The position numbers were made by a program, and so were the translations under genes. A DNA stretch of 49,881 nucleotides from Methanobacteriota archaeon (GTDB lineage Archaea > Thermoplasmatota > Poseidoniia > Poseidoniales > Thalassarchaeaceae): contig BPDA01000008.1 of NCBI GenBank assembly GCA_019654055.1, positions 1 through 49,881 of the forward strand. Direction: 5' to 3'. The notes under the pieces were generated by a model. The model ran no database searches and was not told the origin of the DNA. It worked only from the letters and a program-made list of their open reading frames with translations. This document shows, piece after piece, positions 1-49,881 of this stretch (its first letter is position 1; every line of letters begins with the position of its first letter).

Positions 1-774
1 TCCTACACCCTTGACTACGACACCATCCAGAGTGAGTCCTACAAGGGCGAATTGGCACCTATCTACGGTCCAATCCCGACTGGGTTCCCTTACGATGACA
101 CGCAGTACGAGGTGTTCACCTACGACCTTGCGTACGCGGAGCAGATTCTCGAAGAAGCTGGCTTCATCCGCCAGTACGACTGTGCTTCGATCACACTGAC
201 CGAAGCGCCAACCGTCGTCGCTGAGGCAGACCGCGATGGAACCGAGTGCCGCCTACCGAACCAGGTCAGGATTCTGACCAACACCGGTAACGACAACCGC
301 ATCGCTGTCGCACAGCTCTGGGGACCTGCCCTCGAGTCGATCGGAGTTGTCAACGACAACGCCGACCAGCCTTGGGCTACCGTGATTGACAACTACATCT
401 ACGGCAAGTGGGACCTTTGGGTCATCGGCTGGGGTCCAGACTACCTCGACCCTGACAACTACTGGTCACCATTCGCCGGTAGTGCCGACATCGGTGGAGA
501 TGCCTACCACGGCCACTTCCACAACGATGCGCTGGATGCAATCCTCCTAGACGCTAGGAAGGAGCTGGACAGCGACGCCCGTGCAGCCTTGTATGCCGAG
601 GCATACGAGCTATGGGTCACCAGCCCGACCATGGCCCTACTGGGTCAGTCAGCTGGTGTAGGTGTTGGATCGGTACACATGTGCCCTCCGGCCTACGACG
701 CAATCGGTGGAGACTACTACTTCAACTGGGATAAGTTGGCAATGCTCGAAGGCGCCTACGTCGGCGAGTGCTAA
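1..774 (+). CDS. ABC transporter substrate-binding protein, family 5 (peptide/oligopeptide type), 5' partial
   Basis: This is the C-terminal part of an extracellular solute-binding protein of the DppA/OppA family, the receptor that hands peptides to the importer encoded directly downstream. The frame is open from base 1 with no start codon, so the gene begins outside the window and 257 residues remain. Family features visible are the segment GWGPDYLDPDNYWSPF, typical of the second lobe, and the closing helix region with DARAALYAEAYELW. The sequence is acidic, as expected for a secreted protein of a marine organism. Its neighbours in the same direction are dppB, dppC, dppD and dppF, which fixes the family assignment. 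The ligand cannot be read from this fragment: peptides are most likely, but nickel or sugar relatives exist. Confidence 0.9.
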   Translation, partial: SYTLDYDTIQSESYKGELAPIYGPIPTGFPYDDTQYEVFTYDLAYAEQILEEAGFIRQYDCASITLTEAPTVVAEADRDGTECRLPNQVRILTNTGNDNRIAVAQLWGPALESIGVVNDNADQPWATVIDNYIYGKWDLWVIGWGPDYLDPDNYWSPFAGSADIGGDAYHGHFHNDALDAILLDARKELDSDARAALYAEAYELWVTSPTMALLGQSAGVGVGSVHMCPPAYDAIGGDYYFNWDKLAMLEGAYVGEC

Positions 775-808
775 AACCCAAACCATTGAGGTTAGGATTT
801 ACGAAAAG

Positions 809-840
809 CCTCGCGTCGGGCCACCCGGCCCGGCGCGGGG
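809..840 (+). promoter_or_regulatory. Strong intercistronic hairpin between binding-protein and permease genes
   Basis: The arms CCTCGCGTCGGGCC (809-822) and GGCCCGGCGCGGGG (827-840) pair over 14 bp, with two G-U wobbles and a four-base loop ACCC. It lies 35 bases after the binding-protein stop and about 115 bases before dppB. Hairpins at this spot in importer operons commonly cap the abundant binding-protein mRNA or partly terminate transcription. No T-run follows, so a classical intrinsic terminator is not supported. Confidence 0.6.
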
Positions 841-908
841 TAACAATACGATTGGTTGCGATGGTAGCGACGAGCATACGGAGTGAAGGGCAGAACCACT
901 CGCAATAG

Positions 909-918
909 TGATTAATCA
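909..918. promoter_or_regulatory. Perfect palindrome TGATTAATCA upstream of dppB
   Basis: TGATTAATCA is a perfect 10-base palindrome in an AT-rich patch about 40 bases before the dppB start. That is roughly where a TATA element or operator would lie for a separate dppBCDF transcript. Its role is not shown by the sequence; it may be an operator or a TATA-like element. Confidence 0.3.
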
Positions 919-956
919 TGCTCAACTAATCTACGGGTATAGGATGTGGGCCCGGG

Positions 957-2138
957 ATGAAGACGAGTGAATTCATCGTTCGTCGAATCCTACTTTTGAT
1001 TCCCGTAATGGTCGGGGTCACTGTATTCACATTCATGATTGCACAGATCATCCCATCCAACCCTGCTGCAATTCTCTGTGGCGAGAGGTGCGGGCTGGTC
1101 GACCCGGTAACAGGCAAGACGATGCTGGAATTGCAGATAGAGCGTCTTGGGTTGGACAAACCAGTAACAGAACAATTCGTGATATATCTGGAAAATCTTC
1201 TGGCAGGAGATTGGGGAGAATCTACATCCTACAATCGCCCTACTTCAGAGGTCGTCAGAGATGCCGCCCCTGTCACATTGGAGATGACTCTGTTCGCATT
1301 ACTCATCGCATATCCTGTAGGGATAACTCTTGGAATTCTTAGCGCAGTAAAGCAAGACCAGACCTTCGACCACATCTCCCGCTTCTTAGCTATCTCCTTT
1401 GTCTCACTTCCAATCTTTTGGCTCGCAATGATGCTCCAACTCTACTTAGGAACAGGGACAGATGTGGGAGGAATATGCGATTCAATTTTCGGTACGGAGG
1501 GAGGGTGCCTCCCGATTTACGGAAGACATGATGCCGCACTGACTTATCCCGATAGGACCTCTGCTTTGTGTGATACAGCAATCTCGGGAATTGCATGCTA
1601 TCCCTCCTGGTATCCCTCCGGGGGCTCTGGATTCCATCTGTTCGACAGCTGGTTCGTTACAGACGAAGCTCTTGCTTCGATTCATCCAGATTATGCATCT
1701 AATTCACTTCTATTCAATGATACTCTTTCTCACCTAATCCTCCCCTCGCTGACATTGGGAATAGCAAGTGCGGGTTCTCTTCTGAGGTACATGCGTGCTA
1801 GCCTGCTTGAAGTGATGAACGAGGATTATGTTAGGACGGCTAGAGCCAAGGGTCTGCGCGAATCAAGAGTGATCATTGTTCACGCGTGCAGGAATGCTCT
1901 CATCCCCATACTAACGATTCTGGGTTTCTCGATAGGCGGTGCCATCGGAGGTGCCGTGCTGACTGAGTCCATCTTTGCATTCTACGGAATGGGTAATGTA
2001 GCCGTGGATGCAATCATCAATCTGGATTACTCAGTATTGATGGGAGTTACTCTGATTACTGCGGTAATCTTCCTACTATCGAATCTGATTGTGGACATCT
2101 TGTATGGTGTCGTGGACCCAAGGGTGAGGCTAGAATGA
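957..2138 (+). CDS. dppB: ABC transporter permease, DppB/OppB family
   Basis: This is one of the two membrane subunits of the peptide importer. The N-terminus has the DppB layout: a first helix FIVRRILLLIPVMVGVTVFTF, then the short motif with IERLGLDKP. The cytoplasmic EAA-type loop, which contacts the ATPase, is visible near residues 295-320 (RTARAKGLRESRVIIVHACR), followed by helices ending in VDPRVRLE, the usual DppB C-terminus. At 393 residues it is longer than the usual 310-340. The excess is a hydrophilic, cysteine-containing loop at about residues 165-255, probably outside the membrane. The stop overlaps the dppC start by four bases (ATGA), so the two are translationally coupled. Substrate specificity is inferred from family only. 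Confidence 0.92.
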   Translation: MKTSEFIVRRILLLIPVMVGVTVFTFMIAQIIPSNPAAILCGERCGLVDPVTGKTMLELQIERLGLDKPVTEQFVIYLENLLAGDWGESTSYNRPTSEVVRDAAPVTLEMTLFALLIAYPVGITLGILSAVKQDQTFDHISRFLAISFVSLPIFWLAMMLQLYLGTGTDVGGICDSIFGTEGGCLPIYGRHDAALTYPDRTSALCDTAISGIACYPSWYPSGGSGFHLFDSWFVTDEALASIHPDYASNSLLFNDTLSHLILPSLTLGIASAGSLLRYMRASLLEVMNEDYVRTARAKGLRESRVIIVHACRNALIPILTILGFSIGGAIGGAVLTESIFAFYGMGNVAVDAIINLDYSVLMGVTLITAVIFLLSNLIVDILYGVVDPRVRLE

Positions 2139-3880
2139 CCTGGCAGGATGGCGAGGAGGAAAGGGCGGAAAGCCGCCGCAGACTCTCCGAGCGCCTATAT
2201 CAGACAAGGTTTGATTTGGCCAGAACTTGGAAGATATACAGGAGGTCTTTGTTGGCTCTCATCGGACTATTCATGGTAGTCTCAGTCTGCACAATTGCCA
2301 TCTTTGCGCCTGTAATTGCAGTAGAACACCCAGGCAGGGACATACAGGATACCAGGGATGTCTGGACTATCGATTACGAGCCTCAGAGGAAGGAACCGTT
2401 CTCAGAGGAATGCGATATGCGTGAACAGAAGGTATCGCTGACAGAACTCAGACGCTGGGACGAGAATGGAACTCTCGCCCTAAGTCCTACTAGGATTGCT
2501 GAAGACAGCTCATTTTACCAAGAAACACTTGTGGTAACAGAATACAGAGACTTGGTGGATAGACAGGGATATCCACTACCTCTCGAATTACTATACCTAG
2601 ATCCATCCAATCACTCCTTCTTCTGGATTTCAGACGAATTGATGGAGAACAATTCAATCAATCAAATTACGATTACATACATGTTTGACAACGAAGAAAT
2701 GCATCACTGGTGGCTACCAGATGGCTACGATGTGTGCATTTTCGGAACTAACGAAGAAGGACAGGATATGTTCAGCAAAATCCTGTATGGCTCCCAAGTC
2801 TCTCTGAAGATTGGTTTCACGGTCGCTACTCTGACAGTAATTATTGGGACGATAATTGGCAGTATCAGTGGTTACTTCGGAGGAAGAGTCGACGAGGTGA
2901 TAATGAGAATCACGGATATCTTCTTCGCAGTTCCAGGCCTAATCCTAGCACTAGCATTCGTTGCAGCACTCCAAGCTGTAGACGACTTCACTCTGCCATT
3001 GTGGTTCGCATTACTGGTTCCTATCGGATTATTAGCAGTCTTTGTCCGATCCCACATCGACGAGACTCTTCTCCCCAAATCAATCGCCTCCGATTCCCCT
3101 AGCGATTCATCATATGCATTTGTAAGGACCATCTTACTTTTCGGAACCATCTTTGTATTCTTAGTTCTAGGGCCATGGGAGTATGTTTTCGAAATCGGAG
3201 AATCAAGGACATGGAGATTAGCGGCGACTATCCTTGCTCTTTGCTTCATTGGTTTCATTCTAGTTGTGGATCGACACTTTATCGATATGATTCCGACCAA
3301 AGGCATAGGCACAAGAGCCAAGGATGCATTAGATTGGAGGAATCCGTATCGTTATCTGACTTTCAGGACTATTATCATCTTCATTGCTGCAGCAACCGTA
3401 TTTTCTTGGTCCGGTAATGATGAAGGTAGCATCACAGTAATCGAGAACTTCGATAGGTTGTGGAAGATACAGATCGCACTCGTCTTCACCGGCTGGCCTG
3501 GCTATGCGCGATTAATCAGAGGCCAAGTTCTGTATGTCAAGGAGATGACATTCGTCGAAGCCGCTCGAAGTGTCGGAGCACCTTCCGGGCGAATCATGTT
3601 CCGCCATATTCTACCCAATGCATGGGCTCCGTTGCTCGTAGCATTCACTCTGGATATCGGCGGGACCATCCTCTCTGCCTCAGGTCTTTCCTTCATCGGA
3701 CTGGGAGCAGAGCCCGGTGCTGCAGAATGGGGTAAACTGGTTTCTGATGGAAGGGCTTTCTTCCCTATGGATAAATGGTTGGTATTCTATCCCGGAATGG
3801 CAATTCTTGTCACCACGCTCGGATTCAATCTTCTAGGTGATGGATTGAGGGATGTAGTGGATCCCAAGAACAGGAGGTAA
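2135..3880 (+). CDS. dppC: ABC transporter permease, DppC/OppC family, with large membrane insertion
   Basis: This is the second permease subunit. The N-terminal cytoplasmic stretch and first helix (about residues 38-60) are followed by a long soluble loop (about 65-205), then the DppC core: FGTNEEGQDMFSKILYGSQ, helices, AVPGLILALAFVAAL, the GWPGYARLIRGQVL stretch, and the EAA loop EAARSVGAPSGRIMFRHILP (475-494). It ends in the canonical LLGDGLRDVVDPK. DppC proteins are usually about 300 residues; this one has 581. Most of the excess is an insertion at about residues 280-445 that splits the conserved core and contains about five extra hydrophobic segments. The frame is continuous, so the insertion is not an assembly break. 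DNA here is visibly more AT-rich than the flanking genes. Confidence 0.9.
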   Translation: MTWQDGEEERAESRRRLSERLYQTRFDLARTWKIYRRSLLALIGLFMVVSVCTIAIFAPVIAVEHPGRDIQDTRDVWTIDYEPQRKEPFSEECDMREQKVSLTELRRWDENGTLALSPTRIAEDSSFYQETLVVTEYRDLVDRQGYPLPLELLYLDPSNHSFFWISDELMENNSINQITITYMFDNEEMHHWWLPDGYDVCIFGTNEEGQDMFSKILYGSQVSLKIGFTVATLTVIIGTIIGSISGYFGGRVDEVIMRITDIFFAVPGLILALAFVAALQAVDDFTLPLWFALLVPIGLLAVFVRSHIDETLLPKSIASDSPSDSSYAFVRTILLFGTIFVFLVLGPWEYVFEIGESRTWRLAATILALCFIGFILVVDRHFIDMIPTKGIGTRAKDALDWRNPYRYLTFRTIIIFIAAATVFSWSGNDEGSITVIENFDRLWKIQIALVFTGWPGYARLIRGQVLYVKEMTFVEAARSVGAPSGRIMFRHILPNAWAPLLVAFTLDIGGTILSASGLSFIGLGAEPGAAEWGKLVSDGRAFFPMDKWLVFYPGMAILVTTLGFNLLGDGLRDVVDPKNRR

Positions 3881-3884
3881 TAGC

Positions 3885-5645
3885 GTGTCAAATCTGTTGA
3901 ATATCCGAAATCTCCGAGTGCATTTCGATACTCTTGATGGTCCAGTGGAAGCCCTGCACTCAGTTTCTCTTTCAGTGAAAGAAGGCGAAATAATGGGTGT
4001 CGTCGGCGAGTCAGGATGTGGCAAGTCGGTAACTTCGCTTGTTACAATTGGACTCGCATCATGTGATGTGGATGAGGGAAGTATTACCTTCGAAGGTAAG
4101 GAATTAATCCATGAGGTTCCGGAAGTTACTTCCAAAGCCCTATCTGCAGTGAGGGCTTTTACCTCAATTACTGGTGTGGGTTTAATCATCTCAATGCTTT
4201 TGTTGTTCAACAATCCAGATTTAGGAGAATCTGCCATAGTAACAAGTCTTCTAGTACTCACAGTGTGTATGTTTTTCATATTCATTTTCGACACTCCCAG
4301 CAGACATCACGAACAGTTCCTCAGATCTATCAGAGGTAACAAAATCAGCATGATTTTTCAAGAGCCTATGACCGCACTCAATCCTCTTTACACAGTTGAA
4401 AAGCAAGTTTCCGAGGTACTGAAGCAGCACGGCAAACTCGATGCAGCAGAATCATCCTTAGGTTTGAGAATAGGTCAGGCATTGTTATCTCCAGCAACAC
4501 TACTCATCAATTATATCCGAAGCGATCTGAAAGGCGGAACTCAACTGTTGGGTGCGTTCATGTTCATTTTGCTAGTACAGCAGAGCGGCAATTCAGATGC
4601 AATCCTAGATCTTCTGACCTATCCAGTAGCATTACTGGTAGATGCGGTTGTTTGGCTACTAGATGTCCTAGATATCATTCCCGATAAACTGGGATTGAGC
4701 GATAATATGTCAGCGGCTCTAAGTCTGGGAGTGATTTTCGTTGCTGTAATGTTAGCTGCCTACATCTACAGTTTAATCCATGTTCCCGAGCAACTTGATA
4801 GTATATTCCAGACACTAACTGGTGTAACCAGAAGAACTCCACAAATATTGGTATGGTATGTCGTAATTTTCATCCTCCTATGGATTCCATTCGGAGTGCT
4901 GATGACCATAATCGCGTCTGTTGGAATTTTGGCAATTCCTCCAATACAGATATCGGGTTACCTCGGTCTCGACCCAGCTCATACCAGACAGGTCGTCAAG
5001 ATTCTAGAGGATGTCAGAATCCCTAACCCAGAGGCAGTGGTGAAGATGTACCCGCATGAACTATCTGGCGGGATGAGGCAACGCGTGATGATCGCCATGA
5101 TGATGGCGTGCGAGCCCAAACTGCTGATCGCCGACGAGCCTACAACGGCTCTGGACGTAACCATACAGGCCCAGATTCTCAGTCTGATGAAGGATCTGAG
5201 GGATAAGGAAGGGACTGCTATAATGATGATTACCCACGACTTGGGAGTGATTGCCGAGACCTGTGACGCAGTTTCGGTGATGTACGCTGGCTCGGTCGTC
5301 GAGACAGGATCTCTCGAACAGGTCCTCGGATCTCCTAGGATGCCGTACACAATCGGCCTCCTGCACAGCATCCCTAGGATCAAGGAAGAAGGGGAAGTCA
5401 GGGCCGACCTGCCAATCATCCCGGGCCAAGTCCCCGACCCCAACACCAAGTTCGATGGCTGCAGATTCCATCCGAGATGCCCCTTCGCCGATGATACTTG
5501 CAGGTCCACACCCCCTCCTATGGAGGAAGTCTCAGAGGGCCACTTCGCCTCCTGCCACCATACCGAACTCACCGTGGACCTAGAGTTGGCCGAACAAGCC
5601 TTCTCCGTCACACAGTTCCTACAATCGGAGGTGGGTGTCCAGTGA
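3885..5645 (+). CDS. dppD: ABC transporter ATP-binding protein, DppD/OppD family, with transmembrane insertions
   Basis: This is an ATPase subunit of the peptide importer. Walker A is GESGCGKS (41-48), the Q-loop lies in ISMIFQEPMTALNPL (Q159), the signature is LSGGM (393-397), Walker B is LLIADEPTTALD (413-424) and the H-loop is H451. The C-terminal oligopeptide-family domain with its cysteine-rich stretch (GCRFHPRCPFADDTC) is present. DppD is normally about 330 residues; this protein has 586. One insertion (about 78-145) holds two hydrophobic segments between Walker A and the Q-loop. A second (about 185-360) holds four or five more between the Q-loop and the signature. All catalytic motifs remain, so it is probably active but membrane-embedded. 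The start is GTG at 3885, four bases after the dppC stop. Confidence 0.9.
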   Translation: MSNLLNIRNLRVHFDTLDGPVEALHSVSLSVKEGEIMGVVGESGCGKSVTSLVTIGLASCDVDEGSITFEGKELIHEVPEVTSKALSAVRAFTSITGVGLIISMLLLFNNPDLGESAIVTSLLVLTVCMFFIFIFDTPSRHHEQFLRSIRGNKISMIFQEPMTALNPLYTVEKQVSEVLKQHGKLDAAESSLGLRIGQALLSPATLLINYIRSDLKGGTQLLGAFMFILLVQQSGNSDAILDLLTYPVALLVDAVVWLLDVLDIIPDKLGLSDNMSAALSLGVIFVAVMLAAYIYSLIHVPEQLDSIFQTLTGVTRRTPQILVWYVVIFILLWIPFGVLMTIIASVGILAIPPIQISGYLGLDPAHTRQVVKILEDVRIPNPEAVVKMYPHELSGGMRQRVMIAMMMACEPKLLIADEPTTALDVTIQAQILSLMKDLRDKEGTAIMMITHDLGVIAETCDAVSVMYAGSVVETGSLEQVLGSPRMPYTIGLLHSIPRIKEEGEVRADLPIIPGQVPDPNTKFDGCRFHPRCPFADDTCRSTPPPMEEVSEGHFASCHHTELTVDLELAEQAFSVTQFLQSEVGVQ

Positions 5646-6685
5646 CCATCCAATCTCCCGAACCGAATGATACCGACGTGGCAAGCGGCGATGAACCCCT
5701 CATCACGATTCGCAATGCGCGCAAATGGTTCCCGATTAAGGGAGGAATGTTCTCTCCGGTCAAGGCCCATGTACGAGCCGTGGATGGTGTGGACATGGAG
5801 ATCCAACGGGGGGAGACCGTTGGAATCGTCGGCGAGTCGGGTTGTGGAAAGACGACCTTGGGCAGACTGGTGATGGGCCTAATCCCAATGACAGAGGGAA
5901 CCATCACCTTCGATGGAGATGATATCAGAGATATCAATCCGAAGGAACTCAGGCGGAGGCTGCAGATAGTTTTCCAGGACCCCGGCGGGTCGATGAATCC
6001 CAGAATGTCGGTTCGCTCTATCGTCGGCGAGCCACTCATCGTAAACGGTCTAGCAGATGGTGCCGAGTTGACGAGGAAGGTGGCAGAACTACTCTCAGTA
6101 GTAGGACTCAAACCGAATCACATGAATCGATTCCCACACGAGTTCTCAGGCGGGCAGAAGCAGAGGATAGCACTAGCAAGAGCGCTTTCATTGGATCCAG
6201 ATTTCATCCTCCTCGATGAGCCTACCTCGGCATTGGACGTCTCGGTACAAGCCCAAGTCCTCAACCTCCTAGACTCAATCCAGAAGGAGCGTGGTCTGAC
6301 CTTCATCTTCATCACTCACTCACTCAACGTCGTCAACCACATCAGCGACAGAGTCGGTGTAATGTATCTGGGCAAGATTGTGGAGATTTCAGAAACAGAT
6401 GAGCTCTTTGCCAACCCAGCCCATCCTTATACTCACGCCCTATTGTCGGCCATTCCTCAGCCCTCATTGGATGCTGAGAAGACCGAGAGAATCGTTCTTT
6501 CAGGTGATGTCCCCAGTCCTGCCAACCCTCCAAGTGGATGCAGCTTCCATACCAGATGCCCGATTGCTGTCAAGGGCAAGTGCGATGTCGATGAGCCCCA
6601 ACTCGAATCATTGTCCGAGGGGCATCAGGTTGCATGTCATTTCCCTGTCGAGTTTGGCGGTAGCCTTCCAATCCACACGGAGTGA
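5642..6685 (+). CDS. dppF: ABC transporter ATP-binding protein, DppF/OppF family
   Basis: This is the second ATPase subunit of the importer, 347 residues and of normal length. Walker A is GESGCGKT, the Q-loop is LQIVFQDPGGSMNPRM, the signature is FSGGQKQR, Walker B is FILLDEPTSALD and the H-loop is ITHS. The C-terminal oligopeptide-family tail with GCSFHTRCPIAVKGKC is present. I place the start at GTG 5642, which overlaps the dppD stop (GTGA) and follows GGAGGTG at about 5627. The frame is open further upstream, but that sequence lies inside dppD and does not resemble the family. Unlike DppD it has no insertion, so only one of the paired ATPases is modified. Confidence 0.93.
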   Translation: MTIQSPEPNDTDVASGDEPLITIRNARKWFPIKGGMFSPVKAHVRAVDGVDMEIQRGETVGIVGESGCGKTTLGRLVMGLIPMTEGTITFDGDDIRDINPKELRRRLQIVFQDPGGSMNPRMSVRSIVGEPLIVNGLADGAELTRKVAELLSVVGLKPNHMNRFPHEFSGGQKQRIALARALSLDPDFILLDEPTSALDVSVQAQVLNLLDSIQKERGLTFIFITHSLNVVNHISDRVGVMYLGKIVEISETDELFANPAHPYTHALLSAIPQPSLDAEKTERIVLSGDVPSPANPPSGCSFHTRCPIAVKGKCDVDEPQLESLSEGHQVACHFPVEFGGSLPIHTE

Positions 6686-7062
6686 CGATGACGATTGAAG
6701 AAGCTCCCGAGGGAGATGTAACAGAGCCGCCTCCGGCATTCATCGACAAGGACCAGGAGGCAGAGGCTGCATTCTGGAGGTTGAAGAGAGCAGCCGATAG
6801 ATGGCGCGAGAACCGAGTGAAGAGGGTGATGGCCCAAGAGGGCGAGAGCATCTCCCTCACATTAGGCCGAGTCTTCTATGGTGTAATCTGCATTATATTC
6901 GATGCCCTGATTCTCGTTGAATTGCCGATATTGATGGGCCGCACAGCAGTGGCTTGGACCTTATACATCGTACTCCTAGTACTCATAGTCAGAGTGCAGT
7001 ACGACTACTATCAGAAATGGTTCTCAGTAGACATCAGTCAGATAGAATTTGATCAGGAGTGA
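6682..7062 (+). CDS. Small two-helix membrane protein of unknown function
   Basis: I do not recognise this 126-residue protein. The first 60 residues are charged and helical (KDQEAEAAFWRLKRAADRW), followed by two hydrophobic segments at about 65-85 and 90-107 and a short acidic tail. The start is GTG 6682, overlapping the dppF stop, or ATG 6688; either way it is coupled to the importer operon. It may be an accessory subunit of the transporter, but position is the only evidence. Its 3' end overlaps the convergent MFS gene by 29 bases. Confidence 0.7.
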   Translation: MTMTIEEAPEGDVTEPPPAFIDKDQEAEAAFWRLKRAADRWRENRVKRVMAQEGESISLTLGRVFYGVICIIFDALILVELPILMGRTAVAWTLYIVLLVLIVRVQYDYYQKWFSVDISQIEFDQE

Positions 7063-8281
7063 TCGGGAAGTTCTCGTGATCGATTCTCTCGAAGCGCCTG
7101 AAGGATGGGACGATCAGACCAGCTGTCGTGGTTAGCACCATGAAGGCCACAGCAATCGAGTAGGTTGTCAAGACGTTAGTCGCTTCAATCATCGCGCCTC
7201 CTAGGATAGGGGCGAATGGGATGAATATCAGGGAGCCAATAGCATCGAGGGAGTTCACCCTGCCCCTGAGGTGCTGGTCGACACTGTCGGACATTGTAGT
7301 TCTCCAAATCACCCCCAAGGTCCCTCCTAGTACCCCTTCAAGGAGGACGAAGACAAGTATCGCCCAGAACGGAATCGGCATCGCCCACATCAGCATACAC
7401 CATGCTATTCCTCCGATGAAGATGTAGAACACCTTGCCCCTGATTTCCTTCGGTATGGGCCGGATCCCCCCGAGCACTGAGCCGAACATGGCACCCAGTG
7501 CCCCAACGGCTCCGAACAACCCGTACTCATTAGCCCCTAGCCCCTTGTTTTCGATGATGAATGGGACCCCTATCTCGATGGCTGAGTCCCCTATGTGCCA
7601 AATCATGAACATCAGTATCCCTGCGAACAGCCACGGCTGAGTCTTGACGAAGGCCCACGCCTCGACCACCTCCTCCCGAAGGTCCCCGGCATCATCGCGA
7701 ACAACCTCCACTTCCGAGATGGTCCAGAGGACAGCCCCGCTGAAGAGGAAGGTGATGACATCGATGAACAGGCAGACCTCTATCCCCCAGGTACCCACGG
7801 TGAAACCCCCGATCAGTGGCCCGAGCATCCATGCTGCAGTCATCGCAACCCCTCTCATGGCATTGGCCTGTGGCAGCAGTTCCTCCTCGACCAGATCGGG
7901 CACCAACGCTCCTATCGCCGGTATAGAGAAGGCCCCTGCCCCTCCGGTCAGGAAAGTCACCACTAGTAGCGTCTTGATCTCGTCCAGCCCAGCCATTAGC
8001 GCAACTATTGCTAAGGCAACTAGCACTGCTTGGGACAGGTCCGCAACTAGTGCTACCGTCCTGCGTGGCATCCTGTCGACCACCATCCCACCATAGAGTA
8101 GGAGAGGTAGGTGACCGAGGAAGTAGGCGGTCCAAATGAGCCCGAATATCTTGGGCCCGCCAATCTGGGCCACAGTCCAACTCATCCCTATGATGAAGAT
8201 TGAGCTGCCCAGCATGTTGACGCCGTTCCCGATGAGTAGCCGACGGAATTCGGGAATGCTCCAAGCGTCCCTCATGCTCAT
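7034..8281 (-). CDS. MFS transporter (exporter-like, about 12 helices)
   Basis: This is a major facilitator superfamily protein of 415 residues. It has about twelve hydrophobic segments and the family's basic loop motif between helices 2 and 3 (YGGMVVDRMPRRTVAL), and a second half with DQHLRGRVNSLDAIGSL. The pattern resembles the MFS_3/EntS-like exporters. I place the start at ATG 8281 (SMRDAWSIPEFRRLL, just before the first helix). The frame stays open to 8422, but the extra 47 residues do not look like protein and run into the AT-rich promoter region. Substrate unknown. It is divergent from the glutamate-synthase-like genes and may share their promoter region. Confidence 0.88.
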   Translation of the reverse strand: MSMRDAWSIPEFRRLLIGNGVNMLGSSIFIIGMSWTVAQIGGPKIFGLIWTAYFLGHLPLLLYGGMVVDRMPRRTVALVADLSQAVLVALAIVALMAGLDEIKTLLVVTFLTGGAGAFSIPAIGALVPDLVEEELLPQANAMRGVAMTAAWMLGPLIGGFTVGTWGIEVCLFIDVITFLFSGAVLWTISEVEVVRDDAGDLREEVVEAWAFVKTQPWLFAGILMFMIWHIGDSAIEIGVPFIIENKGLGANEYGLFGAVGALGAMFGSVLGGIRPIPKEIRGKVFYIFIGGIAWCMLMWAMPIPFWAILVFVLLEGVLGGTLGVIWRTTMSDSVDQHLRGRVNSLDAIGSLIFIPFAPILGGAMIEATNVLTTYSIAVAFMVLTTTAGLIVPSFRRFERIDHENFPITPDQILSD

Positions 8282-8371
8282 GGGCCGATGGCCAGATTGT
8301 GGCCATTTGAAGGTGTCTCGGGTTGACTGATGGAGGAGTTGGGTGAACGCTTGTGCAATGGCGTATGCATT

Positions 8372-8495
8372 AACGAATGATAGGTTTTGCACATCACTAA
8401 AATATCCTATATTTTTATACATTCGTTCAATATATCAAGAAAATAATGAATATAAGCACAAGAATTAACCAATTACATGTACAAACGAGCGAATG
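8372..8495. promoter_or_regulatory. AT-rich divergent promoter region with three CGAATG motifs
   Basis: This stretch lies between the divergent MFS and glutamate-synthase-like genes and is strikingly AT-rich compared with its surroundings. It holds a long A/T tract at about 8398-8420 (ATATTTTTATAC, TATA-like on both strands). AACGAATG (8372-8379) and CATTCGTT (8420-8427) form a perfect inverted repeat, and GCGAATG recurs at 8489-8495. No gene is seen here. The repeat arms could be operators of a regulator acting on both transcripts. Confidence 0.45.
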
Positions 8496-8540
8496 ATTAT
8501 AGCGCTCTCTCGCACGCCTGTGCGTATTCGGGGGAGCGGG

Positions 8541-10076
8541 ATGTTGGAATCAGCGGCGCACGTTGGTCTGCAGGCAACCGACGGCCCCTTGTCAATGGAC
8601 AAGTTCGGTGCCGAATCAGCTAGGATAGGCAGAGAGGTTGCAGATGGATACCACCGTTATCATATTGATACAGAAGAGGTCGATGACGTTAATCCCCTGC
8701 CACACAGGTTCCTAGTCACGGTCGGCAAGGTCGGTCTGGCGAAGCTAATTTCCAAGGAGGCGTTGACCTACTTCCGGCCTTGGGACCCACATTTCGACGT
8801 GATTCTTTCCAGACCCTGTACCTACGGCGTCTTCTCCGGGCCACTGGGCGGCTTCATTCCAAGGCCGAAGCTGTGCGTGGGGTGCTTGAGGTGTGAGGTC
8901 CAGCACCCTGAGTTCGTGAAGGTCCTGCCCAACCCGGACCTCGCCAAGATGGGAGACTCGTACACGACCCACGGCCACATCGCTGCCATCGACGAGGAAG
9001 CGAAGAAGGGCATGGTCCCGGTCCGCGGTCAGGGTTACAGGGGACGCTTCGGCGGCCCGGGCTTCGACGGCATGCTGACTGACATGTCCGAGATCGTGCG
9101 GCCCAGCAGGGACGGAATCCACGGCCGCGAACTGATTGGCACGGCGGTGGACATCGGGAGCAAGCCGATGCACCTGTCCTTCGACTCCGATGGCAAGCTC
9201 TCGGGGAGCACCCCTGAGATGTTCACCATACAGGTCCCGTTCATCTTCGACCTGCCTCCTGGTAACCTCGAATCAACTAGGTTGGCCGAGGTGGTGGAAT
9301 CGACGAGCAGGGGAATAGACACCCTAGCGTGCCTGGATGCCCACACTGTCGCCAGAAACCGGCTCGACGCGCCCAACGTGGTACCTGTCCTTGACAACGC
9401 CGAGGCATCTCGTGCCTCCGAGTTCCCCCGAGCCCGGCTGATTGAGCTGCGTTCAACACCAGGCAGACCCTGGGGCTGGGACGCGGGCGGATTCGATCTA
9501 GCAAGGGAGGTCAGCGACGCAATCATCGGCATACGCATCCACTTCGAAGAGGGCTGGCAGGACAGGATGACCAAGGCGGTCGAATCGGGGGCCAAGGTGA
9601 TTCACCTGCTGGCTGACCTGCATGGCCGCGGTTCAGACGGCACCTTCGTCACCGAGCTGTTCAAGGAGGCCCACATGCTCCTATTGGAGCAAGGTCGCAG
9701 AGACACTGTGACCCTGCTCGGAGGGGGAGGAATCGTCGGGGCCGACCATGTTCCGAAGGCCATAATCAGCGGTCTTGACGCCGTCGCACTGGACCTGCCT
9801 GTCCTGTTCGCCCTGCAGGGGCGCTCCAATGGCTCACTGAGGCAGCGGGCGAAGGTCGACGGGACACTGCCGAGGGAATTGGATCAGGAGTGGGCGGAGC
9901 AGAGGCTGACCAACCTGTGCGGCTCATGGAGGGACCAGTTGCTCGAGATACTCGGAGCGATGGGGATTCGTGAGGTCCGCAGACTGAGAGGCGAGTTCGG
10001 GCGCTCGATGGTGGTAAGGCACCTCGAGGACGAGGCCTTCGAGGGGATTGCGGGCTACGTCGGAGGTGGTTGCTGA
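8541..10076 (+). CDS. Glutamate-synthase-like FMN-barrel protein with ferredoxin-like CxxCxxC segment (divergent paralogue)
   Basis: This 511-residue protein has the phosphate-binding barrel architecture of the FMN domain of glutamate synthase. The core includes GGPGFDGMLTDMSEIV, HGRELIGTAVDIG, then LLGGGGIVGADHVPKAIISG near the C-terminus, matching the GGV-x-TADDI segment of the next gene. It lacks the usual C-terminal 3Fe-4S cysteine motif. Instead the N-terminal part carries LCVGCLRC, a partial iron-sulfur motif. The start is uncertain: ATG 8541 follows GGGGGAGCGG and gives a compact N-terminus; ATG 8493 is also in frame. The stop overlaps the next gene. Function is inferred only at family level; it may be a second, specialised barrel partnering the following subunit. 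Confidence 0.75.
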   Translation: MLESAAHVGLQATDGPLSMDKFGAESARIGREVADGYHRYHIDTEEVDDVNPLPHRFLVTVGKVGLAKLISKEALTYFRPWDPHFDVILSRPCTYGVFSGPLGGFIPRPKLCVGCLRCEVQHPEFVKVLPNPDLAKMGDSYTTHGHIAAIDEEAKKGMVPVRGQGYRGRFGGPGFDGMLTDMSEIVRPSRDGIHGRELIGTAVDIGSKPMHLSFDSDGKLSGSTPEMFTIQVPFIFDLPPGNLESTRLAEVVESTSRGIDTLACLDAHTVARNRLDAPNVVPVLDNAEASRASEFPRARLIELRSTPGRPWGWDAGGFDLAREVSDAIIGIRIHFEEGWQDRMTKAVESGAKVIHLLADLHGRGSDGTFVTELFKEAHMLLLEQGRRDTVTLLGGGGIVGADHVPKAIISGLDAVALDLPVLFALQGRSNGSLRQRAKVDGTLPRELDQEWAEQRLTNLCGSWRDQLLEILGAMGIREVRRLRGEFGRSMVVRHLEDEAFEGIAGYVGGGC

Positions 10077-11431
10077 TGGCCTTGCTACAAGATCTGATGG
10101 ATGCCTACCAAGGCAAGATTGTGAAGCCTAGCGATGCTCTGCTGCACAAGACTACCACCTTGTTGCAGGATGGGATGAACGCTAGGGCGTTCGGCGAGTT
10201 CGAGAAGCCAAAGGCACTGGGCGACGCGCGCTGGACCGACGAGCTGATTCTCTCCACTTGGTACATGGCGGAGACCGGGGAAGTTCCGGACAAGCTGAAC
10301 TTCAAGACTGGCGAGAGCGACGGTGGCTTCGACAGGCTGGATTTCCAGTTCCTTCAGGAGAGCGATTGGCTCGAACACTCCGAGGCCATCGACACCAAGC
10401 TGCCCTTGAACCGCCGGGGCGATGGTAAGAACGAGATTGAGATTGATATCCCGTGGTACGGCGGAGGCATGTCGTACGGCTCGGTTTCGGTCAACGTGAT
10501 GATGTCAAGAGCTAGGAACGCCAAGCACTGGAACACTCTGATGTCCACTGGCGAGGGTGGCTACCCGCCAGAGCTGTATGAGGTCAAGGAGAGCGTCATC
10601 ACCCAAGTGGCGACCGGTTACTTCGGCGTCGAGGAGGAGACCATCCAAGCGGCCCCGATTATCGAGTTCAAGTACGCTCAGGGCGCGAAGCCCGGACTCG
10701 GTGGCCACCTGCTCGCAGCCAAGGCCGGCGAGGAGGTAGCGAAACTCCGCGGCTCGGTCCCGTTCGTTAGCCTGTTCAGCCCGTTCCCGTTCCACTCGAC
10801 CTACTCGGTCGAAGATCACTCGAAGCATCTCGACTGGATTGAGACGGTCAACCCGAAGGCGCTTCTCTCGGTCAAGGTCAGCACACCTCACGACGTCGAC
10901 ATGGTCGCAGTCGGTTCGTACTATGCCGGGGCACACATCATCCACCTCGACGGTGGCTACGGGGGCACCGGAGCAGCGCCGGAGATAGCGAAGAAGAACA
11001 TCGCCATGCCAATCGAACTCGCAATCCCCAAGGTCCACAAGTTCCTGCAGAAGGAGGGAGTGCGCGACAAGGTCACTCTCATCGCTAGTGGAGGAGTCAG
11101 GACCGCAGACGACATTGCCAAGGCAATCGCGCTCGGCGCCGATGGCTGCGTTCTTGGCACTACAGACCTCGTCGGTATGGGTTGCACCCGCTGTTCCAAC
11201 TGTGAAGGAGGTCCTTCCGGGCGCGGCTGTCCTTGGGGCCTGACCACTACGGACATCGAACTGCAGGAATGGGTGCAGCAGGACTGGGGAGCTAGGAGGC
11301 TCGACAACCTGTACGCCGCATTGCAATGGCGGCTGCGTGACATCCTCCGCAAACTGGGTCTGAGCAACGTTCGTGAGCTGAGGGGCCGTACCGACCTTCT
11401 GAGTTACATTCCGAAGGAGGCGGGCGAATGA
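10076..11431 (+). CDS. Glutamate synthase FMN-domain protein (GltB central/FMN domain, archaeal split form)
   Basis: This is the FMN- and iron-sulfur-containing synthase domain of glutamate synthase as a stand-alone subunit (451 residues). Hallmarks are GGMSYGSVSVNVMMSRAR, GAKPGLGGHLLAAK, VKVSTPHDVDMVAVGS, HLDGGYGGTGAAPEIA, and SGGVRTADDIAKAIALGADG followed by the cysteine motif CTRCSNCEGG with a further cysteine in GRGCPWG. In the family this domain converts 2-oxoglutarate and ammonia to glutamate. The start ATG 10076 overlaps the previous stop (TGATG) and follows GGAGGTGG. Its own stop overlaps the amidotransferase gene (ATGA), so the three genes form one unit. N-methylglutamate synthase subunits share this architecture and are an alternative. 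Confidence 0.88.
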   Translation: MALLQDLMDAYQGKIVKPSDALLHKTTTLLQDGMNARAFGEFEKPKALGDARWTDELILSTWYMAETGEVPDKLNFKTGESDGGFDRLDFQFLQESDWLEHSEAIDTKLPLNRRGDGKNEIEIDIPWYGGGMSYGSVSVNVMMSRARNAKHWNTLMSTGEGGYPPELYEVKESVITQVATGYFGVEEETIQAAPIIEFKYAQGAKPGLGGHLLAAKAGEEVAKLRGSVPFVSLFSPFPFHSTYSVEDHSKHLDWIETVNPKALLSVKVSTPHDVDMVAVGSYYAGAHIIHLDGGYGGTGAAPEIAKKNIAMPIELAIPKVHKFLQKEGVRDKVTLIASGGVRTADDIAKAIALGADGCVLGTTDLVGMGCTRCSNCEGGPSGRGCPWGLTTTDIELQEWVQQDWGARRLDNLYAALQWRLRDILRKLGLSNVRELRGRTDLLSYIPKEAGE

Positions 11432-12118
11432 TCGACCCCTCTACGATAATCAGGGCCCGCCGGGAGATGACGGCAAGCCACCCTAGGTTTGAGCGTAACG
11501 AGGAAGATGCTGCTGAGGGCGGATGCGGGGTGGTGGGACTGGCCTGCGAGGTGCCGGTGGCCGGCCGCCACCTGTTCGACTCGCTTGAGCAGATGAGGAA
11601 CCGGGGTAACGGCAAGGGCGGTGGCGTGGCCATGGTGGGGCTGGATGCCAATCAGTTCGGAGTCGACGAAACAATACTCGCGAACTCCTATCTGTACTCC
11701 GTCGCCTACCTCAACTCCGCAGTCCGTGACGCTGTCGAAGAATCATTCATCCATTCGAATTTCCACGTCGACCACATCCACGAGATGCCTGCCTTGGCCA
11801 CGTGGAAGGAAGACCTACCTTCCCTTGAAACTCGTCCACCTGACGTCGTGTGCTACTTCCTAAGGCCTCGCGAGTCATCCCTAGACGAGTTCGTTTCCAC
11901 GAAGCTACAGGAAATTATTGACCCGAAGGATATGGAGGCCGCCACTCAGGAATTCGTCTTCCATGTCACCCATTCGCTTAACGTCGAGTTCTATGCCAAG
12001 GACGGTAGGACGGACGCATTCGTGCTGAGCCACGGAAGGGACCTCCTAATCCTCAAGATCGTCGGCTACGCAGAGGATGTGATCCGCTACTACTCCCTCG
12101 AGGACATGCCCTGCTCAC
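11428..12118 (+). CDS. Glutamine amidotransferase class II (GltB-type), part 1 of a frameshifted gene
   Basis: This is the first segment of a gene that should run from 11428 to 14009 (about 859 residues) but is interrupted by two frameshifts. It encodes the start of an Ntn-type glutaminase domain with the nucleophile in GGCGVVGLA (C33). The 32 residues before it would have to be removed as a propeptide, as in bacterial GltB. FDSLEQMRNRGNGKGGG is the typical following helix. The start ATG overlaps the FMN-domain gene stop and follows AAGGAGGCGG. Near 12107-12118 the homology jumps forward by one base (one extra base in the sequence); the original frame then runs on as meaningless sequence to 12411. 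Confidence 0.85.
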
Positions 12119-12760
12119 GTCTGGATTGGCCACCATCGCTACCCGACTCGCGGGAGGGTCACCCATCCAGGGGGGGCTCACCCCTTCGGACAGGGCATCG
12201 ACTGCGCGCTGGTACACAACGGCGATTTCTCGAACTATGTCTCGGTCAAGGACTACCTTGCCCAGAGAGGGATGGAGCCGCTGTTCTTCACCGACACAGA
12301 GGTCGGCGCGCTGGCATTCGACTTACATCGACGGGTCTACGGATACAGTATGGAGCATGTCATAGAGAGCCTCGCCCCGACCAGCGAACTCGACTACGTC
12401 ATGCTACCTGAGGACAAGCAGGAGGTCTACTCTGCCATCCAGAGGACGCACATTCACGGCAGTCCCGACGGCCCATGGTTCTTCATCATCGCACAGTCCG
12501 AAGACAGCACCCACAGGCTGATTGGTATCACCGATACCAGTATGTTGAGACCGCAGGTCTTCGCTTACCAACGCGGCGAGGTCGGAATAGCGTTCTGCGG
12601 CTCTGAGAAACAGGTCATAGACGCTGTTCTGGAAAGCCTCGCCTCCGAGGACAAGGGGATTCTGGCGCCGGGCCGATCAATACTGGAATGCAAGGGGTGG
12701 CTCATACACCGACGGCGGGGCCTTCCTGTTCGACGTCATCCAGAGAGAAGACGGCAGTAA
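12119..12760 (+). CDS. Glutamine amidotransferase class II, part 2 of the frameshifted gene
   Basis: This is the continuation of the glutaminase domain in the next frame. From 12119 it reads VWIGHHRYPTRGRVTHPGGA, then HPFGQG and ALVHNGDFSNY, the unmistakable GATase II stretch for glutamine binding and oxyanion formation. It stays in frame through VSVKDYLAQRGMEPLFFTDT to about SILE near 12690. After that, a second one-base insertion (around 12683-12700) moves the homology to the third frame, where GGSYTDGGAF continues; the current frame ends at a stop at 12760. The coding content is good on both sides of each break, so sequencing error or very recent mutation is more likely than an old pseudogene. 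Confidence 0.82.
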   Translation, partial: VWIGHHRYPTRGRVTHPGGAHPFGQGIDCALVHNGDFSNYVSVKDYLAQRGMEPLFFTDTEVGALAFDLHRRVYGYSMEHVIESLAPTSELDYVMLPEDKQEVYSAIQRTHIHGSPDGPWFFIIAQSEDSTHRLIGITDTSMLRPQVFAYQRGEVGIAFCGSEKQVIDAVLESLASEDKGILAPGRSILECKGWLIHRRRGLPVRRHPERRRQ

Positions 12761-12764
12761 GGAA

Positions 12765-14009
12765 TTGATTATGACGAACAAGTTCGGGGATGTGGTGGAC
12801 ACCCACCCAACCGGGGATTACATGTCCACCTACGCTACCGAGGAGTCACCCTTGGGCTTCTCTGACACGGACCCCCTCCTCGCGTACCAATCGGTCTTAG
12901 AGGCACTACCTCACATGAGCTGGCCAGAGGCTCTCGCTACCATCGAGGCCATAGAGGAAAACTCCTCATCGGCGGGCCGAGAATGGACATGGGAAGTACT
13001 CACCCTGCTTCTGGACAGAATGTATGACACCGGCTCGTTGAGACGTAGCCGATGGCTCGATTCGGTCGAGGCCTCGCTCATTAGGACGACCTATGCGGCC
13101 AGGCACCAGCCTTGTGACGGATTCATCGGTCAGATGGCCCCCGGACATCGCCCTTCTCCAACCTCGGAAAACCAAAGAATTGTCGTCGACGCTAGGCCAT
13201 ATCCTCCTGAGGGCACCGACTCCCTTGCACTAGAACTGGTCGCACTTCACGAGGCCGGTTGGAAACGCTTCCTAATTCTGCACTGCAGGGGCCATCGCTT
13301 CATCGGCAACGGCTTCGGACCTGACACCTCCGATGTTGAGATAGATGTCTTGGGGGCTGTCGGCGACTACCTCGGCAGCGGCAGCGACGGGATGAGAATC
13401 ACAATGCACGGCAATGCCCAGGATCAAGTCGCCCAGATACACAAGACGGGTGAGCTGGTTGTCCACGGTGACGTCGGTCAGTGCTACGGCTACGGGGCCA
13501 AGGGAGGCAGGCTGTTCGTCCTCGGCAATGCCGCAGGCAGGCCGATGATTAACGCCGTTGGCAGTCCAAAGGTCGTCATAAACGGGACCGCACTGGACTA
13601 CCTCGCTGAGTCATTCATGGCAGGTGACCCGCTCGAAGGAGGTGGTTTCGTCATCATCAACGGGATGATGTTCGACCAGAGAGGGGAGATGCTTTCTCTG
13701 GAGACTCCGTATCCAGGTGGCAACTTGTTTTCTCTTGCCAGCGGCGGTGCAATCTACGTACGCGACCCACACAAGCGCCTGTCAGACTCACAGCTCAACG
13801 GCGGGGCCTTCACGGAAATGACAGATTTGGACTGGGCCGTGGTCGAACCGCTGCTGCAGCGCAATGAGGAGCACTTCGGCATACCCTTGCAGAGACTACT
13901 CACCGTGGATGGAGAGGTCGCTAGCCCGGCCGAAGTGTACCGCAAGATTATCCCGGTGAAGTCGAAGATGCTGCACGCAGAGGCAGCGTGGGCTGGTCAC
14001 GCCGACTGA
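12765..14009 (+). CDS. GltB C-terminal (GXGXG) domain, part 3 of the frameshifted gene
   Basis: This is the last segment of the amidotransferase gene. The frame is coding from about 12684 (YTDGGAFLFDVIQREDGSK), with an internal ATG at 12771. After a helical linker it enters the right-handed beta-helix of the GXGXG domain: RFIGNGFGPDTSDVEI, HGNAQDQVAQIHKTGELVVH, GDVGQCYGYGAKGGRLFVLG and DPLEGGGFVIINGMM. In glutamate synthase this domain is structural and links glutaminase and synthase halves. In most archaea glutaminase, synthase and GXGXG domains are separate genes; here glutaminase and GXGXG are joined and the synthase domain is separate. The gene ends 21 bases from the convergent oxidase gene. 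Confidence 0.82.
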   Translation: MIMTNKFGDVVDTHPTGDYMSTYATEESPLGFSDTDPLLAYQSVLEALPHMSWPEALATIEAIEENSSSAGREWTWEVLTLLLDRMYDTGSLRRSRWLDSVEASLIRTTYAARHQPCDGFIGQMAPGHRPSPTSENQRIVVDARPYPPEGTDSLALELVALHEAGWKRFLILHCRGHRFIGNGFGPDTSDVEIDVLGAVGDYLGSGSDGMRITMHGNAQDQVAQIHKTGELVVHGDVGQCYGYGAKGGRLFVLGNAAGRPMINAVGSPKVVINGTALDYLAESFMAGDPLEGGGFVIINGMMFDQRGEMLSLETPYPGGNLFSLASGGAIYVRDPHKRLSDSQLNGGAFTEMTDLDWAVVEPLLQRNEEHFGIPLQRLLTVDGEVASPAEVYRKIIPVKSKMLHAEAAWAGHAD

Positions 14010-14030
14010 GAGACAAGATTGGCAACTTCC

Positions 14031-14933
14031 TCAGCGCACCCCCCAAGATAGAGTCACTCCGGCGCCGCCGTGACCGTAGTTGTGAACAACCTTCCTCTCG
14101 TCGATGTACTCGACCTCGAGCCTAACTTCACTGCGAGACGGACGCAGTCCTACGGCACCTCCGATTATCCTAGAGCGATCCAGTTCAGGCCACAACGCCT
14201 CCACCTTGCTCAGGATGAGATCGTTATCCTCGGCCCTGATATCCATCCCCCAGTCGTCGACCTGGGCAGTCCCTCCAAGGACTGTGACGTCGCTGCGAGG
14301 GATGGTGTAGGTCAGTGTCTCAGGCTGCTGGTCGAAGTGACCTATTCCTGGGTCCTGATCGATGAAAATGACCTGTCCCCTCGCCGGCCTGACCTCTTCG
14401 TCACCGCAAAGCTCCCTGGCCCCCAATCCCACGCAGTTGACCACCACTTCACCGGACACCTCGCTAAGATCGCCGACGAACGACTGGACGAACGAGCCTC
14501 CTAGAGCCTCCACTCTAGAACGCAGCCATGGCATGTACAATTGCATCTCGATAACTGGTGCCCTGAACTGCCACCCGAAGACGTAGCCTTCAGGAATCTC
14601 GCTGTCATCCAGTATTCGGAAGGCAGCAATGTCTTCACTCCACTCAGGAGGGTCGACTGCCTGCCTGAGGTACTCCCTGCCATCCCTCATACGCACCCCG
14701 GATTGTGGCTCGCGCTCAGACAGCCTCTCCAACTCGGCGTAAGTCGCAATACCCCAACCATCCGCCCTGTCAGCAGGCGCGGTGAGGAATGGGTACCATA
14801 TTGCAGCGGCGATGTCCGACACGGTGTCAGGACTGAATCTGTCCGAGATTACTACTACCTCGTGTCCTGCTTCTAGGAGTTTGACTGCGCATGAAAGTCC
14901 GGACACCCCGGCTCCCACGACCGTGCAGCGCAT
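14031..14933 (-). CDS. FAD-dependent D-amino-acid oxidase family protein
   Basis: This 300-residue flavoenzyme belongs to the D-amino-acid/D-aspartate oxidase family. The N-terminal dinucleotide fold is VVGAGVSGLSCAVKLLEAGH. The family's AAIWYPFLTAP, VVNCVGLGARELCGD, RPARGQVIFID, TYTIPRSDVTVLGGTAQ and GLRPSRSEVRLE stretches are all recognisable, and the C-terminus HNYGHGGAGVTLSWG is the family signature for FAD binding. Such enzymes oxidise a D-amino acid, or an N-alkyl amino acid in related families, to the keto acid with release of ammonia. Substrate cannot be read here. It is convergent with the glutamate-synthase-like module and nearly abuts the divergent zinc-ribbon gene, leaving eight bases if that gene starts at 14942. 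Confidence 0.88.
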   Translation of the reverse strand: MRCTVVGAGVSGLSCAVKLLEAGHEVVVISDRFSPDTVSDIAAAIWYPFLTAPADRADGWGIATYAELERLSEREPQSGVRMRDGREYLRQAVDPPEWSEDIAAFRILDDSEIPEGYVFGWQFRAPVIEMQLYMPWLRSRVEALGGSFVQSFVGDLSEVSGEVVVNCVGLGARELCGDEEVRPARGQVIFIDQDPGIGHFDQQPETLTYTIPRSDVTVLGGTAQVDDWGMDIRAEDNDLILSKVEALWPELDRSRIIGGAVGLRPSRSEVRLEVEYIDERKVVHNYGHGGAGVTLSWGVR

Positions 14934-14941
14934 GACCCGCG

Positions 14942-15220
14942 ATGGCCGTATCTCTGATGATTCCGTCGGCTGATATGTTCGCGTCTTCGGGCAACCTCTT
15001 GAGTGGCGGCCACTCTGGTCAGCACGGTGGTGCGGTGCCCAAGGTGAAGCGACCGAAGAAGGGCTGGTTCAAGCCCAACAAGAAGAAGCCCCGCACAGGG
15101 CCACGTGTAAAGGCCAGCGAGAAGGGTCTGCCACCGTGTCCGGCATGCGGCCAGTGGAGCATGCAGAGAGACAGTGCGAAGGCTGAGCTGTACTGCGGAG
15201 CCTGCGGCGCAATCGTTTGA
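14942..15220 (+). CDS. Small zinc ribbon protein
   Basis: This protein of up to 92 residues ends in a two-knuckle zinc ribbon, CPACGQW...CGACG, preceded by a lysine- and proline-rich basic stretch (KRPKKGWFKPNKKKPR). The basic region suggests nucleic-acid contact; no more can be said. The start is uncertain. ATG 14942 leaves only eight bases to the divergent oxidase start; ATG 14975 and GTG 15035 are in frame, and the latter follows GGTGGTG and would give a 61-residue protein starting at the basic stretch. I favour a late start. Confidence 0.65.
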   Translation: MAVSLMIPSADMFASSGNLLSGGHSGQHGGAVPKVKRPKKGWFKPNKKKPRTGPRVKASEKGLPPCPACGQWSMQRDSAKAELYCGACGAIV

Positions 15221-15281
15221 CCGAGATTCAATACGCCAGAGGCCCTCCGACGGCCCGCCGCAGTGATGAGGAACCGCACCG

Positions 15282-15296
15282 GGCGCTTCGGGCGCC
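15282..15296. terminator. Hairpin between convergent genes (GGCGC/GCGCC)
   Basis: GGCGC (15282-15286) and GCGCC (15292-15296) pair around a five-base loop in the gap between the zinc ribbon gene and the convergent protease gene. It could act as a bidirectional transcript end, but no T-run is present. Support is positional only. Confidence 0.25.
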
Positions 15297-15325
15297 GCGA
15301 GTGATGGGCGACCTGAGCGGCACAA

Positions 15326-16050
15326 TCATCCGTACCAAATGTAGAGGAAGGCGAGAAAATTCCACACCATGTGGCTGACTATGGAAGGCCATAGACTCCC
15401 TGTTTTTATTCTGACCATGCCATAAATGACCCCCCCTAGAGCAGCATATCCTACCACATAGGGTTCGATGTGCAGAAGGCCGAACAACCAGCACTGCCCA
15501 AGACTGCTACCGCATCTCGTGAATCTCCTGATGGCATCCAAGACATAACCTCTGAACAGAATCTCTTCGACGACTGGGGCTGCAATAACCGTCGAGACGA
15601 ATGACAGCGCAAGAATGAGGTCATATTCTGAATCATCCACATAGTAGAATATCTCCGAATGTAAGGATCACCTAATAGCATGATGTACAGCATGTCATAG
15701 ATATTCGTTACAACTATGTCAATCACAGTAATCGCAATTGGAAGCCCTATCAAGAATATGAATCCAATTCTGAAAGAACCAATCTTGAACATCTGCAGAG
15801 TTCTGCTTAGATCCCCGTCCCACGAAATATATCCCATTGTCATCGCGAGTACTGCAATGTAAACCAAGATCCCCATAAACTCAAATGACACATCCTCGGA
15901 AAGTCCGAACATCTCAAGGAAATCCGCTAGGAAAAACCCAACGAAAAAGATGAGCAAAGCACAGATCCATGAGGAGGCTATGATTAGCCAACTGACAATC
16001 TTGCTTCTTTCGGATTCTTTCCCGTAATCGGGAATGACGTGCCCTTCCAT
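15326..16050 (-). CDS. CPBP-family intramembrane metalloprotease (CAAX protease-like), frameshifted
   Basis: This is a membrane protease-like protein with the CPBP/Abi motifs EEILFRGY, then LLHIEP and a final SHMVWN. The glutamates and histidines would bind the catalytic zinc. The N-terminal half has several hydrophobic helices. I place the start at ATG 16050 (EGHVIPDYGKESERS), preceded by GGGGAG, giving about 241 residues. The frame is broken once: reading runs to about 15672 in one frame and resumes by about 15650 in another, one base missing, giving EIFYYVDDSEYDLIL. The upstream DUF805 gene reads into it in the same frame, so a fusion is possible. The function may be prenyl-protein processing or immunity; neither is shown. 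Confidence 0.75.
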
Positions 16051-16509
16051 GAGGACTCCCCATGTCTCGCCGACTGACAATGTGGTAGCATTCGAGTCGT
16101 ACTTGTTCGTGGGGACTGGGCCGTACCTGTTGGCCCCCAGAGTCTCCAGGGGCAATAATCAGCACCAGAGTGTAAATCAGAGAAATCAAGGTCCCGATAA
16201 GTGGTATTAGGCTAATCACATAGACTGCAGGTATTACCCAACCTGAGTACCCCAAATCATGGAGTCTCCTGATGTTGACCATTAGTGCGGGCATGAATAT
16301 TATCAGAACCCCAAAACAAGACAGTGCCGCCAATAGCCATCCAATAGTGCCTATGAACCCTCCATTTTCAACCAACTCGAGCGAAATATACAGAGGGAGA
16401 ATCACCAATAATTGGAACAATAGAACCAGTTACTCTCGGATCTGGATGCTCTTCCCTCCCAGGTAGACCACTTCTTGAAACACGTTCTCACAGCATCCCC
16501 GAAGGCCAT
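16051..16509 (-). CDS. DUF805 family membrane protein, frameshifted
   Basis: This is a small inner-membrane protein of the DUF805 type. It begins at ATG 16509 with AFGDAVRTCFKKWSTWEGRA, the family's N-terminal stretch. It passes through hydrophobic helices, the signature NIRRLHDLGYSGW, then IPLIGTLISLIYTLVL and the closing APGDSGANRYGPVPT. Reading that whole path needs two frame changes: one near 16430 (after SRSESNWFY) and one in the C-run at 16134-16138, where a single extra base splits GDSG from ANRYG. The start overlaps the previous gene by 22 bases. No stop separates it from the CPBP frame downstream, so its exact end is uncertain. Confidence 0.68.
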
Positions 16510-16865
16510 GGCCTCTGCCGGTCGGCCATATCTGTAGGAAGCAAGTCTGGAAAATTTCCTAATTCGTCCAACTCATCTGTTTTGGTGCTCTCGGGAGTCG
16601 GTCGATATTCCCGTGTATCATTTGAAATTGAATTGAAATGCGGCTCTATGTAATTGTAGCAGAAGTAGATCGACAGATATGTCGTAATGATGGCCAAAAT
16701 CAGAAGGGATATCCAACCTCCTGCAATCACAAAATCAAACAAGAGTGCCAGAGCAATTATCGACAGGGTACCTCTGGTGGGGAACTCTCCGACGAAAGCT
16801 CTCCCAAACGGCCCCAATTCGCTAGGATTCTGAACCTCGGACACGGTTTGCAAATCCGTGCTCAC
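16488..16865 (-). CDS. Small membrane protein of unknown function
   Basis: I do not recognise this 125-residue protein. It has a hydrophilic start, two hydrophobic segments at about 33-72 (SIIALALLFDFVIAGGWISL and the following stretch) and a charged tail. The start is GTG 16865, seven bases after the stop of the preceding small open frame, and its end overlaps the DUF805 gene by 22 bases. It is therefore part of a minus-strand run of membrane-protein genes. DNA here is AT-richer than the average of the window. Confidence 0.6.
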   Translation of the reverse strand: MSTDLQTVSEVQNPSELGPFGRAFVGEFPTRGTLSIIALALLFDFVIAGGWISLLILAIITTYLSIYFCYNYIEPHFNSISNDTREYRPTPESTKTDELDELGNFPDLLPTDMADRQRPWPSGML

Positions 16866-16871
16866 GTGAAT

Positions 16872-17091
16872 CTATTCCTCTGAAGAACCATCGAGAATCT
16901 CTTGCTTCTTATTCTGGGCTTGCAGGGTGACTAGCTCCAAGTAGGCAGTCCTAGCCTCTAGGTACTTTGTCCATCTCATCAAGGTATGACTGTTTCTCGG
17001 CAGCATACAGGCTCCCGTCCCTAGCGTTGGCATCCATCTTGTACAGCATGAAGAAGAAGAATAGCGTCAACATAAGTGGACCCAATAGCAT
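16872..17091 (-). CDS. Membrane/coiled-coil segment, probably the displaced C-terminus of the upstream gene (frameshifted)
   Basis: Protein-like sequence runs through this otherwise empty 290-base stretch. From ATG 17091 it encodes a hydrophobic helix (LLGPLMLTLFFFFMLYKM), then a charged helical region. At an A-run around 16966-16968 one extra base shifts the frame, after which YLEARTAYLELVTLQAQNKK and DGSSEE continue to the stop at 16872. Upstream of the ATG the same frame stays protein-like back to the end of the 17162-18181 gene, which stops inside what looks like a transmembrane segment. I think both are one gene with two frameshifts; a separate 72-residue gene is the alternative. Confidence 0.45.
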
Positions 17092-17161
17092 CAGGTAGTT
17101 TTCATCCAAATTGTATGTGTCTCCAGCAACCTCTGTCCCCGAACCTAGATGACTGAAATTA

Positions 17162-18181
17162 TCACGACACTGGCCACAGGATTAGATTCGCAAGGAGTAG
17201 AACCCATTCGTACAACTCGTATTCGGATCTCCGGCTCGGCCTTCGGGGCTTTGTGACGGGCGCTTGTTCCATGTAACTACCTAAATCCCCCACGCGGGTG
17301 TCGAGATATGAGGATTCTGCACTATCATCAACCGAATCAATCAGCAAAGAAGTGTCGATTTCAGAATCTTCTTTGCGCCTAATCGCTCTCTCTCTGTATA
17401 GGGGAAGCGAAAGGACCGAGAAAAATCCTACCAACCCAATTGTCATCGAGATAACCGAACTCCAATCGTAGGAAAGGCCCTGAACGTCAATCACCCTTAC
17501 TGCAAAAGACCCGATAAACACCACAGCTAGGTAGTACAATGATTGGAACTTCTTCAGCAGGTAAAGTACAGATGATAGGGCCAAAATCACAACCATGACA
17601 TCGGCCACATCGACCATAATCGAGAACTCTCCAAAGTCAAGACTTGAATCGAATGTGGATGATATTAGGTAGGCACCAATAGCCCCGAATATAGAAACTA
17701 GAATGGCGATATTACGTCCCGACTCACTCAATCCATCTGCTATCGGCCCGACAATATCGTGAGAGACAGATCCTTCTGACAAATAAGCCAGCCAGAGAGA
17801 GGTTTGGAAAATCACAGTTGCCGGGATGATGTAAGGGAGATAACTTCCGACACGCTTCAATACGGAGTAAATCGCACCCCCCGCACCTTTGGCCGAATTG
17901 CCTATCCCGGTTGCTTTACCTGAAATATTCGCTTTCTCTACAGTTGTGGAAATTCTGCTTCCCACATTGCCCATCCCTTCCCGGGCCTTTGACAACGTCG
18001 AGCCTTGGTCTGATTGCTCATCATCGTGATCAATTTCATTGGCGACGGACTCTTTTTCGCTCTTTCTCCTGTCGAGTTTTTGCTTGATTGAAGACTCCAA
18101 TTTTTTCGATGCCTCATCGATCTTGTCCAAGGCACTGCCAACTCTGGACTCAAATGAGTCATTATCCGACCCATCGGCCAT
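17162..18181 (-). CDS. Membrane protein with N-terminal coiled coil, unknown function
   Basis: This 339-residue protein is not recognised. Residues 1-100 are highly charged and helical, with heptad-like spacing (SALDKIDEASKKLESSIKQK), then a glycine/serine stretch. About six hydrophobic segments follow between 110 and 265, and a charged cytoplasmic region. The last residues (EWVLLLANLILWPVS) form the beginning of a further membrane helix that is cut off by the stop, which suggests the true C-terminus lies beyond it in another frame. It is the first gene of the minus-strand membrane cluster and diverges from the DUF92 gene. Confidence 0.65.
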   Translation of the reverse strand: MADGSDNDSFESRVGSALDKIDEASKKLESSIKQKLDRRKSEKESVANEIDHDDEQSDQGSTLSKAREGMGNVGSRISTTVEKANISGKATGIGNSAKGAGGAIYSVLKRVGSYLPYIIPATVIFQTSLWLAYLSEGSVSHDIVGPIADGLSESGRNIAILVSIFGAIGAYLISSTFDSSLDFGEFSIMVDVADVMVVILALSSVLYLLKKFQSLYYLAVVFIGSFAVRVIDVQGLSYDWSSVISMTIGLVGFFSVLSLPLYRERAIRRKEDSEIDTSLLIDSVDDSAESSYLDTRVGDLGSYMEQAPVTKPRRPSRRSEYELYEWVLLLANLILWPVS

Positions 18182-18257
18182 GTATGGTGGAACGGATTAG
18201 AACCCTTGAATCTTCGGAGCAGCAACAAGTAGAAAAGCTCGGGTTTCGGAAATACCT

Positions 18258-18275
18258 CCGTTCCTACGGGAACGG
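18258..18275. promoter_or_regulatory. 7-bp inverted repeat in a divergent intergenic region
   Basis: CCGTTCC (18258-18264) and GGAACGG (18269-18275) flank a four-base TACG spacer in the 150-base gap between divergent genes. The gap holds no other gene that I can support. It could be an operator or an RNA hairpin in the leader of the DUF92 gene. Confidence 0.3.
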
Positions 18276-18331
18276 ACTTCTCACAGGGGAATCCTTCATG
18301 ACCGCTGCACAAGGCAGCGAGAACGAGCAGA

Positions 18332-19081
18332 ATGGTGGACCCATCGACCTACTTTTCCGACGACCAGATGATTTCCATCGCTCTAGTCGCCGGGTTGTTG
18401 CTGGTATCCAAGCTCCGTGACATGCTCGACCTAAGCGGAATGCTTGCTGCTATGGTGGTCGGACTCACGGTATCTCTCCTAGGGCACTGGACCTGGCTCA
18501 TCATTCTCGTGATATTCCTCTTCGTCGCCTCCATCGCGACCAAGTGGCGCTTCGAGGAGAAGCGAGCGCTGTCGATTCAGGAGTCCAATGAGGGCGCAAG
18601 AGGTTGGCGCAATGTGATGGCGAACGGTGCGGCTGCATCGATGGTCGCGATTCTCGGTTGGTTTGGCGATGGAGATTGGTACTTTCTAGCCGTGTCCTGC
18701 AGTGTCTCTGTGGCCCTCTCTGATACACTAGCCTCGGAGATTGGTAGCCTCGATCCTAGGACTCGCAGCATCATCACGCTCGAGGCGGTGCCACCCGGAA
18801 CCAACGGGGGAATGTCCCCGACGGGCACGATGGCAGCACTGCTCGGAGCCATAATCATCGCTGGGTCAACCGCCCTGCTTGCCCCCGTCTATGGAGAGAC
18901 GATGAGCGCTGCCAGCATCTTCATCACGGTAACAATTGTGGGTTGGCTGGGGTGCCAAGTTGACTCCATCCTTGGGGAACTACTCGAGAACAAGGGGTAC
19001 ATTGGCAAGCACTCAGTTAACTTCCTAGCAACGCTCTCAGGAGCGGCAATGGCCGTTGTGGTGGCATTTAGGTTCCTGTAA
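18332..19081 (+). CDS. DUF92 family membrane protein (VTE6-like, candidate phytyl/prenyl-phosphate kinase family)
   Basis: This 249-residue integral membrane protein has the DUF92 layout: an N-terminal helix pair, the polar segment FEEKRALSIQESNEGARGWRN, then SVSVALSDTLASEIGSL and EAVPPGTNGGMSPTGTMAAL, the family's most conserved stretches. More helices follow, with GCQVDSILGELLENKGYIGK. A plant member, VTE6, acts on phytyl-phosphate, so a role in isoprenoid phosphate metabolism is plausible for the archaeal form, but this is by family only. The upstream gap carries an inverted repeat. The next gene starts 44 bases downstream. Confidence 0.85.
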   Translation: MVDPSTYFSDDQMISIALVAGLLLVSKLRDMLDLSGMLAAMVVGLTVSLLGHWTWLIILVIFLFVASIATKWRFEEKRALSIQESNEGARGWRNVMANGAAASMVAILGWFGDGDWYFLAVSCSVSVALSDTLASEIGSLDPRTRSIITLEAVPPGTNGGMSPTGTMAALLGAIIIAGSTALLAPVYGETMSAASIFITVTIVGWLGCQVDSILGELLENKGYIGKHSVNFLATLSGAAMAVVVAFRFL

Positions 19082-19125
19082 CATCAAGACGAGGGGTTTG
19101 TACTGAGCGAGAAGGAGATAGTGGC

Positions 19126-21462
19126 ATGGGACCGGGGACTAGAGCTGCTAGAGCCGGGATCCTGATTGCTCTGGCCATGCTTCTGACGGTTACCTCGACC
19201 TCCTTGATGGTCAACGCCCAAGATGTCATGGAAGCCGAAGGCCCAGGCATCGAATGGACACTCCCTGAAACACACATGCTGTATCTGAAGGGAACAGAGG
19301 AACAGCCGTTCTTGGACCGCAACTGGACCACCAACACCGGTCAGCCCCTCGGCAGGGCCGAGTTCACCAAGACTAGTTCCGCACTAAACCCCAATCTCAT
19401 CGACATCCAATCTGCACCCTTGGCGGAGTCGTTCAGGTTCGAGGGTAACATCACAGTACGGCTTTTTGCATCTCTGGACTCCACCAACGACGGCTGTAGG
19501 CTGACTAACGTGTTACCGGGTTCCGCTGGTGCCGAGACCTCGTTCTCAGTGACCCTGTCCCTCGGTAGCAGTGTGGTCATAGAGAACGCTCAGACCAATT
19601 CGCTGCCCATGGAGGAATCTTACCTCTCGGCCCACGAGTTCACAGTACAGGCACTCGATGTCAACGTCTCACTGGCATCCGGAGACCCCATCTCGCTGCA
19701 AGTCGATGTACAGCACGACTGCCTACAGCAGGGGGTTCTGTGGTGGGGGACATATGATGCGACCTCCGGAATCATCTTCGAGGGGGATGTCATTGAACCG
19801 AAGTTGGAATACAGCATCGATTCCAATAGAATGGCAAGGGTGGAGTTCACACCAATTTCTCCATGGGGACCAGGGGACTTCGATGGGCAAGTACTCGAGA
19901 TAGTGGGGCCCCTGGACTGGGACGAAATGGTCCATGGCTTCGGTAAGGAGGACCAGCGATTGGAGCACTTCGAGACTCCTCATGGAACTAGGACCGGTGA
20001 GGGTAACAGAACGATACTGACCTGGTCCTCGGAGAAGCCTCTGTTACCTGGCAGATACATGATTGACGCTTGCTTCACGGTCACGGACCAGAATCCGGGG
20101 GAGCTTTGCGACGCAATCGGAGTCCTTCGCTTCGAGATTCCGCAGGACCCCAAGCCGATGCTGTCTTCGATGTGGGCCGCAGTCGTGGTCCCTCTGGGGA
20201 TAATCGCCTGGATTGGGGTGTCGATGCGCGAAGCGATGCTGCCGATACAGACCTATGCGATACTACTGCTGCTTGCGATAGCAGCACTCGGTCCTGCCAT
20301 GCACCTGCCCGACATAGACAGCAACGCCCCGAGGGAGGAGGGAGCTGCCCCATCGTTCGTGTTGCTATCGCACGATGGTGAACTGGTCAAGCTGCCGGAA
20401 CTGCTGAAGGGGAGTGATGCCGTGGTTGTCGGGCTCTTCCGAACCGGTTCGCCTAACGCAATCAGGCAGTTCGACGACTTCCGTGGTACCGAGATAATCA
20501 GCGAATCTGATATCGCGTTCATCCAGATCGCCACCGGCGAGGGCGTTCAGTCAGTTGATCTGGACACCTATTCCCTGACTCTCAACGAGTCATGGCCCCT
20601 GCTCATGGACGAGGCAGATGCTGCCGTTGGTAAGGCATTCCCAAGTGGTGCCACGGACGCTGTCATCATCATCGACTCAGCGGGCTTCGTCACCGATTGG
20701 CAACCGGGTACGATGTCGGCACTGGAGATAGACGAGGCCGTGTCATCCGCCTCCAGAGGCTCAGGTAATAATCCGTTGTCGCTATTCTCGGTAATCATCG
20801 GCACTGCTCTGCTGCCTCTGGCTGTCCTCGCCATGCCGAGGGACCGGGAGCTGGAGCTGCCTGAGGAGCCTCTGTTCCCAGGTGCCGGAGCTCTCATGAC
20901 CGCAGGCGGCGCGGCCGCAGGATTCGGACTCTGGGCCCTGCCTGTGGCGCTGATGGCCGCGTTCGGGCTCGGTGCGTTCTGGATCTGGGTGGAACTACTC
21001 CTCGCGGTGGTCCTCGTGTACCACGGACTGTCGGTGCTGCTGCACGGCAAGATAGCAGAGGTCGAGCGCTTAATCACAGTGACATACTCGCGCTTACCCG
21101 ATGGATTCCGTGCTTGGCGCGACAGAGCCAGCTTCGCCGAGGATGTCTACTTGGGACTTTGGCTGGCTTGGCTGCTGTGGCTGCGCACGCCTGCGCTGAT
21201 CCCCCAAGGAGTGGGCGCGGTCGCTAGGTCGGACATACTGGGAATCCTGCTCTCCGTGCTTGCCATGCTGGGCTTCCTAGTCGCTGCTGGGATTGTGGTT
21301 AACATAGCACGACTCGTCGCCCTGTCACCTGGAAATCTCTCGAGGGTGTTCGGCTGGCTGAGCGTAGGCATTCGCCCGCGCGCGTGGGGACTCGCCTCCG
21401 CAATCCTAGGTACTTGGGTGGCGCTGGCTCTGTTGGTGGGCCCGGTCATGGGTTCATTGTGA
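19126..21462 (+). CDS. Large secreted/membrane protein with redoxin-like domain lacking the CxxC motif
   Basis: This protein has 778 residues. A signal-peptide-like start (ILIALAMLLTVTSTSLMVNA) follows AAGGAGATA at a good distance from ATG 19126. Residues about 35-345 form a beta-rich exterior region with few cysteines, two membrane helices follow (about 350-390), then a thioredoxin/AhpC-like domain (about 400-545: APSFVLLSHDGELVKLPELL, VVVGLFRTGSPNAIRQFDDF, AVIIIDSAGFVTDWQPG). The position of the redox cysteines is occupied by RTGSPN, so a thiol-redox role is unlikely. The C-terminal 220 residues contain about six more membrane segments. I cannot name the function; it may be an envelope-anchored binding protein. 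Confidence 0.7.
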   Translation: MGPGTRAARAGILIALAMLLTVTSTSLMVNAQDVMEAEGPGIEWTLPETHMLYLKGTEEQPFLDRNWTTNTGQPLGRAEFTKTSSALNPNLIDIQSAPLAESFRFEGNITVRLFASLDSTNDGCRLTNVLPGSAGAETSFSVTLSLGSSVVIENAQTNSLPMEESYLSAHEFTVQALDVNVSLASGDPISLQVDVQHDCLQQGVLWWGTYDATSGIIFEGDVIEPKLEYSIDSNRMARVEFTPISPWGPGDFDGQVLEIVGPLDWDEMVHGFGKEDQRLEHFETPHGTRTGEGNRTILTWSSEKPLLPGRYMIDACFTVTDQNPGELCDAIGVLRFEIPQDPKPMLSSMWAAVVVPLGIIAWIGVSMREAMLPIQTYAILLLLAIAALGPAMHLPDIDSNAPREEGAAPSFVLLSHDGELVKLPELLKGSDAVVVGLFRTGSPNAIRQFDDFRGTEIISESDIAFIQIATGEGVQSVDLDTYSLTLNESWPLLMDEADAAVGKAFPSGATDAVIIIDSAGFVTDWQPGTMSALEIDEAVSSASRGSGNNPLSLFSVIIGTALLPLAVLAMPRDRELELPEEPLFPGAGALMTAGGAAAGFGLWALPVALMAAFGLGAFWIWVELLLAVVLVYHGLSVLLHGKIAEVERLITVTYSRLPDGFRAWRDRASFAEDVYLGLWLAWLLWLRTPALIPQGVGAVARSDILGILLSVLAMLGFLVAAGIVVNIARLVALSPGNLSRVFGWLSVGIRPRAWGLASAILGTWVALALLVGPVMGSL

Positions 21463-21523
21463 GGTCTCATTCGAAGGACCGAGAGCATCATAAGAGCGAG
21501 GCCCTATGGCGATGCACTCCTAA

Positions 21524-21712
21524 GGGGGTATAGTATAACCTGGTAGTACCGCGGGCTCCAGTTGCACGGGAATGACGACAAGTGGTTTTTCTGATGGCTT
21601 TGATGACCAACTGGAGCACCGACCTATCGCAACCCGAGAGCGTGCGCAATCCAGGTGCACGCTAGGTGGAAGACACCCGCTGATCTGGGTTCAAATCCCA
21701 GTGCCCCCACCA
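21524..21712 (+). tRNA. trnW: tRNA-Trp (anticodon CCA) with a 113-base intron
   Basis: The mature tRNA folds as follows. Acceptor GGGGGTA (21524-21530) pairs with TGCCCCC (21702-21708). The D arm is GTAT/GTAC with loop AACCTGGTA. Anticodon stem GCGGG (21551-21555) pairs with CCCGC (21676-21680). The anticodon CCA is at 21558-21560 and G37 at 21561. The T arm is CTGGG/CCCAG with loop TTCAAAT, and discriminator A and an encoded CCA end at 21712. The intron occupies 21562-21674, between positions 37 and 38, the standard archaeal site. Exact junctions could shift by a base or two, since I did not resolve the bulge-helix-bulge. Confidence 0.93.
21562..21674 (+). ncRNA. Box C/D guide RNA within the tRNA-Trp intron
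   Basis: The intron contains ATGACGA (21572-21578, box C-like), CTGA (21591-21594, box D'), TTGATGA (21600-21606, box C') and CCGA (21619-21622, box D-like). The guide before box D, CAACTGGAGC (21608-21617), is perfectly complementary to the anticodon-loop/intron junction GCTCCAGTTG (21555-21564). The fifth base before box D (21614) pairs with C34 (21558), exactly the position a box C/D enzyme would 2'-O-methylate. The haloarchaeal tRNA-Trp intron is known to do the same. No target match was found for the D' guide. Position 39 is C here, so the U39 target of the haloarchaeal intron is absent. Confidence 0.8.
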
Positions 21713-21790
21713 TATGCACCAGTGCGTACAGCATCTCAGTAACTCCGGCATAGGTTGGGTTGAAGGACTTCGCGTATTTCGCGTGACTCG

Positions 21791-23927
21791 ATGGACGCCA
21801 AGGGACTCCACGCCATCATGTGCGCTTTGCTCCTTTGGGCCCACTGGCCGGTAGCGTGGCCCCCATTCAGATATCCACACTCGGTGAAGACGGGCTGCAA
21901 CTAATCGACGCGGGGCAACAGACCACGGCTCCAGTTCAGACTCCTGTGAGTTGGGCGAGTCCGGGGCCATGGTGGACGTGGACCTCCATGGACTCTGACA
22001 GGAATGGCATCCATGATTCCTTGCAGACAGCATCCGGCCCGGTCAACGTAGGACTCTCCTACGACGGCAGGGTCACCGATTCCAACCGACTCGAACTAGC
22101 CCGAATGGGCCACGAGATACATCTTTGGGGTTGCCCTCGGTCAACGCTGTACTGATTGGGGACGTGGATGCCTCAGATGTGCACGCCCTATCTCAGCTAG
22201 AGGGCGTGGTGATGGTCGAGCGTTACGGCTCTCTGGTGTTTTACGGGGATATCCAAACGCCTGCGGTCAAGGCCAGCAATTCCACGGAGTACCCAGTGGG
22301 TGCGTGGGACCTCGGGGTCAGTGGACACGGGGTAAACATAGCACTGACCGACACCGGGGTCGACAACGAGCACCCTGGGCTCTCTGGCAAGTTCGTGGCC
22401 GGGTACGACGCCGTGTGCTACATGCACACTGACCCCCAGTGCCTCCTAGCGGGGGGTCGCGAGGAGGACGGCTCCTTCGACCCCGATGACGGCAACCAGC
22501 ACGGTACCGCGTGCATGGGGATGGCCAGTGCCACGGGAATCGAGGCAGACGGCTCTCAGTCGAATTACTACGGCTCCGCCCCCAACGCCTCGCTGGTCGA
22601 TGTACGAATCGGCACCGACGTCGGCGCGGGACCGTTCGAGAACTATCTGTTGGAACAAGAGTTCTACGAGTCCGCGATGAACGGCCTGCAGTGGATAATC
22701 GATCACAGGGACGACGCTTGGCCCGGAGTGGACGAGGCAAACTATGGAATAGACATAATCTCACTATCATGGGGAATAACTAGCCATGAGGATGGAGAAT
22801 CAGACGGCTCTGATATGCATAGCCGCATTCTAGATGATGCTATGCTGGCTGGTGTCACAGTCTCAAACGCAGCAGGCAACTCAGGCCCGGACAACGACGG
22901 ACTTTCCGGCATGAGCGCTTCTTCCTTATCGATTACAGTAGCCGCAACGGATGACCAGAACACAGTGAACCGGGACGATGACACCATCGCCTCTTACTCA
23001 TCAAGAGGTCCAAGGAGAGACAACGGAGATGGCAACCCGTTGAACGAGTTGATTCCAGAGCTAAGCGCCCCTGGGACCAATATTATTCAGGCTGAAGGTT
23101 GTGTCTCCAGCGGGGGATGTAACAACTTCCTTGGCGGCGATGCCTCAGGTAACACCTACACGGGAAGGGGCAGCGGGACATCTTACGCGACACCCGCAGT
23201 CACAGGTGTTGTGGCACTAGTGATTGAGGCCAACGGCCAACTTTCCCCCCTGCAGATTAAGGAAGTCCTCAAGCAGACATCTGAGAGGATGGGAGAGCCT
23301 AGTGCACCGGAGGTTGACCCATACTGGAATCGCGAATTCGGATATGGCATGGTGGACGCTCACGCAGCCGTAGCACTGGCACAGTACATAGCCGAAACAG
23401 GGCAAACGGATTCCTTGGACGTCAGCCTCCAGAACCATCTGCTGAACCTCGTCGACTCCAACGGCACAATCAACGTCACAGGACACGCATGGGGTCAGAT
23501 GGGCAGTGTCGACAGGGTTGAATTCAGAATCGACGGAGGCGAGTGGCACGAGGCGACGTACTCCGCCGAGCCCGCTGAAATCGGTGCCCTGACGCCATTC
23601 TTGTGGCATGTCATCCTCGATCCGACAAAACTCGGCGAGGGCCCCCACCAGATAGAGGTCAGAGCGGTCTCGGGAGAGAGCCACTCGCTACCGGTGCTAG
23701 CGACCGTGCACGGCACGTCTGGCAGTGCCTCGAACTTCTCCGTACCACCGCTTGTGATATTCGGAATCGTTGTGGTTTTCGTCATCTGGTTGGCCTCACT
23801 GTCCCTCGTCCGACTCCGCTCGGACGGCGAGATTGACAGCCTGCTCTCGAGGTGGCGCAGGGAGGAGGACTCGGCAGTTGAGGAAGTGCTCGAAGCTGAA
23901 TTGATTCCCGAACACGACCCCGAATAG
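21791..23927 (+). CDS. Subtilisin-family serine protease (S8), secreted and membrane-anchored, frameshifted
   Basis: This is an extracellular protease. The catalytic triad is Asp in ALTDTGVDNEHPG, His in GNQHGTACMG and Ser in GSGTSYATPAVTG, with the oxyanion Asn region VSNAAGNSGPD. A beta-rich C-terminal domain and one membrane helix (about 23740-23805) followed by a basic cytoplasmic end anchor it. The large open frame starts at 22125, but homology continues upstream in two other frames. The propeptide-like region reads from about 21834 to 22122. A signal peptide (DAKGLHAIMCALLLLGPLAG when joined) starts at ATG 21791. Two single-base losses, near 21834 (T-run) and near 22123, are needed. Joined, it has about 712 residues. 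It would supply peptides for the importer. Confidence 0.88.
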
Positions 23928-23944
23928 CGAATCCATAGGATTCG
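23928..23944. terminator. Perfect 7-3-7 hairpin directly after the protease stop
   Basis: CGAATCC (23928-23934), loop ATA, GGATTCG (23938-23944) form a perfect 7-bp stem that starts at the base after the protease stop codon. It may mark the end of that transcript or a processing site. There is no T-run, so intrinsic termination is not established. Confidence 0.35.
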
Positions 23945-23984
23945 AAGCGCCTTGTTCAAAGCCTAGAACATTCGTCCGCAGGCC

Positions 23985-25358
23985 ATGGTGAGGTTCTCCG
24001 AGCGTGCGAGCAGCATCCGTCCTACAGGGGTTCGGAGGATGTTTGACATGGCCGGAGATGATGCAGTGCAGTTCGGTTTGGGGGAACCGGACTTCCAGCC
24101 TCCTTCGATTGCTATAGAGGCCTTCACCAAGGCAATGGAAGACGGCCGGAACAAATACACCACAACTGCCGGACTCCCGCCTTTGAGGCAGAAGGTTGCC
24201 GAGATGTGGCACCACCTAGTCCCAAGTCTGGACGAATCAAACGTCTGCATCACCATGAGCGGTACCAATGGACTCCTCGACATCTTCCTAGCCTTGGTGA
24301 ATCCCGGGGACAACGTGCTGCTGCCTGAGCCCTACTTTCCCCTGTACCCTCCGGACGTGGTGATTTGCGGAGGCGAGCCCAACCTGTACCCATGCACCTT
24401 CGAGAACGGTTTCGTCCCGACCCTCGAGGACCTTGAGTCCAGAGTGGATGAGAACACAGTGGCCATCCTGTACAACTTCCCTAGCAACCCCACCGGTGGC
24501 AACGTGAACGAGTCCCAAAGGGACGAGCTCGTGACCTTCGCTAAGGAGCACGACCTCTGGCTGATTAGCGACGAGGTCTACGACCGCATAGTGTACGACT
24601 CCCCGCACGTCTCCTTCCTGGGGGCGGGCTACGACAAGGTCATCATGGTGCAGTCGTTCTCCAAGACCTTCGCCATGACCGGATGGAGGATTGGGTACCT
24701 CCTATCCCCGGACGCCGAGGCGATGTCGCAATTGACCAAGATGCAGTACTACGTCACCGCATGCAGCAACGATGCCATGCAGCACGCCGTACTCGAGGCC
24801 CTTGAGAACGCCCCCGACTACCCCGAGGAGATGTGCGCCGAGTTCAAGGCTAGGCGAGATCTGATATGTGAACGGCTCAATGCGATTCCAGGAGTCTCCT
24901 GTCACGTCCCCACCGGGGCATTCTACGTATTTCCCAGAGTAGAGGTTCCGGGGATGAACAGCGAGGAGATAGCAATGGCGCTGCTCGAGGGAGGAGTGCT
25001 TTGCTCCCCTGGAACAGCTTTCGGTGAGTTGGGCGAGGGGCATCTCCGCTTCGCATATACCATAGACAGAGATGGAATAGAGAGGGGCATGGACAGGGTC
25101 GAGGCGGTGCTGTCCGACCTCAGAGGGGGACTGACCAAGGTGGGGCCAATCGAGTCCTTCGCACTCTTCCTCGCCTGCTTATACATCGGCAGCGAGAGCC
25201 CTAGGTTCGGGCCTAGTGCACTGGCACCCGCAATCCTGCTGTCCTCCCTAGCATTCCTGTATGCCCTCGGCCCGTCTGCAATCGGATTCGGTCTGGCCAT
25301 CGGCTCGGGGTGGATTATGTTGAATGAGATGGTCGAACGGGCCACGCCTCTTCGATAA
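23985..25358 (+). CDS. Pyridoxal-phosphate aminotransferase (class I/II) with C-terminal membrane extension
   Basis: The first 385 residues are a normal fold-type I aminotransferase. They include FGLGEPDFQPP, the YNFPSNPTGG segment with the substrate/PLP asparagine, ISDEVYDRIVYD with the PLP-binding Asp and Tyr, the Schiff-base lysine in SFSKTFAMTGWRIGY, and the C-terminal arginine region HLRFAYTIDRD. They resemble aspartate/aromatic aminotransferases; the amino donor cannot be fixed. The C-terminal 70 residues are extra: two or three hydrophobic segments (SFALFLACLYIGSE, ALAPAILLSSLAFLYALGPS, GFGLAIGSGWIMLNEM). The enzyme may thus be membrane-attached. The gene ends one base before the convergent neighbour's stop. 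Confidence 0.87.
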   Translation: MVRFSERASSIRPTGVRRMFDMAGDDAVQFGLGEPDFQPPSIAIEAFTKAMEDGRNKYTTTAGLPPLRQKVAEMWHHLVPSLDESNVCITMSGTNGLLDIFLALVNPGDNVLLPEPYFPLYPPDVVICGGEPNLYPCTFENGFVPTLEDLESRVDENTVAILYNFPSNPTGGNVNESQRDELVTFAKEHDLWLISDEVYDRIVYDSPHVSFLGAGYDKVIMVQSFSKTFAMTGWRIGYLLSPDAEAMSQLTKMQYYVTACSNDAMQHAVLEALENAPDYPEEMCAEFKARRDLICERLNAIPGVSCHVPTGAFYVFPRVEVPGMNSEEIAMALLEGGVLCSPGTAFGELGEGHLRFAYTIDRDGIERGMDRVEAVLSDLRGGLTKVGPIESFALFLACLYIGSESPRFGPSALAPAILLSSLAFLYALGPSAIGFGLAIGSGWIMLNEMVERATPLR

Positions 25359-26456
25359 TCAGTCTTCGAACAGCCTGAAGGGAAGATCAATCATCCTGCT
25401 CGAGTCGTCCTCCTCAGCCTCTTCCTCGACATCCCTCTCAGCCTCTGGGAGGGCGGACCCCCCAGGATCGACGACCTCATCGCCGCCTGAATCCCCCGGG
25501 CCCTCAAGCAGGTCCATATGCAGATTTTCAAGGCCACTCTCCTGCCCCCTCATCCAACCGGGCATGTCGTGCGCCCCCCCAAGTACTGACATCGTGGTGA
25601 AAGTCGCCATCGGCAGCACCGATATGGCCACTAGGAAGTCGATTACAGCGGTATCGGGGACCACCGCATCAGGGGCGACCACGTGCAACAGGATTGCTTC
25701 TAGCTGCACCTCGTCCCACTGCGTGATATCGACATCCAGCCAGTTGAGGGAGGCTGCTAGGAAGGTTCTGGCGATGACCCAGAAAAACAGTACCGGCAGC
25801 AGCCACGAGAACCTCGATATCCGCCAGAGCACGCTCCTGAACATCGCCGCGTAAGCCACCAGCCAACTCGACACCAGGGGTTGGATCCTCACTGCCATCC
25901 ACAGGGCAATCATGTAGCCTGCCATGCCTAACTCGAAGGCCCGGTCCGACTTGATCACCCCCTCGGGCACGCCCTCCATGATGAGCAGCGGCACTGCGAT
26001 TAGCAGCACTTGCATAGGTACGGCCAGTAGCTGGAGTCCGCCGTGAACCGCTATCAGGTCATGGCCATCGTCAACCGTCTTCTCGTGCACAATCCTCGCC
26101 ATCCTGCCGTAGGGACTCGCCTGCAGGGCCAGCCTCGACCGGTCGATTAGCTCTGGGTCACCCGCTCTCCTGCTCAGGCCTAGGATAGGCATCCATCCGC
26201 CCTTGTCAGCGACCGAGGCAGGCCTGTAACCGCCGAATAACAGAGCCAGCACGAGCGACAGGAATCCATACAGCAGACCGGCGATGACTATCCAGTACAC
26301 AAGTTCGGTTCGCATGGCAATGGAGAAGTTGTCTTGATCCACCTCAAGCAAGTAGGTCAGGGAGAATCCGACTATCGGGACCAGCGTGACTTGCAACACG
26401 ACCACTGTGTAGAGTACGAACCTCTGGTACAGTCCCTCCACGGTCACAGCAGTCAC
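25359..26456 (-). CDS. Multi-helix membrane protein of unknown function
   Basis: This 365-residue protein is not recognised. It has about eight hydrophobic segments (first at about 12-37, RFVLYTVVVLQVTLVPIVGF) and a basic loop (GLSRRAGDPELIDRSRLALQ). Further helix pairs follow, and the last 75 residues form a soluble tail rich in Glu, Asp and Gly (EEEAEEDDSS). Its stop abuts the aminotransferase stop, whose own C-terminal extension is also hydrophobic; this is coincidence or a shared membrane location. No motif points to transport or enzyme activity. Confidence 0.72.
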   Translation of the reverse strand: MTAVTVEGLYQRFVLYTVVVLQVTLVPIVGFSLTYLLEVDQDNFSIAMRTELVYWIVIAGLLYGFLSLVLALLFGGYRPASVADKGGWMPILGLSRRAGDPELIDRSRLALQASPYGRMARIVHEKTVDDGHDLIAVHGGLQLLAVPMQVLLIAVPLLIMEGVPEGVIKSDRAFELGMAGYMIALWMAVRIQPLVSSWLVAYAAMFRSVLWRISRFSWLLPVLFFWVIARTFLAASLNWLDVDITQWDEVQLEAILLHVVAPDAVVPDTAVIDFLVAISVLPMATFTTMSVLGGAHDMPGWMRGQESGLENLHMDLLEGPGDSGGDEVVDPGGSALPEAERDVEEEAEEDDSSRMIDLPFRLFED

Positions 26457-26545
26457 GTCTCATCGAGTCATCATAAGGCCTTCATCGGAGTCGTGCCACC
26501 ACCGGGCAGTTAGGGAAGCGTCCGAGAGCCGCCGATCCGTTGAAT

Positions 26546-26562
26546 GCCGCCCTCCGGGCGGC
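26546..26562. promoter_or_regulatory. Perfect 7-3-7 inverted repeat upstream of the surface-protein gene
   Basis: GCCGCCC (26546-26552), TCC, GGGCGGC (26556-26562) lies in the 158-base divergent gap, about 50 bases before the surface-protein start. It could be a leader hairpin or an operator. A TATA-like ATCATAAGG lies further upstream near 26468-26476. Nothing else is recognisable in the gap. Confidence 0.35.
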
Positions 26563-26614
26563 GAACGCTGCTAGCGAACCTTCATACACGGTTGTAGGAC
26601 CGAAGATTCGTCAC

Positions 26615-29600
26615 ATGCGTAGCCTGTCCCCGTTCCTCTTGGTGTCCTTGCTCTTAGTCATGAGCATGGCCCCGTTGGCCGCCAACTCGGTGATGACTGC
26701 GGCCGTCGACGAGCGCGCGGCCACCCCGAAGGCGCTGATTGACTTCGAAGTCACCTCGATAGAGCTCGGCGACTCTCAGACATCGGCCCATCAGTGGAAC
26801 CAGTCAGACAACTCGACCGCCGAGTACGTCCTCCGGGACCAATGGATTCTCGTCAGCGTCACATTCACTCAGGCGGGCACGTCCAGCCAGCCTGCTTACG
26901 CAGAGGGCTGGATGCAAGTGTGGCACCCGATTGGGTTCCTGATGGAGGAGCACTACGTCAACATGACACTGTCCGGCCTGCAGTCTACCACCGAGACATT
27001 CTATTGGAACCCCAGTGCTGCTCACAGCGCCATCGATGACCACGGCGATCTCTACGGCGGTATCATACTGCGTGGTACCATAGACGGCGGCCTAGCTGAC
27101 GACAACGAGGAAAACAACGAGTTGGATAGGGAGGTCCCGGTAGCAGCCTGGAAGGACGCGATGGACAACGGTTTCTGCGGGGACGTGGACGGCGATCAGG
27201 TCATTGACTGCACCAACCAGCTCAGCGCCAACGAGCCGACGTGGGCAGGCGCTGGCTACAACTCGGATGGCTCCCTCTCGTCAGACCCAGACTGGTACGG
27301 CCATTGGAGGATGGAGAACGCGTCTAGCGCAGAGGGCGATTGGCACTGGAGGGTGTCGAGGCCAGGCTCAGACTACGCCAGCAACAGGCATGACAGGCTC
27401 TGGTGGGGTTGGTTCACCCCGTTCGACAACTGCGACGACCCCGGGCACGGACTCAAGTACGGAACCCTCGACTCGGCGGTCTCAGCCCTGTACGGCAACA
27501 ACTTCTGCAAGATTAGAGTGAGGTCGTTCGACTTCATCTCGATGCATCTAGTCACCGAGGCCTGGGGCGAGATGGCTGCCGGTGACCAGATCAGGCTCGA
27601 GGCTGATGCCGGAGGCTCCCTAGCCCACTACAACTACACCGCGCAGAACCTGTCCAAGAACCACGGAGAGTGGTCGCAACTGGTCTGGAACATGACCGAC
27701 GTACACCCGAACGCAGACTATACACTCGCGTTTCGCTTCGATTCCAACAGCTCCTTCGCGAACCAAGGCATCCACCTAGACTCATTCCTCCTGTTCGGGT
27801 TCGAGAAGGTCGCCGAGTATACAGTCGACGTCGATTGCGACGACCCGCTGCCCAACGCTTACATGGTTGTGCCCGATGACCCTAGGCCTCCATCGCTTTA
27901 CTGCAAAATCAAGAACAACGGGTATGTCGACATCACGCTGCGCCTTTACACCGAGGTCTCGAACCAGACGTGGATGAACAACTACCCACTTAGGATTGAC
28001 TCGAACAACATGTTCGACCATGACAACTACGTCGTCTCGGAGGTCATCAACGCTCTGGAGACCATGGACACTTGGTTCAACCTCAGCATACCTGAGGGTG
28101 CCAGCGTCGAGGAACTCGACTGGTTTGTTTGGGTGAATGACGGGACGACGAACCTCTCCAAGGTCTACATCGAGTTGCCCGTATCGGTCATAGCAGCGTA
28201 CTCGATCACCCTCGACCAGAAGACCCTCGCCAACCCCGCTGCGGTCCTGTATCCAGGAACAACCGGAAATGTCGCTATGGTGGTTAAGAACACCGGGAAC
28301 CAGATAGCGACCTGGAACCTAGGCGCCACCTTCGGCGACAATCGCTGGGGCGCCGAGAACCTGATCTGGCACGATGCCAACGGCTCCGTAGTCACCAGCC
28401 TCTGGATGAACATCACCGACGAGTTTGAACTCACTGCTACCGTCATCGTGCCCGACGAGATGCCTCCCGGCACCTACCCGATAACCCTGCTTGCAAGCGG
28501 CAGGCCCCCTGCCAACTTCGTTGCTGATTGGACCATATACATCGAGGTCCCGGTGTTACACGACCTAATGCTCGAGCCAGAGACCACGGAGATTACGGCC
28601 GCTGCAGATGGCTTCCTCAGGCTGATTGAGATTAGGATGGTTAACAATGGAAACTCCGAGGAGGCGTTCGATCTGTCGGTGCTGTCCGACTGGAAACTCG
28701 GCGTCTCGCTGAACGCCGAGCAGAGTCTCGGAATAGACCCGTTCGGAGGGGACAGCACCGTAATGCTGCTGCTTCCGATGCCTTATGGAATCGCAAACGA
28801 GACCTACGAAATCTGGATCATCGCAGCCAGCCAAGACGACTCGGACTACCAATCGAGCGTCAGGATACTGCTCACCGTTCCTGTGACCAATCTGGTCGAG
28901 GTTGAGGACCTAGACATGACTGAGGAGGTGTTCAGGGGAGGGGACGATGCAAGGACCGTCAACTGGGAGATTTGGAACAACGGTAACGTCAACGACGCCT
29001 TCACCATCGACTTCCAAACCAGTCACCCCGACGTATGGGTTCAGGCGACCGGGCTGACCAATGGTAGGACTCCGTACATCCCGGCCGGTTCGTCGTTGAA
29101 CCTGACCGTTCGATACTCGTTCGACTTCTCCGCCTCCGGCGAGCGCGAAGTCACCCTGATTGCCTCCAGCGTAGAGGCCGCCAGCGAGGGTCTCACCGTC
29201 ACGGGAAGCGGGAAGGCCGATTTCATCGTCGGTACTCAGGGATTCTTCCAAGTGCTCGCCCCCATGCCCTTGGAGATTACCGAGAGCGGGGACGACTACG
29301 CTCTAGTGTATACGGTGGTCAACCTGTATCCTGATGACCAGCTGCTGAGGGCCGACATTGACAGGAACTCTGACATCTTCTTCAACATCTTCGACGCGCG
29401 AGTCGACGCCGGAGACAGGGACTTCGTCCTGCTCGCAAACGCCTCGAGGACCATCACGGTCTGGCTGACGGTGACCGAGGACAACCTCGAGAACATCGCA
29501 GCGAACGAGATGACCTTCGAGATAACCCTAGAGGTCGACGGAGACAGGGATAAGGTATCGATGAACGGCTCGGTCGTGATGCACAAGCTGAACCCCATAG

Positions 29601-30085
29601 AGACGGGGGTCGACGTAGAAGAGACAGCATGGTGGGCAGGAAACATTCTCTTCCTACTGATTGGGATAGGAGTCATGGGCGCGGTTCTGCTGGCTTCCCT
29701 TAGGATATTCAAGAGCGCGACCGCGCCGATGGAGGAGATTTCGACCCTAGACACATACGAGATGACCGTCGACGGCAGTGGATGGGACGGGGACGAGTCG
29801 ATACCCGACGCTCCAGAACTCCCGGCAGACGACGATGTGGCCAACTCGATGTATGGGGGAGCGAAAGAAATCTTCGAACAGCCCCCCGAGATGCCACCTC
29901 CACCTCCAATGGAACCCGAGCCAGAGCCCGAGCCAGAGCCCGAGCCAGAGCCCGAGCCAGAGCCAGAGCCCGAGCTGCCACCTGGGGTGCCACCGATTCC
30001 AGAGGAGGGCCTCCCTGAGGGATGGTCTATCGAGCAGTGGATCCACTACGGCCAGCGCTGGTTGGACCAGCAGAACCGTGAATAG
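26615..30085 (+). CDS. Large secreted cell-surface protein with C-terminal anchor and Glu-Pro repeat
   Basis: This protein of about 1156 residues begins with a clear signal peptide (RSLSPFLLVSLLLVMSMAPL). I chose ATG 26615 for that reason; the frame is open back to 26540 without signal-like sequence. The exterior is rich in Asp, Asn, Thr and Trp, with many N-glycosylation sequons. It contains repeated beta-sandwich units like CARDB/NEW3 domains (VVKNTGNQIATWNLG, IRMVNNGNSEEAFDLSV, EIWNNGNVNDAFTI). One membrane helix (about 1037-1060) is followed by a cytoplasmic tail with an EP repeat and the ending LPEGWSIEQWIHYGQRWLDQ. A role in adhesion, polymer binding or the surface layer is plausible; the ligand is unknown. 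Confidence 0.85.
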   Translation: MRSLSPFLLVSLLLVMSMAPLAANSVMTAAVDERAATPKALIDFEVTSIELGDSQTSAHQWNQSDNSTAEYVLRDQWILVSVTFTQAGTSSQPAYAEGWMQVWHPIGFLMEEHYVNMTLSGLQSTTETFYWNPSAAHSAIDDHGDLYGGIILRGTIDGGLADDNEENNELDREVPVAAWKDAMDNGFCGDVDGDQVIDCTNQLSANEPTWAGAGYNSDGSLSSDPDWYGHWRMENASSAEGDWHWRVSRPGSDYASNRHDRLWWGWFTPFDNCDDPGHGLKYGTLDSAVSALYGNNFCKIRVRSFDFISMHLVTEAWGEMAAGDQIRLEADAGGSLAHYNYTAQNLSKNHGEWSQLVWNMTDVHPNADYTLAFRFDSNSSFANQGIHLDSFLLFGFEKVAEYTVDVDCDDPLPNAYMVVPDDPRPPSLYCKIKNNGYVDITLRLYTEVSNQTWMNNYPLRIDSNNMFDHDNYVVSEVINALETMDTWFNLSIPEGASVEELDWFVWVNDGTTNLSKVYIELPVSVIAAYSITLDQKTLANPAAVLYPGTTGNVAMVVKNTGNQIATWNLGATFGDNRWGAENLIWHDANGSVVTSLWMNITDEFELTATVIVPDEMPPGTYPITLLASGRPPANFVADWTIYIEVPVLHDLMLEPETTEITAAADGFLRLIEIRMVNNGNSEEAFDLSVLSDWKLGVSLNAEQSLGIDPFGGDSTVMLLLPMPYGIANETYEIWIIAASQDDSDYQSSVRILLTVPVTNLVEVEDLDMTEEVFRGGDDARTVNWEIWNNGNVNDAFTIDFQTSHPDVWVQATGLTNGRTPYIPAGSSLNLTVRYSFDFSASGEREVTLIASSVEAASEGLTVTGSGKADFIVGTQGFFQVLAPMPLEITESGDDYALVYTVVNLYPDDQLLRADIDRNSDIFFNIFDARVDAGDRDFVLLANASRTITVWLTVTEDNLENIAANEMTFEITLEVDGDRDKVSMNGSVVMHKLNPIETGVDVEETAWWAGNILFLLIGIGVMGAVLLASLRIFKSATAPMEEISTLDTYEMTVDGSGWDGDESIPDAPELPADDDVANSMYGGAKEIFEQPPEMPPPPPMEPEPEPEPEPEPEPEPEPEPELPPGVPPIPEEGLPEGWSIEQWIHYGQRWLDQQNRE
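29915..29974 (+). repeat. 12-base tandem repeat encoding Glu-Pro repeats
   Basis: CCCGAGCCAGAG repeats in tandem about five times with one shortened unit, encoding an alternating Glu-Pro tract in the cytoplasmic tail of the surface protein. Such in-frame repeats expand and contract by slippage without changing the frame. Confidence 0.85.
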
Positions 30086-30167
30086 TGCCGCGATGCACAC
30101 CCGCTCGCGCCCGTGCGAGGGCTTATGACCCCCCCATTGGTCGCCGGATTCCGGAGTGTGATTTCCT

Positions 30168-31784
30168 ATGTACAGCGGTCAACAGCCAATTTTCATCCTT
30201 AAGGAAGGCACTGAGCGTACCAGTGGGCGCTCGGCGCAGAGCAACAACATCGCTGCTGCGAAGGCAGTCGCTGACTCAGTTCGCTCCACTCTCGGTCCGA
30301 AGGGTATGGACAAGATGCTGGTTGACAGCATGGGCGACGTGGTCATCACCAACGACGGCGCCACGATACTCAAGGAGATGGACATTGAGCACCCCGCTGC
30401 CAAGATGATTATCGAGATTGCCAAGACCCAGGAGCAGCACTGCTACGACGGCACCACCAGCGCGGTCGTGATAGCCGGGGAGTTACTCAAGCGAAGTGAG
30501 GACTTAGTCGAGCAGAACGTGCACCCGACGGTCATCTGTGAGGGCTTCAGGCTCGCCTCGGACAAGGCGTCGGAACTAATCGAGGCGCATTCAATCGAAG
30601 TCGACCAGGATATGCTGGAGGAGGTGGCGAAGACCGCGCTCACCGGAAAGAGCGCAGGCGCGGTCAAGGAGTTCCTCGCTGACATCTCGGTCAGGGCGGT
30701 TCTCTCCGTGGCCCAGGAGGTCGACGGGGAGACTGTGGTCGATTTGGATGACATCAAGGTGCAGAAGAGGCAGGGCGGCTCCATCAAGGACAGCTCCCTC
30801 GTCGACGGCATTATCCTCGACAAGGAACGCGTCCACAGCGGGATGCCCCGCAGCGTTTCCGGTGCGAAGGTAGCGCTCATCAACTCGGCCATCGAGGTCA
30901 AGAAGACTGAGGTAGATGCCAAGATCCAGATTACCGATCCCAACATGCTGTCACAGTTCCTCGATGAGGAGGAGCAGTACCTCAGGTCACTCGTCGACAA
31001 GATCCAGAACTCCGGAGCAAGTGTGGTCATCTGCCAGAAGGGCATCGACGACGTGGCTCAGCACTACATGTCGAAGGCTGGCCTGTTCGCTATACGCAGG
31101 GCTAAGAAGAGCGATATGGAGGCTCTGTCAAAGGCAACCGGCGGCAGGATAGTCACGAACATCGACGACCTTTCCTCTGACGACCTAGGAAGTGCGTCCA
31201 AGGTAGAGGAGCGCAAGATTGGCGAGTCGGATATGGTCTTCGTCACAGGCTGCCCCGACGCCAAAAGCGTCTCGGTCCTCCTTAGGGGCGGCACAGAGCA
31301 CGTCGTGGACGAGATTCGCCGGGCCTTCGATGATGCAGTGGGCGTCGTAGCGGTGGCACACGAGGACGGAGTGGTACTGACAGGAGGCGGCTCCGTCACT
31401 GCAGCTATCAGCCGTGAACTACGTTCCTACGCCGAGGGGATAGGCGGAAGGGAACAGATGGCAATCGAGGCTTTCTCAGGGGCTCTCGAGGTGATTCCTA
31501 GAACTCTCGCCGAGAATGCCGGCCTAGACCCGGTAAACACCATCATCGACCTCAGGAAGTCGCACTCTGAGGGCAAGTCGTACTTCGGCGTCAACGTTTA
31601 CGAGGGCGGTGTCGCGGACATGAACGAGGGAAGGGTGTTCGAGCCGAGCAGGGTCGTCGAGCAGGCGATCCAGAGCGCCTCGGAGACCGCAGTGATGATA
31701 CTGAGGATCGACGACGTGATTTCCAGTCGGGCCAGCCCTCCGATGCCTGAGGGCGGCGAGTTCGACGGAATGGGCATGATGTGA
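30168..31784 (+). CDS. thsA: Thermosome subunit (group II chaperonin)
   Basis: This 538-residue protein is an ATP-driven folding chaperonin of the cytoplasm that assembles into double eight-membered rings with a built-in lid. Signatures are [34 protein letters not shown], the catalytic [14 protein letters not shown] with Asp, [17 protein letters not shown], and a Gly/Met-rich C-terminal end GEFDGMGMM. The length is normal for the family. The start ATG 30168 gives the usual N-terminus [17 protein letters not shown]. It is flanked by unrelated genes; a hairpin follows its stop. The letter in the symbol is nominal, since paralogues may exist elsewhere in the genome. Confidence 0.97.
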
Positions 31785-31798
31785 GGCCAAGGGTGGAA

Positions 31799-31815
31799 TA
31801 CGGCCTACGGCCGTA
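31799..31815. terminator. Perfect 7-3-7 hairpin downstream of the thermosome gene
   Basis: TACGGCC (31799-31805), TAC, GGCCGTA (31809-31815) form a perfect stem 14 bases after the thermosome stop and about 70 bases before the next gene. It may mark the end of the thermosome transcript or lie in the leader of the following gene. No T-run follows. Confidence 0.35.
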
Positions 31816-31885
31816 GACCTCGGTTGCACTAGATTCAATAATCGCGTCAGGGTGCCCATACTGCCGGTAGGCGTGAGTGGGCTTC

Positions 31886-33856
31886 ATGGAGATATTCAGC
31901 GTCTTCATCGACGATGGCTGCATCACCTGCGACGCCTGCGAGGAGGCCGCTCCCGATGTCTTTGAGGTCACTGAGGACACCTGCTTCATCAAGCCCGACG
32001 TCAGAGTCGACGGCGGTTACGACCGCAACATCGACAAATCCGGTCTGAAACCAGAGGCGGTTTCCTCACTCTCCGATGACATCTTCGACGCAGCGGACGC
32101 CTGCCCGGTAGATGTCATCATTGTTGTCGAGGGAACTGGGGAGGAGGAGCCTGAGCCAGAAGAGGTGGTAATGTCCGAGCCAGAAGAGGAGGCGGCGCCC
32201 GAGGGTCCCGTGGAGGTCTCGGGCGATGATCTCGATTCGCTACTGACTACAGGGGACCGGACATTGAACATCTTCTTCGGGTCGCAGTCCGGAAACTCGG
32301 AGGAGCTAGCGGCTAAATTTGCCAAACGGGCGAGTGACTACGGGCTGGATGCCACGGTGCACGACATGGATGGGTTCGACTTGGCCTCAATGGCCACGAT
32401 GAAGAGGATACTGATCATCTGCTCGACCTGGGGCGAGGGCGACATGCCCGACAACGCCGAGGAGCTGTGGCAAGAGGCTAGCGCTGACTCGGCCCCCAAG
32501 ATGGGAGACGTCGGCTTCTCGGTGCTGGCGTTGGGAGATAGCAGCTACGAGTTCTACTGCGAGTCCGGCAAGGACTGGGACGAACGTCTGGAGGGATTGG
32601 GAGCCACTCGACTGGTCGAACGCGTCGACTGCGACGTCGACTACGACGCCCCCGCTGCCGCGTGGGCCATCAACGCTCTTGCAGCGATGGCTGCAGTCGA
32701 TGGGAATGGCGAGTTCCACGAGGGACAAGTCGAGGCGATCAAGGACCTAGTCTCCGGTGCTTCGGCTACAGGTGCATCCGGTGATGACGGCTTCTCGGTC
32801 CCCAATACCACGGCTGAGGTAATTCAGGCCGAGATCAGCATCTTCCGCTACGACCCGGTCAGTGCAAGCACCGGCAAGGACACCTGGGTCTGCGCTCTGC
32901 CGGGTCACATGACCGTGCTTGAGTCGCTGAGGATGCTGAAGGAGACCCATGATGGTACCCTGTCGTTCAGGGACGGCCCCAGCGACGACCCGACCACATC
33001 CATATCGGTCAACGGCAGGCTGATTCTGCCCGGCAGCGTCAGGCTGGACTCGGTCGCCCCGATTCGCGACGGTGGGTTGAGGCTGCGCGTAGAGCCCCTG
33101 CCCGCGTTCGACGTCATCCGCGACCTAGTGGTAGACCACTGGCCGCTCGAGAGGGCACGTGAGTCCTCCAAGCCGTGGATGGTCGCGGCGGCCAGGGACG
33201 GCGCCGAGACCTCGCAGGGAGTGATTGGCACAATGGAGGCTTCGACGGCGGACGCCCTGCACTCGTCGACCGACTTCTGCAGCGCACCCCTGCTGCACTC
33301 TTGCTCGGACGCCACTCCTCACGCCGAGGCATACCTCGGCCCAGCCGTGTTGGCACGGACCTGGGCTCGAATCAATGACCCGCGCTCGTCGGTGAGGAGC
33401 ATAACCGAGATGCATGCGGTTATGGACTCCAAGGGCGGCATAAAGGCCGAGACGGACCTAGCCTCGATCCGCCGTCAGAACGCCTCGACCAGAATCATCT
33501 CCGAGGCCCTCCTCGACGCACGGACCTCGACTCTTTCTAGGGATGCCTTCAACGGCCGCCACGGCAAGCACGTATGGTGGTACACATGGTCTGTGAAGAG
33601 CAGCGGCAGAGTCAATGACACAGTTGTCTACAGGCAGGTACTCGGCCCCATGGGGCTGCTCGGGAACCTGTTCTCTGGCGTCACTGCCCGGATGGTTCTC
33701 GGTTTCACCAGGACAGGTGGAAACGTGTTCAACGGCATGCTCGGGATGGTGGCTCCTCCCGCCGGCATCGGGAAGATGCCCAAGCAGTTCAACTCCTCCG
33801 TCGACGACCACCACGAGGTCGTCGCGATTTTCAACGAAGTGGATGGTAGGTTCTGA
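31886..33856 (+). CDS. Ferredoxin-flavodoxin-SdhB-like fusion protein with lost SdhB iron-sulfur ligands
   Basis: Three domains lie in 656 residues. Residues 1-75 are a single-cluster ferredoxin with CITCDAC and the partner cysteine in ADACPVDV. After an acidic linker comes a flavodoxin (about 128-275): FFGSQSGNSEELAAKF binds FMN phosphate, then STWGEGDMPDN and LALGDSSYEFYC. From about 305 the protein follows the iron-sulfur subunit of succinate dehydrogenase (SISVNGRLILPG, AYLGPAVLARTWARINDPRS), but the ligand cysteines are replaced: the 2Fe-2S stretch reads FRDGPSDDPTTS and the later cysteine sets are reduced to isolated residues. The last 100 residues are unassigned. GTG 31877 is an alternative start. 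The stop overlaps the next gene (TGATG). A soluble electron-transfer role is inferred. Confidence 0.8.
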   Translation: MEIFSVFIDDGCITCDACEEAAPDVFEVTEDTCFIKPDVRVDGGYDRNIDKSGLKPEAVSSLSDDIFDAADACPVDVIIVVEGTGEEEPEPEEVVMSEPEEEAAPEGPVEVSGDDLDSLLTTGDRTLNIFFGSQSGNSEELAAKFAKRASDYGLDATVHDMDGFDLASMATMKRILIICSTWGEGDMPDNAEELWQEASADSAPKMGDVGFSVLALGDSSYEFYCESGKDWDERLEGLGATRLVERVDCDVDYDAPAAAWAINALAAMAAVDGNGEFHEGQVEAIKDLVSGASATGASGDDGFSVPNTTAEVIQAEISIFRYDPVSASTGKDTWVCALPGHMTVLESLRMLKETHDGTLSFRDGPSDDPTTSISVNGRLILPGSVRLDSVAPIRDGGLRLRVEPLPAFDVIRDLVVDHWPLERARESSKPWMVAAARDGAETSQGVIGTMEASTADALHSSTDFCSAPLLHSCSDATPHAEAYLGPAVLARTWARINDPRSSVRSITEMHAVMDSKGGIKAETDLASIRRQNASTRIISEALLDARTSTLSRDAFNGRHGKHVWWYTWSVKSSGRVNDTVVYRQVLGPMGLLGNLFSGVTARMVLGFTRTGGNVFNGMLGMVAPPAGIGKMPKQFNSSVDDHHEVVAIFNEVDGRF

Positions 33857-34716
33857 TGCCCCTGAAGTACGCCTACCACCCCGGAAATGTGTCCCACAGC
33901 AGTGCCACCGAGGTGGCAGAGACGATGGAACCGGTAGCACGCTCATTGGGCATCGAACTGGTTCCTCTGGATGGTGCCACCAGCTGCGGAGCCGGCATAA
34001 TCAAGCAGGCCAGCAGACGCCTCCAGCTGACCCTTAACGCACGCACCTTCTCGATGGCCGAGGAAATGGGTCTCGACATCATCACACCATGTGCCGCGAC
34101 CGCGGGCAACCTGAAGGAAGACCTCGCTACACTGAAGGAGGACCCGAACCTGCTCGGGGAGATCAACGAGACCTTGGAGAGGACATGTGGCAGGAGGTTC
34201 TCGGGCGACACACACGTCCACCACCTCCTGCACGTCATCGTCGAGGAGGTCGGAATCGAGAGACTAGAATCGGAGGTGAGGAACCCGATTGACTTCGATG
34301 TCGCTGGGTTCTACGGTCCCAATATCCAGCAGGCCGGGGCCTGCGGGGACGACGACGTCCACGACCCCGAGTACCTCGAGCTGATTATCGACGCGCTTGG
34401 TGGGAGGTCGGTGCAGTGGGAGGGGCGCACCCAGAGCGTCGGAGTCCCAGGACTCTTCTCCGAGGAGCCTACAGTGCTGAGGCAGGCAGCCGCGGTGCTC
34501 CACGAGGCTAAGTCCGAGGGCGCAGACCTCATCGTGAGCGCTTGCAACCTCTCTCACACTGTCCTCGACATCTACCAAGGTAAGGCATCGAGGTCGACTG
34601 GGCTGGCCACCAACATCCCAGTTATACACCTCACGGAGATGCTTTCTTTCTCTATGGGGCACCACAACACTAGGCTGGCGCAATTGCGCACTAGAATTGC
34701 GGTAATCGGCGACTGA
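33856..34716 (+). CDS. HdrB/SdhE-like (CCG-domain) protein with most cluster cysteines lost
   Basis: This 286-residue protein has the fold of heterodisulfide reductase subunit B and of SdhE of archaeal succinate dehydrogenases. It shows YAYHPGNVSHSSA, MGLDIITPCAATAGNL, DVAGFYGPNIQQ, YLELIIDALGG and LIVSACNLSHTVLD. In the family these places read PGC, CCGA, CAAC, YGC, CCGA and CPLC and hold non-cubane 4Fe-4S clusters. Here the first is N, CCGA is SCGA, CAAC is CAAT, YGC is YGP, the second CCG is VGVPG and CPLC is CNLS. Cluster binding is therefore doubtful. Translation is coupled to the SdhB-like fusion, so the two probably form a complex that resembles an Sdh/Hdr pair but works without those clusters. 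Confidence 0.82.
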   Translation: MPLKYAYHPGNVSHSSATEVAETMEPVARSLGIELVPLDGATSCGAGIIKQASRRLQLTLNARTFSMAEEMGLDIITPCAATAGNLKEDLATLKEDPNLLGEINETLERTCGRRFSGDTHVHHLLHVIVEEVGIERLESEVRNPIDFDVAGFYGPNIQQAGACGDDDVHDPEYLELIIDALGGRSVQWEGRTQSVGVPGLFSEEPTVLRQAAAVLHEAKSEGADLIVSACNLSHTVLDIYQGKASRSTGLATNIPVIHLTEMLSFSMGHHNTRLAQLRTRIAVIGD

Positions 34717-34755
34717 CTAAGTGTCATGCTTGAGACTTTTCCCTCCAAGGCAAAA

Positions 34756-36510
34756 CTATTCTTCGACGCCAAACTGCTCCAGCCCAGTCTGCCCCTTGGC
34801 TCTGAATGTCTCTGGGGGAAGAGCGGAAGGGCTACTGTTCTCCGTGGCCTCGCTGTCGTCAGACTCGTTGATTTCCACCCTGTGCATCTCCCGCTGTTCG
34901 GAAACGAACTCCGATGCTCGGACAGAACTCCCCTCGGAGAACACCTCGAATCTGCCTAGGTTCGAGAGGTCCCTGTGATGGCTGCGAGGCAGTTTCCTGC
35001 TGACCCTGTGCACGGCCCGCTGCATGAACCCCTCACGCCTCTCGGCGGATGCCCTAGCACCCTCGTCCCGGGTGCCCTCCGCAATCAGGACGACGACCTC
35101 ACCCTCCCTGTGCCTACCCGTACGCCCCCGCCTCTGTATGGTTCGTATCTCGCTGGACACCGGCTCATAGAATACGACCAGATCGGCACTGGGGATGTCC
35201 AGACCCTCCTCCCCGACGGAGGTCGCTACCAAGACGTTGGCCCCACCAGACCTGAACTCGTCGAGCCTAGCGATCTGTTGCTTGGGGGTAAGTCCACCAC
35301 TGCCATCTCGGCTGGACTGCCCAATGAATTGAATCGGACGAATCCCCTCCAGCTCACTGAGGGACTCATCGACGGCGGCGACGGTGTCTCTGAACGTGGC
35401 GAACACGATGACGCGCGAGCCGGAGTCTCTGCGAAACCTCTCCGAGACCAGCCTGCGCACAGCGCCCACTTTGCTGTGAACCTCTTCCATCTCCGACAGA
35501 CTCACTCGAAGGCTAGACACCCTCCTGTCCCTCAGGAAGTCACGCGTCGACTTGTTCTGGGACTGCTCGCTTCTGGAGAGGCGCTCGAGGAACTCCCTTG
35601 AGGCGGCGACGCCTTGGCAAAGCAGGTGGTTAATCAGATGATGCAAGCGCATCGCCGTGGCTATCCTCGATACCGACTGGTAGGCGCTGGATTCGCCCCG
35701 AGATATCGCTTGCTGGGCCCGTTCCATCGCATTGGAGAGGCCGGCGTGACCGATGGCGCCCGGCATCACGTATCTGCCGAGCCGTCTCTCGCGATCGACG
35801 ATCCCGCTCTGCCATATCACGAAGGGTTCCGCAAGTTCCCTGATCCGGTCCGGAACCTCGACCTTGATCTCCTGCACCTCCAGTCCAGCGAGGTGCTTGG
35901 CCACCATCGCATCGCCACCAGTCCTGATGTGGATTCTACCTATACCCAGATGATTGCAGACCTCCTCAACCTGATCGGTCCTCGATCCCGGACTCGCCGT
36001 GGTGGCTAGGACGAGGGGTTCGGAGGCCTGCGACAGATACAGGTCGCCGACCTGCGCCATTGCGTGGTCGCCCGTGGAGTGATGCGCCTCGTCAACCACC
36101 AGCAGGGCACAGCCAGAGAGGTCTAAGACTCCTCTAATGACATCGTTCCTGACAACCTGGGGCGTGGCTACCACGAGCCTAGAAGAGCCCCATAGATCAG
36201 CGCGCTTGGCCACTGGGTTCTGCCCCGTAATGGATATCGGGTTTACCGAAGCGGCGTCAGCCAGCACGGGCTCGATGCCACGCAGGTGCTGCTCTACCAG
36301 AGCGACAGTCGGAGCGACGACCAAGACCCACCCGTCGCTGCTTTCCAACCGGTCGGCTAACACCATCCAGGCCACCACTGTCTTACCAGCTGCGGTGGGT
36401 AGTACCAGCATCGTCGAGCCGGAGAGCGCCTCGTCCGCCGCCTCGAGCTGGTAGGCACGCGCCTCGATTACCCCCGGGGTGAGACTCGGATGGCTTATTC
36501 CGTACCGCAT
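34756..36510 (-). CDS. Hef/FANCM-type superfamily 2 helicase (no nuclease domain)
   Basis: This 584-residue helicase is related to archaeal Hef, Mph1 and FANCM, which remodel stalled replication forks. Motif I is LVLPTAAGKTVVA, motif II is VVDEAHH, motif III is ATTASPG, followed by the helical insertion typical of the Hef family (about residues 215-345). Motifs IV to VI are present: VIVFATFRDTV, VLVATSVGEEGLDIPSADLV and QRRGRTGR. Hef often carries a C-terminal XPF-like nuclease; here the protein ends about 80 residues after motif VI with a basic then acidic tail. The nuclease is therefore absent, as in the Thermoplasma-type arrangement where it is a separate gene. It diverges from the ribosomal block and converges on the HdrB-like gene. 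Confidence 0.88.
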   Translation of the reverse strand: MRYGISHPSLTPGVIEARAYQLEAADEALSGSTMLVLPTAAGKTVVAWMVLADRLESSDGWVLVVAPTVALVEQHLRGIEPVLADAASVNPISITGQNPVAKRADLWGSSRLVVATPQVVRNDVIRGVLDLSGCALLVVDEAHHSTGDHAMAQVGDLYLSQASEPLVLATTASPGSRTDQVEEVCNHLGIGRIHIRTGGDAMVAKHLAGLEVQEIKVEVPDRIRELAEPFVIWQSGIVDRERRLGRYVMPGAIGHAGLSNAMERAQQAISRGESSAYQSVSRIATAMRLHHLINHLLCQGVAASREFLERLSRSEQSQNKSTRDFLRDRRVSSLRVSLSEMEEVHSKVGAVRRLVSERFRRDSGSRVIVFATFRDTVAAVDESLSELEGIRPIQFIGQSSRDGSGGLTPKQQIARLDEFRSGGANVLVATSVGEEGLDIPSADLVVFYEPVSSEIRTIQRRGRTGRHREGEVVVLIAEGTRDEGARASAERREGFMQRAVHRVSRKLPRSHHRDLSNLGRFEVFSEGSSVRASEFVSEQREMHRVEINESDDSEATENSSPSALPPETFRAKGQTGLEQFGVEE

Positions 36511-36801
36511 GGGCCCACACCTTGGTAGTCAGGGTTCTAAATCGTTGCACAAGCCCGGGATTCCACTTACACCCCGTAGGGGTGGTGCGGCTCATACCCC
36601 GATTCGTTCAAATAGGGTATGTTTGTCGCAAGGCCGCTCACTACGTGAGGAACCAGACACCAATAGGCACTGCTGAAGCACCCTGCACGCCCCGACCGCA
36701 CTCGCGGCCCGGGTCCGGTGTCACGGTTCCTCCTTGACGCAGTGGGCCCGGCAGAGAGCCGCTTTGTGGCTCGATGCCGGCAAACGCCCGGAGGAAACGA
36801 T
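36511..36801. promoter_or_regulatory. Divergent intergenic region before the ribosomal block, with hairpin CACCCC/GGGGTG
   Basis: These 291 bases separate the helicase from rpl3. I see no gene and no tRNA fold on either strand. A perfect 6-bp inverted repeat with a GTA spacer lies at 36570-36584 (CACCCC, GGGGTG), and an imperfect dyad CTCAC-TAC-GTGAG near 36638. A TTCAAATAGGG stretch near 36606 is the most AT-rich candidate promoter for rpl3. A long leader would permit autoregulation by a ribosomal protein, but no mimic structure was recognised. Confidence 0.4.
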
Positions 36802-37878
36802 ATGGCAGACCGCAGCAAACCCCGCCGTGGTAGCATGGGCTATAGCCCTCGTAAGAGGGCGAACCGGCAGTTCAGCAGAATCAGCTCATGGCCTGAGTCA
36901 GACTCCTCTGAGATCAGAGTTCAGGGATTCGCTGGCTGGAAGGCCGGCATGACCCATGTCCTGATTCGCGACAATAATCCTCACTCTCCTTCGGCCCAGC
37001 AGGAGGTCCGCAAGGCCGTCACCGTCATCGAGGCCCCTCCGATGAGCGTGCTGGCCGTGCGCGGCTACCGCATGACTCCCTACGGGATGCAGACGGCAGG
37101 CGAGGCCTGGCACGACTCCGACGGCGGCCCCGAGGGCCTTATGCCACGCTTGGCCAACCAGAGCCGAGGCGAGCGCGACGCAGAGGAGGGCCGCAAGCCC
37201 TCCAAGCGCGCTGGCCGTATCCCAGCCAGAGGAAATGGCTCACCCGAGGAGGCCCTGAAGGCCCTGCGCGAGGCAGACCTCTGCGAGGTCCGCCTGATAG
37301 TCTCCACACAACCGGCCCTCGTCAAGAGCGTCTCCAGCAAGACCCCCGAGATAATGGAGGTTGCACTGGCTGGGGGCGACAACGCCGCCAAGTTGGACTG
37401 GGCCGAGGAGAAGATGGGTGGAACCATCACGCTGGATGATGTCTACCAGACCGGTCAGGAGATTGATGTTGCAGGCGTCACCAAGGGCAAGGGCTGGCAG
37501 GGCTCAATCAAGAGGTGGGGTATCAAACTCCTCTCTCACAAGAACAGCAAGCGAAGGCGACAAGGTGGAAACATGGGTGACTTCGGAACCCGCTACGTCC
37601 GCAAGACCATCCGCCAGGCCGGCCAGGTCGGCTACCACAACCGAACCGAGCTGAACAAGCGCATACTGAGGATATCCGACCCGGGAGAGTCCGACATCAC
37701 CCCCGCTGGCGGCTTCCTCAACTACGGCGAGGTGACCAATCCATACATGCTAATCCAGGGCAGTCTGCCCGGCCCCTCCAAGCGGATGCTGAGGTTCCGG
37801 GACGCCATTCGCCCTAGGGCGGCCAAGCCCGAGGTCGACATCACCTACGTGAGCACCTCGAGCAAGCAGGGAGCGTGA
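36802..37878 (+). CDS. rpl3: 50S ribosomal protein L3
   Basis: This is universal ribosomal protein L3 of the large subunit, archaeal form (358 residues). Hallmarks are GFAGWKAGMTHVLI near the N-terminus, GVTKGKGWQGSIKRWG with the conserved finger that approaches the peptidyl-transferase centre, and a C-terminal YLMIQGSLPGP-like stretch (PYMLIQGSLPGPSKRMLRFR). I place the start at ATG 36802 because CGGAGG lies nine bases upstream and the protein then begins ADRSKPRRGSMGYSPRKRA, as in other archaea. The frame is open back to 36718. It is the first gene of the ribosomal block. Confidence 0.97.
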   Translation: MADRSKPRRGSMGYSPRKRANRQFSRISSWPESDSSEIRVQGFAGWKAGMTHVLIRDNNPHSPSAQQEVRKAVTVIEAPPMSVLAVRGYRMTPYGMQTAGEAWHDSDGGPEGLMPRLANQSRGERDAEEGRKPSKRAGRIPARGNGSPEEALKALREADLCEVRLIVSTQPALVKSVSSKTPEIMEVALAGGDNAAKLDWAEEKMGGTITLDDVYQTGQEIDVAGVTKGKGWQGSIKRWGIKLLSHKNSKRRRQGGNMGDFGTRYVRKTIRQAGQVGYHNRTELNKRILRISDPGESDITPAGGFLNYGEVTNPYMLIQGSLPGPSKRMLRFRDAIRPRAAKPEVDITYVSTSSKQGA

Positions 37879-37882
37879 TACC

Positions 37883-38761
37883 ATGAAGACGAAGGCGTAC
37901 AATCTGGTTAATTCGGTAGAGCAGGAAGAGCTCGACGCCGGGCTTCTCGCGGAGTACTACTTCGTCGAGGCGAACGACGGCAAGAGTATCACCCTACCAG
38001 CAGCATTCTCCTCCGATGTCCGCGAGGACGTAATCCGCTCAGCCGTGCTGGCTTCCCGGGCCAATCGCAGACAGCCCTACGGTCACCGCGAGCACGATGG
38101 CAAGAGGGCCCCTCAGCCCGGCATGAAGCACTCCGTCGAGTGGTGGGGCAAGGGGCGTGGTGTGTCGAGAATCATGCGTAAGACCGGCCAGCGCACAGGC
38201 GCCCAGAACCCGCACACCCGCGGCGGTCGCAGGGCGCACGGCCCACTGGTCGCCAAGGACTGGTCACAGAAGGCCAACTCGAAGCAACGACGCATGGCCC
38301 GCGACTCCGCCATCGCGGCAACCGCTGACGCCGGGACCGTGGCCGCGCGCGGCCACCGATTCGAAGACGGCGTACGCTTCCCCATCATCGTCGACGGCTA
38401 CATGGAGTCGCGCGACGACTCGGAGGAGAAGTACGACATCGAGTCCCTCCCTCTACAATACTCCACTCGCAAGTTCCTCGCCATGATGGAGGGACTCGGC
38501 CTGGGTGCCGACCTAGAGAGGGCCAAGAGCGGCAGGAACATCCGCGCGGGCAAGGGTAAGATGCGCGGCCGCCGCTACAGGACTCCCAAGAGCATCCTTC
38601 TCGTCGTATCCAACAAGGACGGCCTCCACAAGGCCGCAAGAAACGTCCCCGGCGTAGACGTGGTCGCCACTAGGGACCTGTCCGCCGAGGACCTCGCCCC
38701 CGGTGGTGACGCCGGCCGCCTGACGGTGTGGACCAAGGCCTCGATAGAGGAGCTGGAGTGA
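37883..38761 (+). CDS. rpl4: 50S ribosomal protein L4
   Basis: This is archaeal L4 (L4e type), 292 residues. It stabilises the large subunit and lines the exit tunnel with its extended loop, here VEWWGKGRGVSRIM to TRGGRRAHGPLV. The globular half ends in LVVSNKDGLHKAARNVPGVD and LTVWTKASIEELE, the expected C-terminus. It lies four bases after rpl3. It is somewhat longer than the usual 250-260 residues, because of an acidic N-terminal part and an insertion around residues 165-180. Confidence 0.96.
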   Translation: MKTKAYNLVNSVEQEELDAGLLAEYYFVEANDGKSITLPAAFSSDVREDVIRSAVLASRANRRQPYGHREHDGKRAPQPGMKHSVEWWGKGRGVSRIMRKTGQRTGAQNPHTRGGRRAHGPLVAKDWSQKANSKQRRMARDSAIAATADAGTVAARGHRFEDGVRFPIIVDGYMESRDDSEEKYDIESLPLQYSTRKFLAMMEGLGLGADLERAKSGRNIRAGKGKMRGRRYRTPKSILLVVSNKDGLHKAARNVPGVDVVATRDLSAEDLAPGGDAGRLTVWTKASIEELE

Positions 38762-38766
38762 TTTCG

Positions 38767-39057
38767 ATGACCGATCCGTATGACATAATCATCATGCCTT
38801 GGATCACCGAGAAGACTCTCGAGGCGCGCCGTGTCGCAGACGAGGACGGAGGCTATAGAGAGAACAACAACCGTATCGAGTTCATCGTCCGGAAGGAAGC
38901 GACGAAGCCGCAGATTCGAGAAGCTGTCGAGCAGATGTTCGACGTCAAGGTGGACAAGGTGAACACCAGATTCACAATCACAGGCAAGCACGCCAGCGTG
39001 CGCCTTGCCGAGGGTTACGATGCAGAGGAGGCCGCGCTCAAGCTGGGCGCGTTCTGA
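38767..39057 (+). CDS. rpl23: 50S ribosomal protein L23
   Basis: This is archaeal L23, 96 residues, which sits at the tunnel exit and contacts secretion factors. Conserved parts are IIMPWITEKTLEA at the N-terminus, EFIVRKEATKPQIREAVEQM and VDKVNTRFTITGKH. The start ATG 38767 gives the normal N-terminus TDPYDIIIMP; GTG 38758, overlapping the rpl4 stop, is possible and would add three residues. The sequence following its stop is GATGAGGTGAGAG, the ribosome site of rpl2. Confidence 0.95.
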   Translation: MTDPYDIIIMPWITEKTLEARRVADEDGGYRENNNRIEFIVRKEATKPQIREAVEQMFDVKVDKVNTRFTITGKHASVRLAEGYDAEEAALKLGAF

Positions 39058-39069
39058 TGAGGTGAGAGT

Positions 39070-39795
39070 ATGGGCAAGCGCACACGTTCACAACGCCGCG
39101 GATCAAGCCCCAAGAACAAGGTCTCGAGCCACCGATTCCCGGCCTCGAACAGGATTCCTCGGGTATACGACCAGATCGGCGTGGTGGTCGACCTCGTGCA
39201 CAGCCCAGCCCACACAGCCCCATTGGCAAAAATCAAGTTCGACGACGGCAGCATCGAACACATCGCCGCGCCCGAGGGCATATCGATAGGCCAGAGCCTG
39301 TCATTCGGCGACAACGTATCCCTTAGTCCGGGCAACGTAACTAGTCTCTCCGAGATCCCCGAGGGGACTCCGATCTGCAACGTCGAGGCGCGTCCCGGTG
39401 ACGGCGGCAAGTTCGCCCGCTCCGGTGGGAATTCCGCGGTTCTGGAGGCTAGGATGGATGACAGGGCCCGCGTCCGCCTACCGAGCGGCCGCATCAAGGA
39501 TCTGCCGGCGAACTGCCGAGCTACCATCGGCGTCCTATCCGGCCACGGACGTACCGAGAAGCCCTTGATGAAGGCCGGCGCAGCTCACTACCGGGCCAAG
39601 GCCCGTGGCAAGTTATACCCGACTGTCAGCGGCGTGGCGATGAACCCGGTCGATCACCCGCATGGTGGAGGCAACCACCAGGCCGTACACGGCCCGAGTT
39701 CGGTGAGCCGCAACGCGCCGCCGGGCAAGAAGGTCGGCAACATCGCGCCGCGTCGGACCGGACGTGGAAGGGTGAGGGAGCAGGAGACTGAATAG
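39070..39795 (+). CDS. rpl2: 50S ribosomal protein L2
   Basis: This is archaeal L2, 241 residues and of normal length, required for subunit association and close to the peptidyl-transferase centre. The invariant segment GVAMNPVDHPHGGGNHQ with the functionally important histidine is present. So are the N-terminal GKRTRSQRRGSS and the C-terminal APRRTGRGR. The ribosome site GAGGTGA is six bases upstream, matching the 16S 3' end. The next gene starts one base after its stop. Confidence 0.97.
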   Translation: MGKRTRSQRRGSSPKNKVSSHRFPASNRIPRVYDQIGVVVDLVHSPAHTAPLAKIKFDDGSIEHIAAPEGISIGQSLSFGDNVSLSPGNVTSLSEIPEGTPICNVEARPGDGGKFARSGGNSAVLEARMDDRARVRLPSGRIKDLPANCRATIGVLSGHGRTEKPLMKAGAAHYRAKARGKLYPTVSGVAMNPVDHPHGGGNHQAVHGPSSVSRNAPPGKKVGNIAPRRTGRGRVREQETE

Positions 39796-39796
39796 G

Positions 39797-40297
39797 ATGG
39801 CTCGCCGCAGGTCGAAGAAGGTGTTCCGCTCGCCCAAGCTGGCGAGGCGCCAGGCTCGCAAGCGACGCTCGAGGATATCCGAGCGCCGCAAGAAGGAGTT
39901 CATGTGGCGCGGCTACACGATGGAACAGCTTCTCGAGCTACCACTGTATCCACCCGAGGATGACATCGAGGCACCCTGCATAGCCACCCTGATGCCCTCT
40001 CGGGCCAAGCGCTCGCTGTCACGCGGCCTGAGCCTCGAGTGCTACAAGCTCCTAGAGCGTATCCGCTCCAACGATGGCAAGATCGTCAAGACCCACTGCC
40101 GCGGCATGTACATCCTGCCCGAGATGGTCGGGACGACCGTCGGAATCCACAACGGCAAGGACTTCGTCAGAGTCGAGATTGTGCCGGAGATGATTGGCCA
40201 CGCGCTGGGCGAGTTCGCCCACACGCGCAAGTCGGTCACGCACACCGGCCCGGGCGTCGGAGCGACCCGTTCGTCACAGCACGTGGCACTGAAGTGA
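39797..40297 (+). CDS. rps19: 30S ribosomal protein S19
   Basis: This is archaeal S19 (S15e type), which binds the head of the small subunit near the A-site tRNA. It has 166 residues: a basic N-terminal extension of about 35 residues (RRRSKKVFRSPKLARRQARK), then the standard WRGYTMEQLLELPL, PSRAKRSLSRGLS and the core HNGKDFVRVEIVPEMIGHAL with GEFAHTRKSVTH. The N-terminal arginine/lysine tail is longer than in most archaea and probably contacts rRNA. Confidence 0.95.
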   Translation: MARRRSKKVFRSPKLARRQARKRRSRISERRKKEFMWRGYTMEQLLELPLYPPEDDIEAPCIATLMPSRAKRSLSRGLSLECYKLLERIRSNDGKIVKTHCRGMYILPEMVGTTVGIHNGKDFVRVEIVPEMIGHALGEFAHTRKSVTHTGPGVGATRSSQHVALK

Positions 40298-40307
40298 GGT
40301 AAGGAGA

Positions 40308-40832
40308 ATGAGCAGGAGAGCAGGCAAGCCACAGTCCGGTTACACCCAGTTGCTGGAAGGCTCAAACCTCGTCACTGCCAGAGCGGTCAATGTCGACTGC
40401 CACCACAAGCACTGCTACCACATAGCCAAAGCGATTCGCGGGATGAACGCCGCTGAAGCAGTCGGTTACCTCGAGGACGTCATCGCCAAGAAGCGCGCCA
40501 TCCCATACACCCGCCGTTCCCGCAGGGGTCGCGGCGGCAACACCATGGCGGGCCACCGCAAGGGCAAGATGGGCCCTGGCAAGTACCCGAACAAGGCCTC
40601 AAAGGAATTCATCAAACTAATCAACAGCGCCATGGAAAACGCACGCCAGCGCTTCGACACCATCGACGCCGAGGACATGACAATCACGCACGTCGCCGCG
40701 CACCGCGGACAGGTCGCCACAAACTGGCGCCCGCGGGCCATGGGTCGTGCCACGCCCAGCAACCACTACCAAGTCAATCTCGAAATCTTCCTCGAGCACT
40801 TCGGTGTTGGAGAGGGAGAGGACGTATTCTGA
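40308..40832 (+). CDS. rpl22: 50S ribosomal protein L22
   Basis: This is archaeal L22 (L17e type), 174 residues. Its long hairpin lines the exit tunnel. Recognisable stretches are AVNVDCHHKHCYHIAKAIRG, the loop RSRRGRGGNTMAGHRKGKMG, YPNKASKEFIKLINSAMENA, and the C-terminal ITHVAAHRGQV with WRPRAMGRATP. The start lies ten bases after rps19, preceded by GAGGTAAGGAG. Three histidines and cysteines near residues 31-37 are noticeable but have no recognised metal motif. Confidence 0.95.
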   Translation: MSRRAGKPQSGYTQLLEGSNLVTARAVNVDCHHKHCYHIAKAIRGMNAAEAVGYLEDVIAKKRAIPYTRRSRRGRGGNTMAGHRKGKMGPGKYPNKASKEFIKLINSAMENARQRFDTIDAEDMTITHVAAHRGQVATNWRPRAMGRATPSNHYQVNLEIFLEHFGVGEGEDVF

Positions 40833-40841
40833 GGTGATATT

Positions 40842-41615
40842 ATGGCTGAGCAGCAGAGTACCATCAGGAAACTCATCGACCGCAATGTCGAGCGCCAGCT
40901 CGTCCGCGAGTTCCTGCTGAGGGAGACCGAGCGTGCCGGCTTCGGCGGTCTGACCTTCACCCGCACCCCGGAAGGCACCAAGATCAGCCTGTTGGCAGAA
41001 CAAGTCGGGAGGGTGATAGGTCGCCGGGGCAAGGTCATTCACGAGTTGGGCAACCGGCTCAAGAACGATTTCAATATTGACCGGCCACACCTCGACGTCG
41101 ACGAAATCACCGAGCCCCGTCTCAACGCCCAGATTATGGCCAGCCGTCTAGCCAGTTCGCTGGAGCGCGGCTGGTTCTTCCGCCGCGCCGGGCACGGCAC
41201 CGCGCAGCAGATAATGGACGCAGGCGCGCGAGGCTGCCTAGTCGTACTCAGTGGCAAGATTACAGGCGCCAGGCACCGGGTCGAGAAGTTCCAGCAGGGG
41301 CATATCAAGTTCTGCGGGGAGACCGCACTCGAGTTCATGGACACTGGATTCTCGACCGCAGTCAAGAAGTTGGGCACGATTGGCTGCACGGTCAAAATCA
41401 TGCGTCCGGACGCCAAGCTCCCGCACGAGATAGTAATCACCGAGCGTGTCGACTCGGGCCTGCCGCCGCTGGCAAAAATCGCAGTTATAGAGGCCTCCGA
41501 TGAGGAGGCTGAGCAGCTCGCCGTAGCGACCGAGGAGCCCGAGGGAGATGCCGAGGGCGTTGTCGACTCGGTCGTCGACATGATGGCCGGAATAGAACAG
41601 AAGGAGGAGGAGTGA
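40842..41615 (+). CDS. rps3: 30S ribosomal protein S3
   Basis: This is archaeal S3, 257 residues, on the small-subunit head at the mRNA entry. The KH RNA-binding motif is VIGRRGKVIHELGNRL. The C-terminal S3 domain follows with GARGCLVVLSGKITGARHR and DTGFSTAVKKLGTIGCTVKI. The last 45 residues are an acidic tail (EASDEEAEQLAVATEEPEGD), as often found in archaea of saline waters. GAGGTGATATT precedes the ATG. Its stop is directly followed by the rpl29 start. Confidence 0.96.
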   Translation: MAEQQSTIRKLIDRNVERQLVREFLLRETERAGFGGLTFTRTPEGTKISLLAEQVGRVIGRRGKVIHELGNRLKNDFNIDRPHLDVDEITEPRLNAQIMASRLASSLERGWFFRRAGHGTAQQIMDAGARGCLVVLSGKITGARHRVEKFQQGHIKFCGETALEFMDTGFSTAVKKLGTIGCTVKIMRPDAKLPHEIVITERVDSGLPPLAKIAVIEASDEEAEQLAVATEEPEGDAEGVVDSVVDMMAGIEQKEEE

Positions 41616-41819
41616 ATGACGCACGTGAGGCCGAGGGATATCGAGACGATGAGCCCAGAGCAGCGTCAGGACGCGCTCGAGGAGCTCCGCGAGGAGCTCC
41701 TGCAACTACGAGCCCAGCAGGCACTGGGTGGCTCGGCATCGAGCTCAGGAGAGTACAAGCAGACGCGCAGGAGCATTGCGAGGCTACTCACCAGCATCAA
41801 CAAGCAGGAGAGGGAGTAG
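41616..41819 (+). CDS. rpl29: 50S ribosomal protein L29
   Basis: This small helical-hairpin protein of the large subunit, near the tunnel exit, has 67 residues. The family pattern is visible: an N-terminal ADIR-like start (RPRDIETMSPEQR), the helix ALEELREELLQLRAQQALGG and the final ARLLTSINKQERE. The start ATG is adjacent to the rps3 stop, with GGAGGAG in the rps3 end serving as ribosome site. The position between S3 and the aIF1 gene is the archaeal norm. Confidence 0.94.
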   Translation: MTHVRPRDIETMSPEQRQDALEELREELLQLRAQQALGGSASSSGEYKQTRRSIARLLTSINKQERE

Positions 41820-41823
41820 GCAG

Positions 41824-42123
41824 ATGGCCGGGATATGCAACCTGTGTGGACTACCGGATGAACTGTGCATATGCCAAGAGATAGCGAAGGAACAGCAAAA
41901 GGCGACAATCTCAGTAGTAAGGAGGAGGTACGGGAAAATGGTAACCATCGTCGAGGGGATTGAGGACACCGCTATCGACCTAGGCCAACTCGCCAAGATT
42001 CTCAAGGGTGCCTGCGCCAGTGGCGGCACCGTCAAGGGACGGACCATCGAGCTACAGGGCGATCACAAGAAGAGGGCCGCGAAGGTGCTCGAGCAGAATG
42101 GCTATCAGGTGGAGGTGCGATAG
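41824..42123 (+). CDS. Translation initiation factor aIF1 (SUI1 family) with N-terminal zinc motif
   Basis: This is the archaeal homologue of eIF1/SUI1, which checks start-codon selection on the small subunit. The SUI1 core is YGKMVTIVEGIEDTAIDLGQ, LAKILKGACASGGTVKGRTI and ELQGDHKKRAAKVLEQNGYQ. The N-terminus carries CNLCGLPDELCIC, four cysteines that could bind zinc and that occur in many archaeal members. The start ATG 41824 follows GGGAGTAG; the frame is open upstream inside rpl29 but not meaningful. It has 99 residues. Location between rpl29 and rnp1 is the usual euryarchaeal order. Confidence 0.95.
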   Translation: MAGICNLCGLPDELCICQEIAKEQQKATISVVRRRYGKMVTIVEGIEDTAIDLGQLAKILKGACASGGTVKGRTIELQGDHKKRAAKVLEQNGYQVEVR

Positions 42124-42381
42124 ATGGGCGAAGTCATGCACCTGCCTTGGCTGTCGAGAACAATCACCGTAGTCGACTCACTAGACCCGACGCTGGTTGG
42201 TCTTAGCGGCACCGTCCTAGACGAGACCCGCAGGACCATTCGCGTTCTGACCGACAGCGGTCGCGTCAGACTGGCGAAGAACGTCATCAAGTTCACAATC
42301 GACTCAGGGGAGGTTATCGACGGCTCAGTCGTCACCCAGCGCCCCGAGGATCGGATAAACCGCAGGTACGGGAGGCGCTGA
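42124..42381 (+). CDS. rnp1: Ribonuclease P protein component 1 (Rnp1/Rpp29)
   Basis: This 85-residue protein component of archaeal RNase P removes 5' leaders from tRNA precursors together with the RNA subunit. The Sm-like barrel shows LDPTLVGLSGTVLDETRRTI, VLTDSGRVRLAKNVIKFTI and DGSVVTQRPEDRINRRYGRR. The start is adjacent to the aIF1 stop. It is well placed, since the same genome segment holds an intron-containing tRNA gene, but that is a coincidence of location rather than a link. Confidence 0.93.
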   Translation: MGEVMHLPWLSRTITVVDSLDPTLVGLSGTVLDETRRTIRVLTDSGRVRLAKNVIKFTIDSGEVIDGSVVTQRPEDRINRRYGRR

Positions 42382-42382
42382 G

Positions 42383-42715
42383 ATGAGGGACATAGGCATC
42401 GACGTAAGATCCCCCGAGGGAGAGTGGGACGGAAGTGACAACTGCCCGTTCTACGGCAGCCTCAGGGTGCGCGGCCAGATCATTGAGGGCACCGTGTCCT
42501 CGCACGGCATGACCGATTCGATAGTGGTCGAGAGGGAGACTACGCGCTACATGCAGAAGTACGAGCGCTACGAGAAGCGCACGCGTCGCTATGCCGCACA
42601 CCTCCCTTCGTGCATAGGCGGCGTCAGCCAGGGCGACAGAGTCCGCATCATGGAGTGCAGGCCGCTGTCGAAGACGGTGAAGTTCTGCGTCATAGAGAAG
42701 GAGGCCAAGCAATGA
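42383..42715 (+). CDS. rps17: 30S ribosomal protein S17
   Basis: This is archaeal S17 (S11e type), 110 residues and a primary 16S rRNA binder. Conserved parts are NCPFYGSLRVRGQIIEGTV, then VVERETTRYMQKYERYEKRT and the OB-fold end PSCIGGVSQGDRVRIMECRP with LSKTVKFCVIE. The start lies one base after rnp1; the stop overlaps the rpl14 start by four bases. Confidence 0.96.
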   Translation: MRDIGIDVRSPEGEWDGSDNCPFYGSLRVRGQIIEGTVSSHGMTDSIVVERETTRYMQKYERYEKRTRRYAAHLPSCIGGVSQGDRVRIMECRPLSKTVKFCVIEKEAKQ

Positions 42716-43110
42716 AGGGTATAGCCGGGCGCGTCACAGCCGGACTGCCGTCGCAGGCAAAGCTCGACTGCGTGGACAACACCGGTGCCAAGGTGGTGCA
42801 ACTAATCACCGTTCTAAACAAGGGAGGCGTAGCGCGGCGCTACCCCTCGGCTGGAGTGGGCGACATGATTCGCGTGACCGTGAATCGCGGGACGCCCGAG
42901 ACGCGCCGCCAGATATTCGACGCCGTCATTGTCCGACAGGCGCGTCCGTTCAGGCGCGTCGATGGGACATGGGTCCAATTCGAGGACAACGCTTGCGTAA
43001 TCACGAACAGGCGTGGAGAGGTGCAGGGCTCCGACATCAAGGGCCCTGTAAGTCGAGAGGCAGCGGAGCGGTGGCCGCGCATAGCCGCCACTGCCAAGCA
43101 GATAGTGTGA
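42712..43110 (+). CDS. rpl14: 50S ribosomal protein L14
   Basis: This is universal L14, 132 residues, at the subunit interface. The signature is LDCVDNTGAKVVQLI, then GDMIRVTVNRGTPETRRQIF and FEDNACVITNRRGEVQGSDI. The start ATG 42712 overlaps the rps17 stop (ATGA) and follows GGAGGCCAAG. The open frame extends upstream inside rps17, but only from 42712 is the sequence L14. Length and motifs are normal. Confidence 0.97.
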   Translation: MKGIAGRVTAGLPSQAKLDCVDNTGAKVVQLITVLNKGGVARRYPSAGVGDMIRVTVNRGTPETRRQIFDAVIVRQARPFRRVDGTWVQFEDNACVITNRRGEVQGSDIKGPVSREAAERWPRIAATAKQIV

Positions 43111-43120
43111 GGTGATGAGT

Positions 43121-43558
43121 ATGGTGAGCAAGCATCCTGGTAAGCAGCGTCGGACCAGTGGTAAGGCCGCCTTGCACGTCAAGCGCAAGCGGATTCGCGC
43201 ACGACTACTGTCCGACGACCCCGAACTGCAGGGCATCAGGACCGTCACCGTGCGAGCGGGCGACGAAGTAGAGGTCCTGCGCGGCGACTTCAGCAATCCA
43301 AACAGCGTCAAGGCAGATTCTCGAGGCAAGCGTCTGGGCCAATCCAGGGGCCGAGCCGGAATCAAGGCCAAGGTGGCCAGCGTCGATACAGAGAGAGGGA
43401 TGATCTTCGTCGACGGAATCACCTCCTCGACCGCTGACGGTAAGGAGGAGGGAATTCCCATCAGGCCATCGAACCTCATCGTCACTGCACTGTTCGAGGG
43501 TGACCCGCTGAGGATCAAGAGACTGATGGAGAGATCAGGGGGTGCCGCCGATGAGTAG
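43121..43558 (+). CDS. rpl24: 50S ribosomal protein L24
   Basis: This is archaeal L24 (L26e type), 145 residues, an early assembly protein of the large subunit. The KOW motif region reads GIRTVTVRAGDEVEVLRGDF, then GIKAKVASVDTERGMIFVDG and IPIRPSNLIVTALFEGDPLR. ATG 43121 is chosen because GAGGTGAT lies just upstream at 43109-43116, the same ribosome site seen before rps3 and rps8. GTG 43112 is also in frame. It overlaps rps4e by eight bases. Confidence 0.95.
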   Translation: MVSKHPGKQRRTSGKAALHVKRKRIRARLLSDDPELQGIRTVTVRAGDEVEVLRGDFSNPNSVKADSRGKRLGQSRGRAGIKAKVASVDTERGMIFVDGITSSTADGKEEGIPIRPSNLIVTALFEGDPLRIKRLMERSGGAADE

Positions 43559-44246
43559 GAGCCACATCAAGCGTCTAGTCATGCCACGCAGCTGGCCCCT
43601 TCCTCGCAAGTCCTCGATATGGGTCCAGAAGCCCAATCCCGGCGGTCACTCCATTGAGAACTGCATGCCCATGGCACTGGTTCTGCGCGACGTCCTCGGC
43701 GTCGCCCACACCCGCCGCGAGGCCAAGCGGATCCTGCACTCCCGAAAGGTCATGGTCGACGGACGGGTGGAGACCGACGACGGCCGTGGGGTTGGGCTGA
43801 TGGACGTCCTGACGGTAGGTCAGAGTAACTATCGCTGCGTGCTCGATGACAACGGCAAGCTCCGCTACCGGTCGATTCCGGCGAGCGCAGCGAGCAGCAA
43901 AATGTGTCGAGTCACCGGAAAGACGACTATCCGTGGCGCCAAGACGCAGCTGCACCTGCATGACGGCAGGAACCTACTGATGGACGACGCCTCAGCTTAC
44001 AAGAGCGGCGACAGCGTCGTAATCTCCCTGCCCGAGCAGGCGATAACATCTCATCTGCCATTCGCAGAAGGCGCCTTGGCCTACCTGACCGGCGGCAGCC
44101 ACATCGGCGAGACGGCAACCGTTCGCGAGCACGATGTAAAGCGCTCGTCCAAGGCAAACGAGGTCCAGTTCGACGACTTCCAGACCATTGCCGACTACGT
44201 TTTCGTCATCGGCGCAGAGTCTGACATCCCGGGGGCTGAGTCATGA
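43551..44246 (+). CDS. rps4e: 30S ribosomal protein S4e
   Basis: S4e is found only in archaea and eukaryotes, and is one of the markers that make this segment archaeal. It has 231 residues. It begins SRSHIKRLVMPRSWPLPRKS, then GHSIENCMPMALVLRDVLGV and the S4-like RNA-binding stretch THTRREAKRILHSRKVMVDG. A KOW-like end follows with ALAYLTGGSHIGETATV. The start is ATG 43551 after AGGGGGTG; the ORF is open from 43542. It overlaps rpl24 upstream and rpl5 downstream (ATGA). Confidence 0.96.
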   Translation: MSRSHIKRLVMPRSWPLPRKSSIWVQKPNPGGHSIENCMPMALVLRDVLGVAHTRREAKRILHSRKVMVDGRVETDDGRGVGLMDVLTVGQSNYRCVLDDNGKLRYRSIPASAASSKMCRVTGKTTIRGAKTQLHLHDGRNLLMDDASAYKSGDSVVISLPEQAITSHLPFAEGALAYLTGGSHIGETATVREHDVKRSSKANEVQFDDFQTIADYVFVIGAESDIPGAES

Positions 44247-44770
44247 GCAATGAGGGCAATTCCATGATGGCTCCGTCCATCACCAAGGTCACCGTCAACA
44301 TCGGTGTCGGCGAGGGCGGCCAGAGGCTTCAGCTCGCCGAGAAGGTTCTGGAGGTGCTCACCGGCATGAAGCCAGTGCGCACTCTGGCCACGCAGACCAA
44401 CCGCGACCTCGGGACGCGTAGGGGTGCTCCGATAGGCTGCAAGGTGACAATTCGCGGCGACGACGAGATCCAGAAGTTCCTCACGGACGCGTTCTGGGTC
44501 AGGCAGAACAACCTGCCAGCCTACAACTTCGACTCCCAGGGCAACCTCTCCTTTGGAATCTCGGACTACACCGACTTCCCGAAGCAGAAGTACGACCCCG
44601 ACATCGGCATCTTCGGGATGGACATCAACGTCGTCCTCGAGAGGCCGGGACATCGGGTGTCGAGACGCCGACAGAGGAGCTCCAAGGTCGGCATGAGGCA
44701 CAGGGTTGGCCGCGAGGAGAGCAAGCAGTGGTTCCAAGAGCGCTACGAGCTCGAGATAGTGGAGGAGTGA
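44243..44770 (+). CDS. rpl5: 50S ribosomal protein L5
   Basis: This is archaeal L5 (L11e type), 175 residues, which binds 5S rRNA and contacts tRNA in the P site. Conserved parts are [52 protein letters not shown] and [20 protein letters not shown] with [13 protein letters not shown]. The start overlaps the rps4e stop by four bases. A second start ATG eight codons later (APSITKVT) cannot be excluded. Confidence 0.96.
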
Positions 44771-44775
44771 GAAGG

Positions 44776-44928
44776 ATGGCGCACGACCACGGCAAGGAGA
44801 TAGGGCGTTCCAATGGCTGCAGGCGCTGCGGCCGCAAGCGTGGCCTGATTCGCCGACACGGCCTGAGGCTGTGCAGGCAGTGCTTTCGGGACGTGGCCCC
44901 AGATATAGGATTCAAGAAATACTCGTGA
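44776..44928 (+). CDS. rps14: 30S ribosomal protein S14, zinc-binding type
   Basis: This 50-residue S14 (S29e type) lies in the small-subunit head. Its zinc site is formed by CRRC and CRQC, separated by 14 residues ([14 protein letters not shown] between them). It ends in the conserved [14 protein letters not shown]. The start ATG 44776 follows GGAGGAGTGAGAAGG and lies five bases after the rpl5 stop; the longer open frame upstream is inside rpl5. The next gene follows after ten bases. Confidence 0.95.
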
Positions 44929-44938
44929 GGTGATGTAA

Positions 44939-45328
44939 ATGCAGTTTGACCCCCTAAGTGACGCGTTCGCGCGAATATTCAATGCCGAGCAAGCCGGTCA
45001 CTACGAAGTGACCGTCAAGCCCGCCAGCAAGATGCTGGGCAGCATGCTTTCCATCATGCAGGCATCCGACTACATCGGCGAGTACGAGAAGCTGGATAAC
45101 GGACGCGGCGGCTCTTACCGGGTTGAGCTCATAGGGGCCATAAACCGCTGCGGCATAATCAAGCCGAGGCACTCCGTGAGGCGCGCCGAGTTCGAGAAGT
45201 GGGAGTCAAGGTACCTGCCCGCACGCGACCTAGGGCTGCTGATACTAACCACGAACCAGGGCGTCATGAACCACTACGACGCCAAGAAGGAGAGAGTTGG
45301 CGGGAGACTTCTCGCATACATTTTCTGA
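44939..45328 (+). CDS. rps8: 30S ribosomal protein S8
   Basis: This is universal S8, archaeal form (S15a type), 129 residues, a central assembly protein of the small subunit. It shows DPLSDAFARIFNAEQAGHYE, MLGSMLSIMQASDYIGEYE, LIGAINRCGIIKPRHSV and LPARDLGLLILTTNQGVMNH. The ribosome site GAGGTGATG is eight bases upstream. Length and motifs are normal. Confidence 0.96.
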   Translation: MQFDPLSDAFARIFNAEQAGHYEVTVKPASKMLGSMLSIMQASDYIGEYEKLDNGRGGSYRVELIGAINRCGIIKPRHSVRRAEFEKWESRYLPARDLGLLILTTNQGVMNHYDAKKERVGGRLLAYIF

Positions 45329-45340
45329 AGGAGGGATAAA

Positions 45341-45892
45341 ATGCCGAAACTAGCCCACATCTCGCACTCGATCGCACTCCCTGAAGGCGCGAGCGCGAGC
45401 ATCGACGGGGACGTCGTGACAATCTCCAAGGACGGGCAGTCGCTATCTCGCGAGTTCCGTCACCACAAGGTCGAGGTCAGGACGGGCGAGGGGGCACTAG
45501 AGGTGTTCACCAATCTCCCCCGACGCTCCGACAAGGCCCTCGCCGGGACTTGGGCCGCGCACCTGAGAAACATGGCCCGCGGCGTCGACGAAGGCTTCGA
45601 GTATCGCCTGAAGGCGGTTTTCAGCCACTTCCCCATGAGTCTCAAGGTGGATGGCAATCAGTTCACGATCAACAACCTGTTCGGTGAGAAGGTCCCTCGA
45701 GTGGCAGCGCTGCCTTGGAGCCCTGCCGAGGTCGAGGTCCGCGTCGAGAACAAGACTGATGTGGTGGTCAAGGGGGCCGACCGCGAGAAGGTCGGTCAGA
45801 CGGCTGCCAACATCGAGCGTGCTTGCAAAATCAAGAAGCGAGACAGGCGAGTCTTCCAAGATGGAATCTACATCGTCTCGAAGGGAGCATGA
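45341..45892 (+). CDS. rpl6: 50S ribosomal protein L6
   Basis: This is universal L6, archaeal form (L9e type), 183 residues, at the base of the factor-binding site. Conserved parts are SIALPEGASASIDGDVVTIS, GTWAAHLRNMARGVDEGFEY, LKAVFSHFPMSLKVDGNQFT and FLGEK-like NLFGEKVPRVA. GAAGGAGGGATAAA precedes the ATG. The end (RRVFQDGIYIVSKGA) is typical. It is followed after four bases by rpl32e. Confidence 0.96.
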   Translation: MPKLAHISHSIALPEGASASIDGDVVTISKDGQSLSREFRHHKVEVRTGEGALEVFTNLPRRSDKALAGTWAAHLRNMARGVDEGFEYRLKAVFSHFPMSLKVDGNQFTINNLFGEKVPRVAALPWSPAEVEVRVENKTDVVVKGADREKVGQTAANIERACKIKKRDRRVFQDGIYIVSKGA

Positions 45893-45896
45893 TAGC

Positions 45897-46544
45897 ATGG
45901 ACGAGGAATACGAGGAACTCACAGTCGCCCAACTCAAGGACATCCTGCGCGAGCGCGGGCTGCCCGTTTCCGGCAAGAAGGCCGAGCTAATCGACCGACT
46001 GGCCGAGGACGATGGCGCCCCCGAACCGGAGCCGGACTACGAGGAAGAGGTTGGCGACGACGACTTCGATGACGACGACGACTTCTTCGACGACGAGTGG
46101 GATGACTTCCACGTCGCCCGGCAGAAACCGGTTCTCGACGACTCAACGATCTCTGACATCGAGTTGCTGAACGCCCAGAAGAAGAAGCAGCCCGCCTTCA
46201 GGAGGCAGGAGTGGTTCCGTTACAGAAGACTCTCCAAGACTGGTTGGAGGAAGCCGAAGGGCATGCAGTCGAGCCAGCGAGTCAACCGCAAGTACCGTTC
46301 TCCCATGGCTAGGGTCGGGTACCGCAAGATCGCATCCGTCAGAGGCCTGCACCCATCAGGATTCGAGGAGGTCATGGTACACAAGCCAGCCGACCTCGAC
46401 GGCATCGACCCAGAGCGTCAGGCTGTCCGCATCGGCTCCACGGTCGGCAACAGGAAGCGAGCGCAGATTCACGACCGCGCCGACGACTTAGGGCTCAGGG
46501 TACTGAACCGGAGACGCTTCGAGCGCAGGGGGGACTTGCAATGA
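45897..46544 (+). CDS. rpl32e: 50S ribosomal protein L32e with N-terminal SAP domain
   Basis: The C-terminal 130 residues are L32e, a large-subunit protein of archaea and eukaryotes: RRQEWFRYRRLSKTGWRKPK, RVNRKYRSPMARVGYRK and VRGLHPSGFEEVMVHKPADL. The N-terminus is different: residues 5-37 (YEELTVAQLKDILRERGLPV, then SGKKAELIDRLAED) match the SAP nucleic-acid-binding helix-extended-helix motif. An Asp-rich linker of about 45 residues joins the two. The start ATG 45897 lies four bases after rpl6, and no stop or start separates the parts, so it is a genuine fusion. The total of 215 residues exceeds the usual 130-240 only modestly. The stop overlaps rpl19e (ATGA). Confidence 0.94.
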   Translation: MDEEYEELTVAQLKDILRERGLPVSGKKAELIDRLAEDDGAPEPEPDYEEEVGDDDFDDDDDFFDDEWDDFHVARQKPVLDDSTISDIELLNAQKKKQPAFRRQEWFRYRRLSKTGWRKPKGMQSSQRVNRKYRSPMARVGYRKIASVRGLHPSGFEEVMVHKPADLDGIDPERQAVRIGSTVGNRKRAQIHDRADDLGLRVLNRRRFERRGDLQ

Positions 46545-47017
46545 TGATCACCAACCAGAAGCGGATGGCCGCCCAGATACTCTCTAGGAAGGAGGGCAGG
46601 CAGGTCGGCGTCCACCGCGTCTGGATTCACCCGGACTACCTCGACGAGGTCTCGAGCGCCGTCCAGAAGGACGACATCCGGGAACTGATTGAAGAGGGTC
46701 TGATCAGGGCCAAGCCGATCAAGGGAACCAGTCGAGTGAGGGCCCGCAAGGCAGCGGCCCAGAGGTCGAAGGGCCGTCGCAAGGGCCACGGCTCGCGCAA
46801 GGGCAGCGCCAACTCACGCAACCCGAAGAAGAAGCGCTGGATGAGCCTGATTAGGGCTCAGCGCAGGGAACTCAAGGAACTCCGATCGAGTGAAACTCTG
46901 ACTCCGTCGCAGTACCGCTACTACTACCGCAAGTCGAAGGGCGGTTCATACAGGTCGATAGCCCACATGCGTTCGAACATGGAACTAGACGATATTTCTC
47001 TAGGGGGTGATGAGTGA
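46541..47017 (+). CDS. rpl19e: 50S ribosomal protein L19e
   Basis: L19e is an archaeal/eukaryotic large-subunit protein that also forms an inter-subunit bridge. Its 158 residues include NQKRMAAQILSRKEGRQVGV, VWIHPDYLDEVSSAVQKDD, IRELIEEGLIRAKPIKGTSR and the basic RKGHGSRKGSANSRNPKKKR. It ends with an acidic tail. Two start codons in tandem (46541 and 46544) are possible; the first overlaps the rpl32e stop. The stop overlaps the rpl18 start (TGATG). Confidence 0.96.
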   Translation: MMITNQKRMAAQILSRKEGRQVGVHRVWIHPDYLDEVSSAVQKDDIRELIEEGLIRAKPIKGTSRVRARKAAAQRSKGRRKGHGSRKGSANSRNPKKKRWMSLIRAQRRELKELRSSETLTPSQYRYYYRKSKGGSYRSIAHMRSNMELDDISLGGDE

Positions 47018-47523
47018 TGGCCCACGGTAAGCGGCAGAGACTGCGCTTCAAGCGGCGCCGCAGCGGCAGGACCGACTACAGGCGCCGTCTGAGGATGCTA
47101 AGGGGCGGCGCACCCCGAGCAGTCGTCAGGGTCTCCAACACCCAAGTGACGTGCCAGTTGGTCGAGTTCGGGATGGGCGGAGACAGCATCGTCGCCTCTG
47201 TCAACGGCAAGACGCTGGCCAAGCACGGCTGGCCCGCAGGGGCATCGAGAAAGTCTGTCCCCGCCTGCTACGTCGCAGGGTACGCGCTCGCCAAGTCCGC
47301 CATCGCCGCGGGCCATGACAGCGCCATACTAGACATCGGACTCGCGTCCTCATCGTCGGGCGGACGCGTGTTCGCTGCCCTCAGGGGCATGGTCGACGCG
47401 GGACTGGACGTGCCGCACGGTGCGGACGTGCTGCCTGATGACGACAGGGTAAACGGAACTCACATCGACGACTCAATCGCCGCAGCGGTCGAGTCGGCGA
47501 AGAAAGCGATAGAGGGTGCATAG
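47017..47523 (+). CDS. rpl18: 50S ribosomal protein L18
   Basis: This is archaeal L18 (L5e type), 168 residues, which carries 5S rRNA to the large subunit. It shows RFKRRRSGRTDYRRRLRMLR, VRVSNTQVTCQLVEF, AGYALAKSAIAAGHDSAILD and the C-terminal half with GMVDAGLDVPHGADVLPDDD. ATG 47017 is favoured, with GGGGGTGA just upstream; GTG 47014 is in frame too. It ends one base before the rps5 start. Confidence 0.95.
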   Translation: MAHGKRQRLRFKRRRSGRTDYRRRLRMLRGGAPRAVVRVSNTQVTCQLVEFGMGGDSIVASVNGKTLAKHGWPAGASRKSVPACYVAGYALAKSAIAAGHDSAILDIGLASSSSGGRVFAALRGMVDAGLDVPHGADVLPDDDRVNGTHIDDSIAAAVESAKKAIEGA

Positions 47524-47524
47524 T

Positions 47525-48328
47525 ATGAGCGAGGAACCGGCAGAGCAGCCAACAGAGGAGCCCATCGAGGAGCCCATCGAGGAACCCGTCAACCTAGCCC
47601 CTGGCCTAGCCATGGCGCTGGCGCCCCAGGAGGAGCAGGAAGGGGACGCCCGCCGCCGCAGAGGTCCCGACCCGCTGGCCGCGCTGAGGGCATGGGAGCC
47701 CCGCACGCGCCTAGGCCGGATGGTCGCTAGCGGGGAGATCTACACCTACGAGCAGGCCTTGGACACCGGCCTGCCCGTACGCGAGGTCGAGATCGTTGAC
47801 GCCCTACTGCCGGACCTGACCGACGACGTGCTCTCGGTCAACATGATTCAGAGGATGACCGACTCAGGCCGCAGGGTGAGGTTCAACGTGCTATGCGCCG
47901 TCGGCAACGGGGACGGCTACGTCGGCCTGTCCGTATGCAAGGGCAAGGAGGTTGCTAGCACCATCCGTAAGGCCATCGACAAGGCCAAGCTCAATCTCGT
48001 CACCGTGATGCGCGGCAATGGCTCATGGGAATCTTCGGAGGGGCCTGGGACCAGCGTCCCGTTCAAGGTGACCGGGGACTCGGGCTCGACCAGAGTCACA
48101 CTGATGCCCGCACCCGCGGGCAAGGGACTTGTCATTGGGGACTACGGCCGCAGGGTCCTAGTCCTAGCCGGCATCACCGACGTATGGTCGCGCTCGGCAG
48201 GGCAGACCCGGACCACAATCAACTTCGCTCGCGCCACCTTCAATGCGCTGGTCGAGCTCAACCGGACTCGAATCACCGAGGCCGACCGCACTAGGCTCAA
48301 CATCACCGAGGGGAGGATCATCAGATGA
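47525..48328 (+). CDS. rps5: 30S ribosomal protein S5 with acidic N-terminal repeat extension
   Basis: This is archaeal S5 (S2e type), 267 residues, which helps monitor decoding. The core is DSGRRVRFNVLCAVGNGDGY, VGLSVCKGKEVASTIRKAID, GTSVPFKVTGDSGSTRVTLM and GITDVWSRSAGQTRTTINFA. The first 55 residues are an acidic, proline-rich extension with EEPIEEPIEEPV, encoded by tandem 12-base copies near 47556-47591. The start ATG 47525 follows GAGGGTG; GTG 47516 is in frame. The extension is not part of the S5 fold and probably projects from the ribosome. The stop overlaps rpl30. Confidence 0.95.
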   Translation: MSEEPAEQPTEEPIEEPIEEPVNLAPGLAMALAPQEEQEGDARRRRGPDPLAALRAWEPRTRLGRMVASGEIYTYEQALDTGLPVREVEIVDALLPDLTDDVLSVNMIQRMTDSGRRVRFNVLCAVGNGDGYVGLSVCKGKEVASTIRKAIDKAKLNLVTVMRGNGSWESSEGPGTSVPFKVTGDSGSTRVTLMPAPAGKGLVIGDYGRRVLVLAGITDVWSRSAGQTRTTINFARATFNALVELNRTRITEADRTRLNITEGRIIR

Positions 48329-48795
48329 CTTTCCTAGTGATACGCGTCCGCAGTGACCGTGGTGTCAAGCCGAAGATTCGCCACACCATGTCGATGCTCA
48401 ACCTGACCAAGGTCAACCACGCCGTGCTAGTGCCTGACACCCCTGCCTACGCCGGGATGCTGCAGAAGGCCAAGGACTACGTTACTTGGGGCGAGGTCGA
48501 CGCTGACACAATCTCCGAGCTCATCTCGCAGAGGGGCCGCATGATTGGAGACAAGCCAATCACCAACGCTGTCATCAAGTCCGGAAGCGAGTTCTCGACC
48601 ATAAACGCGCTATCGAAAGCCATCGCCTCAGGCGATGCACGGACCAACGCCGTCGAGGGGATGAAGCCAGTCTTCCGGCTGCACCCGCCAAGGGGGGCCA
48701 AGGGCTGGGGAGGCATCAAGCGCAGCTTCTCCACTGGCGGCGCTTTAGGATTCAGGGGCGAGGCGATATCAGACCTCGTGGGAAGGATGATTTGA
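48325..48795 (+). CDS. rpl30: 50S ribosomal protein L30
   Basis: This is archaeal L30 (L7e type), 156 residues of the large subunit. The N-terminal strand LVIRVRSDRGVKPKIRHTM, then MLNLTKVNHAVLVPDTPAYA, GMLQKAKDYVTWGEVDADT and the C-terminal FRLHPPRGAKGWGGIKRSFS all match. The start overlaps the rps5 stop by four bases (ATGA). Length and motifs are normal for archaea. Confidence 0.96.
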   Translation: MTFLVIRVRSDRGVKPKIRHTMSMLNLTKVNHAVLVPDTPAYAGMLQKAKDYVTWGEVDADTISELISQRGRMIGDKPITNAVIKSGSEFSTINALSKAIASGDARTNAVEGMKPVFRLHPPRGAKGWGGIKRSFSTGGALGFRGEAISDLVGRMI

Positions 48796-48804
48796 GGGAT
48801 AGAC

Positions 48805-49233
48805 ATGGTTTCACGAACGAACAAGTTCCGAGGTCGCAGCCGCTATCACGGCCGTGGCAAGAAGGCCGGCCGAGGGGCCGGCAAGAGAGGCGGTCGTGGT
48901 AACGCGGGAATCAACAAGCACAGGCTGATGACGCGATTGAAGTACATGCCTGGGCACTGGGGAATGTACGGCTTCAACCGACACCCCAGTCTGCGCAACG
49001 TGAACATCTCGATCAACCTGCAGAAGGTGCAGGAGCTCGCTGAGGGCGATTCCATAGACCTCGGCGAGATGGGCTACGACAAGTTGCTCGGCAAGGGCAG
49101 AATCGACCGCGCCATCAACATCACCGTCGCCGAGGCTAGCGCTCGTGCCATCGAGAAGGTCGAGGCGGCCGGTGGCTCCGTAACCGTCGGGGAAGACGGC
49201 GACGGCGACTGGGACGAGTGGGAAGAGGAGTGA
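48805..49233 (+). CDS. rpl15: 50S ribosomal protein L15
   Basis: This is archaeal L15 (L27a type), 142 residues of the large subunit. The N-terminal glycine/arginine-rich part GRGKKAGRGAGKRGGRGNAG contacts rRNA; KYMPGHWGMYGFNRHPSLRN and INITVAEASARAIEKVEAAG follow. The last 15 residues are strongly acidic (GEDGDGDWDEWEEE). It lies nine bases after rpl30. The position directly before secY is the universal order. Confidence 0.95.
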   Translation: MVSRTNKFRGRSRYHGRGKKAGRGAGKRGGRGNAGINKHRLMTRLKYMPGHWGMYGFNRHPSLRNVNISINLQKVQELAEGDSIDLGEMGYDKLLGKGRIDRAINITVAEASARAIEKVEAAGGSVTVGEDGDGDWDEWEEE

Positions 49234-49238
49234 TTCCC

Positions 49239-49881
49239 ATGGTCGACCGCCGAGCGAGCCCGATTGGAATCGCAATAATGGTGGTGATTTACTGGGGCGC
49301 CCTGCTATACTGGCTGAGGGGTGACCTGTTCGACGGCTCTGCGGACGAGCAGACGCGCGCTCTGAAGATGTTCCTCGTTTCATTCCTCTACGTCGGCTAC
49401 GTCATGTGGGCGACCATGCGGGACCTGCCTGATAACATCAGGGAAATTCCATTCATAGGCAAGTCTCTGAAGGGCCTGATATGGCTCATCTTCGTATTGG
49501 CCCTAGCCTATTGGGGATGGGTCGACAAGGCCGCAGTTGGATTCCTGCTGGTAGGCGTCGCACTGCTGGGGCTGGGGGCGACAATGGCTATCACGTGCCT
49601 GGCCTACTCTGGTTCCGAGTCAAGCAGACTCTACGCACTATCACGTCTGGTTGACGTCTACCCCAGCATAACCAAGCCCGAGGGACACGTCAGGTTCAAC
49701 CAGAAGATGTGGACGACCGTACTGGTCCTCATCATCTACTTCATGATGACCAACGTGATGATCTACGGGCTCTCAGACTCCACGCTCGACATCTTTTCCT
49801 CGTTCCGGGCCATCATGGCCGGTGCCTCTGGCTCGATCATGCATCTTGGGATAGGCCCAATCGTCACCGGCTCAATCATCA
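49239..49881 (+). CDS. secY: Preprotein translocase subunit SecY, N-terminally extended, 3' partial
   Basis: This is the protein-conducting channel subunit, cut by the window end; 214 residues are visible. From about residue 140 the sequence follows archaeal SecY: LVDVYPSITKPEGHVRFNQK is the usual N-terminal stretch, and SGSIMHLGIGPIVTGSII with the plug region follows a first SecY helix. The 135 residues before it are extra. They contain four hydrophobic segments (about 8-26, 45-62, 82-99 and 104-125: IGIAIMVVIYWGALLYWL, MFLVSFLYVGYVMW, LIWLIFVLALAYWGWV, AAVGFLLVGVALLGLGATMA). No stop or ribosome site separates them from SecY. The start ATG 49239 is five bases after rpl15, preceded by GAGGAG. 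Confidence 0.9.
   Translation, partial: MVDRRASPIGIAIMVVIYWGALLYWLRGDLFDGSADEQTRALKMFLVSFLYVGYVMWATMRDLPDNIREIPFIGKSLKGLIWLIFVLALAYWGWVDKAAVGFLLVGVALLGLGATMAITCLAYSGSESSRLYALSRLVDVYPSITKPEGHVRFNQKMWTTVLVLIIYFMMTNVMIYGLSDSTLDIFSSFRAIMAGASGSIMHLGIGPIVTGSII

Follow-up and report, generated by a model that had tools for sequence, protein, structure and literature searches.

The stretch of DNA analysed here (the window) comprises 49,881 nucleotides of a Poseidoniales metagenome-assembled genome (MAG) of 73 % completeness. Its closest named relatives belong to Candidatus Thalassarchaeum. On the forward (+) strand, which carries all features described below, family profiles and orthologues identified a gene of 659 amino acids (31877..33856) combining a ferredoxin, a flavodoxin and an SdhB-like domain, followed by a gene of 286 amino acids (33856..34716) related to HdrB and SdhE, the latter supported also by matches to HdrB structures, AlphaFold and Foldseek. 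The TGA stop codon of the first gene (33854-33856) shares one base with the ATG of the second. The gene order thermosome > SdhB-like > SdhE-like < helicase > rpl3 was found at all 20 loci looked at. Read-through between the two genes was considered and rejected, the in-frame TGA spacer resembling a normal stop with a Shine-Dalgarno-like stretch. A single natural fusion of both genes was seen in one MAG (L033/L173) and is possibly an assembly error. Phage records yielded no match.

The N-terminal part of the longer protein consists of a single-cluster [4Fe-4S]-type ferredoxin domain (31907..32122; Fer4_13, E = 4e-7) with intact CxxCxxC...CP ligands and a CysJ-type flavodoxin (FMN) domain (32270..32644; Flavodoxin_1, E = 1e-31) in which the loops SQSGN, STWGEG and LGDSSYEFYC are intact. 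The flavodoxin is a family match to PF00258 (110.6 bits, cut-off 25) and aligns with the FMN part of TIGR01931 (cysJ; E = 3e-42, positions 60-204 of 597). The remainder of the protein is an SdhB-fold domain devoid of cluster cysteines and ending in a conserved C-terminal tail (32822..33853; Fer2_3, E = 2e-8, and SdhB families).

Cluster ligands and folds of the two proteins

Ligand and carrier counts were taken over 130 distinct Poseidoniales loci. Alignments of the SdhB-like domain placed FRDGPSDDPTTSISVNGRL at the former [2Fe-2S] loop (32966..33022), where SdhB has CxxxxCGxC...C, and DFCSAPLLHSCSDATPHAEAYLGP at the former first cysteine cluster motif of the helical domain (33272..33343), the aligned ligand columns of which lack cysteine in 130 of 130 sequences. 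Across all cluster-cysteine columns of SdhB no cysteine was found, bar five of the 130 sequences at one column, so the claim of the earlier note that this partner had lost its clusters is upheld. The cysteine ligands that SdhB requires for its [2Fe-2S], [4Fe-4S] and [3Fe-4S] clusters are missing from the domain. The SdhB fold itself, a Fer2-like plus a helical domain, is present (Foldseek TM 0.85 to the FrdB/SdhB structures 6awf_F/1nek_B), as judged on a model of a read-through SdhB+SdhE chain built from an in-frame orthologue with the stop read as Gly (34 sequences; pLDDT 79, pTM 0.67, the SdhB tail being predicted poorly). The same model matched the single chain of PDB 3kwl over 653 columns (TMt 0.68), which supports, without proving, that the two gene products would pack together.

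The SdhE-like protein matched TIGR03288 (HdrB) with E = 7e-39 (134 bits, below the curated cut-off of 345) and NF042965 (SdhE) with E = 3e-34 (119 bits, below the curated cut-off of 500), and phmmer against HdrB structures gave E = 6e-33; given these profile and phmmer E values, its homology to HdrB/SdhE is not due to chance. The two-domain CCG fold is present according to AlphaFold (63 homologues; pLDDT 92.7, pTM 0.90) and Foldseek, which aligned the model with methanogen HdrB 8rvy/5odc at TM 0.89 and 28-29 % identity. The degenerate motifs that the earlier note had read in this gene (PGN, SCGA, CAAT, YGP, VGVPG, CNLS) are exact to the letter, occurring as HPGN (residues 8-11), TSCGA (42-46), PCAAT (78-82), FYGP (152-155), SVGVPG (194-199) and ACNLSH (229-234). 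Its statement that the ligands had been lost is right for seven of the ten positions; the other three still hold cysteine in the window, namely C44 and C79 at the N-terminal site and C230 at the C-terminal one.

At the N-terminal site, former ligand 1 (33880..33888) reads PGN (C11N), this position being N in 112 and C in 18 of the 130 orthologues and C in both outgroups; the former CCG (33982..33993) reads SCGA (C43S), C44 being kept in the window and replaced by D in 28 relatives; and the former CxxC (34090..34101) reads CAAT, in which C79 is kept in 129/130 and C82 is lost. The five-cysteine ligand set is therefore incomplete in the window (NSCCT). The C-terminal site comprises the former ligand 1 region YGP (34312..34320), degenerate in 57 of the 57 orthologues inspected, the former CCG, SVGVPG (34435..34452; S194 in 130/130, V195 in 126/130), and the former CxxC, CNLS (34543..34554), where C230 is kept in 130/130 and the second cysteine is S or A in all. 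C230 alone is left of this ligand set in all 130 orthologues.

Retention, origin and order of loss

Orthologues of the SdhE-like gene were found in 255 and of the SdhB-like gene in 254 of 293 Poseidoniales genomes, and each in all 35 high-quality genomes among them (completeness ≥90 %, contamination ≤5 %). An apparent absence of the pair from genus g11 was rejected, the SdhB-like gene there being cut by a contig end. Within the genus, NG86 gave dN/dS values of 0.02-0.10 (SdhE-like gene) and 0.01-0.06 (SdhB-like gene), compared with 0.04-0.11 for the neighbouring helicase, with which the pair is comparable, and 0.01-0.03 for the thermosome. The two genes are maintained core genes and no relic. 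Neither of two outcomes that the earlier note had set against its own reading was seen, selection being purifying rather than relaxed (about 0.01-0.10 overall) and frequent absence of one partner reducing to that contig end; its view of a repurposed pair rather than decay is borne out by this retention (35/35 each), the synteny (20/20), the low dN/dS and the kept fold.

No match to the pair at 1e-8 was found in seven same-class genomes of family f3, which we take to be Marine Group III, while the closest outgroup, family f6 of the phylum, carries a canonical SdhA-SdhB-SdhE operon with all motifs intact. SdhA is absent from the pair's locus in 20 of 20 cases. Since ordinary SdhA and SdhB are encoded elsewhere in Poseidoniales genomes (G000:C6:15862-16605; L257:13071-15691), the pair is a separate copy; this and the intact outgroup operon are the grounds on which it is best interpreted as the B-E portion of an SdhABE enzyme, the flavoprotein gene of which would have been lost from the locus.

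The losses fall into stages. The C-terminal CCG site is broken order-wide (130/130), while the N-terminal five-cysteine set (C11, C43, C44, C79, C82) is complete in 17 of the 130 orthologues, belonging to genera g16, g17, g19, g21 and g22 in the other family and to g6 in the family of the window, with one further locus (L049) missing C79 alone. In the window's family 84 loci share the reading NSCCT, and 28 loci in the other family have N[SG]DC[SA]; both of these lineages have C11 changed to N and C43 to S (G in two loci) and C79 unchanged. The parallel loss of the earlier note consequently does not hold as worded, the losses not having been simultaneous. Intact motifs in near relatives, which that note had regarded as counting against its reading, do exist for the N-terminal CCG, whereas none were seen at the C-terminal site or in the SdhB-like domain.

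The gene tree calls for the N-terminal site to have been lost twice. Although the gene data by themselves do not formally reject just one loss (AU p = 0.127 with the outgroup, 0.084 without it), that history is disfavoured because it is at odds with the whole-genome families; two losses are preferred because the intact g6 belongs to the window's whole-genome family and groups with the window in the gene tree. The distribution of motifs indicates that the SdhB sites and the C-terminal CCG were lost first and the N-terminal CCG afterwards, probably twice. Before the radiation of the Poseidoniales, then, the SdhA gene would have left the locus and the SdhB cluster sites and C-terminal non-cubane site would have been lost, the N-terminal non-cubane site following later, probably in two lineages, and electron transfer would have shifted to modules fused at the N-terminus of the SdhB-like protein, namely a [4Fe-4S] ferredoxin and one or two CysJ-type flavodoxins. 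Intermediate stages of cluster loss are still found in living relatives.

Carrier modules, a proposed electron route and competing explanations

The N-terminal modules of the SdhB-like gene vary across the 130 loci, 69 being ferredoxin-first, 46 having two flavodoxins and 15 a flavodoxin only; L133 has a ferredoxin without a flavodoxin. The ferredoxin ligand pattern is intact in 68 of 68 loci with that domain, and the flavodoxin FMN loops are conserved across orthologues. Well-supported branches require the ferredoxin to have been gained or lost at least 15 times, indicating at least as many instances of its being dropped or exchanged for a second flavodoxin. The flavodoxin tree does not unite the N-terminal flavodoxins in a single clade but forces at least six label changes, and second flavodoxins were therefore gained or exchanged several times. 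Ferredoxin is retained at all 17 loci with an intact N-terminal site, and at 61 of the 130 loci the two genes together contain no complete Fe-S ligand set. For whole genes it is well established that flavodoxin takes the place of ferredoxin when iron is limiting (PMC10287166, PMC5322553), whereas here domains are swapped repeatedly on a single scaffold. We infer iron sparing as the cause of these swaps, and their repetition within one gene makes them a natural experiment in how iron is spared in an iron-poor ocean.

CysJ usually combines its FMN and FAD domains in a single chain. A PF00175 reductase was found in 18 of 18 Poseidoniales genomes, one in each, with an extra weak match in G017. The two seen in full consist of FAD_binding_1 and NAD_binding_1 with no flavodoxin domain (TIGR01931, E = 1e-121), and both align with the E. 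coli sulfite reductase flavoprotein fragment 1ddg, its C-terminal RDVY included. Orthologues of this CysJ half occur in further genomes, the window's own genome having a shorter ORF; it is also present in three f3 genomes without the pair and so is not exclusive to it. Assimilatory sulfite reduction has been reported as a core trait of MGII (PMC6336850).

That the pair is a maintained cluster-free scaffold bearing electron carriers we regard as highly probable. For the fuller reading, that of an SdhB/SdhE-derived heterodimer forming a cluster-free scaffold with exchangeable ferredoxin and flavodoxin modules reduced by the CysJ half, we estimate a probability of about 0.5. That the SdhB-like and SdhE-like proteins form a heterodimer is suggested by the order and one-base overlap of their genes, by their co-occurrence and by homology. 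Electrons would pass from NADPH to the stand-alone CysJ-type FAD reductase encoded elsewhere, from this to the FMN of the fused flavodoxin and, where present, on to the ferredoxin, and from these carriers to an acceptor that the SdhB/SdhE-like scaffold would dock or position. Candidate acceptors are the assimilatory sulfite reductase, or a thiol or disulfide acted on via C79 and C230. The CysJ half is a plausible donor, at somewhat less than even odds, and sulfite reductase a doubtful acceptor. The split CysJ would constitute an unrecognised NADPH-linked electron route, predicted for Marine Group II archaea.

Alternatively, the SdhE-like protein could have become the catalytic subunit of a two-thiol enzyme. 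C79 and C230, one from each former cluster site, would then react with a disulfide, a persulfide or some other substrate bound in what was the HdrB pocket, and the fused flavodoxin or ferredoxin would supply the reducing power. These cysteines are kept in 129/130 and 130/130 orthologues, in contrast to C11, C43, C82 and the remaining C-terminal ligands, which are variable or lost, and the disulfide substrate of HdrB sits between its two clusters (PMC5861303). In addition, 31 of 63 aligned members weakly match the Asp/Glu racemase family PF01177 (best E = 3e-5); among ten proteins listed singly the match is confined to forms without the N-terminal site, being missing in three N-intact and five canonical proteins, and racemases are likewise among the Foldseek hits (E about 7e-4, at a TM of just 0.3). 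However, the racemase matches seen in detail all fall under the Pfam cut-off, the window's protein scoring 19.6 bits against a cut-off of 31, and the overall TM is low; the similarity agrees with the thiol reading but is too weak for us to claim. C44 is likewise kept in one lineage, and conservation of the cysteines may be structural. We consider such an enzyme unlikely.

An equally unlikely alternative is that the dimer has no chemistry of its own and merely tethers the carrier domains to a membrane or protein, much as SdhE does for type-E complex II, the flavodoxin and ferredoxin exchanging electrons directly with a respiratory or biosynthetic partner. In NCBIfam (NF042965) the SdhE relative is called a membrane anchor subunit, the fold has been kept though the clusters are lost, and the ferredoxin and flavodoxin modules are freely exchanged, but a tether leaves the near-invariance of C79 and C230 unexplained. 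A synthesis in which the clusters were emptied stepwise, interchangeable ferredoxin and flavodoxin modules (the latter being the FMN half of a split CysJ) were refitted, some forms ended up devoid of any iron-sulfur site and the surviving thiols of the HdrB pocket became a new active site supplied with NADPH electrons via the flavodoxin seems to us rather unlikely.

The proteins might instead serve as accessory subunits, either to the canonical complex II or to another flavoprotein, the conserved SdhB-like surface docking an SdhA-type partner and the carriers replacing the Fe-S wire. In favour of this, the SdhB segments FRYDP, RDLxVD, YLGP and DPR are among the best-conserved columns; SdhA, however, is missing from all 20 loci, further PF02910 matches in the genome are weaker and no dedicated SdhA paralogue was resolved among them, making such a role improbable to a marked degree. 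Decay of a lost complex II copy, which the missing ligands and the canonical SDH elsewhere in the genome might suggest, is rejected as scarcely credible because dN/dS is far below 1 and both genes persist in every high-quality genome, and the FMN motifs, ferredoxin motifs and fold are all intact.

On the preferred reading of a carrier-bearing scaffold, an iron-rich electron wire has seemingly been converted into a carrier platform that is largely free of iron. It is unusual for a whole scaffold to be cluster-free yet universal and under strong selection, and its hosts, Marine Group II, are very abundant, uncultured archaea.

Relation to known systems

The closest counterpart is the type-E SQR or methylmenaquinol:fumarate reductase (SdhABE; NF042965, TIGR00384), with which the pair shares its folds and the adjacency and order of SdhB-type and SdhE-type genes, the B-E adjacency being that of the outgroup SdhABE operon. 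Unlike SdhABE, the pair has no SdhA in the locus and no SdhB clusters, carries fused ferredoxin and flavodoxin modules, and has lost the C-terminal CCG site in all members and the N-terminal one in most. With HdrB/HdrC the SdhE-like protein has the HdrB fold in common (TM 0.89, 28-29 % identity), but both sets of non-cubane ligands are broken in the window form, no HdrA lies at the locus and the partner is SdhB-like, unlike the short HdrC.

TfrB of thiol:fumarate reductase (NF004898) likewise joins SdhB-type and HdrB-type modules. It is a single chain with cluster ligands, whereas the pair consists of two chains, its SdhB part is free of clusters and carriers are fused to it. The fused flavodoxin finds its nearest counterpart in the FMN domain of CysJ (TIGR01931), the FAD/NADPH half of which is here a separate gene; in contrast to one-chain CysJ, the FMN half is carried by an SdhB-derived scaffold. 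An uncharacterised Helicobacter pylori protein (PDB 3kwl) matches the SdhB-like and SdhE-like read-through in one chain, at 12 % identity.

The searched open-access literature contained no description of the pair or of this combination. Because the defining cluster features fail, the pair should not be filed as a member of SdhB, SdhE or HdrB and is instead a derived variant. Its component families are known; what appears to be new is their combination, a cluster-free SdhB-SdhE pair with swapping fused ferredoxin and flavodoxin modules and a split CysJ.

Genomic surroundings of the pair

The helicase adjoining the SdhB-like/SdhE-like pair (window 34756-36510; relatives' loci L034, L035, L043 and L247) varies with genus from about 580 to about 990 amino acids, with additional sequence in the longer forms. 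Contigs of many MAGs start ~17-18 kb from the pair on its ribosomal-protein side, equivalent to about 51-52 kb in window coordinates, downstream of the pair, with minus-strand hits at about 17.0-18.9 kb. That so many contigs begin at this distance suggests that assemblies repeatedly break here, for instance at an rRNA or a variable region.

Other reading frames

Stand-alone CysJ FAD/NADPH reductase halves lacking the flavodoxin domain are encoded in Poseidoniales at L253:691-1938 (+), L256:11352-12410 (+) and L257:8525-9754 (-); the copy belonging to the window's genome appears as a shorter ORF. Within window region 8493-11428, a 527-aa ORF adjoining a glutamate-synthase FMN-domain protein (10070-11428) had no Pfam matches.

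Unusual architectures of the pair

Among the 130 loci, the sole ferredoxin-SdhB-like protein without flavodoxin was that of L133:2601-4858 (also L011; genome G019), where the flavodoxin is wholly lost and the ferredoxin joined to the SdhB-like domain. In one MAG (REDSEA-S11_B3N4), a short deletion joins the SdhB-like and SdhE-like genes into one ORF (L033:4871-7834, also L173), which may be genuine or an assembly error. PDB 3kwl, an uncharacterised H. pylori protein, matches as one chain the read-through model, in which both proteins of an in-frame orthologue are predicted as a single chain with the stop codon read as Gly, and is a possible independent instance of the SdhB-like plus SdhE-like architecture.
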